In this document: piece by piece, positions 1-45,221 of the stretch
Layout of the letters: each line of letters begins with the position of its first letter
Numbering within the stretch: the first letter of the stretch is position 1
NCBI GenBank assembly: GCA_007115995.1
Contig: SKJI01000033.1
Location: 1 to 45,221, forward strand
Direction: 5' to 3'
Length of the DNA stretch: 45,221 bases
From: a candidate division SR1 bacterium
GTDB taxonomy: Bacteria > Patescibacteriota > Gracilibacteria > Absconditabacterales > Absconditicoccaceae
Translations under genes and position numbers: made by a program
Notes under the pieces: generated by a model
What the model saw: the letters and a program-made list of their open reading frames with translations, nothing else
Database searches by the model: none
Told to the model about the DNA's origin: nothing

Positions 1-2
1 TC

Positions 3-68
3 AATTATTTTTCTTGTTTTTTTGGTTCCCAACTTGGAACTCATTCTATAGGGGTTTTTTCTAGTCAT
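3..68 (-). CDS. Possible N-terminal start of a gene running off the left edge
   Basis: An ATG at 66-68 on the minus strand opens a frame of about 22 codons to the window edge without TAA or TAG. The peptide is short and very basic (begins MTRKNPYRMSS, followed by several Lys and Arg). A second in-frame ATG lies nine codons in. No clear Shine-Dalgarno site is visible. The fragment is too short to assign; it could be a real gene start or chance. Confidence 0.25.
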   Translation of the reverse strand, partial: MTRKNPYRMSSKLGTKKTRKII

Positions 69-225
69 AGTCTATGTTTATAGATTATTCATAGCTATTC
101 AACTAGTCTAGACCCTTCTATAAAATCAATGAAGCACAAATACATATTATGACACGTATTGAACATAATTATGTGTTTTTATGGGTAATGAACTCTCCTT
201 GTCTCAAATAACTTTTCAGTACTCA

Positions 226-816
226 TTATAAAAAAGGATTTTTCATAGAAAAAGTAAGTATAGGTGTTCACTCATTAATTATTGATCTAGGTAGATCATA
301 AACACTACTATACACTGCATCAATAGAATCAAATACAGCACTATCTCGCTCAAATCAAAGCATTTCAACAACACGCTTTACCTCATACTCGTGCGTTCAT
401 TCAATTTCAAGAACCGGGTCCAAAAACGGTCGCCAATCAATCATAATTGAAACTCAGTCAAAAATCCATAGCTCTCTTTTTGTTTCTTGATAGGCCTTTT
501 GAGTTGCACCAATTGTTCTAAGAAATAATACACCAGTATCAAAATCATCAATCACCAATTCAACTTCTTTTTGTGATGATATATCAGCAACTGCATGATC
601 AAAATACTTATACGACATGGTAACTTGATCTCACTCATCTCTGACTCTGAGATAATGTCATGCTTGAGTTCCATCACCTGGAACAGTAAACGTTACTCTT
701 TTTTGTAGAAATTCTGGTTTTTCACATGACACACCAAGCTGATGAAGTCTATTTCTTATCTGATGAGGATCAACAGCAAGAAACATTGCTTCATACTCAA
801 TAGATACATCACTCAT
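226..816 (-). CDS. CYTH-domain protein (class IV adenylate cyclase / triphosphatase fold)
   Basis: A 196-residue protein with the CYTH triphosphate-tunnel pattern: an N-terminal acidic strand (IEYEAMF near residue 6), a central YLRVRDEGD stretch, a middle KEVELVIDD strand and a C-terminal DPVLEIEG strand. CYTH enzymes hydrolyse or cyclise triphosphate substrates with a metal held by acidic and basic residues lining a barrel. The usual ExExK opening reads EYEAM here, so a lysine expected in the family is replaced by Met. I chose ATG 816 because it begins right before the first CYTH strand; a GTG at 843 in the same frame would add nine residues. Substrate is unknown. A CHAD protein, a frequent CYTH partner, lies far away at 29.6 kb. 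Confidence 0.8.
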
Positions 817-946
817 GTCATTCAATGAATAGTAAAAGGGCACATTTTCTCGAAGTTCATTTATGTATTTTTAGTGTTATGAAATTTCTTATTATACTGA
901 TGAGTAGAACCTTCAGCTGAGATAAATTACTGAGTAATATCTCAAA

Positions 947-1546
947 CTATCATTCTTTATCATTTTCAAACAATCCTTGAAATTCTTTTTCAATTTTCTC
1001 AAATTCACGTTCTTTTTTGGTAACATCTACCTCTTTTTTGATAGACACATCGCTAGCTTTTGTTTGTTTTTTCCAAGCAATTCTTGTTATAGCTAATTGT
1101 CGTGCAATTCAAGCTATCAAATAAATCCCAAGAAAAAGAAACCGTCTTGTTGCTGCAATTCTTGGACTAAAATTTTCACTTATCAAAGTGATTGTGTCTC
1201 ATAAGGTAAATAACATCAATAAAATCAAAAATAAGACAAGTGCATTAGTAATACCAGCATTACTACTATAGCCAAATGTTCTATGCAACCATTGCTTCCA
1301 AGTATAACTACTATTCCACGCTATCAAAAATACTCACGCACAAAAAATTATAAAAAATGTTTTTATCATAGATGTATTTACCAAGGTAAATACCTGTGAT
1401 GTTGTTGAATTAATCTGATCAATTCTGATAAGTGGAGCAAAAATCAAAAAGACAAAGAGTAAAAGAACGTAGACAATAGATGCCTTTTCATGTCATGTAT
1501 ATCTTTGCCATTTATTGAGAGCAGTTGTTGCAAATGCTTTATTCAT
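947..1546 (-). CDS. Small multi-pass membrane protein, unknown
   Basis: A 199-residue protein with about four hydrophobic segments: one after KASIVYV (about residues 23-42), one around MIKTFFIIF, one around ALVLFLILLMLF and one around FLFLGIYLIAGIA. The C-terminal ~45 residues are charged and rich in Lys and Glu, probably a cytoplasmic tail. I do not recognise the family. It lies downstream of fusA on the same strand, but a strong terminator separates the two, so it probably has its own promoter. The last sense codon is TGA (Gly) directly before TAG. Confidence 0.75.
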
Positions 1547-1752
1547 GTAGCATTATAATAATTATATAAAGAAAATACTTTGTTTTCATTGGGATAAAAT
1601 TGTATAGCTCTTTAAGTATATAGTCAATATGCATCATTGTTCAATAGATAATTAAAAAAAATAATTACAATGAAACGATACTCTACGAAGTAAGAGCAGT
1701 AGTACATTGATCGTAAATCTACTCAAAAGTACTGTACTAATAATCCATACAT

Positions 1753-1792
1753 AAAAAAATCCTCTTTTCATTTAGAGTAAAGAGGATTTTTT
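1753..1792 (-). terminator. Rho-independent terminator after fusA
   Basis: An inverted repeat AATCCTCTTT / AAAGAGGATT surrounds a ~12-base loop and is flanked by A-runs and T-runs on the two sides, so it can work in both directions. It lies 24 bases past the fusA stop and most likely ends that transcript. Confidence 0.8.
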
Positions 1793-1815
1793 AGATTGTA
1801 AAATGATTATTACTA

Positions 1816-3945
1816 TTATGCTTCTGGATCAAGACTTCTAACTTTCCCTGATCAAATTCTTTCTTTGATAATCTCATCTGCAACATTACTTGGTACTTGT
1901 TCATACGATCCGAATTGCATAGAATAATTTGCTCTTCATTGAGACAACGATCTTAATGTTGTAGCATATCCAAACATTTCTGACAATGGTACTTTTACTT
2001 TAATCACTGTAGCAGTTCATTTTTGCTCTTGTGATTCGATTCTTCACCTTCTAGAACTCAAATCTCCCATCACATCTCACACATAATCTTCCGGAGTTGT
2101 AACTTCTACATCCATAACTGGTTCTAGTAGTTGAGGACCAGCTTCCTGGAATGCTTTCTTGAAGGCATTATATGCTGCGATCTTAAATGCTATTTCAGAC
2201 GAATCTACTTCATGGTATGAACCATCATATACAGTTACTCTCACATTAATAATTGGATATCATGCCAATAATCATTTTTCTATTGTTTCTTTTGCTCCTT
2301 TATCGACTGCTGGAATATACTCTCTAGGAATTACTCATCACACAATCTCATTAACAAACTCATAATTTACTTGTGCTCAATTTTCATCAGTAACACCTTT
2401 GATTGACTCAAGCTTCAAGTGACAATCTCAGAATTGTCCACGTCATCATGTTTGTCTTTTAAAGACTCATTGAGCTTGAGCTGTTGTAGTAATCGTTTCT
2501 CTATATGATACTTGTGGGGCTCATGTGGTTACTTCAACTTTATGCTCTCTTTTGAGTCTATCTACAATAATTTCAAGATGTAACTCTCCCATACCTGCAA
2601 TAATTGTCTGTCCTGTTTCTTCATCAGTAAAGTACTTAAATGATGGATCTTCACTTCATAACTTATTGAGAGCAATACCTAATTTTTCTTGATCTTTTTT
2701 AGAGTTTGGTTCAATAGCTAGAGAAATTACTGGCTCTGGGAAGTTCATTTGCTCCAAAATGACTGGAGATTTTTGATCACACAGTGTGTTTCATGTTTTT
2801 GTATCTTTAAGACCTAGAAATGCACAAATATGTCATTCTGAAATTGATTTAATCTCTTCTCTCTTATTTGAATGCATCAACATCAAACGTCAGACTCTTT
2901 CTTTTGCTCATGTTATAGGATTCAACAATGTGTCTCAAGTATTAATTGTCCCTGAATAAACTCTCACATACGTCAATGTTCAAACAAATGGATCTGTCAT
3001 AATTTTAAAAGCGATTGCTGAAGCTGGCTGACCTTTCCCAGGTTCTCTACTCATTTCTTCTTCCTCATTATCTGGGTTTACTCATTTAATTTCACCTCTA
3101 TCAATAGGACTTGGAAGATATGCTACAGCAGCATCGAGTACTAATTGTACTCCAGCATTTTTTAATGCAGAACCACATAAAATAGGGTAAAGCTCATTTG
3201 CAATAGTTCACGCTCTAATTGCTTTTTTGATTTCTTCAACACTAATATCTTCTCCTTCAAGATATTTCATAGCTACATCATCATCAAATCATGAGATTTT
3301 TTCTATCATTGCTTCTCTAGCAATTTCAACCTCATCTTTCATCGAGTCTGGTAGGGGTTTTTCCACTTGTACTTCACCATGCGAACCTTCGAATTCATAA
3401 TATTTCAACTCTACAAGATCAACTATACCTTGAAACTCACTTCCTGCTCAGTTAGGGATTTGAATTGGAATTCCTTTATCTGTTAATTTTGTTGCAATAG
3501 AATCGACTGACATTTGAAAGTCAGCTCAAATTTTATCCATCTTGTTGACAAATGCAATTCTTGGCACATTATACCTGTCGGCCTGTCTCCACACTGTTTC
3601 AGATTGTGGTTCTACTCACTGTGATCCATCAAATACAGCAACTCATCCATCCAAAACACGCAAAGAACGCTCTACTTCTACTGTAAAGTCTACGTGTCCT
3701 GGCGTATCAATAATATTGATATGATAATCTTTCCAGAAACATACTGTTGTCGCAGATGTAATAGTGATTCATCTTTCTTGTTCTTGCTCCATCCAGTCCA
3801 TTGTTGCAGCACCATCGTGTACTTCTCCAATCTTGTGGTTTATTCAAGTATAAAACAAAATTCTTTCTGTTGTAGTAGTTTTTCACGCATCAATATGTGC
3901 AATAATACCAATATTACGCACCATATGCAAAGGTTTTCAAGACAT
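1816..3945 (-). CDS. fusA: Translation elongation factor G
   Basis: A 709-residue GTPase that drives translocation on the ribosome; the usual length is about 700. G1 reads AHIDAGKTTTTE (residues 16-27) with its Gly encoded by TGA. G2 lies in QERGITITSA, G3 is DTPGHVDF, and G4 is FVNKMDK. The later domains are continuous, including SYRETI with a TGGRGQFGD stretch typical of domain IV, and domain V motifs such as [20 protein letters not shown]. The ATG at 3943-3945 gives a normal EF-G N-terminus. Placed directly downstream of gatC on the same strand (74 bases apart), with its own terminator behind it. TGA and GGN codons for Gly are mixed throughout, which makes it a good anchor for the code assignment. 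Confidence 0.98.
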
Positions 3946-4019
3946 AGTATAATAATTAAAAAAACAAAAAAATATAACGAACGCAACTATAGTAAAAATC
4001 GTTCTCGTTGCAAGTGTTC

Positions 4020-4304
4020 TTACTGTTCGTTTGTAGACGTTTCCAAAACAATCATATTATCTTCTTTCGGATGATCAACATTATGAAAAAAATCTTCCCT
4101 ACTCATACTATCGTGCAATCATGATTGTAAATGTACACAATGCTCAGTATGAGCGACTTGCTCACAACACTCGTACTCTTGAATTGTATCAATCATCGCA
4201 ATAATTTTATCAACCTGTCCAAGTAATGTTTGATACTCTGGATCGTTTGGATCTAGTCACGTCATTTTTGAGAGTTTTTCCAGATCACTCTGAGGAATTG
4301 TCAT
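4020..4304 (-). CDS. gatC: Asp-tRNA(Asn)/Glu-tRNA(Gln) amidotransferase subunit C
   Basis: A 94-residue protein with the GatC pattern: an N-terminal helix (LEKLSKMTGLDP), a central helix GQVDKIIAMIDTIQEYE, and a C-terminal tail SREDFFHNVDHPKEDNMIVLE that matches the conserved region which wraps around GatA. GatC holds the GatAB complex together; the complex amidates misacylated Glu-tRNA(Gln) or Asp-tRNA(Asn). GatA and GatB are not in this window. The match rests on length and tail pattern rather than on catalytic residues. Confidence 0.75.
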
Positions 4305-4467
4305 GATAGATAAGAGTATAAATAGATGTATTGTAGTTATATAAAGGATGAATACAAGAGAAGAGAAGATAAGTGATTAATTACTCAACAAATAAATTGT
4401 CATCACAATCACTTGAGATTCTCAACAATCATCATATACTCACGAGTAGTAGTTTCTAGCACCCATC

Positions 4468-5838
4468 ATGACACTTACCAACCGACTCAACACGCATAAC
4501 AATATCGCAATTCTCTGATATGGACTCGAAGGAAGATCGACGCATAACTTTTTGCTCAAGCATGGTATCGACAACGAACAGATTACTATTCTTGATAAAA
4601 ATCCTGCGTGTGCCGTGCCTGCATCGACACGTGCTATACTCTGAGACAACTACTGTGATGATATTGATCAGTACGATCTTGTCTTCAAAGCACCATGAAT
4701 TACCAGAGCATTGATAGAACCGATACTTTCAGTACCATTTAAAAAAATTCCATGGAGTTCACAGACACAGCTTTTCTTTGAACGATACGAAGGACCAACA
4801 ATCTGAGTAACCTGAACAAAAGGAAAAACTACTACCGTGACGATCTTGCACGAAATATTTAAGCATGCATGATATCATGCTGTATTATGATGAAACGCAT
4901 GACACCCAATTCTTGATCTGATTGATTTTGAACATCCTCCTGAGATCGTTATCTACGAACTGTCTAGCTTTATGCTTGATGCAATACAACAAAGCAACTA
5001 TACGCTCGATATCGGACTATTTACGAGTTTTTTTCATACACACGAGAAAGAACATGGGAGTATTGCAGCATATAAACAAGCAAAACGAACAATAGCATCC
5101 CATGCAAAAACACTCATTCTCTGAAAACAAGTAGTCGAAGCATATGGACGACAACCTGATGAGCTCCCTAATAATACGGTTATTTTTTGAAAAAACACAG
5201 CACGAGACTATGATGAGCAGTATATTTATCAGAACCAAACGCAATATATCGACCATCGTGCATTCCGTTTACCTTGAGTGCACAATCTTTACAATCTCGC
5301 AGCGGTCTGTGCAACGGTCGAGCAGGCTTCCACGCTTGGATATACTGAGCTAAAAGCATCACTTGAACATTGCGTTGCCACGTTTCAGTGAGTAGAGCAT
5401 AGAATCGAGTATGTCGCAACCAAAAACTGACTACACTGGTACAACGATGCTATTGCAACGACGCCAGAAGCGACCTGTGCAGCGATTGAGGCGTTCCAAG
5501 AGAACGTGTGATGCTTGCTCTATGGATGAATAGAATGACCATACGATCATGGTCTGATTATCTCGCTAATTGAAACCTACTCAATCAATGTGCTCGTGCT
5601 CTTTCCAGATACCGGCCACCATATCCGTGCAGCAGTCGGAGACAATCCTGCGTTTCATATCCTCGAGACGAGATCGATGGACGAGGCAGTTGCCTTTGCA
5701 AATAAACATACACCAAACAATAGTATTGTTCTGCTCTCGTGTGGATCACCAAGTTTTAGTTGTCGGTCGTGATTCAAAGAAAAATGAACGCTTTTTAAAC
5801 AAGCAGTCTATGCACTCCCTGAAGAAAAATCCATTTAA
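4468..5838 (+). CDS. murD: UDP-N-acetylmuramoyl-L-alanine--D-glutamate ligase
   Basis: A 456-residue Mur ligase adding D-Glu to UDP-MurNAc-L-Ala in the cytoplasm. The N-terminal Rossmann domain starts IAILGYGLEGRS; the ATP P-loop GVTGTKGKTTT is at residues 113-123 with both first glycines encoded by TGA. The central domain has GGNAGHP and YELSSFMLD. The C-terminal domain has NDAIATTPEAT and LLSCGSPSF-KEKGTLFK, which are specific to MurD within the Mur family. Start ATG 4468 follows an in-frame TAG closely. It probably forms an operon with the TPP enzyme 18 bases downstream. Codons such as CTC, ATC and GTC are commoner here than in the genes at the right of the window. Confidence 0.95.
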
Positions 5839-5856
5839 TACCTAATAAAATACCAT

Positions 5857-7467
5857 ATGAATGCAGCACAATTATTTGTCTCATGTTTGGAATGACATGC
5901 AATCGAGTATATTTTTTGAGTACCTTGAGAAGAAAATCTTGATCTCCTCGAAGCAATTCGCACCTCATCAATCAAGCTTATTGTCACAAGGAACGAACAG
6001 ACTGCAGTGTTTATGGCAGCAACATACGGCAGACTCACTTGAAAAGCATGAGTCGCACTCTCTACACTCTGACCGGGAGCAACGAATATGATCACTGGGA
6101 TTGCTCATGCACAACTTGGATGAATGCCAGTATTAGTCATCACAGGACAAAAACCAATCAAAAAATCAAAACAAGCAAAGTTCCAAATCATTGACCAAGT
6201 TGCGTTGATGAAACCAATTACAAAATTCACCACTTCTATCGTCGATCCATCGAGAGTACCGAACCTAGTCGCATATGCACTCCAAATTGCAGAAGAAGAA
6301 AAGCCAGGAGCAGTGCATATTGAACTCCCAGAAGATATAGCCAGAGAAGATGCATCATGAATACTCCCAATCACAAAAGAAAAACTCAGAAGACCAATCC
6401 CAGATCTAAAAGCTATACAACGCATTATAGACAAACTCAAGCACGCATCAACACCACTCATCCTTGTGTGAGCATGAGCAAATAGAAAAAGAGTAACCAC
6501 CTATCTCTGAGCATTTATCAAACAGTATAATATTCCTTTTTTCTGCTCACAGATGTGAAAAGGTGTCTTGGACGAGCGTATGGATCAGTATATCGGAACA
6601 GCAGCACTAACGAGTAATGATTATATTCACACTGCAATCCAAAAAGCAGACTGTATCATCGCAGTTGGGTATGATATTATAGAAAAACCAGTGCACCTTT
6701 TTTCTACAGAAAACCACGAACTTATTCATATTAACTTCTTTGCAGCAGAGTACGACACACTATATCAACCATCATTACAAGTCGTCTGAGATATAGGAAA
6801 CATCTTCTGGCAGCTCTCACAACAACAAATACAAATAGATCATTGGCATTTCGAAGCACTTTACGACGCAGCACAACACGCCAAAGAACAACACACCAAA
6901 ACACTCAAAGCTCATAATAAGCACGAACAGATGATGCCATGAAGACTTATCAGTGAGATTCGCTCAGTATTAGATGATGATGATATCGTTGCGCTTGATA
7001 ACGGACTCTACAAAGTATGGTTTGCTAGAAACTACCCAACTTACTCCCCAAACACTCTGCTGCTCGATAACGCACTTGCAACGATGTGAGCATGATATGC
7101 AATCGCAACAAGTGCAAAACTCCTCAACCCAGATAAGCATGTTATTGCAGTAGTCGGTGACTGATGAATTGTCATGAATCTGTGAGATCTCGAAACGGTT
7201 GTCAGACTTAGACTCAATATCACTATCATCATTCTCAACGACAACGCATACGGTATGATCAAGTGGAAACAAAACGATCAACACATGCCATCGTATTGAC
7301 TCGATCTTGCCAACCCTGATTTTGTCGTACTAGCAAAAAGTTTCTGAGCATATGGACACTTCGTAGACAGTCCAGATATGTTCACTCCAACCCTCCAAAA
7401 AGCACTTCAAGAAGATGGACTGAGTATTATAGAACTACCGTTTATCTATCCTGAGAGTTTTGAGTAG
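5857..7467 (+). CDS. Acetolactate-synthase-like thiamine-diphosphate enzyme, large subunit
   Basis: A 536-residue ThDP enzyme of the acetolactate synthase large-subunit type, which condenses two pyruvates to acetolactate. The N-terminal PYR domain has FGVPGEENLD, the catalytic Glu in TRNEQTA, GRLTGKAGVALSTLGPGATN and ITGQKPIKKSKQ. A central domain follows, then the PP domain with the ThDP/Mg motif GDGGIVMNLGDLETV ending in LNDNAYGMI. No small regulatory subunit and no ilvC or ilvD is nearby, so it may act as a stand-alone catabolic enzyme (acetoin or pH balance) or on another 2-oxo acid; the exact substrate is inferred from family only. Start ATG 5857 lies 18 bases after murD. Confidence 0.88.
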
Positions 7468-7540
7468 GGAGAATATTTTCCATTAGCATTCAAACACCAA
7501 AACTATATAGTAAACACATTTTATCAATCAATATACGATT

Positions 7541-8041
7541 ATGCATACTACAATTACAACATCACAATGAACAATCAATCTGACACTCTATCCAGATCAT
7601 GCGCCTATGACGGTGACAAACTTTGTTGTGTTATCTCAGCAGTGATTTTATGACGGTCTGACATTTCATCGTGTGATAGAAGAGTTTATGATTCAGTGAT
7701 GATGCCCAGTTGGAAATTGAACAGGATGACCAGGATATTCCTTTCATGATGAGTTTCATGCAGAACTTCGTCACAACTGACCATGAATACTCTCTATGGC
7801 AAACTCATGACCAAATAGTAATGGAAGTCAGTTTTTTATTACGCATACTGAAACAGCGCGACTTGATGATAAACATACAATCTTTGGTTCAGTCGTAAGT
7901 CAACAAGACCAAGATATCGTCAATAGTATCAAACAAAACGATATCATAAAAACCATAACAATCAACGATGATCCTACATCGCTACTCACTGACATGGATG
8001 AGTTTGTACAAAGCATTTTATGAGCACTCAAGAAACAATAA
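7541..8041 (+). CDS. Cyclophilin-type peptidyl-prolyl cis-trans isomerase
   Basis: A 166-residue cyclophilin. It keeps the signature FYDGLTFHRVIEEFMIQGG (active-site Arg in FHRV, then FMIQGG), the GGPGYSF-DEF stretch and NGSQFFITH, all typical of bacterial peptidyl-prolyl isomerases. Glycines in MIQGG come from two consecutive TGA codons. No signal peptide is seen, so it probably acts in the cytoplasm. The C-terminal 30 residues are not part of the core fold. Transcribed in line with murD and the TPP enzyme; a repeat element starts six bases after its stop. Confidence 0.93.
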
Positions 8042-8047
8042 TATTAA

Positions 8048-8200
8048 GTAACCTCTAAAAAATTACTTGTAAACGCTTATATACAACAAGTAAGTATCGG
8101 CGTATTTAATCGATTATATGTAAAAGAGAGTTTCCTTGAGGAATATCCTCATGCGGGGAAAATTGAATTTCTTCAAATTTTATCCCTTTTTCAGACCTTC
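8048..8200 (+). repeat. 155-bp-family intergenic element, copy A
   Basis: A 153-bp element between the cyclophilin and BdbC-like genes. A core of about 75 bases (from TGTAAACGCTTATATACAAC near 8067 to TTCCTTGAGGAA) is essentially identical, in reverse orientation, to copy B at 15.7 kb. Its ends, GTAACCTCTAAAAA and the reverse complement GAAGGTCTGAAAAA, match the imperfect terminal inverted repeat GGAANNTCTGAAAA of copies B-D. It ends five bases before the next start codon, so it must supply or replace the leader of that gene. Confidence 0.8.
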
Positions 8201-8204
8201 TATA

Positions 8205-8666
8205 ATGAACAAAAAAGAAACTATACTCCTTCGAACTATCACACTCGTTGCAGCTCTTGCTACGATATGATCACTCTATTATTGATGGTATGGAGATCCA
8301 TTTGAGAACATGCGTACATGACAGCGATTTAATCCACTCAATGCAATCCCTGCATGCACGATTTGTTGGTATATTAGAATTTTTCAATACCCGATTGTTT
8401 TGCTGAGCGCACTAGGATTACTCTACAACGACCGCTTTGTTGCACCGCGTTATATTTTGCCGTTAGCAGTATGATGATTTCTCCTCAGTCTGTACAAATA
8501 CGCTCTAGAATCGTGATGGGTCCAAGAATCGTGAACATGCTCTCCCTCTTGAGTGTGATGCTCTACAACCTACATCGAATATTTATGATTTCTGACCATG
8601 CCGCTCATGGCTATGAGTGTTTTTGTCGTCATTATGATCTGTTGCCTGCATTTTTATAAAAAATAA
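8205..8666 (+). CDS. DsbB/BdbC-like thiol oxidoreductase, membrane
   Basis: A 153-residue protein with four hydrophobic segments and two Cys pairs typical of the disulfide-bond-formation protein B family: CTIC in PACTICWYIR after the first membrane helix and CSPSGVGC in the second external loop before EYLGFLTMPLM. Such proteins reoxidise a secreted DsbA-like thiol oxidase and pass electrons to quinone. No DsbA partner is in the window, though the flavoprotein directly downstream (5-base gap) is NADH:quinone-reductase-like, which fits a membrane redox theme. The start codon sits five bases past repeat copy A. Confidence 0.85.
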
Positions 8667-8671
8667 CAAGC

Positions 8672-9742
8672 ATGAACGAACAAACCCCAAAACGCGTTGT
8701 GATTATATGAGCAAGTTTTGCGTGACTATCAGTTGTCCTTAAACTCCGTAGACGCTTATGAAAAAACGTCGATATCAAACTCTTTGATGGTCGTGACCAA
8801 TTTTGCTATATTCCCTGATTACATGAATGAATCAACAATCCACAATATATACCAAGTTTACTCTTTCCAATCAGCCAATATTATCCAGAATTTATCAATG
8901 AAACCGTGACTACAGTAACCGATAACACAATAACCACAGCCTCGTGAATCACGCATAATTTTGATTATTGTGTTATTGCGACATGATCTCGCACGAACTT
9001 TTACAACAATAAAGAACGAGAAGAACATTGATATACGATGCGTTATTTGGAAGACTTACTTGTCGTCAATGAAAAGCTCAAAGAGCCAGAAACTAAGCAT
9101 ATCACTGTGATTTGATGATGATATACTGGTGTAGAAGTCGCCTCCACTATCGCTCAAACTAAAAGACCAGATCAGTCAGTGCGTATCATTCATTCTGGCC
9201 CAAGACTGTTCCATCGTTTGTGACCATCAATTAGTAAGCAAGCTATTAAACGACTTGAAAAACACAACGTAGAAGTCGTGATCAACAAAAAAGTACACAC
9301 CATCAATCCTACAACACTCAGTACAGAAGATGGAGCAGTCTATCCATCAAACCTCACAATCGTCAGTGCATGAATCAGTATTAACGATGAACTCATCGAT
9401 CCCAAACGAACCTTCCAAAAACAATATCATAGTGAAGAAAATGATCGTATTTTCCTCTGTGGAGATGTTGCAGTTCATGGACTATTAACTACCGCACACA
9501 ATGCGATGATGGAGTGAAGAAGAGTCTGAGACTTGATAGCTGATCGCATCAAGTGAATCAGATGAGAGTACAGTCCGATTTTTGACCGAGACAAACTTGC
9601 GATTGCCCTTGGAACGCGTGACGGTATTGTTACTGACTGAAAACACGGAATCTATTTCCCCCGACTGACATGATTTGCAAAGAAAGTGATTCAGCACAGA
9701 GTGCTCATTGAGTTTAAGTACAAAATTATGTTTTGGATATAA
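8672..9742 (+). CDS. FAD-dependent NAD(P)H oxidoreductase, NDH-2-like
   Basis: A 356-residue flavoprotein with two Rossmann motifs: RVVIIGASFAGLSVVLKLR at the N-terminus binds FAD, and HITVIGGGYTGVEVAST near residue 150 binds NAD(P)H. A final FAD contact is seen in RIFLCGDVA, followed by TTAHNAMMEG. This order is that of type II NADH dehydrogenases and related apoptosis-inducing-factor-like enzymes. No C-terminal membrane helix pair is obvious, but the last residues (KYKIMFWI) are hydrophobic and could touch the membrane. Three consecutive TGA codons encode the GGG of the second motif. Likely cotranscribed with the BdbC-like gene. Confidence 0.87.
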
Positions 9743-9750
9743 GGAACACC

Positions 9751-10440
9751 ATGAACACGCCAGTATGATTCTATTGTGATGAAGTATGACGCGGTCCGCT
9801 TGCCTGACCAGTAACAGTTTGTGTCACGCTTCCAGTATCGGTACCAGACACACAACAATATATTGACAGCAAACAACTCACAGCTCAAAAAAGAGCTATC
9901 CTCTTCCAACAATGCAACATACTCACGCAAAAGAAACAACTCTACTACGGCATCTGAACACAGTCAGCCCAACAGATAGACAATCACTGAATCATCAAAG
10001 CACTCCAAACAGCGACACTCCACGCAGTGTTCAAGGTGGTTCGTAGTTTTTTGCTCTGAGCGTGATATGCTCTGCCAAACGAACTCCCTACCAGACCATC
10101 AATCAAAGCAACCAACACACTACTTGCAATGCTACAGAAAATCACGTCTTGCAGCTGACTGTTGATCGACTGAAATCATACATTTGGAGTTGATAAACTC
10201 CTTACTCTCCCAGTTGATACGCTCATCAAGTGAGATCAACGCAATCATTATATCGCTATGGCGAGTATCATTGCAAAAGAAACAAGAGATGCCTATATGA
10301 TCAAACAAGCAAAACGCTATCCTCACTACTGATTCGAAACCAACAAATGATATGGTACTGCAACACACAGAGCAGCAATCAAGATTCACTGATTAAGTAA
10401 ATTACATAGACAGTCATTTTGTCGTGGTATTGTTGGATAA
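9751..10440 (+). CDS. rnhB: Ribonuclease HII
   Basis: A 229-residue RNase HII, which cuts RNA primers and single ribonucleotides out of DNA. The N-terminal DEVGRGPLAGPV carries the first two acidic catalytic residues; DSKQLT, LIDGNHTFG (third acidic residue) and KGDQRNHYIAMASIIAKETRD (fourth acidic residue, conserved Ser) follow in the normal order, then HYGFETNKGYGT. An AAGGA stretch sits six bases before ATG 9751, one of the clearer ribosome-binding sites here. The gap after the upstream gene is eight bases, so it is likely cotranscribed. Confidence 0.96.
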
Positions 10441-10502
10441 TGTTTCCCTATTTAGCAAACCCCATCCTTGAAAACTACCAAACAATTACTATACTCATTG
10501 GT

Positions 10503-11147
10503 ATGAACAGAGATACAACAATCTTACAAGTCACATGACTCTTTGTTGTTATAGCAATACTTGGTATTGCAATTTTCAATAAACAATCAGCTTCATCAAG
10601 CTGACAACAACCAAATATTCAGCAGGTTCAAGAAGCTGATACGCAGCAGTGACCAACCGATACCAATGAAGTAGTTGTGAGAGAAGAGCCATGATCATTG
10701 ATTACAAACTCATTTGCTGAAAGAATGAATTCACCAAATACTAATCTCGTCAAGTCATACTTTGCAGCACTTGCAAGAAGAGACTATACACAAGCGTGTG
10801 ACTTACTCTCCAACGACAGGTGCGCATGATCCAGACCAGGTGCTGTAGAAAACTTCTCAAGAATGTTTAAAAACATGGTCAACTGATATGAATACGTCAA
10901 TATCAAAGATTTTGGTATTGTTGCGCCAAGCTGAAAACAAGTTGTTTGTGTCAAGTATTCGTATAGACTCAGAAACGATGCAAATCCATGACTTATTTCA
11001 GAAATTGCGAGTTTCTATCTCGATCAAGTAGACTGATCGTTACGCATTACTGATCGTGTCTGCGAAAAATTCTACAAAGAATGACATGGAGTCAGACCAT
11101 GCCCACTCCAAGCCAATGCCATTTTCTGTGAAGGGCTGATAAAGTAA
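10503..11147 (+). CDS. Membrane-anchored protein of unknown function
   Basis: A 214-residue protein with one N-terminal hydrophobic helix (GLFVVIAILGIAIF, about residues 12-25), a Gln/Ser/Thr-rich linker to about residue 70, and a C-terminal soluble domain. That domain begins NLVKSYFAALARRDYTQACDLLS, a pattern seen in small NTF2-like or lumazine-like exported domains, and holds several Cys (ACDLL, DRCAG, VVCVKY, VCEKF, CPLQ, IFCEG) that could form disulfides outside the cell. Nearby BdbC-like oxidase gives a plausible source of these bonds; that link is inference. Start ATG 10503 gives a clean anchor. Confidence 0.75.
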
Positions 11148-11221
11148 GATGATTGCGTCACAATTGTTGGAGTTGTTCGTACTCTCTCTATCAGCATTAT
11201 AACTCTACCATCATAAACAAT

Positions 11222-12997
11222 ATGATAAAAAAAAGAAGGAATCCTTATATACACTTATTGAGTATATTTCGACACTACACACCCAGTAAGAAAAAGTTTA
11301 TACTCATGATAGCATTTACTATCATTTCTAAAATGGTTCGACTTATAGAACCATATATTTTTGGCCAGGTTATCAACACTATCCAAGTAGAATGACAGTC
11401 ATGACTTTGAAAAATTCTACAATTTTTAGGGCTCTATGTGATTGTTTGACTGATTGGACGATGATTCCACTGGTTTGCGCGTATCCGAGAACAAACAATA
11501 CAATTTACAACAAACAAAGCATTTATGAGCGATCTATTTGCTAAAATCAATGCGCTTCCTATGGCGCGACATACCGATAATCACTCATGACAAACAATAG
11601 ATAAAGGTAGTAAAGCAACAAATGCATTGAAAAATTTTGCATGAGATATACATATGCATTTTCATGCCCTTGTTACCTGAATATGATCTGGTATCGCATT
11701 ATTTTTCATACGATGGCCGGCAGGTATTATAGTCACATGTGTTCTGATTGTAACAATTATAATAATCAATCGTTTCGATAACATTCTCCACTGATATCTT
11801 ATGAAACAAAACAAAGCAGAGCACACGGTCATGAGCACACTCTTTGATTTTTTGAGTAATAGTAAAACTATCATATCACTAAGATTCCAACATCGTGCAT
11901 TAGAAACACTACGTACCAAAATACAAGATGTCTTTCCTTTTTTTAAAAAATATATAATACTCAATGAACGAAAACGATTTTCAGCAGATATAATCTACAA
12001 ACTCTTTATTATATGAGTCATTTGATTGTATATATACACACAATTTCAAACACAAGGCATTATACTGCTTGGAACACTCACTATGCTCTGGCAATATACT
12101 GAAAGAATGCAATCAGCGTTTGATAATTTCACATGGCTCTATTGATGATTAATGGAAAAATCAACCTATCTTGCTACTGTAGACGATATACATGCAGCAT
12201 ATGATGCATTAGACAATCCACATCCACGTGTTGAGTTTGATCAACAACACCCGTTACGTATCAGTAATCTCAATTTTTCATATCGCACTGAAGGAAATAC
12301 GCAAAAAGTACTTAATAATATCGCAATCGATCTCATACCTGGGAAAAACATCGCTCTTGTGTGATCAAGCTGAAGTGGGAAAAGCACCCTGATGATGTTA
12401 TTGAGATGACTCTATGATGTCGACCATGTAGATCTATCTATAGGGGAAGAACAGTATCACAGTCTAGCACCACTCAGTCATTATGCTTCATTAATACCTC
12501 AAGACCCTGAGATTTTTGAACAAACAATCAAATACAATATCCATATGTGACTCGATATAGATGATGAAACACTGATAAAAATGTGTGACATTGCTCGCTT
12601 TAGTGAAGTGATTGCGCAACTTCCTCAATGACTTGATACAGATATCAAAGAAAAATGAGTCAATCTCAGTGGTGGACAAAAACAACGTCTTGCACTTGCA
12701 CGCTGATTACTTATGGCAAAAGAGAGTTCACTCATTCTTCTTGATGAGTCAACAAGTAGTGTAGATACACACAACGAAAAACGTATCTATGAACAAATTT
12801 TTGAACACTTTGATCATGCATGTATTGTTGCATCTATCCATAAGCTCCATTTATTGCCATACTTTGATTATATTTACGTTCTAGAACACTGAGAAATTCA
12901 AGAATCTGGGAGATTGTCAGAACTGCTTACCCTAAAAAACGGCGCACTCAATAAACTTTGGGAGACATACCATAACGATAAAGGACAGTTAATATAA
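11222..12997 (+). CDS. ABC transporter, fused permease and ATPase (exporter type)
   Basis: A 591-residue half-transporter. The N-terminal membrane domain has about six helices (starting FILMIAFTIISKMVRL) and the C-terminal ATPase carries Walker A GSSGSGKST (residues 381-389, two Gly from TGA), Q-loop SLIPQDPEIF, signature NLSGGQKQR from about residue 481, Walker B ILLDEST and switch His in ASIHK. The arrangement is that of ABCB-type exporters working as homodimers; the cargo cannot be told. Note that the switch region reads SIHK rather than the common THR. Start ATG 11222 was chosen since it opens a basic N-terminus; a TTG 69 bases upstream shares the frame. Confidence 0.94.
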
Positions 12998-13014
12998 TAA
13001 GAAATTTCACCCTC

Positions 13015-13506
13015 CTATACTAACTTATCAACAAACAACACACCATCCAAGTGATCTATTTCATGCAAGATAATTCTAGCGTTGTATCATGACGCCTTGA
13101 GCATGGTTTTTTTACCATGTAACGTCGTATATTCTACAACAATTGACGATGGTCTTTCGACTGATCACTCCACTCATGGCAATGAGAGACATCATTCCAC
13201 ATCGATATCATTCGTAGAAGCTTGTGACAAAATTACTGGATTTATCATCACATCTTCCAACGTCTGTTTAATTCTCTTTTCACCAAAACTATACTGCGTA
13301 AACGCTGCCATTCTGATCAACTGTCATACCTGTGGGGCTGCAAGTCACACTCAATCATACGCATACATCAACTCCAAAAGACACATCCCAAACTCTCTCA
13401 TCTCATCAGTAATCTTCTCTACTGGAGCAGCAATCGATCTCAAGACCGGATTTTGTGCTCATAACTCCAATGGGTATTGTTTTTTTATTGCATCAATATT
13501 AATCAT
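13015..13506 (-). CDS. def: Peptide deformylase
   Basis: A 163-residue metalloenzyme that removes the formyl group from new N-termini. All three family motifs are visible: GVGLAAPQVG (residues 52-61), EGCLSLPG with the metal-binding Cys, and HEIDHLDG with two metal-binding His and the catalytic Glu. Glycines in GVGLAAPQ and EGCLS are TGA-encoded. Convergent with the ABC transporter gene, the stops being 17 bases apart with no obvious terminator between them. Confidence 0.96.
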
Positions 13507-13699
13507 TACTGTGTCAATAAAAAGTTAAACAATTTACACCTTTCAGTATTTAATGGTATCAATATACAGAAATTTTTTGCAATTAACAGACCAAAAATAT
13601 ACAGTAGTATCGCGGCAGACAAAATCATAAGATTTCGACTTGACTCAGTAGACAACTTTTCTATCATCCAACTTACGCAAATAATTATTTGCTCTATAA

Positions 13700-13789
13700 G
13701 GAAGGATGGCAGAGCGGTTGAATGCGGCAGTCTTGAAAACTGTTGTCCCTTCACGGGGACCGTGGGTTCGAATCCCACTCCTTCCGCCA
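13700..13789 (+). tRNA. tRNA-Ser (anticodon TGA)
   Basis: A 90-base class II tRNA with a long variable arm. Acceptor stem GGAAGGA pairs with TCCTTCC, anticodon TGA at 13734-13736 lies in the loop of a GCAGT/ACTGT stem, and the T-arm GTGGGTTCGAATCCCAC is standard. CCA is encoded. It reads serine UCN codons; it is not the UGA-decoding glycine tRNA, whose anticodon would be TCA. Confidence 0.96.
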
Positions 13790-13938
13790 CTTACAAGTAA
13801 TAATGTAAGTGTTAAGGTAAAGAGATAGTCCAAATATATAATACAAGTAGGTATTCTATACATGGACACAGAATCAAATGATTCATTCGTGGAAACAAAC
13901 CCCAATCTCTGTATACCTGTTTATTCTTAATAGATTAT

Positions 13939-15528
13939 ATGTCCGTAAGAACATTTAAGAAATTAGCAAAAAAACTTATTAAAAACACTAAACCATTAAC
14001 ATTCTTAGTCATCTTTACGTACATTATTGTACAGCCAACTCAGTTTGTAATATATAACAACAAACCAAATACTGAAGTAGTGAGAGCTGCATACGAGCAG
14101 CTACTCCTCGAATCAATGAATAGCTCAAACTGAATTATCAATTTTGAAGCACTTATAGTTTGAGAAAATTGAGATACAGCAATAAATTATATTGTTGCAC
14201 CTTGAGACTCGTTATCATCTATAGCGAGAAGTTTTTGAATTTCTGTTGATGCAATCAAAGAAGCAAATAGTATTGTAGATTGAAATAGAATTAGACCATG
14301 ACAAAGACTAAGAATTATACACGATGAATGAGTAATGGTAAACATAACAAAAAATACTACTGTGAATGAATTTACTAGAAATTTCCAAATCAATCGTGAA
14401 GAATTTATGAATATGAATCATATCGATGACAGCTCTACAATAATGGAAGCGTGACGACAAGTATTTGTACCACTCAGTCAAATTGAAGCTGAGAGAAGAT
14501 GACTGATAGAAAAAGAAGATTTTGTTATGTTAGATCTCTCACAACCTGATCCACTCATCGAAGAAATACTAGAAGAGTATTATGAACTTAATGAACAACA
14601 AGCTGAAGAATATGAAGCATATCAACAAATTATCATTACAGCAGAACAAACACAAGAATATTTAGAATGACTTATTAAAGCTGAAGAGGAAGCAAGAAAA
14701 AAAGCTGAAGAAGCTAAAAAAGCTGCTGAAGAGGCAAGAAGAAAAGCTGAAGAGGCAAGAAGAAAAGCTGAAGAAGAAAGAACACTGGCTGCACAACAAG
14801 CTGCCGAAGAGGCAAGAAAAGCTGCTGAGGAAGCAAGAAGAGCTGCTGAGGAAGAAGCGAGAAGAGCGCAAGAACGCGAAGATGCTCGCCAACAAGCTCA
14901 GGCAGCACAACAAGAAGAGCAAACACAACAAGCAGTAACATGTTGAGAAAACCAATGTCCATATAATTGAAGATGTTGGACCAAACCTGATAATGCATAC
15001 TGTGTAGCAAATGATCCTCGTAACGCTTGGCTATGTAAAGATTGATATAATGAAGTAAGAGGAAGATGTGTCGCTCAAACAGCTCCTCAAGCAACAGCAA
15101 GAACATCAACTCCTGCACCTGCAAGCGCATGAACAATATTAGAACAATGGTATTTTAATCCACATAGAGTTGATGCAAATGTTTCATGACGATGACCATG
15201 ACACTGTACTGCTATGGCAGCATATTTACGGTCACAAAATCATGGCATCCGTATTAGAGATTATCGAACATGAAATGCAAGAGATTGGCTAAGAAATGCA
15301 CGTAATGCATGATTCACAGTGAATAATACTCCTGCACCATGATCATTAATGGTATCATGAACATGATATTGAGCACGATGACCTTATTGACATGTAATGT
15401 ACGTAGAATCAGTAGATCGAAATGCTGGGACAGTAGTGATTATAGATATGAATTATAGATGAAGATATATCGCAACAAAACGTGTAGAATCTATAAGTAA
15501 TGCATGATGATTTATCCATCCAAAATAA
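13939..15528 (+). CDS. Exported LysM - coiled-coil - CHAP protein, probable peptidoglycan hydrolase
   Basis: A 529-residue protein. Residues 1-40 hold a basic N-terminus and hydrophobic segment (LTFLVIFTYIIVQP). A LysM domain follows (INYIVAPGDSLSSIARSFGIS to RIRPGQRLRII), with a second, weaker LysM-like unit (TKNTTVNEFTRNF to AGRQVFVPL). Residues ~245-330 are a highly charged Ala/Glu/Arg/Lys coiled coil made of repeated EEARKKAEE-like units. A short Cys-rich stretch (CGENQC, CWTK, YCVA, LCKDG, RCVA) leads to a C-terminal CHAP amidase/endopeptidase domain with Cys423 (GHCTAMAAY) and His485 (GHVMYVES). It likely cuts peptidoglycan during division or growth; the class A PBP gene downstream fits. 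The coiled coil recalls EnvC/PcsB-type regulators. Confidence 0.88.
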
Positions 15529-15698
15529 AAAGTGATACTACCATTTCACAATTTGCATAATCATTAATATACATATATGATAATGTTATCAAAGCAACCC
15601 TATCTCAGACTCAGAAAAACTATTCTAACGATTTTATAGTCGATAAAGTTTTCACATACATGTAACTACTACTTGTGCTAAATATATATAAATATATA

Positions 15699-15853
15699 GG
15701 AAAGTCTCAAAAAGGGAGAAAGTTTTATATAATACAATTTCCCCTACATGAAGACCTTCCTCAAGGAAACTCTCTTTTACATATAATCGATTAAATACGC
15801 CGATACTTACTTGTTGTATATAAGCGTTTACAGGTAATTTATCAGAAGTTTCC
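15699..15853 (-). repeat. 155-bp-family intergenic element, copy B
   Basis: Inverted relative to copy A. It begins GGAAAGTCTCAAAAAGG and ends AGAAGTTTCC. The central ~75 bases match copy A almost perfectly, including the inner palindrome TTCCTCAAGGAA/TTCCTTGAGGAA and the segment TTTACATATAATCGATTAAA. Confidence 0.85.
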
Positions 15854-15904
15854 ATACAAATAAATATTACACTCAATTGATTATAAGGTATCTTTTAAAA
15901 AATC

Positions 15905-15918
15905 TGCTCTATAGAGCA
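15905..15918. promoter_or_regulatory. Perfect 14-base palindrome upstream of the PBP gene
   Basis: TGCTCTATAGAGCA lies 53 bases before the PBP start codon and is followed by a run of A. It could be an operator or a small hairpin; no partner protein can be named. Confidence 0.35.
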
Positions 15919-15970
15919 AAAAAGAATACAGGTTGATATTACTGTTCATATTCTTACACTTCTTTGTATC

Positions 15971-18900
15971 ATGGTAACAAGAAAACCTCTAAAATCATTT
16001 TCTAAAAGATGATTGTCAAGCAGTAACAGTTTTGCAAACATTCAATGATATAGAAAAAAACCAAAGAAAAGAAAAATTCGAAAAATCCTTATTCGATCGG
16101 GAGTTATCGTCTTTTTGATTGTATGATCAATATGAGCTGCACGATTTCACACTAATATTATCAAAAAACTACCAGACATCAGTGAAATTGAAAATTTTTC
16201 TTTTAAACAGACCTCAACAATAGTAGATAGAAATGGAGAAGTGCTCTTTAAGTTGTTTGATGAAAACAGAAGATATATAGGTTTTGATCAAATATCAGAA
16301 CACTTTATCAATGGACTAGTAGCAACTGAAGATCAAAGATTTTGGGCAAATCCTGGAGTAGATCGGAAAGGAACATTGAGAGCTTGAATAACTGATATTA
16401 CTCAATGAAAGATGCACTGATGATCAACGTTAACACAACAAATTATTAAGAATATTCTTTTGACTCCTGAGAAAAAAATCGAAAGAAAATTGAAAGAAAT
16501 GATACTTGCTCTAAGGTTATGATGACATATAAAAAATGACATAAAAACATTATATCCAAATCTTGGTAAAGAAGAACTTGATCAAAAAACAAAAGAAAGA
16601 ATAATTGAAATCTACTCAAATCTAGTGTTTTTTGGTAATAATGCATACTGAGTTGAGGCAGCAGCATTAACGTATTTTGATAAAAATGCCTCGGATCTTA
16701 CAATTCTTGAAGCAGCCATTTTAGCATGACTTCCTCAAAGTCCATCAAGGTATAATGTCTACACAAATAGATGAATTGTAATGTGAACACTACATATTAC
16801 TGACTCACAACATTGAACGCCAGTTGAAGTAACTCCTGAACTACAAGCAGCAGTTCTTGAAAAAATTGAAACAAATATCTCTGAGTCAAGATTTACTTTT
16901 AGAAGAAGCGATTCTGCAGTATTGGAATTTATGAGATGACTGCTCTCATTTAAAATAACCTTTGAATGACAAACATATCAAGTAAACTATTCACAATGAA
17001 GAAAAGATATTGTTCTTGCAAGGATGTATGAAGAGTGATATATCTCTGAAGATGAGTTCAAAGAAGCATTTATAGATGCATTTACCTATGAGTTTAATCA
17101 TGGGAGAATAGAAATAAAAGCTCCGCATTTTGTCTTTTGGATAAGAGAGTTATTGGAAGAAAAATATGATACTGAAATACTCCAAAGAGAATGACTTACT
17201 ATTACAACAACATTAGATTATGAAATCCAAAAAATGGCGGAAGAATCAATTAGAGAACATGAGCAACAACTCATCAATTTCTCTGCTGGAAATTCAGCAA
17301 TGTTATACTTAAATTCAACTAATTGAGATGTAATAGCGTATGTATGATCTAGAGATTATAACAATAGCTGAATAAGTGGACAAGTTGATATGATTCGTGC
17401 AAGAAGACAGCCATGATCTTCTATAAAACCATTTGTATTTGCTTTATGATTCATGAGATTACCACTAACAATAGATTCTCCTATATACGATATACCAATG
17501 CTTATTGATAATAATACACCACAAAATGCTGACTGATCATTTGAGTGACTCACATCTATCAAAAGAGCATTGGCTGCAAGTAGAAACATTCCAACAATAA
17601 AAATGTTCTTAGCTGCTTGATGAGAGTGACCTCTCAAAAGCATGTTATATGATATGTGAATAGAATCACTAATAATGGAACAAAACCATTACTGATATCC
17701 TCTGTCACTATGAGCAGCAGAAATAAGCATGTTAGAGTTATGAAAAGCTTATATGCATTTAAGTACATTTGGAAAACCACCTACAATAAATCCAATTCTT
17801 GAAATTAGATCTGCTGATTGAAGTATATTATTTAGAAGACAAACAACATATGAAAATGAAGTTATTCCAGCTTGAGTTGCATATCTCATTCGAGATATCT
17901 TGTCTGATAAGTGAAATTTACCGTCAAGTTGGGTAAATAATTTTAACTATCCAGGAATTACCTTTGCTATTAAATCTTGAACATCAAATGTAGTAAGGTG
18001 AGAGAGTATTCTTCCTAGAGATTGACGATTGGCTGCATATACACCAGAAAGAGTACTGATAAACTGGTCTTGAAATACTGATTGATCTGCAATGAGAAGA
18101 GATGCATTTTGATGATGGCTCAATGCACCAATTCGAAGATCATTTATGAGAAAAGTTGAACAACATGGTGATATACAAAATAATATTCCACAACAAAGAG
18201 ATGTCAGATCTGTAAGTATTTCAACTATTTCATGAAAACTTGCAAGTGCAGAAACACCATTAGCATTCACTCAGCAGTCTATTGGATATATCAATTCATT
18301 ACCAACCCAAGTTGATAATCACGTTACTAGTATAGACATTGATATGCTCTGTAGATGACTACCAAGTGAACTCACCCCTGAAGAAGATATCCAAAGAGCA
18401 TTTATTATAAATCCAGAATCTATTCTTCCTGATAGACGTGATCAAGAGGATATTCTAGAACGATGGAGAGAAGAAGGATTAGAAATTATGGCAAATGAAT
18501 TAGATGAAATTATACTACTAGAAGAAATAAGCTGAGTATGTGAAGAAAGAGAACTTATTGCAGAAATGTGAGAGATTAGTATTGAAATTATGCACCCAAT
18601 GAGTGGAGAAAATATAGCAAGAGATTTTTCGCTACGACATCAAGCCAGATCACCTTTTATCATTTCTACACTCAGAGTATTTTTATGAAATATAGAATTA
18701 AGAAGCATTGACTATAACAGAGCATGAACTATTACAGATATTGTTAGCATAAAAATTCCAGATGAAATTCCGACATGAACATATCCACTGAGAATAGTTG
18801 TTTCTGATGATAAATGATTTACAGAAACAAAAGAAATACAAATAAGACTGATAAATAATGATGAAAACCCTCCACTCTTTTTAGCAGATAGACTGAGAAT

Positions 18901-19114
18901 TTCAGAAAAAGATAATGGGTATGAAATCACTTTACTCTTTAGAGATAATGAGAGTCGTGTTACATCATGAAGCATTACACGCTGAGAAGAACTACTCCAT
19001 ACAGTCAATAACGAAATTTCTGTCTTTACTGTAGAGAGCTTGGAGGAAATAGAATATACAGTTTCAGATATAGCATGAAATATAGCTACATGAGAAATAG
19101 TTCTCCAAAGATAA
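15971..19114 (+). CDS. Class A penicillin-binding protein (transglycosylase-transpeptidase)
   Basis: A 1047-residue bifunctional peptidoglycan synthase. Order: a basic cytoplasmic tail, one membrane helix (about residues 43-58), a GT51 transglycosylase domain with catalytic Glu120 in ATEDQRFW and the GGSTLTQQIIKN motif, a transpeptidase with active-site Ser483 in GSSIKP and KSGTSN at residues 668-673, and a C-terminal extension of ~250 residues with Ig-like repeats (SGENIARDF, IPTGTYPLRIVVSDDKG, ESLEEIEYTVSDIAGN). The family is usually 650-850 residues, so the tail is long and is probably outside the cell. RRQPGSSIK replaces the common xxPGSTxK, still a valid active site. It follows the LysM-CHAP gene after a spacer with repeat B. 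Confidence 0.95.
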
Positions 19115-19135
19115 AGTAACAGGACATAATCCTTA

Positions 19136-19927
19136 TTAAATTGATTTTTCTAAGACTAAAAATGTATTTCTTGATTTAAACCATGCACACGAACCATCAA
19201 TAAGCGTTCAGTCTTGCTGAACATATCATGCTTTTTTAATAACAAATCATGTGGATTGGACAAGATGTACAAGCTCAGTTAATGTAAAAATATGATACAT
19301 TCTCTGATACTGCTTTTTAGTATGAGAGAAGTTTTTATCTTTTCGAGAAATCATAATATCATTTCGTGACCATCATTGTTTAAATCGCGATCTTCATACT
19401 GCTGCTATACAAGCATCTCGATATTGTTGCACAAATCGTTGTGAGAAAGACCAATTTACTAGTATAGCTTGTCATCACCATTTCAATGCTTTATAGATAG
19501 CATAAAGCAAAGCCTGATGCTCTTTTTTTCATTTAATATGTTGTATTGAAGCGAATGCAACAACTATATCAATACTTTCTTGTTGTGATCAAAAAAGGTA
19601 TCCATACATATCTGCGCAGACAAACTTATTTCTAGGAAACTCTTTTGATGCAACATCAATCATTCACTGTGCATTATCTACTCACACATAATTGATGCGT
19701 TCATCAACGGTTTGAATATGATGAGCAAGTCTTCCTGTCCCAGCTCATAAATCAACCAATGAGTATGTTTTTTTATTATTCTTTTTGAGATACTCTTGGA
19801 GATAATGCTTACAATAATCAACTTCTGGCCAAAACTTTTTTCTTGTATGAAAAAAATGCTCTGCTTGCTGTGAATAACATGCTTGTAGTTCTTTTTTCCA
19901 TGCATCTTTTGTATTAAACTGATTCAT
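19136..19927 (-). CDS. SAM-dependent class I methyltransferase
   Basis: A 263-residue protein with a Rossmann-type SAM site: motif I SLVDLGAGTGRLAHHI, motif II INYVGVDNAQGMID, then DIVVAFASIQHI and GGQAILVNW. The pattern best fits small-molecule or tRNA-type methyltransferases (Methyltransf_11/25 or Trm9-like); C-terminal residues RMYHIFTLTELVHLVQSTGF also occur in that group. Substrate is not known. I chose ATG 19927, eight bases after the exonuclease stop; an ATG at 20010 in the same frame would overlap that gene. Likely translated from the same transcript as the exonuclease. Confidence 0.85.
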
Positions 19928-19934
19928 ATCTCTA

Positions 19935-20927
19935 TTAAAATAAACTTTGTGCACTTTCTTCATCAACATCTTGTCACTCCCGAGATCCAAGACTCATAAA
20001 AGTTTCTTCATCTACAGTATACAACGAGCCATCAAAATGGACATTTTTGTATGCAAGTAGGTATAACACAACACCTAATGTTATCTCAACATCATTTTTG
20101 CAGTAAAGTTTAACTTTTTCTAAGAGCTTTTTATTTCATGTCGCTTTATACTGTTTGATCAGTTCAGATCACTCCATTCATGAAGCAAGAGTTTTTCAAG
20201 CTCCAATAAGAGCAGCTGCAACATTTGCCAAACTCATTCTTCTACCAGTGAGTTTATAAAACACTAAAAATGGATCCAGACTTTTTTGTTGTAAAAGAGA
20301 TATTTTTTCTGCATCATATCAACAATTTCTGAGCAGTACTGGATTATCAAATCAAATATTATTATATCAGATAATCCATCAATCAAATGCCAACAAACGA
20401 TCAGCAAGATCTCTCATAGAATCTCTATCAACATATGAATATTCTAACTGTAATGAATGATCTGCTCATGATACAATATCATATGACATTTCAAAATATG
20501 TTGGCGTTGATTGTTGTATTGTAGTTTCTATATCAAATACCAGATATGGTTTTCATCATATCGTAGAAAACTTTCACTGTTGAAACTCAACCAGTAATTG
20601 ATCTAACAAAGACTCATTACTAGAAATTGTTTTCATTGCTGACTTGTTTTTGATAAGATTGTGTACACGATCAAGTCAAGCTTTATCAAGCATAATATCA
20701 ATTTTTTCTGTCTCATCCACAAAACGAACCAATCAATCATCTAAGTGATATAGTCTCATGTATGGTTTATTCTTCTCAAACAAATACACACGACGCGCAT
20801 CTTGAAAACGATACTTCAAAAAACTCAAAAAGGTCATATGTCATTCTTTTTGCTGTAATTGACGCAAGCGGTCAAAAAATCATGTTTGTACTTGCAAAAG
20901 CTCATCAATACTCATACGTTTATACAT
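19935..20927 (-). CDS. Predicted 3'-5' exonuclease, DEDDy / RNase H-like fold
   Basis: A 330-residue protein. The N-terminal ~120 residues are unassigned and charged; from there ExoI YLVFDIETT (Asp132 and Glu134), ExoII IIGYNNIGFDNPVL, and ExoIII YCKNDVEIT (Tyr-x3-Asp) form the four acidic residues plus Tyr of DEDDy exonucleases. Related proteins are PolB-like exonucleases thought to process DNA or RNA 3' ends. The start ATG 20925-20927 has GGAG five bases before it; an internal ATG at 20759 would cut off a stretch that stays open and charged. Divergent from the spermidine-synthase-like gene. Confidence 0.82.
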
Positions 20928-21028
20928 ATCTCCATACTATCTATTGTTGTTTTTTTTGCAATCAATAGTATAAGAATTATAAGCAATCAAAAATTTTATC
21001 TTTATTTATTACTTGATAGTATCACTCT

Positions 21029-22468
21029 ATGCACGTCTTTATTCTCCTCATAGCACTCTTGGAATGATTTACTACGCTTGCAATTCAAATGATAGCATTG
21101 AGAGTTGCAGCACCAATTGTCTGATCAAGTGTTATTGTGACATCTGTGTATATTTGAATTATTTTACTAGCATTAAGCTGAGGATATTATGTGTGATGAA
21201 AAGTAGCAAGTATACACAAAAAGCATAATCTTGCTGGCATATTAGCAATATTTCTTTTTATTAGTGCCATATATTATGGAGCTATTACGTTTGGAATGCA
21301 TCAATACTTACTCAACTTTTTTCTCCACTTTACTCAAAATTATTTAGTAACATTATTTTTAACTGCAATATTATTGTTTTTTATCCCTGTATTTATTGCA
21401 GCACAGACTATACCATTACTCACTGAAATCAACACTATTCACTCCAAATGAATGGCAGCGTGAAGTATGCTTTTCTGGTCTACAATATGATCGTTTTTAT
21501 GAAGCGTGTGAACAACTATTCTTCTCTTTCCTCGTATTGGCATCATCCGAACAAGTGTACTTAGTGTTATCATTCTCCTTCTAGCATCTCTACTGAGTTT
21601 TCTGCTATATTCCACAAAATATCGCATCGCTCAGATTGTGTTATTTTTGGTGTTATCTGCATGAATTACATATTGGTGATATACTGCACATCCACGTGAT
21701 GTGTTTCGATTTGATAGTGCATATCAACAAATCATTATAGATGAATTTACTCTACAATGAGATAAAATTAGATTATTTTTGACTGATGGTGCTTTTGCAT
21801 CAGGTATTTTTACCCACACCAAAGAAAGTCCTTTCTGATATATAAGAGAAGCAGTAACTATAACAGAAAAACTACAACCAAACAATGTTTTAGTATTATG
21901 AACTGCCTGATTTACCTATCCATATGAAATTGTAACGAAATGATTTGCTCAGCATGTCGATGCAATCGATATCGACCCTGATGTATACCGAATTGCTCAA
22001 GAGCACTTCCTAGAAACTCAACTACCTGATACAATTGTATTTTATCCTCAATCTGCGAGATATTTTGTTCGTTGAGCTATACAAGAATGAAAGGGCTATG
22101 ATCTTATTTTTGTAGATGCATTCAATGGGAAGCAAATTCCAGATGAACTGATCACTCAAGAATTCTTTCAAGCAATTCAATCTATAACTAATCCATGATG
22201 AACAATTCTATTTAATATGATCCTTGATAAAGAGTTAGAAACTACACTTGCTCAAAATATACTGACAACACTCAATACAGTATTTCCTACTATTTATACA
22301 AAGAACGTCTGAACAAATCCTGATAGCCATGTCAATAACTTTATACTCTCTACTAAAGCACTAACAGACTATACTCCAACGTTTAGGGAAGGAGAAGTAT
22401 ATACCGACAATAAAAGAACGTCAGAATCCGATATTCTTTCATTTTTACAACGAGAAGTAATGAGATAA
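21029..22468 (+). CDS. Membrane-fused spermidine-synthase-like protein
   Basis: A 479-residue protein in two parts. Residues 1-~215 contain about six to seven membrane helices. The C-terminal ~250 residues form a polyamine aminopropyltransferase-like domain: VLGTAGFTYPYEI (nucleotide-binding glycine loop), HVDAIDIDPDVYRIAQEHF, and YDLIFVDAFNGKQIPDEL with the catalytic-loop acid. Fused proteins of this type are common in bacteria and often have no proven activity. No speD is in view. It could make polyamines or modify a membrane substrate; domain calls are solid, function is open. Confidence 0.85.
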
Positions 22469-22594
22469 ATATATCAATTGTCTGACAGCTTTCTTTTTAA
22501 GCTATTTCATAAAACGAGTCTTTCTAGTTTATGTCCACTAAAATCAAGGCTCAATTAAAATGTTTTGATAGAATAATTTGCAATTTTAAAAATA

Positions 22595-22632
22595 AAAAGT
22601 ATACTTTTCATACTTTTCATACTTTTAATTCT
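22595..22632. promoter_or_regulatory. Operator-like palindrome and direct repeats upstream of the AbrB-like gene
   Basis: A perfect palindrome AAAAGTATACTTTT (22595-22608) runs into two more copies of CATACTTTT, ending 14 bases before the regulator start. The layout of one dyad plus head-to-tail half-sites is what an autoregulating AbrB/MazE-type dimer could bind. This is inference from placement. Confidence 0.45.
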
Positions 22633-22645
22633 CACCAAACTTCCA

Positions 22646-22873
22646 ATGAGTGAAAATACTTGTCAGCACAAGATTGCCTTTCATAGTACGGTAACAATTG
22701 GATCTAAATGACAAATTGTCATTCCTAAAGATGCTAGAGAGGTTTTAGATTTACAACCATGAGATAAACTAGTTACTATAACCAAATGAACTATTGCATT
22801 ATGATTCATTAAAAGTGAAAATATTGAAGAGATGATGAACTATCTCAAAGATGAAATGGATAACACCAAATAA
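22646..22873 (+). CDS. AbrB/SpoVT/MazE-type DNA-binding regulator
   Basis: A 75-residue protein with the swapped-hairpin AbrB fold: TVTIGSKGQIVIPKDAREVLDLQPGDKLVTIT, then a C-terminal helix (ENIEEMMNYLKDEM). SKGQIVIPKDAR is the family's core. It is probably a dimer that binds the palindrome just upstream and controls the RND genes, whose first member starts 26 bases downstream. It could also be the antitoxin of a toxin-antitoxin pair, but no toxin follows. Confidence 0.9.
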
Positions 22874-22899
22874 TAATTTTTAGATTTTACTGTTATATA

Positions 22900-24708
22900 A
22901 TGAAAAAAACGCTTATCCTTTTTAGTATGCTTATAAGTATCATTATACTATCATGATGTTGAAGATGATGAGACGATAGTTCACAAGAAAGCAATGAAAA
23001 AATTCCATTTTTTGTTGAAACAATTAGTCTATGAGATCTGTGAGATCAATCAATGATAACAAAAACTTGAAGAATTGTATGAGCACAAGAAATTATTGTT
23101 TCAAGTCAAGCTTCTTGAAGAGTACAAGCAATTGAGCAACAAGTTTGAGATTCAGTAAATCAAAATTGAGTAGTAATCAGACTCAGTGATAGTAGCGGCA
23201 TCTACACATTTGCTGCACAAAGAGCAAACGCTGCTGTACAACAAGCTCAGATTAACTATGAACAAACTATGAATAATCTACAAAGAACAATTACTGATAC
23301 TGAAATTGCAATAAGGCAAGCTGAAAATCAAGCAAGCAACTCTGCACTCAATAGCGAAAACTCTTCTGCAAGACTGCAATTACAACAGTTAGAACAACAA
23401 TTAGAGAGAGCACAGCTCGACCTTGAAACAAAAATACGTAGCGACCAACAAACTATTCTAAACTTTTCACAATCAACACAAACTACAGCAGAATCAATTA
23501 AATTACTGTATGATGACGTTATTAGAGTGACAGATGAGCTTCTCTGAGTTACAGATTTAAGGAAATTTAACAATGATAGTTTTGAACAATTTTTATGAAT
23601 TAGAAATACAGCAACAAAAACAACAGCTGATAGATCATTAAGAGAGCTTATTAATCACTTTGATACGCTTAAAGAATTTCAAGCCTCATCAGACAGTAGT
23701 CAAACAAGTGCAGATCTACAAACATTACAAACTTTTTTACAGAAACTCACTCCAGTACTCAACAACACAAAACTCATGCTTGACTTTACAGATCCAAGAG
23801 AAAATCTCCCGTTATCCCTTATTGAAGGAAGCAAAAATTCAATTTCTATGCTACTTAATCAAGTACAAACACAAAACAATGCTTTAACACAACAAAGAAA
23901 TAGTGTTGAACAGTTTTTGAGTACCTATCAACAACAACAAGACTCAATGAGAAAAAATATCACAGCCCTTGAATCACAAATTGCATCAACAAGATGACAA
24001 CTACAAACCAGTTCGGTTTCAGCAGACCTTCAAGTAGAAATTGCTCAAAGCTGACTAACAAGCACCCTACAAAATAAAAGCACCACAGAAGCCGCTCTCC
24101 TTAATGCAATCACGCAAGCAAGAATTGCCGCAAATGAAGCACAAAATAATCTTGCTAAACTTACGGTAAGAGCACCTATTTCTTGATCAATAGCTGATAT
24201 CTTAGTAGATATTTGACAAGAGGTTATGTCAGGAACACCTCTCTTTACCATTGCAAACAAATCAAATCAACAAATAAAAATCTCCCTTACAAATAGTGAA
24301 GTGAGTATGATGAGTACATGACAACAAGTAACTATATCAACCGACTGAAAAACACTCACATGAACAATTACCACACTCTCAACTGCAGCCAATAATAATC
24401 TATGATTCGAGGCAACTATTGCACTCCAAGAAAATGTTCCTCTACTTTGATCCGTTGCAACAGTATCTATTCCTCTTAGATCAACAAATTTAAAAATTCC
24501 ACTCAGATACATAACTATTCTCAATAGAAATCAATGAACTATAAATCTACTAAGTAATAATGAAATTAAAACAGTTGTTGTAGAAATAGGTCAAGTATGG
24601 TGATCACTCGTAGAAGTTTCAAGTGATGAACTCACAGAAAAGAGTAAAATTATAACCAATAATGTGAGTAACTTTGACCCTAATAGATTTATTCTTACAG
24701 AGCAATAA
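22900..24708 (+). CDS. RND-type periplasmic-adaptor-like lipoprotein (membrane fusion protein)
   Basis: A 602-residue HlyD/AcrA-family adaptor. Signal peptide with lipobox LSGC (Cys20), whose Gly is TGA. The two lipoyl halves (IVGAQEIIVSSQASGRVQAIEQQVGDSVNQ and LTVRAPISGSIADILVDIGQEV) flank a very long coiled-coil hairpin (residues ~100-410, Gln-rich), followed by beta-barrel regions. It would stand outside the membrane and dock to the RND pump encoded two bases downstream. The hairpin is long for a family of typically 350-450 residues. No TolC-like channel gene is present, in line with a single-membrane cell. Confidence 0.92.
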
Positions 24709-24710
24709 TT

Positions 24711-27700
24711 ATGACAAAGATAAAAGAAATATATGACAAACTATCACAATGATTTTTTGCTTTCTGGGTAGAGTATCGAAAAGTTTCATTACTGTTTGTT
24801 TTTCTCATAGTAAGTTTATGATCTTTATGACTCAATTCGATACCAAAAGAAAGTAGTCCACAAATAGAATTTGGTATTATCACAATCAATACAGTCTTTC
24901 CATGAGTCAGCCCAGTGGATATTGACAGACTTATTACGCAAGAAATTGAGAATGCAATAGACTGAATCGATTGAATCAGTAAAATCACCTCTTCAAGCAG
25001 TGTATGATTTTCAAACACTGCTATAGAATTGGATAATGATGCAGACACCACATCTGTTTTAAACGAAATAAGAAGCGAAGTAGATAAACTAAGACTACCT
25101 GAAGATGCTCAAGATCCTATCATTAATGAGATACAAGCGAACGACCAATGAATATTTGAATTAATTATTTATGGTGATCAAAACATATTCCCAAAAGAAA
25201 AACTTATAGAAGCATGATCGTTTATTAAACAACAGCTAGAATGATCAAGTGTTATCAGCAATATTACCATACAATGATGAGAGAGATTTGATCTAGAAAT
25301 TCTCGTCAATAAAGAACAAGCAGAAGCAATTGGTATTTGATTATGACAAATTGCTCAAGCAATTCGTGCTCATAATGCAAATATTCCACTTGGACAGTTT
25401 GAAGTCAATTGACTCAATTATGATTTTAGAATACAATGAGAGCTACAAAATGAACAAGATCTCTTGGCAGTACCAGTTCTCACAAATGAAAACACAGTAG
25501 TGACTGTATGAGATATAGCGACACTCATTCGTCGTTATAGAAATGACTCACCAAAACTTCTTTGAATGTATGAGACATTTTGAAACAATGCCATTGGACT
25601 GAGATTTAGTAAAAGAGACAATGTGAGTATCTTTAGAGCTGCAGATACAGCAAAAGAAGAAATAGAAGAACTTATGAGCAGGCAAGCACTTGCATGAATT
25701 CAATTTACCTATGCTTCAGATCTCTCAGAAATTATTCGTGATGATTATAGGAGTTTAGCAAGAAATTGAGTCACAACTATTGTTTTTGTTCTTCTCTGTT
25801 TATTTCTTTTTGTTGGTATTAAAGAAGCATTTATTGCAACAACTTGAATTATTCTTGCATTTTTTGTTACTTTTACCGTTCTCGATTTACTCTGATTGAC
25901 ATTAAACTTTCTAACAAACTTTAGTTTGGTATTAACACTCTGAATAGCAATTGATACATCCATAGTGATTGTCGAAGCAGCTTACGAAAGAATGAAACGG
26001 TGATACTCACCCAAAACAGCTGTTCTCTTAGCAGTAAGGGACTTCAAAGCGCCACTAATCGCTTGAACTATGACTACTATTGTAGTGTTTATCCCAATGA
26101 TGGTACTTCCATGAATTACAGGAAAATTTCTTGCTTATATTCCTATCACTGTTTTTATAACACTCATTGCTGCACTATTTCTCTCACTTACAATAAATCC
26201 AGCAATGTTTTATATTTTTAGTAAAAATAAAAAATACTATACCAAAAGTACAAAAGCTGAACAATTCCTCACAGAAGATGATAAAACACTCTTAGAGATT
26301 GAAAGAGAAAATAAAATAGCACAATCTGAAGCAACTATTTCAAGAAAACAGAGATGGCTTGAATGACTTAATAATCGATATGAAAGAAAATTAACAAGAA
26401 CTTTGGAGAGTAAAAAAACAAGAATTTGGTCAATTTGCATTCCTATCATCTTACTGTTGCTCACATTCTTCACTCTAAGTCCAAGAATTTGATTTACACT
26501 CTTCCCATGATGAGACAGTGGACGTTTTGATATGACTATTAGATGAGAAGCATGACTCACTGAAACAGAAATGAGCCGTTGGGCGTGATTTATCCAGCCG
26601 ATCTTGTCAGAATATGAAGAACTCAAACATTATATTATTAGTATCAACGATAATGTAATGAGTATCAGTGTAGAACTTATTGATAGACAAGAAAGAAGAA
26701 GAAACTGACTGATGGATGTGTTTGAAATGGAAAAAGAAGTAAATGAACGTCTCATGTTTCTAGAACAATCATGACTTACTGTAGAATCACTTGCATTAAG
26801 ATGAGGTCCTCCTCAATCAAAACCTGTGGCAATGAAACTTGTTACTCAAGATAATACAACGTTTCCTCTTCTTATAGACACTGCAAGAGAAATTCAAGCA
26901 TATATGCGTAGTAATCCTGCATTAAGAAATATTGCTCTTTCAAGTCAAGACACACCATGACAGTTTGTCTATGAGTTTAGACAAGATGTGCTACAAACAT
27001 TATGACTTACACCGTGAGAGTTGCAATGAGAAATTAGTGCAGCAGTTAACTGAGCAAGAGCATGATCAATCAAATTCTTAAATACTGATGCTGACATTAG
27101 AGTTTTATACGAACAATTTTCTGATACACTATCACCAGATCAACTCTTATGAGTAGTACTACAAACAAGAATTGGACCAGTAAGAGCATCAGATATACTC
27201 ACCTATGATGTTGAAAATGCTGTTGCACAAATTACCAGAGAGGATACAAACATTGCAGTCACAATAGATGCAGACCTGGAAGAATCATTTTCAAGACAAT
27301 GAAGAGTAATACAAAATGAAATAACACAGCGAGTTTCCCAACAATCACTTCCAGATGGAATATCATTTGTGGCCTGATGAGAAACACAAGAAAATGCTGA
27401 CCTTATCAATGCGACGATTCGTTGATTCTTTATTGCATTCTTTTTGATTTTTACCATCTTACTGTTGCAGTTTAACTCATTTAGAAAACCTGTTGTAATT
27501 ATGTATGCAGTTTTTTGTGCGCTATTATGAGTAAATATTGGGCTAGCTATCACAGGAAATCCATATAGTATGCCTTTTGCAATTGGATTTATTGCCCTGA
27601 CATGAATTGTAGTCAATGATGCCATTGTCTTTATCGATAGAGTTGTTGTGAACAGATCGCATAATATTGATGATAAAGAAGCAATCATAGAAGCATGAAG

Positions 27701-27992
27701 ATCAAGATTACAACCAATTATTCTCACCACTCTCACTACTCTCTTATGAATTCTTCCAATCTCACTCCAAGATGAATTTTGGTCTTGACTGTGATTTACT
27801 ATCATTTTCTGACTCTTTGCATGATCAGCAATGACACTCTTTATTATCCCAAGTCTCTACTATGAGATCATTGTTATCGAAGAAGTCACTCGATTCAAAG
27901 TCCTCTTCTGGATGGTTGTACTCCCTCCTTACTGAATCTATCTCTTAATAAAAAAAATAAGAGGGGAAAGTCGTATAGAAGCTGCAATATAG
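24711..27992 (+). CDS. RND efflux transporter (AcrB/HAE-1-like)
   Basis: A 1093-residue pump with the duplicated RND layout: helix 1 (LLFVFLIVSLGSLGL), a large external loop (FGIITINTVFPGVSPVDIDRLITQEIE), helices 2-6, an internal charged linker (~residues 505-560), helix 7 and a second external loop, helices 8-12. The proton-relay helix 4 reads GIAIDTSIVIVE, where AcrB has two adjacent Asp; here only the first is kept. Helix 10 reads GIVVNDAIVFIDR. It exports drugs or lipids driven by protons; substrate unknown. It forms an operon with the AbrB-like gene and adaptor (2-base gap). Confidence 0.93.
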
Positions 27993-28084
27993 TATATCCC
28001 AAAATAAACATCCACATGTCTTGGTATTCAATAAACATATTTACGCCTATTGTCTCATCAATTGATCAATATTTTTAAGTATAA

Positions 28085-28239
28085 GGAAGGTCTGAAAAAG
28101 GGATAAAATTTTATTTTATAAAATTTTTCCCGCATGAGGACATTCCTCAAGGAACCTCTTTTTTACATATCATCGAGTAAATATGGTTATTCGCAAGTAT
28201 ACAAAAAATATCTTGTAGAATGAACTTTTCAGAGGTTCC
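28085..28239 (-). repeat. 155-bp-family intergenic element, copy C
   Basis: It starts GGAAGGTCTGAAAAAGG and ends CAGAGGTTCC; the two ends form the clearest terminal inverted repeat of the family (GGAANNTCTGAAAA). The centre keeps CGCATGAGGA, TTCCTCAAGGAA and TTTACATAT in the same order as copy B but is less conserved. Length is exactly 155. Confidence 0.82.
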
Positions 28240-28298
28240 ATAATATAAAAACTCCATATCGGTAAAAATTTGCCTTTTAGCGTTTTTTTGTATATACT

Positions 28299-28304
28299 TA
28301 TAAT
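28299..28304 (+). promoter_or_regulatory. -10 promoter box (TATAAT)
   Basis: A perfect TATAAT, 38 bases before the start codon of the peptidoglycan-binding/LRR gene. A convincing -35 box at 17-base spacing is not seen. Confidence 0.4.
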
Positions 28305-28341
28305 TGCTTGTTATTTATCTCAATTGTATTGTAAGATTATC

Positions 28342-29463
28342 ATGCATCAAATAGAATTTAGTAATCGTATAGACGACATCAAATGGCTCAAAGATCAGCT
28401 TACAAAAGAGCTGACAAAAGATTTTGACGATCTTCAAAATGAAATTCAAAATAAAAATTGACTAAAAAATGCGTTAGAATCAAAAGATAAAAAGACTATT
28501 ATAAATGCAGCAAAACGTATTCTCAATACATGTCTCAATGATATACAAAAAATTTGATTTCAAAAAACCATCAACAAACGGTGAGCAAGCTATGTTCTTG
28601 CTCTACAAGTTATATTATATGAAGTAGGGCTCAAACCATGACCTATAGATGGTATTCGATGAAAACAAACAAAAGAAGCTGTAGAAAAACGACAAGAACA
28701 AAACAATCTATGAGTAGATGGTGCTGCATGAAAAGAAACAATACAATCACTCTTAGCAAGTATATCATCAAAAGAAGAATATCATCAAAACATTGAATTC
28801 TCTAGTTATAGGCTTCAAATAGACAAAGATTATACTATAACTGATTGACAATTAAACCTCATAGCTCCTAAACAGGTTTTATACAATATTAAATCACTAA
28901 CACTCTCTACTCATGAAATAGGTGATATTAGTGAGCTTACAAAGGTGCCAGACTTATTGTATCTCGACCTCCAAAACAATAATATTTCAGATATTTCATC
29001 ATTAACACATCTCACAAAACTTATCGCAGTCAATTTAAACGAAAACAATATAAGTGACATCACTCCTTTAAAAAATTTCACACAATTAACACATCTATTT
29101 CTTGGAAACAATAAAATATGAGATCTTTCTCCACTTCAATCTATTAGAACATTGCAAAAACTTTGATTACATTGGGATCAAATCACTCATCTTAAAGAAT
29201 TTAACACCATACATTACATACAACACATACAACATCTAGAAATCACAGATTTTATATATAATGAAGCAAATAAAGAAAATCTATTAACAGTCCTTAAGGA
29301 ACTTCAAAACCTCACAACTTTAACGCTAAAAATAAATGATAATGGGAACAACAACATTATAAATGAGAAAAAAGCTTGGGAAAATACTATAAAGGATTTT
29401 AAAAGCGAAATCAGTGAAATGAATAATAATGTAAACATTGACATGCAAGTAGTCTCAAAATAA
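28342..29463 (+). CDS. Peptidoglycan-binding domain plus leucine-rich-repeat protein
   Basis: A 373-residue protein. Residues ~75-145 match a PG_binding_1 domain (YVLALQVILYEVGLKPGPIDGIRGKQT, then NLGVDGAAGKETIQSLL). Residues ~195-300 form leucine-rich repeats with the internalin-like spacing: LLYLDLQNNNISDISSL, LIAVNLNENNISDITPL, LTHLFLGNNKIGDLSPL. LRR proteins bind other proteins; with the wall-binding domain this suggests a surface adhesin. ATG 28342 gives no signal peptide. A TTG at 28270 in the same frame would add 24 residues with a hydrophobic stretch (VFLYILIIACYL), which could be a signal, but the TATAAT box lies inside that stretch, so I keep the ATG. Export is therefore unproven. 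Confidence 0.8.
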
Positions 29464-29587
29464 ACAGGCATTTTTATGCTTCTTCCTATAGAAAAAAAGA
29501 GTTTTATTTGTATATTTATAGTGACGAAATCCTAAAAATAGTTTAACACCGTAGAGTTAGATTGTTTTGTTTATTCCTATTATTATA

Positions 29588-30382
29588 ATGCTCCATCAAA
29601 CTATTATAAATAAACTCGCAAAAAATCATAAAAAAGTTCAAAAAAAATCTCAAAAACTCTATCAAGCATTTTCTCAGCAAACTATTAAACAATTAAGAAT
29701 ACATATAAAAGAACGAAAAACATTTGCACGTTTTTTATCAATGATAGAAAATACTACACTTTCTGTCTCAAAACCAGTTAAAAAATTTTATAATGTTGCT
29801 TGAGAAACAAGAAGGCGACACATTAGTCAAAAAAAATTTATCGCATATGCACATCATTACGTATCAACAGAGCAAGAAAAACTCTTTCTCATGTATTGTA
29901 TACAAAAAGAGCTAAGCTATCATGATAGTCTTTATAAACAACTTGAAAATATTCACGACCAAATACCATTCTTGTTTGACAATCTCATAAAAAAATATAT
30001 CTCAATTCCTCACAATACAATACAAAATCAGTACAATGCATTTAAGTATTCATTACTTGTCTGAATTCAAAGATTAGCACAACAAGAAAATTGTCAAGAT
30101 GATGATATTCATACAATCCGCAAACAGATTAAACACCTCCTTTACTTATGAACATTAAACAACGACAATGATTTAGAAGATTACTTACAGCGAAGCAAAA
30201 AACTCTGACAACGAAATGATCATATAGAACTACATCAAACACTTAAAATATTCAACAAACAGTATAAAAAGGAAGAAAAACGAATAAAACCATTAAGAAA
30301 ACAACTCAAAAAAACAATCAAAGAAGAAAAAAAAGAAATTCTATACCATATACCATTCATTTTTACCCCTAAAAAAATATAG
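29588..30382 (+). CDS. CHAD-domain-like protein
   Basis: A 264-residue, very basic helical protein. Two pieces fit the CHAD fold: TIKQLRIHIKERKTFARFLSMIE (first conserved helix) and IHTIRKQIKHLLYLGTL with LGQRNDHIELHQTLK (second half). CHAD domains bind polyphosphate through Lys, Arg and His residues, which agrees with the charge. The match is by pattern only and somewhat divergent. It ends three bases before radA and is probably cotranscribed with it. A CYTH protein, the common partner family, is encoded at the left of the window. Confidence 0.6.
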
Positions 30383-30385
30383 TTT

Positions 30386-31660
30386 ATGTATGTATGTTCT
30401 GATTGCGGATACTGATCAAGTACACGTTTGTGAAAATGCCCATCATGCTGAGCATTTGGTACGTTTACTGCTGTTTCCACAGGAAATCCCAAAAAATGAA
30501 AAAAGCAAGCAACAAAACTCAAAACACAAATACAGCATCATACCGCACAAACACGAACATGTACAATGCCAGAGCTTCAAAGAGTTTTTCCAGCTTGAAT
30601 CAGACAAGCATGAACTTATTTAATTGCGTGAGAACCATGAATCGGTAAATCAACGATTATTTTGCAAATTCTTGATGATATGTTGCTCAAAAATCCATCA
30701 CTTTCTATAGCGTATATAACTGGTGAAGAAGCAGAGAGTCAAATCATAGATAGATGCACAAGAGTAATCGGAAAAACTCACGAAAATATTGCAATATTTC
30801 AAAGTAATGATTGTGATGATATTGCAGAGACTATCAGAGAAGAAAACTACAATATTGTGATTATAGATTCTATACAAACTATTGCAAGTAATCGCTCGGA
30901 CAGTACGCCATGATCACCATGACAAGTGAGATTATGTTGCGATATACTCAATCGCGCATGTAAACAAGAGCAAACAACATTGATCATAATCTGACATATT
31001 ACCAAATGATGAGAAATTGCATGACCAAAATATCTCGAACATATTGTTGATGTTGTTCTCTATTTAGAATGAGAACAGTATTGAAACTTTAGATTCCTCA
31101 GATTTAGAAAAAATAGATTCTGATCGACCAATGAGGTGTGAATTTTTGAAATGAACACATGATGATTACAACCGGTCTATAACCTCAAAGAAAGAGTAAT
31201 CGAACAAAGTAAACATACAAACGGATCAGTGCTGACTGTCTGAATCGATAACGGGAGAGCAGTACTCATCCAGCTTGAAGTATTACTCAATAAAATGGCG
31301 TGAAAATACCCGCTCAGAGTTGCGCAAGGAATAGAAAACGCAAGACTGACACTTATTATAGCCATCTTGGAAAAATATCTTGGACTCAAACTCCAATTTA
31401 TCGACGTCTATATCAACATTCCTGGTGAGTTTACGTTTCGTGATAGCTGATTGGATCTAGCTGTTGCAGCAGCAATCTACTTACAATATAAAAAAATTGA
31501 ACAGCACTTTTCATTTGTGTATGTATGAGAACTATGACTGTGAGGACAGCTTATCAAAACAAAATTTCATCAGAAGAGACTCACAGAGGCAACATGATTT
31601 TCTGTTGTAGATGTTTCTACAATCTGATCGATAAAAAAGTTGCCAGAAATATATTGATAA
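30386..31660 (+). CDS. radA: DNA repair/recombination protein RadA
   Basis: A 424-residue RecA-like ATPase with a helicase role in branch migration and natural transformation. N-terminal zinc finger CSDCGY-CPSCGAF, Walker A GEPGIGKST (Lys88), Walker B IVIIDSIQTI, the RadA-specific RKNRFGSTNEVGIFEM, and a C-terminal Lon-protease-like domain (INIPGEFTFRDSGLDLAVAAAI, FVYVGELGLGG). RadA is usually ~450 residues, so this is nearly full. Many motif glycines are TGA. Natural-competence genes comF and comM are found within 11 kb, though not in one operon. Confidence 0.96.
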
Positions 31661-32030
31661 TTAATGTCAATAAACCACAACATTTTCTAAATATTATGTG
31701 ACAACAAAAACATATCGTAAAATGTCACAAAGTTCTTGTAAGGTCGTTTGACACCACTATAAAGAAATCACAAATCAAACATAAAAAAACAAAAAAAGGT
31801 GTAAAACACCAAACTCACAAAAAAATTACGTAGATGATCATTGACAACAAAGATTACTACAGCAATTCAGGAGAGTTGTTGACGGTAAAATAATACATAT
31901 GGTGTAAACCATACTGTAAAAAATTTACATTGTACACTTGTGTACAAAACTTTTACAGTATAACCTGTACAACACTGTACAAATCGCTCATTATAAAAGC
32001 TATTTGAGGTGTAAAACAGTTGTTTTGATC

Positions 32031-32126
32031 ATGTGCATTTCTTTACCGTCACTGCATTCAGAAATTCTTCTGGAAAACAAAGACGGTAAAGGTATTCCTT
32101 TACCTTTTTTTATTGAAGAAATTTAG
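32031..32126 (+). CDS. Possible 31-residue small protein
   Basis: ATG to TAG with protein-like composition (SEILLENKDGKGIPLPFF). Its Gly codons are GGT, not TGA. The same DNA encodes a terminator-like hairpin, so the ORF may be accidental. Confidence 0.2.
   Translation: MCISLPSLHSEILLENKDGKGIPLPFFIEEI
32085..32111 (+). terminator. Rho-independent terminator, with a competing upstream hairpin
   Basis: GGTAAAGG (32085-32092), loop TATT, CCTTTACC (32097-32104), then seven T. This ends a plus-strand RNA, perhaps a long radA tail. CTTTACCGTC at 32041-32050 is complementary to GACGGTAAAG at 32082-32091, so it can form an alternative hairpin that destroys the terminator. Confidence 0.7.
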
Positions 32127-32140
32127 GAACCTCTGAAAAA
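32126..32140 (+). repeat. Solo terminal repeat of the 155-bp family
   Basis: GGAACCTCTGAAAAA is the same as one end of copy C, without the rest of the element. It may be a remnant or chance. Confidence 0.4.
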
Positions 32141-32177
32141 TATTCAGTAGAAGAATGCCATACCCATCATCTACCAA

Positions 32178-33245
32178 CTACTCAAGCAAATCTGCCCAGA
32201 TGATAGTGTGAGCAGAGGTGAAGTCACCGTTCTGTAATGATGATGGTTTTTTGTATCACTGATACTGATCGATAATTGCGGTATATGCTTGTATTGTTGG
32301 CTGATCTGTTTGTAGGATTTTGTAGTCATTATATTGCTCAACATACCGATCTGCGTTAATTTCTTGATGATTTCATCATGTATACGGTAGTGGTACGATT
32401 ATTTTCTTAACACCAAACCAGTGCAATTCTGCGAGTGTCGTTGCAGATCAGCGTGTACAAGCAAGATCAGCGAGTTGATAAAGATACGCTAATTGTTTTT
32501 GTTGTAAGAAATCAAACGTCCAGATGTTATTCTGATGCACAAAACGCTCGGCTTGTTGTTTATTTTTGAGACCCAAAACAACAAGAAACTGCATTAAAGG
32601 ATATTTTACGCACAATTGCTCTACAATCGTGAGAAGGTAATTAGATCATTGCGATCATCAAATAACTATCAGTGTTGTTCGTTGTTGATCAAAATTTGGA
32701 AGTTCGATCGGTGTGGGATTGCGTAGTGTGTGTGAAAGTATCTGCCCAACAACACGTTCATTTGGAAATGTTCATGGAAATCAACTGTATCTCTTCCAAG
32801 CCAATGTTCAGACGAGCTTGTTGGTTAATCCAATATGCGTATCTGACTCATGAACGAGAATCGGAATACCAAGCATTTTTGCAGCAAACGATACAGGAAG
32901 TGCGACGTATCATCACTTACAAAATACCTTCTGTATCTTATACTTTTTTAGATACCACAGAGACTGAAAAAATCATCAGATAACTTTAACCATATCAGCA
33001 ACGTTTTTGAAAAACGCATCTCAATCCCAGTATCTCCTCAATTTACCACTTGCAACAGGAATAAAATGGACTGCAGGAAATTGACGAGCAATATCACTCT
33101 CTAAAGAGTTATATGAACCAAATCGGTACAACTTGCATTTAGTTGTCATTTCATTATCCTGTTGTGCGTATTCAAGCAGTGCTGTAATAGGAAAAACATG
33201 TCATCATGTTCATCATCCTGTAAAGCAAATCGCATAGTGTTCCAT
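32178..33245 (-). CDS. murG: UDP-N-acetylglucosamine--MurNAc-(pentapeptide) pyrophosphoryl-undecaprenol GlcNAc transferase
   Basis: A 355-residue GT28 enzyme that makes lipid II at the inner face of the membrane. N-terminal FTGGGTGGHVFPI (four of the glycines TGA-encoded) is the lipid-phosphate loop; FCKGGYVALPVSFAAKMLGIPILVHESD is typical for MurG; a second glycine loop VIGGSQGS opens the UDP-binding half; LACTRGSATTLAE and VPLPYTGGNHQEINAD are the donor-sugar residues. The ATG at 33245 gives the normal MurG start; an open stretch upstream has no better start. The gene is convergent with radA. Confidence 0.94.
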
Positions 33246-33373
33246 TGCTTGTATCAAAAGAGTATTAAATAAACGCCATAAACAATACTCAACACCGTAC
33301 CAAAAGCAAATTGATTATCGACAGATATCATCGTACGGTATCATATGGACGTTCTATCATACACATCAGTAAT

Positions 33374-33450
33374 GGTTGATTAGCTCAGTTGGCGAGAGCG
33401 CCACATTGACATTGTGGAGGTCACTGGTTCAAGTCCAGTATCGACCACCA
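33374..33450 (+). tRNA. tRNA-Val (anticodon GAC)
   Basis: A 77-base tRNA. Acceptor GGTTGAT pairs with ATCGACC (one G-T), anticodon stem CCACA/TGTGG with loop TTGACAT gives GAC at 33408-33410. CCA is encoded. The probable foreign methyltransferase gene lies right downstream on the opposite strand. Confidence 0.96.
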
Positions 33451-33460
33451 TCTACTCTAT

Positions 33461-33485
33461 AAACTGCCTCATGGTAGTTTTTTTG
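33461..33485 (+). terminator. Terminator of tRNA-Val
   Basis: AAACTGCC, loop TCAT, GGTAGTTT followed by a T-run, starting ten bases after the tRNA CCA. Confidence 0.75.
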
Positions 33486-33498
33486 TTTATTGAGGGAT

Positions 33499-33530
33499 AA
33501 AAAAATCCCAATAGAAAACACTATTGGGAT
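33499..33530 (-). terminator. Terminator of the TGA-free methyltransferase gene
   Basis: A perfect 10-base stem ATCCCAATAG/CTATTGGGAT with a six-base loop; on the minus strand it runs into six T. It lies eight bases past the stop and belongs to that gene. Confidence 0.85.
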
Positions 33531-33537
33531 CCAAATA

Positions 33538-34548
33538 CTACACTTTGACTAATGTTACAAAGTCATCATGTAATATTTTTTCTTTTGGTGGTTGATTATG
33601 CAACCAACCCGCAAGATTGGTTGCATAAATCACCCCATTTTCTTTTACTACTCTTTGACATTCGTCATAGTCAATACAATAATTTCTGACTGCAACGATT
33701 ATATCAAAGGTATTGTTTTTAAAAGGAAAGGTGTCAGTTGAATCACAAACTGTATATTCAACAGGAGTTCTTCTTTTTATTCCAAATAATTTTGGAATAC
33801 ACTCATATACCCTCTCTATCCATTTCGAAACGAATAACGAAGGAATATGATTGTCAGAAACGACAATTTTCCCCTTTCCTCCCAAAAATTTTTTATATCT
33901 TATGTGATGAGGAACTGCCCCCCCACCTAAGATTAAAACTTTTTCACCACTATTGAGTTTACGATATTTTTTTACTTTATCGTACTCTAAGAAAGCAAGT
34001 TGCACGGGATTAAAAAAGAATGGCCACAATATAGTAAAATATATTGTGGTTATGCCCTGATCTAAACTAAAAAAGATTTTATCAATAACTTTGTCTTTTT
34101 GTAGATTTTTCGTTTCAAAAAAATTTAAAGATAAAGTTTTTACTGATAAAAACTTTAATAATTGGTCAAATCCAAACCCTTTTTCATTAGTATCATCAAC
34201 CTCTATTTTTTTATTATTAAAAAAATAAAGGTTTGAATCTTTTGGGTTAAAATAACAATACTTATAATTTCTATTCTTTTCTATCAAAGAAGAAAAGAAC
34301 CGACTATAAATATTGTTTCGTGTCTGTATACCAAATATTGTCATTGGTATGACAAACATGATGTTTCCCATTAAAAAGACAACAAGAAATCCTTCTACAA
34401 AACCTTCTACAAAACTTTCCGAAGCGATACCTGTCATCAAACCAAATATCGGAGAAAAGATTAAGAAAAGTAATGATAAAGAATTTCTCGATTCAATTTC
34501 TTGAAGAAATTCAATTCTAACCACTTCATGTGGTTTTAATTCAGACAT
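33538..34548 (-). CDS. Membrane-anchored SAM methyltransferase without any TGA codon (probable recent transfer)
   Basis: A 336-residue protein. Two N-terminal membrane helices (SLLFLIFSPIFGLMTGIA and FLVVFLMGNIMFVIPMTIFG), a middle part of unknown type, then a Rossmann methyltransferase-like domain: GEKVLILGGGAVPHHI, GKIVVSDNHIP, and FPFKNNTFDIIVAVRNYCIDY. About 22 glycines are all coded GGN; there is not one in-frame TGA, in contrast to every neighbour of similar size. This is expected for a gene from a standard-code donor. ATG 34548 was chosen; upstream in-frame starts (ATG near 34596, TTG 34629) exist. It sits beside tRNA-Val and carries its own terminator. Substrate unknown. Confidence 0.85.
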   Translation of the reverse strand: MSELKPHEVVRIEFLQEIESRNSLSLLFLIFSPIFGLMTGIASESFVEGFVEGFLVVFLMGNIMFVIPMTIFGIQTRNNIYSRFFSSLIEKNRNYKYCYFNPKDSNLYFFNNKKIEVDDTNEKGFGFDQLLKFLSVKTLSLNFFETKNLQKDKVIDKIFFSLDQGITTIYFTILWPFFFNPVQLAFLEYDKVKKYRKLNSGEKVLILGGGAVPHHIRYKKFLGGKGKIVVSDNHIPSLFVSKWIERVYECIPKLFGIKRRTPVEYTVCDSTDTFPFKNNTFDIIVAVRNYCIDYDECQRVVKENGVIYATNLAGWLHNQPPKEKILHDDFVTLVKV

Positions 34549-34715
34549 GTTTATTTTTTCTGTCTGAATTATAGATGTTGATGTTAATGACCTCATACTA
34601 GTAATTTTTATTTTTTTGCAATAACGCAAATTATTTATAAATATTATTAAAAAAAAGTCAATACTTCATTATACCACTTTTACACCCACACCCTCTTTAC
34701 TTTACACAATGAGTT

Positions 34716-34764
34716 CTTTACAGTAATTTTTCCTTTTATTTAAAAGAAAAAATGGACTGTAAAG
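34716..34764 (+). promoter_or_regulatory. Long hairpin over the comF start region
   Basis: CTTTACAGT (34716-34724) pairs with ACTGTAAAG (34756-34764), and the A/T-rich inner arms also pair nearly throughout (CCTTTTA with TAAAAG). The putative comF ATG at 34752 lies in the 3' arm, so the structure could hide the start or mark that the real start is further in. Confidence 0.5.
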
Positions 34765-35492
34765 CATTGGACACTGTAAAGTGTCAAAAAACTGTACAAC
34801 AAGGTGTCAAAAAACTGTACAAACAGCTGATAAATACTCTCTTTCCGCCACTTTGTTGTCACTGTCAAACTCGTGAGTGAGTGTACGTCTGTCCAGTGTG
34901 TTTAGAAACAGTATTTTCTTACCCAGATGTGTGTTTTTATTGTAGAAATAGATCGTGATCACAAAACGTTTGTGAAGAGTGCGTCTCAATTCTTGATAGA
35001 ATTATTGTTTGTTTTTCTTATAGATGAGCAATAAAATCAGCTATTAAAGCACTCAAATATAAAGATTATAAAGCGATCATACAGCCACTTATCCAAAAAG
35101 CACTCCGATCTCAACCACTCGATCAGTACGATTCAAGTAATACCGTTATCACCTACATTCCTATGCATCGACGAAAACAATATCGAAAAAGATGATACAA
35201 CCAGGGATCGCTCTTAGCAAAAGAGCTTAGCAAGCAGACATGACTTCCATGTGTAAACCTTTGTAAAAAGATCAAACTAACCAAAAGTCAGACAAAATTT
35301 AGCAGAAATAAAAGAAAAATGAATGTGTACAACACCTTTACACTGTCAAAAAGTTTAGCTAATCATATTAAACACGTTATTATCGTTGATGATATCGTTA
35401 CAACATGATCAACGCTTTCCACAGTTGCTTGATTGCTAAAAAAACATTACTCACTTACATCAGTAGTATGATACTGCCTTGCAAGACAATAA
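34752..35492 (+). CDS. comF: ComF-like phosphoribosyltransferase-fold protein
   Basis: A 246-residue protein with the ComF pattern: N-terminal Cys motifs (FPPLCCHCQTR, CPVCLE, CFYCRN, VCEEC) that probably bind zinc, then YRGAIKSAIKALKYKDY, YIPMHRRKQYRKRGYNQGSLLAKEL, and the PRPP loop HVIIVDDIVTTGST. ComF helps ssDNA uptake in naturally competent bacteria. The start is uncertain: ATG 34752 is inside a hairpin and its first ~20 residues are unlike the family; TTG 34767 is the other option. Both are in frame, and the family part begins about residue 24 (KLYKQLINTLFPP). Confidence 0.85.
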
Positions 35493-35509
35493 AATAAGAT
35501 AATATGTAT

Positions 35510-35664
35510 GGAAAGTACGAAAAAATGATGAAATTTGATGAAATAAAATGTTTCCCTCATAAACAACTTCCTTAAGGAATCTCTATGTTACATATAATCC
35601 TATAAATAGAATGATATATAATTATTGTATAGAATCGTTTTATAAATAATGTTTCAATAGTTCC
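35510..35664 (-). repeat. 155-bp-family intergenic element, copy D
   Basis: It starts GGAAAGTACGAAAAA and ends AATAGTTCC, exactly 155 bases. The inner palindrome is TTCCTTAAGGAA and the segment TTACATATAATCC aligns with copies A and B, but the right half has drifted. It fills the gap between the convergent comF and glycosyltransferase genes and touches the latter's stop codon. Confidence 0.72.
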
Positions 35665-36843
35665 TTATTTTTGATGAAATGTTTCAATAAAATGAGATAG
35701 CACATCTAGTGCTGCGTTATTTCATATAAAAAAATTTTTCTTAACAAGAGCAAGCATATAGGGAGATGGCACAAGATGTAATACAATCTTTTTCCTCAAC
35801 AGTTTCTTTATGATAAAAATTGATACCCACTTCAATACAAGTAATGGAAAATATATCCATGACACTCTTATTCATTCCTTTATAAATCAAAGAAAATTTG
35901 TCGCTTTTGTTAGTTGACTTATTGTTGTTACCTGTGAAGGAAAAGGGTGAAACAATCCAAAATCATGATACATTATCCACTCACTTCTTTGTTTGCTTGA
36001 AGAAGAATAATATAAAGGAAACCATCACAATACTCTATGAATACTATGCCACCAAATTAAATCTGGATCAAAATCTTTGATAGTTTTTTTTAAACGAAAA
36101 CCAGCTGAAATGTTGCATAAAGTCTTCAACAAATTTGTTGTGAGAGTTTTATTTGAAACATTTCTTTGGTCTCATCCAAAAAACTCAACAATATATCACT
36201 CCTGTTGAAGTTTTTTTTGAACAATAAGCAACCAGTTTTCAATTCATCATATATCTTTATTATAGTCTGATACCAATAAAATACGCTTAGTTGATGATTT
36301 TATTAATAATCAGTAGTGATGAAACCATCTCTCCCATGTATATTGTTCAAATAAACTGAGTGCATGATATTTATTTTGTTGATATACTGAGTCTGTATAA
36401 TTATTTACTAGAGTTTTGAACAAAGAAAGAATGCGCGATGAACCAGATAGATCATCATCAAACTGTCATAAATCATAACTATCTTGCACAAATTGAGCCA
36501 ATCATCATTGTTGATATCAAATCACAGGCACACCCAAAGAGAGACTATCTAATGCACTTAAACCAAAGGTTTCAAGAAAACGCGAAGGCATTAATGTAAA
36601 ATGAGCTCTCTTCCATATAGAAACAAGATTAGACTTTTCTTTAAATCAATGATATGTAAAAAAATCATATTTTTCGCTATATGCTTGAGCTTTGGCGGAC
36701 AAAACTCATTTTCCAAACATATGAATATCAAAATGACTACTCAATCAGTCTTGTTCCAAACTATCTAACGCATCAAATATGTCTATTACTCACTTTTCAG
36801 AAACAACTCTTCCCACAAAAACTACTGTTAATTTAGTTTTCAT
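35665..36843 (-). CDS. Glycosyltransferase with GT4-type halves in reversed order
   Basis: A 392-residue protein. Residues 1-~180 look like the C-terminal (nucleotide-sugar) half of a GT4 enzyme: VVFVGRVVSEKGVIDIFDAL, then LMPSRFLETFGLSALDSLSLGVPVIGY, and a closing helix with WERWFHHY. Residues ~185-392 look like the N-terminal (acceptor) half: RILLVSDYNKDIGGIENWLLIVQKKLQ, FFGGDQRN, DFDPDLIWWHS, WIMYHDFGLFHPFP, and LHLVPSPYMLALVKK. In normal GT4 proteins the order is the opposite. The start codon overlaps the rsmI stop (11 bases), so the N-terminus is firm. Likely adds sugar to a lipid or cell-surface chain. The copy-D repeat abuts the stop. Confidence 0.75.
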
Positions 36844-37513
36844 TACTATTGAGAAATCATAAAACAAATTCTCCTTTGAGCACTATTTCACCGTTTTGTA
36901 TTCTCAGCATAATCTCATCAATTGTTCAAAAAACGTATTGTTCATAAATTTTAGTTAATTCTCTAGCAACAAAAACAAGACCATTATATCATAATTTTTT
37001 GAGTTGCTGCAATGTTTTTTCAACTCTATGAACAGACTCATATATATATACTGGCTGATCAAACGTCATAATCTTTTTAAAAAACGTTTGCCTTCATTTT
37101 TTTGTTGGAGGAAATCCAAGATAAACAAACTGAGAAGTGTCGCAATACGATCAAACCACCGCAGGTATAAGAGCAGTTGCTCATGGAAGAACCTCAAAAG
37201 GTAAAGACCACTCCCAACAATACTTGATAAGTTGCTTACCTGGATCAGAAAGACCAGGAGTTCAAGCATCAGAAACAAGTCAGCAATGTTTTTCTTGCAA
37301 AAGTTCTAAATAAAACATATACGATGAGTCACTAGTAAAAGAATGAAGAGAATATAATTTTTTATTTCTCCGATCAATCTCATAAATTCTAAACAATTTC
37401 TGTAAATTTCTTGTGTCTTCACAAAAAAAGACCGACAGTTCTTTGAGTAATCATAATGCTCTCAAAGTAATATCGTCTTTGTTTCAAATTGGAACTGGTA
37501 TAATAGATAACAT
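36833..37513 (-). CDS. rsmI: 16S rRNA (cytidine-1402-2'-O)-methyltransferase
   Basis: A 226-residue protein of the tetrapyrrole-methylase fold: IIPVPIGNKDDITLRAL, FFCEDTRNLQKL, CGLVSDAGTPGLSDPGKQL, VLPGATALIPAVVGS, FVYLGFPPTKKGRQ, and YESVHRVEKTL, all RsmI features. It methylates the ribose of C1402 in the ribosomal P site. The normal length is 280-290, so the C-terminal domain is shorter here (ends after GEFVLGF). Translationally coupled to the glycosyltransferase by an 11-base overlap. Confidence 0.93.
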
Positions 37514-37911
37514 AAATGAATAATAACTAAAACAACACAATAATCAAATGATACATTTTGAGGACTGTAAAAATTTTTTTTAACACTGTAAAAAACATCC
37601 TTAAATAATAAGCTTTGGACACATGATGTAAAAAATGTTTGACAACTTTTAGACACCATTTAGACACCTAAAAGATTAAAAATATGTATTATATTAAGAC
37701 CATATATTATAGTCTAAATATGAAAATAACCAATGTTTCATAGAGTTTTTAAAATATTACACGATATTCTCTTAACCTCTAAAGTGACAATTTACATTAG
37801 ACTGTAAAAAAACTGTCAAAATATGTACAAACACTATAGAAGTAAAAGGGTTTTGACACAATTATAGTACAAAAAAAATCTCATTGAGAGATTTTGAAAA
37901 AAATACTAATT
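37514..37911. other. 398-bp spacer with TGTAAA/GACAC word cluster
   Basis: No gene is seen. From 37564 to 37860 it has at least nine words of the type ACTGTAAAA, TTTGACA, TTTAGACACC and TGTACA; ACAACTTTTAGACAC at 37642-37656 recurs exactly inside comM at 40042-40056. A terminator hairpin lies at the right end. Confidence 0.65.
37871..37895 (-). terminator. Terminator of tRNA-Cys
   Basis: AAATCTC/GAGATTT with a five-base loop; on the minus strand it is followed by a T-run and lies 17 bases past the tRNA. Confidence 0.65.
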
Positions 37912-37985
37912 AGGCACCAATGGGATTCGAACCCATGAACCGAGGTTTTGCAGACCTGTGCGATAGACCACTCCGCCATGGTGCC
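37912..37985 (-). tRNA. tRNA-Cys (anticodon GCA)
   Basis: A 74-base tRNA. Acceptor GGCACCA pairs with TGGTGCC, loop CTGCAAA gives anticodon GCA (37949-37951 on plus as tgc), T-arm ATGGGTTCGAATCCCAT. Unlike the two other tRNAs in the window it has no encoded CCA, so it needs CCA-adding enzyme. Confidence 0.95.
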
Positions 37986-38035
37986 TGATAGATTTGTATC
38001 AAGTACTATAAGAATATCTATAGTGATTTCCACAC

Positions 38036-38926
38036 TTATTTTCGTAATTTTTGAGGATAATATCAAGACATAACTTTTTCTTCTAAAAACTCTTGCAACA
38101 ATGGCTTATCTTCAATGTTTGTTACTCAAGACCACTGCTCATCTGATACTGCCACCAAACAACTTGCATCATGACTTTCCAACAATGTATTACATACTGA
38201 AGGTATATAAAATTCTTTCTTAGGATCGCTAGCGTATTTTTCTAAGAATAATAAAAACTGTTCTTGTAGAACAGAAAAAAAGTGTTGAGAAAATCACCAA
38301 AAGTTAATAGAAACAATCGTTTCTGGTGATATTTTTTGTAGTTCATTACTTGTATAAGTTTGTTGCTGTCCATCTCGATGTATTCAATGAGACTCTTGAA
38401 TGGATTGTAAATGTGTTCAAGAAACTGTACAAATTCATCTATTTACCGATCAAGATTTTGGCATGGTTTTAGATAAAGGATATCATATCATAGCAAAATT
38501 CTTTCCATTTAATCATTCTAACAAAGAAAACATCTTGCTCATTCAAGAAAATCCATACCAATCGTCAGCATTAATAACAACAAATGATCACATTACATAC
38601 TCCTTGCATACCAAAACAGCATGTCCTGTTCACCGTGGTTTTAAGCGATGATCTGTATCTATTCACTGTGGTATATATGCTTGCATGTCTTGATAAACAA
38701 ACCTTATTGGATATTTTTCAAGCATTTTAGCTCATAATTTTTGTGTTATTTGTTCTTCATGCTCTCTTTTTATAACGACTAGAATCTGATCAGCTCAAGA
38801 TTTTAATGCATCATACATTGAATATTCCATAATCATTTCATTATTTGGACCAAATCAATCAATTTGTTTTAGTCATCAATAACGTAATCATAGTCATCAT
38901 GCCATAATAATGAGTGTTTTTTTCAT
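38036..38926 (-). CDS. NDP-sugar nucleotidyltransferase
   Basis: A 296-residue protein of the nucleotidyltransferase GT-A-like fold. The N-terminal loop IIMAGGLGLRYGGLKQIDGFGPN is the pyrophosphorylase motif, with GGLKQ typical of a group that is distinct from GalU and RmlA. FVVINADDWYG carries the metal-binding Asp pair; INFWGFS follows. It likely activates a hexose-1-phosphate with an NTP; which sugar is not clear. It starts four bases after the galU stop and they form an operon. Confidence 0.85.
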
Positions 38927-38930
38927 GAGT

Positions 38931-39731
38931 TTATCGATATCATAAATGTTTTGTTTCAATGTTTGCTTTGTGCCAAGCGTCTGTTGTTCCTACATCCCAA
39001 AATAAATCACCACAATCATGTGGAATAAGTGACCATTGATCAGTAAGTTGCAAAAGACAATCAGGCATAACAATTTCTCATTTTGAACTATCTAGCTTTG
39101 TTGTTTCAATAATACCAAAAAAATCCTTTGGAAGAATATATAATCCATTACAAATATAGTTTGATGGAGCTTCTTTTTTAGTAGCAGGCTTTTCGATAAT
39201 TCAACAAATAGATCAGTTTTTATTGAAGTCTACAACTCAATAATTTGAAAGGTATTTGTCTGCAACTTTTTGAATTCAAATCACTGGCTGTTTATAGGTA
39301 AAAAAAACTTCAATCATATTTTTATAAACTGACATGTCTCAAAATTGATCTCATACCGAAACAAAGAAAAAATCATCGGTAACTCGATTTCTCGTTTCTA
39401 ACAACGCATGAGGAAATCATAACTGTTCTTTTTGCTTAAAAAAAACATAATTACACAAATGTTTTGGTTCGTTTATTTTTTCTAATAATGCTTCCTTATT
39501 TTTTTTCACTAGAATATCCTCAAGTTCATAATTTTTATCAAAATATCACTCAAGTGATCATTTTCATTGTGAAGTAATAAATCAAATCTCATTAATTCAA
39601 GCGGCTACAAGTCATTCTACAATATATTGAATTACAGGCTTATTTCATATTGGTAACATTTCTTTTGGTATTGTTTTGGTGATAGGTAACATTCTAGTTC
39701 AATATCACGCAGCGGGAATAATAGCTTTCAT
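38931..39731 (-). CDS. galU: UTP--glucose-1-phosphate uridylyltransferase
   Basis: A 266-residue enzyme making UDP-glucose. [28 protein letters not shown] is the GalU signature (the loop Gly are TGA), then KPVIQYIVEGLVAAGINEIGFITSQGK, VSVGDQFG (metal-binding Asp), GIIEKPA and FWDVGTTDAW. The product serves as sugar donor for glycosyltransferases such as the one at 35.7 kb. First of a two-gene operon with the NDP-sugar transferase. Confidence 0.94.
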
Positions 39732-39811
39732 AGACAGTATTGTAAGAATATAAAAGTACTTAGCAAGATGAGTATAAACTTATAGAGTTACAAAGTAAAC
39801 TAAAAATTTAA

Positions 39812-39862
39812 GGAATCTCTGAAATATTTGATTTTATAAAATTATTTTCTTTCCCTCGACTA
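39812..39862 (-). repeat. Degraded half of the 155-bp element, copy E
   Basis: Starts GGAATCTCTGAAATATTTG and aligns with the first ~50 bases of copy C (TTTTATAAAATT, then TTTCCCTC). The other half is missing. It lies five bases from the comM stop. Confidence 0.4.
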
Positions 39863-39867
39863 GTATT

Positions 39868-41346
39868 CTATAAATCTATAACCATCCTCATAGATCTATA
39901 CTGATATGCTTCCAAAATATGTTCTTTTTTTACAGATCAAATTTGATTATATCATGCTATAGAACTAGATAAATTCAATAAATTGGAGACAACCCTTCAA
40001 GAGAGTGTAAACTTTTTTGACAGCAATTTTACAGTATCTTTACAACTTTTAGACACTGTCATTTTCTGTCTATGTTTATTTATAAAAGCATATCATTTAT
40101 ATAACTGAGATATATCTTCAACAAACTCTTGTTGTCAAAGCTCATCAGATAAAGGTTGTCTTGTAACATCTAAGATTATATCAAATCTATCTAAAAGCGG
40201 TCATGATATTTTTGCCTGATATCTTTTTATTTCGTTACTTGAACAGATACATTGTTTTTGTGTGTCTCAATAGTATCAACATCTACACGGATTCATTGTT
40301 GCAACAACCATACAGTCTGCTGGATATACAGCACTTCAATGGATACGTGAAATCATAATTTTTTTGTCTTGCATTGGTTGTCTTAATCATTCCAATATAT
40401 CACGTTTAAACTCTCACATTTCATCCAAAAACAAAACTCAACGATGAGCCAAAGAAACAAGTCATGGATGGAGATAGGTTCATCAACCAAACATTCAACC
40501 ATAAGAAATAGAGCTATGAGCCTTAATAAATGGACGCTTACTTATCATTTTTGATGGAGGAAGTTTTCATCATGCAGAATGTATAGCTGTTACTTCCAAA
40601 GACTCTTTATAATCTAATGGAGGAAGCAATAATCATAAATAATGAGCAAGAAGTGTTTTTCATGTTCAAGGAGATCAAATCAAAAGAACATTATGTTTTC
40701 AAAGTACAGCTATTTTCATTACTTTTTTAGCTAAAATATGTCAGTATATACTATGCTTTATAAGATAATTATGTTTATAATTATTAAATTTTTGTTGTAC
40801 TCATCATCATCAAATTTTTTTAAAACCATTGTTTGATTTAATAAATGAAATAATTTCATCAAATGATTGTAGAGCATAAAAACTTACTCATTGAACAAAA
40901 GACACCTCATCGATTGCTTCGTAAGGTATTATAAAATTTTTCCATCATTGTTTTTTAGATGAGAGTATTGTTGGTAGTAATCATTGAATATATTTTATTG
41001 TTCAATCAAGTCATAGTTCTCAAAATATCAAACAATTAGACAGAAAAATCTCTTGATTTTTACAATTTTTGGACATCATAAGAACTAATCATGTTGCTAT
41101 TGCTAGATCAAATCTACTTCCAAATTTTTTTACATTTGATGGAGCTAAGTTTACCACGTATTTTTTGGGAGTAAAAGTAATATTGGAGTTTTTGCATGCA
41201 ATTTTAATTCTTTCTCTAGATTCTTTTATTGAATTATCAGGTAATCAAATGATTTCAATTCAAGGTAAGGAATTATTGGTATCAACTTCAATAGTAATAA
41301 TCGTAGCATCTAATCAAATATTTTGAGCTGAAAAAATTTTTTTCAT
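39868..41346 (-). CDS. comM: Mg-chelatase-like AAA ATPase, ComM/YifB family
   Basis: A 492-residue protein. N-terminal Lon-like domain: FSAQNIGLDATIITIEVDTNNSLPG, IIGLPDNSIKESRERI, and KKYVVNLAPSNVKKFGSRFDLAIA. Central AAA module: Walker A LLIGSPGTGKTLLAHYL, Walker B VLFLDEMGEF, sensor VVATMNPCRCGYYGD (with Cys cluster), and arginine finger region GPLLDRFDIILDV. C-terminal YifB-type helix bundle (SGRVVSNLLNLSSSIAGY). ComM helps branch migration of incoming DNA in natural transformation and is usually ~500 residues. The 3' part (40005-40072) carries the word cluster seen in spacers. Confidence 0.95.
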
Positions 41347-41517
41347 AAAAAATATACATAAAAAAATAAATGTCTTGTGAAAGATTTTTTGGTGAGATTC
41401 TTCTCTAAAATAAACTTACAACACAACTATACACTTTTTTGTTGAAAATTTTCTTTAATAAAGTGTAAAATATATATAAATAATAGTAGTAGTAATAGAG
41501 AAAATATGTGGAAAGTA

Positions 41518-41991
41518 TTAATTACTTTTCCAAATAACACTATTATATTTAGGCAACTCTTCAGTTTCTTCTCTTCATTTTTTTTGACATTTTTTACACA
41601 TATTTACCACAGGTATTTCTATTTGTATATTATCACAGAGCCATTTTTCTAAATTAATTGTTTTATTTTTTTTATCAATTTCTAACTCAAACTGATCATC
41701 ATCTTTTTCTCATAAATATGCCTTTGTCTGGATAATTTTGTTAGTAAAAGTGTAGATATAATCTTTTCCACAATAATCACATGTTTGTTTAAGAGGCGCA
41801 TTAATATCAGTAATTTCAACTATTAACTGATCATCACTTAATCATATAAGTAACACAGTAAAACTCATTCATGGATCTTGAATTTGTGGAAGAAATGTTG
41901 AAAACTTGTTAGAAAATTTTAGAGTGTCTTTTACTCACAAATTATGTAATATATCAGAAACTTTAATTATATATCATCAATGAGTACTCAT
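41518..41991 (-). CDS. DUF177/YceD-like protein with a CxxC-CxxC pair
   Basis: A 157-residue protein. IKVSDILHNLGVKDTLKF at the start and the Cys pairs CDYCGKDY and CKKCQKK fit the DUF177 (YceD) family linked to 23S rRNA processing. Normally rpmF follows this gene; it is not found here. The start ATG (41989-41991) overlaps the tilS start in a palindrome, so both leader regions lie in the other gene. The start is backed by the family's conserved first strand following directly. Confidence 0.65.
41980..41991. promoter_or_regulatory. 12-bp palindrome shared by two divergent start codons
   Basis: ATGAGTACTCAT reads the same on both strands, so tilS and the DUF177-like gene both begin ATG AGT ACT CAT (Met-Ser-Thr-His) on overlapping codons. 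Neither gene can have its own untranslated leader free of the other's coding sequence. Confidence 0.85.
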
Positions 41992-43191
41992 AGTTTAGAA
42001 AAGAATATAAATCAGGTAAATTGTACTGATTCTTTAATCAATAACAATACCATCAAAATTTTTTTTGAGAAGTATTCTTCTCTCTTTGCTCAACAAAAAA
42101 AAATATATTGTGCAGTATCTTGATGACCAGATAGTATGTCTTTGTGTCACATACTTACAGAAAAATTTTGAAAAGATCGTATCATAATACTTCATTTTGA
42201 TCATAATGCTAGAAAATGATCACATTGAGATATACAAGTAATTCAAACACACTTTCCTAATCACACTATAATTTCAGAAAAAGCTATAATTCCATGAGCA
42301 AACGAAACGCAATTTAGAAAACAAAGACTTTCTTTTTATAAAAACAATACTCCTCAATGATCAGTAATTTGTACTGGACATACTCTTTCTCATCGTATAG
42401 AAACGACACTTATGAATACATATAAATGATCTTCTTTCTCTTGATTATATGGTATAAGAGAAAAATCACATCTTATTAGTCGTCTTTTTTTTCGTCCATT
42501 ACTTTGAGTAACTAAAAATGAAATTTTAGAATTTTGTCATTCTTTTTCTATTCCTTACTGTATTGATCAGACAAACTTTGATATTACTTATACTCTTAGA
42601 AATAAAATTAGAGACAAAATTAAAAAATATGATAATATAGATCAAAATTTTACACCTTTTTACACTTTTTTTGACACCTTAATCGACAAAACTCTATATA
42701 ATAATATTTGAATATGTAATAATCCATGGCAGATCACCATTTATTCTGTCCGTGTTGATAGTCACTTTTGTTTGCAGGTAGTGCACCATATTTTGCATAT
42801 ATCATGAGCCTCAAAAGATTTTAATGAGCAGCTTTATAGTATAATACAGCATAAAAAACAAACTACTCTTTTTTATAAGTGACGAAATTATTGTATTCAT
42901 CATTGAATCGTATATATGCTTAAATGACCACATATGTTTTGGCAAAAGAAGAAGTATTTACTTTCTGTGCGTGAAGCATGTGTGTTTTTTGGTATAAAAT
43001 GAAATTGATTATGAAAAATTCGTTTTTTTACTCCATGAATAACATGTTTCTGATCTTCTACAAAAATAAAAAAGATGTTTAATTCATATAAAATTCCTGT
43101 TTTTTATAGAAATATTTTACCAATATTTTGAAATAAAAAGGACTATAAAGAATTTCTTCACACACTTTCAAAATCTCGTCAATTTCGATAG
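41980..43191 (+). CDS. tilS: tRNA(Ile)-lysidine synthase
   Basis: A 403-residue N-type ATP pyrophosphatase that makes lysidine at C34 of tRNA-Ile(CAU). PP-loop CAVSGGPDSMSL (SGGPDS at residues 47-52; both Gly are TGA), then HFDHNARKGSHGD, ICTGHTLSHRIETTLM (the family has HxxDDQxETxL; here His-Arg-Ile replaces the acidic pair), ISRLFFRPLLGVTK and a C-terminal half that is weakly conserved (FFGIKGNG, IRFFTPG). The start ATG 41980 lies within a palindrome shared with the divergent DUF177-like gene; no other good start exists before the P-loop. A word cluster falls in the gene at 42647-42680. Confidence 0.92.
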
Positions 43192-43258
43192 TGAAAATTT
43201 GACATTTTAAAAAAATTTTACTATACTTAGAGTATGTAATTTTTAATTATTCAAAGCT

Positions 43259-43450
43259 ATGATGACAGATATATATTCTTGATGATCTCAAAAAAAACGT
43301 ATACCACATCATGTTCTTAAAAAGCAAATAAAGCAACTTGTTGAATCGTATAAAAAATGAGATTCTATAAAAGAAAAAGCAAAAAAATACCAAGAGAAAG
43401 AAGCCGGGTTTGCAGAAAAAATGCTAGAAAAAAGTCTTGATGACTTATAG
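43259..43450 (+). CDS. Small basic helical protein, unknown
   Basis: A 63-residue, highly charged protein (KKRIPHHVLKKQIKQLVESYKK, then KEKAKKYQEKEAGFAEKMLEK), almost surely helical. It starts 67 bases after tilS; two ATG codons in tandem (43259, 43262) can serve. One odd codon, GGG for Gly, stands beside several TGA. No family is recognised. Confidence 0.6.
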
Positions 43451-43567
43451 GACAATTGATTGTTTAAAAATAAATTATTCTGCTTTGTTTATCAACAATA
43501 AGAACCTAATAGAATTCATTGAGCTCTGTAGAATATAACTATACATTTACTATCTTACTAAATTATA

Positions 43568-43981
43568 ATGAGTGATTTACAAACACAAGTAAAAACTAAA
43601 CTTCCAGAAGACCTTCACGATTTAGCATTAAAGTTTACTATTCCTTTAGATTTTTTTGAGGATGATCTTGAAATAATTGTTTTGATATTACGTTCAAAAT
43701 CGATTGATACTCATGATGAGAAGCAAAACTGGTTTAATTTATTGATGATGATGAATGCTGATCAGATAGAAAAATTAAGACAGATTTTAATCAAAGAAAA
43801 AAATAAACTAGAAGAGATTGAAAATAAGTATCAAACAAAGAAAAAGGAGTTAAGGGACAAGTATTTAAATCACTGGGAAGAGGAGTGATACATTAAGAAG
43901 GTAAATACTATAAAAGAAAAAGAATCGGAGGTTGAGCAAAAAGAAAAAGAGGAGGCAGATAATCTTCTATTAAATTTATAA
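43568..43981 (+). CDS. Coiled-coil protein, CPR-conserved type, next to pilin gene
   Basis: A 137-residue protein. An N-terminal globular segment (KLPEDLHDLALKFTIPLDFFEDDLEIIVLILRSK) is followed by NWFNLLMMMNADQIEKLRQILIKEKNKLEEIE and a long Glu/Lys coiled coil to the end. The D-E-K-x-x-W-F-x-L-L-x-x-M-x-x-x-Q-I-E-K-L-R pattern resembles small proteins often seen in CPR genomes near pilus or secretion genes; I base this on memory of the pattern, not a search. The only Gly codon is TGA at 43886. Nine bases separate it from the pilin-like gene. Confidence 0.65.
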
Positions 43982-43990
43982 CCATTATCA

Positions 43991-44458
43991 ATGAGATTGT
44001 TTTTATGAGTATTATTAATGATATTTACATTCAGTATAGTGCCAACTGAAGTATTTTCTGCACCACCAAACGATTGGTTGAGAGATGTATATAGACTTTC
44101 ACACAATCCTCCTTGATGATGAACAGGAGATCCATATTCATCTGAAATTGAAGCGCATCAAATGTTTAATTCTCGTTTATGATTTAATATTTGATGACCC
44201 GAATCATGAAGTTGAGTAAGAGATTCTGTGTTTGTCCGTTTTGCTAGATTTTTGATGAGAATAGGAGTAATGTTATCAATTCCTATATTATTGTTTGGTG
44301 CAATTAAAGTTATGTTGTCATTATGAGACACATGAAAACTTATTGAATCATTAAAGCTTGTTTGAAAATTAATTTTATGACTGTTATTATTTCTTTCAAG
44401 TGTGATGATAATATTTATTTTAACTTCTCTTACTCGTAGTGCTTTACCTGATATTTAA
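43991..44458 (+). CDS. VirB2/TrbC-like type IV secretion pilin subunit
   Basis: A 155-residue protein. A signal peptide (LFLGVLLMIFTFSIV, predicted cut near VFS/APP) is followed by ~60 polar, Gly-rich residues and two close hydrophobic helices (VMLSIPILLFGAIKVMLSLGD and LVGKLILGLLLFLSSVMIIFILTSL) with the short GDTGKLIE loop between. That double-helix pattern with a GD loop is typical of VirB2/TrbC-like proteins of type IV secretion systems, widespread in CPR. Other secretion genes would lie beyond the window. Confidence 0.65.
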
Positions 44459-44461
44459 TCT

Positions 44462-45221
44462 ATATGATAAAGAAGACGCATAATGTTTGGCCAGTATTTA
44501 AAGTGATATTAGGAGTAATAGCAATATTTTTTTTCATTTTTTGATTTGTTTCTGCTGATGATGTATGTCTTCTTCCTCATGAATTTACACAATCACAAAA
44601 TGCACAATTACAAGATTATTTTATTCAAAACTCGCTATTATTAGATCATTTTGATAGTGAGTTTTTGGTTATTGAAATGGTGCTAGACACTTGTTCTCAT
44701 AATATAGTTATGGCTCATTGGATTAATAGTGACGAAGATTTTCAAGCGAGAACAAGCGATGAAGCTACATGTGACTATATTGCTCTGACGCAAGAATGAA
44801 GACTAACACAATGGGTAAATAAAATATGATGACCTGAAACTTATGTGTGAGAACGTTCTCATCAATTATTGGAACAGAATTTTTTTGAATTTCCTACTCA
44901 TTTTTGAGCAGAACCATTATATGCTACTCCAACGTTTTATATAATTAACCGTCAATGAGAACTTGTAACAACAAAAATTTGAGAGATTCCTTCATTGTTT
45001 TATGAAGTTTGTTTGGACTGAAGAATTTGTTCAGAGAGTAATGTGGGTATCTGACATAATGAGTGATGAACTGCTTGAATATTGAGTTGTTTAACATGAT
45101 ATTGAGACTGAGATGATTGAGACTGAGATGATTGAGACTGAGATGATTGAGACTGAGATGATTGAGACTGAGATGATTGAGACTGAGATGATTGAGACTG
45201 AGATGATTGAGACTGAGATGA
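44462..45221 (+). CDS. Exported protein with thioredoxin-like part and (GDGDD)n tail (runs off the edge)
   Basis: At least 253 residues, incomplete at the right end. The N-terminal helix VILGVIAIFFFIFGFVSA is a signal or anchor. The middle region has TPTFYIINRQGELVTTKIGEIP, which looks like the cis-Pro half of a thioredoxin fold, but the classical CxxC active site is not seen; Cys are found in VLDTCSHN, ATCDY, EVCLDGRICSE and LSCLTG. From residue 214 the protein becomes (Gly-Asp-Gly-Asp-Asp)n, coded by exact 15-base repeats in which two of five codons are TGA. It starts four bases after the pilin-like gene and is probably in the same operon. Confidence 0.7.
45101..45221 (+). repeat. Tandem repeat, 15-bp unit, at least 8 exact copies
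   Basis: The unit ATTGAGACTGAGATG is repeated eight times without a change and one base of a ninth remains at the edge. The unit is a multiple of three, so copy changes keep the frame and alter only the length of the Gly-Asp tail. Confidence 0.98.

Follow-up and report, generated by a model that had tools for sequence, protein, structure and literature searches.

A TGA-free methyltransferase-like gene beside tRNA-Val in a code-25 Gracilibacterium, probably imported from a standard-code organism

Genomes with a reassigned stop codon are often regarded as closed to foreign genes. Among the closest described systems, phages compatible with code 11 were predicted for Gracilibacteria/Absconditabacteria, with backup stops (PMC10746230), and the ATP citrate lyase of a BD1-5 genome was proposed to have been laterally transferred (PMC6851277). 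The locus reported here lies in the window, a stretch of 45,221 nucleotides that is contig 16 of a draft genome (G000; 1.005 Mb, 50 contigs, estimated contamination 1.88%). Its gene shares with the code-11-compatible phages the lack of in-frame TGA, which makes it readable under both codes; however, it is one gene in a chromosome, unaccompanied by phage genes, and no viral homologue was found. With horizontally acquired genes in recoded bacteria, such as the BD1-5 ATP citrate lyase, it shares the patchy occurrence of an apparently foreign gene in a recoded genome, although the basis here is the missing recoded codon and the gene order and not a tree leading to a named donor. The locus also resembles tRNA-associated integration hotspots in its variable gap by tRNA-Val and in the displaced tRNA-Val 3' fragments of two relatives (G006 and G027), whereas in the window itself neither a repeat nor an integrase nor a displaced piece of the tRNA is present.

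The host reads TGA as glycine (code 25): in the 793 genes predicted with a simple ORF scorer, TGA accounts for 12,689 of the 18,623 glycine codons (0.681). A tRNA with anticodon UCA was found in the genome, and the sole prfB match, which reached 235 bits against a family cut-off of 370, is presumably the paralogue prfA. The earlier note had pointed to an ORF of 336 codons at 33538-34548 without in-frame TGA, and we found it as described; it lies on the minus strand, starts with ATG and ends in TAG. Its glycines were counted as 19, not the claimed 22 or so, and all of them are GGN codons (six GGA, seven GGT, five GGG, and one GGC). The heavy use of TGA by the neighbours was borne out by the genome-wide share and by the native genes on both flanks, a murG-type glycosyltransferase on the left (32178-33257, minus strand, 19 TGA) and a comF-type phosphoribosyltransferase on the right (34752-35492, plus strand, 8 TGA). 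TGA is used by all other predicted genes of the window that have a similar number of glycines.

The chance of such a gene was calculated from the glycine counts per gene, as the earlier note had proposed. For 19 glycines, the probability of zero TGA is 3.6e-10 under a binomial model. Since the TGA share differs from gene to gene, a beta-binomial was also fitted to the TGA-using genes, and the probability that allows for this between-gene variation is 1.0e-6. By chance, the whole host genome was expected to contain about 0.003 genes that have 12 or more glycines but no TGA, and 3 of 596 were observed, namely the 33538-34548 gene and two neighbouring genes elsewhere (L034:141-962 and L034:1217-3277). 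Native TGA-free genes of this size, named beforehand as possible counter-evidence, are thereby reduced to these two, and both look like imports. The absence of TGA from the 33538-34548 gene is not due to chance.

The left edge of the slot that holds the gene is an intact tRNA-Val (GAC) at 33374-33450 on the plus strand; no second tRNA-Val with this anticodon was found in the genome. A terminator-like hairpin lies just downstream of the tRNA (33461-33480, plus strand), and the insert lies beyond this hairpin. The intrinsic terminator of the gene itself, a 12-bp stem followed by a T tract (33503-33532, minus strand), converges on the terminator of tRNA-Val; the earlier note had correctly recognized both this terminator and the adjoining tRNA. 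Upstream of the gene, a possible sigma-70-type promoter was picked out by eye at 34634-34661 on the minus strand (TTGACT-16-TATAAA); it escaped the consensus scan because its -10 hexamer ends in a base other than T. The hairpin-rich spacer is present, with an inverted repeat (34716-34731/34749-34764) and a tandem 23-mer (34778-34823), but it shows no resemblance to an attachment site, and no convincing additional copy of it was seen as a repeated genomic element.

The same locus was compared among relatives. In G006, from another genus, murG (minus strand), tRNA-Val GAC (plus strand), and comF (plus strand) are arranged without the gene, and the gap between tRNA and comF is about 230 bp. The murG and comF genes are divergent neighbours in G005, G010, and G004 as well, 74, 156, and 512 bp apart between their matched parts, with no tRNA. 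The order murG/tRNA-Val/comF recurs in G027 with another gene, a NAGPA-type phosphodiester glycosidase containing 7 TGA. As the neighbourhood occurs in relatives without the gene, the gene is an insertion into a variable slot. The gene order in G006, G005, G010, and G004 assigns the inserted cassette to the interval 33481-34751, whose ends are approximate because the nearest relatives with an empty site are too divergent for setting them exactly. A fragment of a standard-code contaminant joined into the metagenome-assembled genome (MAG) could look similar, given the draft state of the assembly and its estimated contamination, yet this explanation is highly improbable, since native TGA-rich genes flank the gene on both sides and a TGA-free homologue likewise lies within native sequence of an independent MAG.

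Integration at tRNA-Val, as the earlier note had envisaged, found no counterpart in the window. Even when 3 mismatches were allowed, no second copy of the tRNA-Val 3' end was found in the window, the sequence downstream of tRNA-Val aligned locally to the tRNA with a best similarity within the shuffle range, and direct repeats searched around the locus were absent. No integrase, transposase or repeat adjoins the gene; the insert is one gene flanked by murG and comF. In two relatives, a partial tRNA-Val was observed just downstream of the intact copy (G027, L192:2070-2220; G006, L193 near 1680-1893), with alignment scores of 44 in G006 and 32 in G027, where shuffled sequences reached at most 23 and 25. 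These displaced fragments may record integrations or duplications of the tRNA. As the window holds no tRNA fragment or repeat, integration at tRNA-Val is not shown for the gene studied here.

The only relative found is a 332-aa protein from a different genus of the family (G014, JAIPIU010000003.1), which matches over nearly its full length with 43% identity. TGA encodes none of its 22 glycines, and all of them are GGN. The pair has 9 glycine positions in common and 23 unshared, with TGA in 0 of the 41 codons. At 139 identical residues, the same codon is used at only 72; the synonymous sites are mixed while the protein is kept, which indicates purifying selection and a real gene. Among the 49 family genomes, the gene was found in 2, which carry it at different loci. 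No other homologues were found among the 353 genomes of the class that were searched, in 366 genomes of three other classes (295, 55, and 16), or, beyond the gene's own match, in a phylum-wide sample of 380 genomes. A collection of contigs from 84,980 species returned only G014. The pattern-based scans depend on nearly exact matches of short peptides, and distant donors would escape them. Viral contigs and phages contained no relative, and the window protein had no match in PHROGs. The donor search that the earlier note had called for thus led only to a copy that is itself in a code-25 genome, and the genome, viral, phage, and plasmid searches, which were not exhaustive, yielded no standard-code homologue or donor. 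A placement of the protein among code-25 relatives had been named as evidence against import; the G014 copy formally gives such a placement, but this copy is also TGA-free, and so the comparison does not discriminate.

Vertical inheritance within the code-25 family would be an alternative, with TGA kept out by selection, for instance for translation when the TGA-reading tRNA-Gly is scarce. The comparison with G014, which covers a sampled third of that genome (420 kb), gave 103 reciprocal-best pairs with G000 at a median identity of 41%. The 43% identity of the methyltransferase-like pair is close to this median of presumed orthologues and is what vertical descent would give; together with the location of both copies in code-25 genomes it speaks against import, and identity alone therefore does not exclude vertical descent. 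Codon usage points the same way, because the synonymous usage of the gene outside glycine is native-like (rank 207 of 474). However, vertical descent requires that none of the 23 unshared glycines is TGA, that 47 of 49 family genomes lack the gene, and that the two carriers have it at different loci. Moreover, only 1 of the 103 reciprocal-best pairs has a TGA-free member, the methyltransferase-like pair, and the other 102 have none in either genome. Other genes that diverged to that distance inside the code-25 family picked up TGA, and this pair did not. We therefore consider vertical inheritance unlikely.

An import from a standard-code organism, as the earlier note had proposed, is well supported by the TGA deficit, the TGA-free homologue, the patchy distribution, and the gene order at the empty locus. 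Its description as recent is partly sustained: none of the glycine codons has so far turned into TGA, but the remaining synonymous usage is ordinary for the genome, and atypical codon usage outside glycine was not found as a second line of evidence. The GC content of the gene, 29.6%, corresponds to the 10th percentile of the genes in the genome, and native-like codon usage would equally be expected if the donor were AT-rich and similar in composition. The most probable reading is that a self-contained cassette from a lineage with TGA as stop entered a code-25 Gracilibacterium and was inserted there in the gap that separates tRNA-Val from comF. Since no standard-code homologue was found, the donor is an inference; we also infer its code, the number of transfers, the vehicle, and the activity and substrate of the enzyme. 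The G014 copy, at another locus and in another genus, would most simply be explained by a second import, from an unsampled standard-code gene lineage common to both copies.

The vehicle could also explain the missing codon. A mobile cassette, or cargo of a phage or plasmid shuttling between standard-code and code-25 hosts, might be TGA-free in order to be read in both, and TGA-free phages are predicted to infect both Gracilibacteria and standard-code hosts (PMC10746230). The variability of the slot, which holds another gene and tRNA-Val fragments in relatives, also speaks for this. Nevertheless, integrated prophages of such hosts were all found to be TGA-rich (PMC10746230), the gene has no integrase, transposase or repeat next to it, and its viral, phage or plasmid relatives amount to one partial, non-significant plasmid match (E 0.7). 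Mobile cargo of this kind is accordingly a doubtful explanation. In a related scenario, to which we give little credence, the gene would belong to a 'bilingual' family circulating between standard-code and code-25 bacteria and permanently free of TGA for readability in both codes; if true, the family would include the methyltransferase and many of the TGA-free genes of G014.

Judged from profile matches and motifs, the gene probably encodes a class I SAM-dependent methyltransferase with a membrane anchor. Hydropathy places two N-terminal transmembrane helices at about residues 22-76 of the 336-aa protein and a further hydrophobic segment near residues 155-190, and the class I SAM-methyltransferase-like domain is assigned to the C-terminal part, about residues 200-325, from a weak match to Methyltransf_11 and a profile match to 8k76. 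Both homologues resemble class I SAM methyltransferases (Methyltransf_11/UbiE-like; PDB 8k76) through independent weak profile matches in the C-terminal, SAM-binding half, although the Pfam-type matches all lie under the curated cut-offs in both copies. For the window protein, Methyltransf_11 gave an E-value of 0.0078 and 17.3 bits against the curated cut-off of 21.2, and for the G014 homologue an E-value of 0.004, also under the cut-off. The profile built from the two sequences matched the solved SAM-dependent methyltransferase 8k76 with an E-value of 5.7e-4. SAM-binding motifs, defined as a Gly-rich loop after strand 1, an acidic end of strand 2, and the post-I and motif IV region, are ordered and conserved in both copies (VLILGGGAVP, SDN, and CDSTDTFPF..FDIIVAVRNY). 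AlphaFold2 on the two sequences reached pLDDT values of only 39 and 41. The two-helix N-terminal membrane segment, together with the motifs NPxQLAFLEYDKxKKY and PHHIRYK, fits no described family. As a guess, the substrate could be membrane-associated.

TGA-free genes were also counted beyond the locus. Of the 240 genes with 12 or more glycines in the 420 kb of G014, 17 are TGA-free, none has a TGA share between 0 and 10%, and one falls at 10-20%. The TGA-free genes stand as singles or in runs of two to three among TGA-rich genes, and because they form such islands of one to three, a lack of TGA seems to mark cross-code transfer cleanly. The set includes purC, purB, purM-like, glutamate-synthase-domain, and FabH-like proteins, the first four at L119:5676-6635, L127:4155-5495, L132:16808-17998, and L138:6088-7701, respectively. 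This suggests that purine-pathway genes of G014 were imported from a standard-code organism. Samples of 100 kb from four other family genomes contained 0 to 5 TGA-free genes. The TGA share of glycine ranges from 0.30 to 0.77 across code-25 genomes of this one family (G005, G008, G012, and G026; samples L139-L158), and in G008, G026, and G012 the TGA-free mark is weaker because TGA encodes only about 30% of the glycines.

In the host genome, contig 25 carries two adjoining TGA-free genes at L034:141-3277, one of them PEP-synthase-like, with 45 GGN glycines, and the pair is probably a second import. The nearest relatives of the PEP-synthase-like gene are in G063, from another family of the class (70% identity, no TGA), and in G024, from the same family (69%, 7 TGA); homologues elsewhere in the family reach at most 41%. 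This pattern fits import and also shows that related genes can acquire TGA. On contig 26, a beta-eliminating-lyase-like gene (L035:2401-3423) has TGA at 3 of 22 glycines and is possibly an older import in transition. Near the G014 homologue, the TGAs of L008:5508-6065 are confined to the last 20-odd codons, and the first of them may be the original stop of the donor, now read as glycine. As a general signature, fossil TGA stops at gene ends were represented by scattered candidates only.

A standard-code gene has no in-frame TGA and needs no repair in a code-25 cell, and with a TAA or TAG stop, here TAG, it is translated correctly at once. Having no TGA and a TAG stop, the cassette would have been readable on arrival; it carries its own terminator and probably its own promoter. 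A GGN codon can become TGA by a single step only from GGA, through a G-to-T change, as GGT, GGC, and GGG need two changes. Since only GGA is one step from TGA, a young import would stay TGA-free and the mark would fade slowly.

In a limited literature search, we found no description of TGA-free genes as an import marker, or of a census of such genes, in code-25 bacteria. The absence of TGA can mark genes transferred between genetic codes. The code barrier would then be open inwards, where a standard-code gene with a TAA or TAG stop works at once, and the missing TGA would flag the gene as foreign almost digitally, as in 17 of 240 genes of G014 against 3 of 596 in the host. The gene flow across codes, and the time that imports take to gain TGA, would thereby become countable in each genome, without trees.

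What the first reader, a model, noticed from the sequence alone, without database searches (positions are those of the whole stretch)
41980..41991. Two divergent genes begin on one palindrome, ATGAGTACTCAT
tilS (plus) and the DUF177-like gene (minus) overlap head-to-head by 12 bases and both start Met-Ser-Thr-His. Each gene's promoter and leader lie in the coding sequence of the other. Head-to-head overlaps at start codons are rare and would force either leaderless mRNA or promoters in coding DNA, and initiation on one gene could block the other.
Basis: seen in the sequence. Interest (0 to 1): 0.68.

Follow-up and report, generated by a model that had tools for sequence, protein, structure and literature searches.

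The report
Two opposite genes overlapping at starts
In a small, streamlined bacterium two neighbouring genes that point away from each other have lost the gap between them, so their first twelve letters are shared; this is an uncommon but known kind of gene packing, and nothing yet shows that it acts as a switch.

Summary
Read with genetic code 25 (TGA=Gly), tilS (+, 41980-43191) and a yceD/DUF177 gene (-, 41518-41991) share exactly 12 bases, ATGAGTACTCAT, holding both start codons. In the same order the two genes are divergent neighbours in 31 of 41 genomes that have both, usually with a spacer. Every choice of ATG/GTG/TTG starts gives an overlap in 2 of 33 divergent pairs examined: this genome and a distant one (G001). 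Most likely an ordinary divergent pair lost its spacer, so each gene's control region lies in the first codons of the other. This may be tolerated because starts here lack Shine-Dalgarno motifs (3 of 214) and use a loose T-rich, G-poor stretch; yceD has a good one, tilS a weak one. The yceD start is well supported by relatives. The tilS start rests mainly on being the only usual start codon; a rarer start near 42052 is not excluded. The palindrome looks incidental: 7 of 199 ATGN6CAT sites are palindromic, and the 12-mer's other copy is not at gene starts. Mutual blocking is untested. Head-to-head overlaps are known but rare.

The parts
41980..43191 (+). tilS, tRNA(Ile)-lysidine synthetase, 403 aa, code 25
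   Evidence: aligned with relatives
41518..41991 (-). yceD / DUF177 (PF02620), 157 aa, code 25
   Evidence: N-terminus compared with relatives
41980..41991 (.). 12-bp head-to-head overlap ATGAGTACTCAT holding both start codons, codon-in-register on the two strands
41992..42021 (-). 30 bases upstream of the yceD start, T-rich and G-poor, lying in codons 5-14 of tilS; candidate SD-less initiation region
   Evidence: score 3.47, 66th percentile of true starts (cross-validated), 99th percentile of antisense ATGs
41950..41979 (+). 30 bases upstream of the tilS start, lying in early codons of yceD; weak candidate initiation region
   Evidence: score 0.01, 27th percentile of true starts (cross-validated), 83rd percentile of antisense ATGs
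42020..42047 (-). promoter-like match TTGTTA-16-TACAAT for yceD inside tilS; matches in the region are not above chance in number
41898..41925 (+). promoter-like match TTGAAA-16-TAGAGT for tilS inside yceD; matches in the region are not above chance in number
42052..42054 (+). ATC codon, rival non-AUG start of tilS (would leave a normal spacer of about 60 bp)

Best explanation
tilS and yceD are a long-standing divergent gene pair of this order. In the lineage of this genome (and separately in that of G001) the spacer was lost until the two start regions overlapped by 12 bases. Transcription of each gene starts inside, or at the edge of, the other's first codons, and each mRNA has no leader or a short one copied from the other gene's antisense strand. 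Translation starts without Shine-Dalgarno pairing, at an AUG in a T-rich, G-poor context; that loose signal can sit in AT-rich coding DNA, which makes the overlap tolerable. yceD's signal lies in the variable N-terminal extension of TilS; tilS's signal has to fit the conserved start of YceD and is weak. Shown: the overlap, the gene families, the conserved pairing, the absence of SD motifs, the T-rich stretch. Inferred: where transcripts start, that the stretch drives initiation, that the overlap is near-neutral compaction and not a regulatory device.
For: Divergent neighbours within 1.5 kb in 31 of 41 order genomes in which both genes were found (counted by eye). Overlap under all conventional start choices in 2 of 33 divergent pairs examined: G000 (-12) and G001 (-9 to -24); G019 has a fixed 12-bp gap; G018, G020, G022 and G036 range from overlap to gap depending on the start; three pairs gave no usable yceD start; the other 23 always have a gap. 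yceD starts lie 5-9 codons before the I-K-V-x-D core in nearly all relatives, usually 7; here 8. A 16S tree puts G000 with a member of genus g9 (100/100) and G001 far away, so the two overlaps are probably independent. SD 4-mers before starts: 3 of 214 genes in G000 and 2 of 110 in G001, as in controls. T-rich stretch at -27..-12 both in first genes and in tightly packed same-strand genes. yceD's region scores at the 66th and tilS's at the 27th percentile of real starts.
Against: tilS codons 2-25 look poorly coding (14th percentile of gene starts, 58th percentile of open intergenic frames), and 25 open codons arise at 35% of intergenic positions, so the tilS start is not proven. The tilS start context is weak. 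The tight-versus-loose difference in tilS signal is not significant (p 0.11, 6 against 14 genomes). Promoter-like matches are at chance level. No other genome of the same genus was available, so the overlap could not be followed among close relatives, and the closest 16S relative (G021) yielded neither gene.
Confidence: 0.62

Rival explanations
1. tilS does not start at 41980. It starts at a non-standard codon (ATC 42052, ATT 42058 or similar) or at a start lost to a sequence error, and the pair has an ordinary spacer of roughly 60-70 bp carrying yceD's control region.
For: tilS codons 2-25 have a low coding score; the context of ATC 42052 scores better than that of ATG 41980 (39th against 16th percentile); the spacer would then match relatives at 54-83 bp; similarity to relatives begins near residue 25 in most matches.
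Against: Non-AUG/GUG/UUG starts are very rare in bacteria (general knowledge). N-terminal extensions with only one usable start are seen in relatives: 38, 39, 43, 43 and 45 codons before the SGG motif (G019, G025, G045, G046, G007). In G001 the TilS N-terminus is short (28-31 codons) and still overlaps yceD.
Confidence: 0.18
2. Both mRNAs are strictly leaderless: each transcript begins at or within a few bases of its AUG, with a -10 element inside the other gene and no leader at all.
For: No SD motifs in the genome beyond controls; -10-like hexamers before first genes have their highest single-position count at -12 (12 of 134), the leaderless spacing; yceD has TATATT at -18.
Against: The T-rich stretch also precedes tightly packed same-strand genes, which cannot be leaderless if cotranscribed; -10-like counts are also raised around -39; tilS has no good -10 hexamer at the right distance.
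Confidence: 0.12
3. The overlap is a regulatory device: initiation on one strand, or pairing of the two complementary mRNA 5' ends, shuts off the other gene, so tilS and yceD are expressed in alternation.
For: Promoters this close would compete for RNA polymerase, as reported for activated E. coli bidirectional promoters (PMC12825309, start of abstract and passages read). A 12-nt overlap gives a predicted duplex of -16.8 kcal/mol, and 10-nt leaders would give -48.2.
Against: Most relatives keep the pair without an overlap, so the overlap is not needed for its function; palindromy is not conserved (G001 has ATGATGAGTCAT) and is not unusual; the same paper saw no competition at basal transcription; no expression data here.
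Confidence: 0.05

Closest known systems
Divergent (head-to-head) overlapping gene pairs of prokaryotes
   Same: Two opposite genes sharing their 5' ends; known to be rare: 331 divergent against 12,737 codirectional and 1,890 convergent overlaps in 58 species (PMC2174442, passages read); 2 of 663 overlapping pairs in E. coli (PMC4161906, passages read).
   Different: The shared DNA is only the two start regions, is a perfect palindrome, and lies in a genome without Shine-Dalgarno motifs beyond controls.
Bidirectional promoters with pseudo-symmetric elements (Warman et al., PMC12825309)
   Same: Two start sites close together, so polymerases may compete; plausible for relatives with 50-120 bp spacers.
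   Different: There the two transcripts diverge from one element; here, if the starts are right, the promoters face each other across the overlap. Not demonstrated.
Excludon (overlapping divergent transcripts in Listeria and others; titles and abstract openings seen in a listing)
   Same: Complementary 5' ends of divergent transcripts.
   Different: Excludons, as I recall them, have a long antisense leader and shown regulation; here the overlap is 12 nt plus unknown leaders, and regulation is untested.
SD-scarce bacteria lacking the CCUCC anti-SD, including SR1 RAAC1 (PMC10783764, passages read)
   Same: No Shine-Dalgarno motifs before starts beyond controls.
   Different: This genome keeps CCTCC at the 16S 3' end, the only one of the 26 order genomes whose 16S ends were compared to do so.

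Membership tests
Divergent overlapping gene pair | Two protein-coding genes on opposite strands whose 5' coding ends share bases | tested here: met
   depends on the tilS start at 41980
Divergent overlapping gene pair | Both start codons real (protein or transcript evidence) | not testable with these tools
   yceD start agrees with relatives; tilS start is the only conventional one but its first 25 codons have weak coding signal
TilS (TIGR02432, PF01171) | N-terminal PP-loop domain with SGGxDS motif, score above the curated cut-off | tested here: met
   (122.4 bits against cut-off 93.6)
YceD / DUF177 (PF02620) | Whole-protein score above the Pfam gathering score | tested here: met
   (35.8 bits against 33.2)
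Bidirectional promoter | Symmetric -10 element driving both transcripts | tested here: inconclusive
   matches at chance level
Excludon | Antisense leader of one gene that represses the other | not testable with these tools
   no expression data; only duplex energies computed
Leaderless mRNA | Transcript starts at or just before the AUG | tested here: inconclusive

The most novel reading that the evidence does not exclude
The two start regions form a reciprocal switch: because promoters face each other over 12 shared bases and the mRNA 5' ends are perfectly complementary, only one of the two genes (50S maturation factor YceD or tRNA modification enzyme TilS) can be started at a time on a given chromosome, in a bacterium whose genes do not use Shine-Dalgarno pairing.
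Probability: 0.05. Interest if true: 0.6.

Novelty: new member of a known kind. Interest (0 to 1): 0.3.

Why it matters
Head-to-head overlaps are the rarest class of gene overlap because start signals need room. A case forced by the only conventional starts in two separate lineages of one order, in genomes without Shine-Dalgarno motifs, suggests that loose, T-rich start signals relax that constraint. That idea is testable by comparing divergent overlaps between SD-using and SD-less genomes.

Tried and rejected
Palindrome as a start-site signature: the only other copy of the 12-mer in the genome (G000:C2:44251) does not sit at two starts; 7 of 199 ATGN6CAT sites are palindromic. Rejected.

Other head-to-head overlaps in this genome: two called by my crude gene finder (L066, -21; L117, -99) were set aside by eye. 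The L066 pair looks like RecJ and a pyrophosphatase whose usual start (recalled, MIYVFGHQNPDTDS) lies further in; the L117 plus gene looks like an exonuclease with a later start. The same gene finder did not call the tilS/yceD pair (it did), so its pair counts are rough.

Shine-Dalgarno or sigma-70-like promoter as the explanation: not above controls.

Named relatives: the one genome-contig scan returned 42 loci, mostly distant TilS; its use was naming members of the order, by matching contig lengths: CP006913.1 (RAAC1_SR1_1) equals G042, JAGOPC010000001.1 equals G017, DHYS01000041.1 equals G043, JAHDGZ010000018.1 equals the contig of G024. That the order is Absconditabacterales is recalled, not shown by a call. 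The class-wide profile search was used only to see TilS in 218 of 288 genomes and for the G001 and missing-gene notes.

Literature: searches listed no paper, by title or abstract opening, on this gene pair or on divergent overlaps in this order.

Full report
What is there. The window is contig 16 of a 1.005 Mb, 50-contig genome. Under table 11 its genes are broken by TGA codons; under code 25 (TGA=Gly) they are open. At 41980-41991 lies ATGAGTACTCAT. Reading right it starts a 403-residue protein matching TilS (TIGR02432 2e-35, PF01171 1.3e-31); reading left it starts a 157-residue protein matching YceD/DUF177 (PF02620 9.7e-9). Both proteins begin MSTH because the 12-mer is its own reverse complement.

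Are both starts real? For yceD, yes as far as sequence can tell: a stop lies two codons upstream, the next ATG/GTG/TTG is a TTG inside conserved sequence, and in nearly all relatives the start lies 5-9 codons, usually 7, before a conserved I-K-V-x-D core, here 8. For tilS, 41980 is the only ATG, GTG or TTG between the upstream stop and the SGGPDS motif 46 codons on. The seven relatives with a single usable start have 14 to 45 codons there, five of them 38-45, so 46 is within reason. Against it, codons 2-25 score low for coding (14th percentile of gene starts, 58th percentile of open intergenic frames), 25 open codons occur at 35% of intergenic positions by chance, and the upstream context is weak (27th percentile of true starts cross-validated; 16th without cross-validation). 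A rare non-AUG start such as ATC 42052, whose context scores somewhat better (39th percentile), cannot be excluded; it would leave a normal spacer.

Relatives. In the same order 49 genomes were searched: tilS was found in 44, yceD in 41, both in 41. In 31 of those 41 the two genes are divergent neighbours within 1.5 kb (counted by eye from the tables); in G032 they lie on one strand, and nine others are on separate contigs or further apart. I examined 33 divergent pairs with all conventional start choices, one of them (G023) with genes 3.8 kb apart and one (G033) whose yceD was found only in the later local search. Two always overlap, this genome (-12) and G001 (-9 to -24). G019 always has a 12-bp gap. 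G018, G020, G022 and G036 can be read either way. Twenty-three always have a gap, from 45 bp up. Three (G007, G008, G011) gave no usable yceD start under the motif rule. In a 16S tree of 26 genomes G000 joins G021 of genus g9 with full support, while G001 is far away. Genus g9 also holds G018, G019, G020 and G022, with tight or ambiguous junctions. The simplest history is one loss of the spacer in the g1/g9 lineage and another in that of G001. The G001 junction reads ATGATGAGTCAT; it resembles ours with one codon removed, but given the tree and the short length I treat that as chance.

How starts work here. In about 330 kb of this genome, SD 4-mers precede 3 of 214 starts, no more than in control windows (2 and 6); in 160 kb of G001, 2 of 110 (controls 3 and 7). 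The 16S 3' end of this genome still reads CCTCC, but it is the only one of 26 order genomes compared to keep that core. Instead starts are preceded by a T-rich, G-poor stretch: T 53% against 35% further upstream in 134 first genes, and 46% against 28% in 46 genes lying within 30 bp of a same-strand upstream gene. Its presence in packed genes points to a translational signal. A position matrix of the 30 upstream bases separates real starts from antisense ATGs (AUC 0.85). yceD scores at the 66th percentile of real starts and the 99th of antisense ATGs; tilS at the 27th and 83rd. In tight pairs the tilS scores tend to be lower than in loose pairs, but not significantly (median -0.9 against 2.1, p 0.11, 6 against 14 genomes with hand-picked starts). 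That SR1 genomes are SD-scarce and lack CCUCC is published (PMC10783764, passages read).

Mechanism. The best-supported view is compaction without a special device: a divergent pair whose control regions moved into each other's first codons, tolerated because the start signal is loose and TilS has a variable N-terminal extension. Whether mRNAs are leaderless is open: -10-like hexamers peak at -12 in first genes (12 of 134) but are also common near -39, and promoter-like matches around the junction are at chance (5 against 4.6). Mutual blocking is possible in principle, since the mRNA 5' ends are complementary (predicted -16.8 kcal/mol for leaderless ends) and close promoters compete in E. coli when one is activated (PMC12825309, passages read), but nothing here supports it, and most relatives keep the pair without overlap.

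Palindrome. Of 199 ATGN6CAT sites in the sampled DNA 7 are palindromic, and the 12-mer's other copy in the genome is not a double start. I regard it as incidental.

Compared with what is known. Divergent overlaps are the rarest overlap class (331 against 12,737 codirectional and 1,890 convergent in 58 species, PMC2174442; 2 of 663 overlapping pairs in E. coli, PMC4161906; passages read in both). This is a new member of that known kind. My searches listed no report of this pair.

Noticed in passing
L073 and 16S loci L074-L098: The anti-Shine-Dalgarno core CCTCC at the 16S 3' end is kept in 1 of 26 order genomes compared (this one) and altered in the rest, for example CCTCT, CCTTT, CCACC, CCATT.
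   Followed up: partly
window and sampled stretches of G000 and G001: A T-rich, G-poor stretch at about -27..-12 precedes starts in place of Shine-Dalgarno motifs, also before tightly packed same-strand genes.
   Followed up: partly
44464-45219: The last open frame runs off the contig end in a simple repeat encoding Gly-Asp-Gly-Asp-Asp units, which probably broke the assembly.
   Followed up: no
L022 / G001:C1:350118-351119: The G001 TilS frame is only 326 residues long, and the profile match runs past its end through one TAG and one TAA, so its C-terminal part may be degraded or frameshifted.
   Followed up: no
G003, G009, G014, G021: Four order genomes lack detectable tilS and yceD together, including the closest 16S relative G021; contig gaps or real joint loss.
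   Followed up: no
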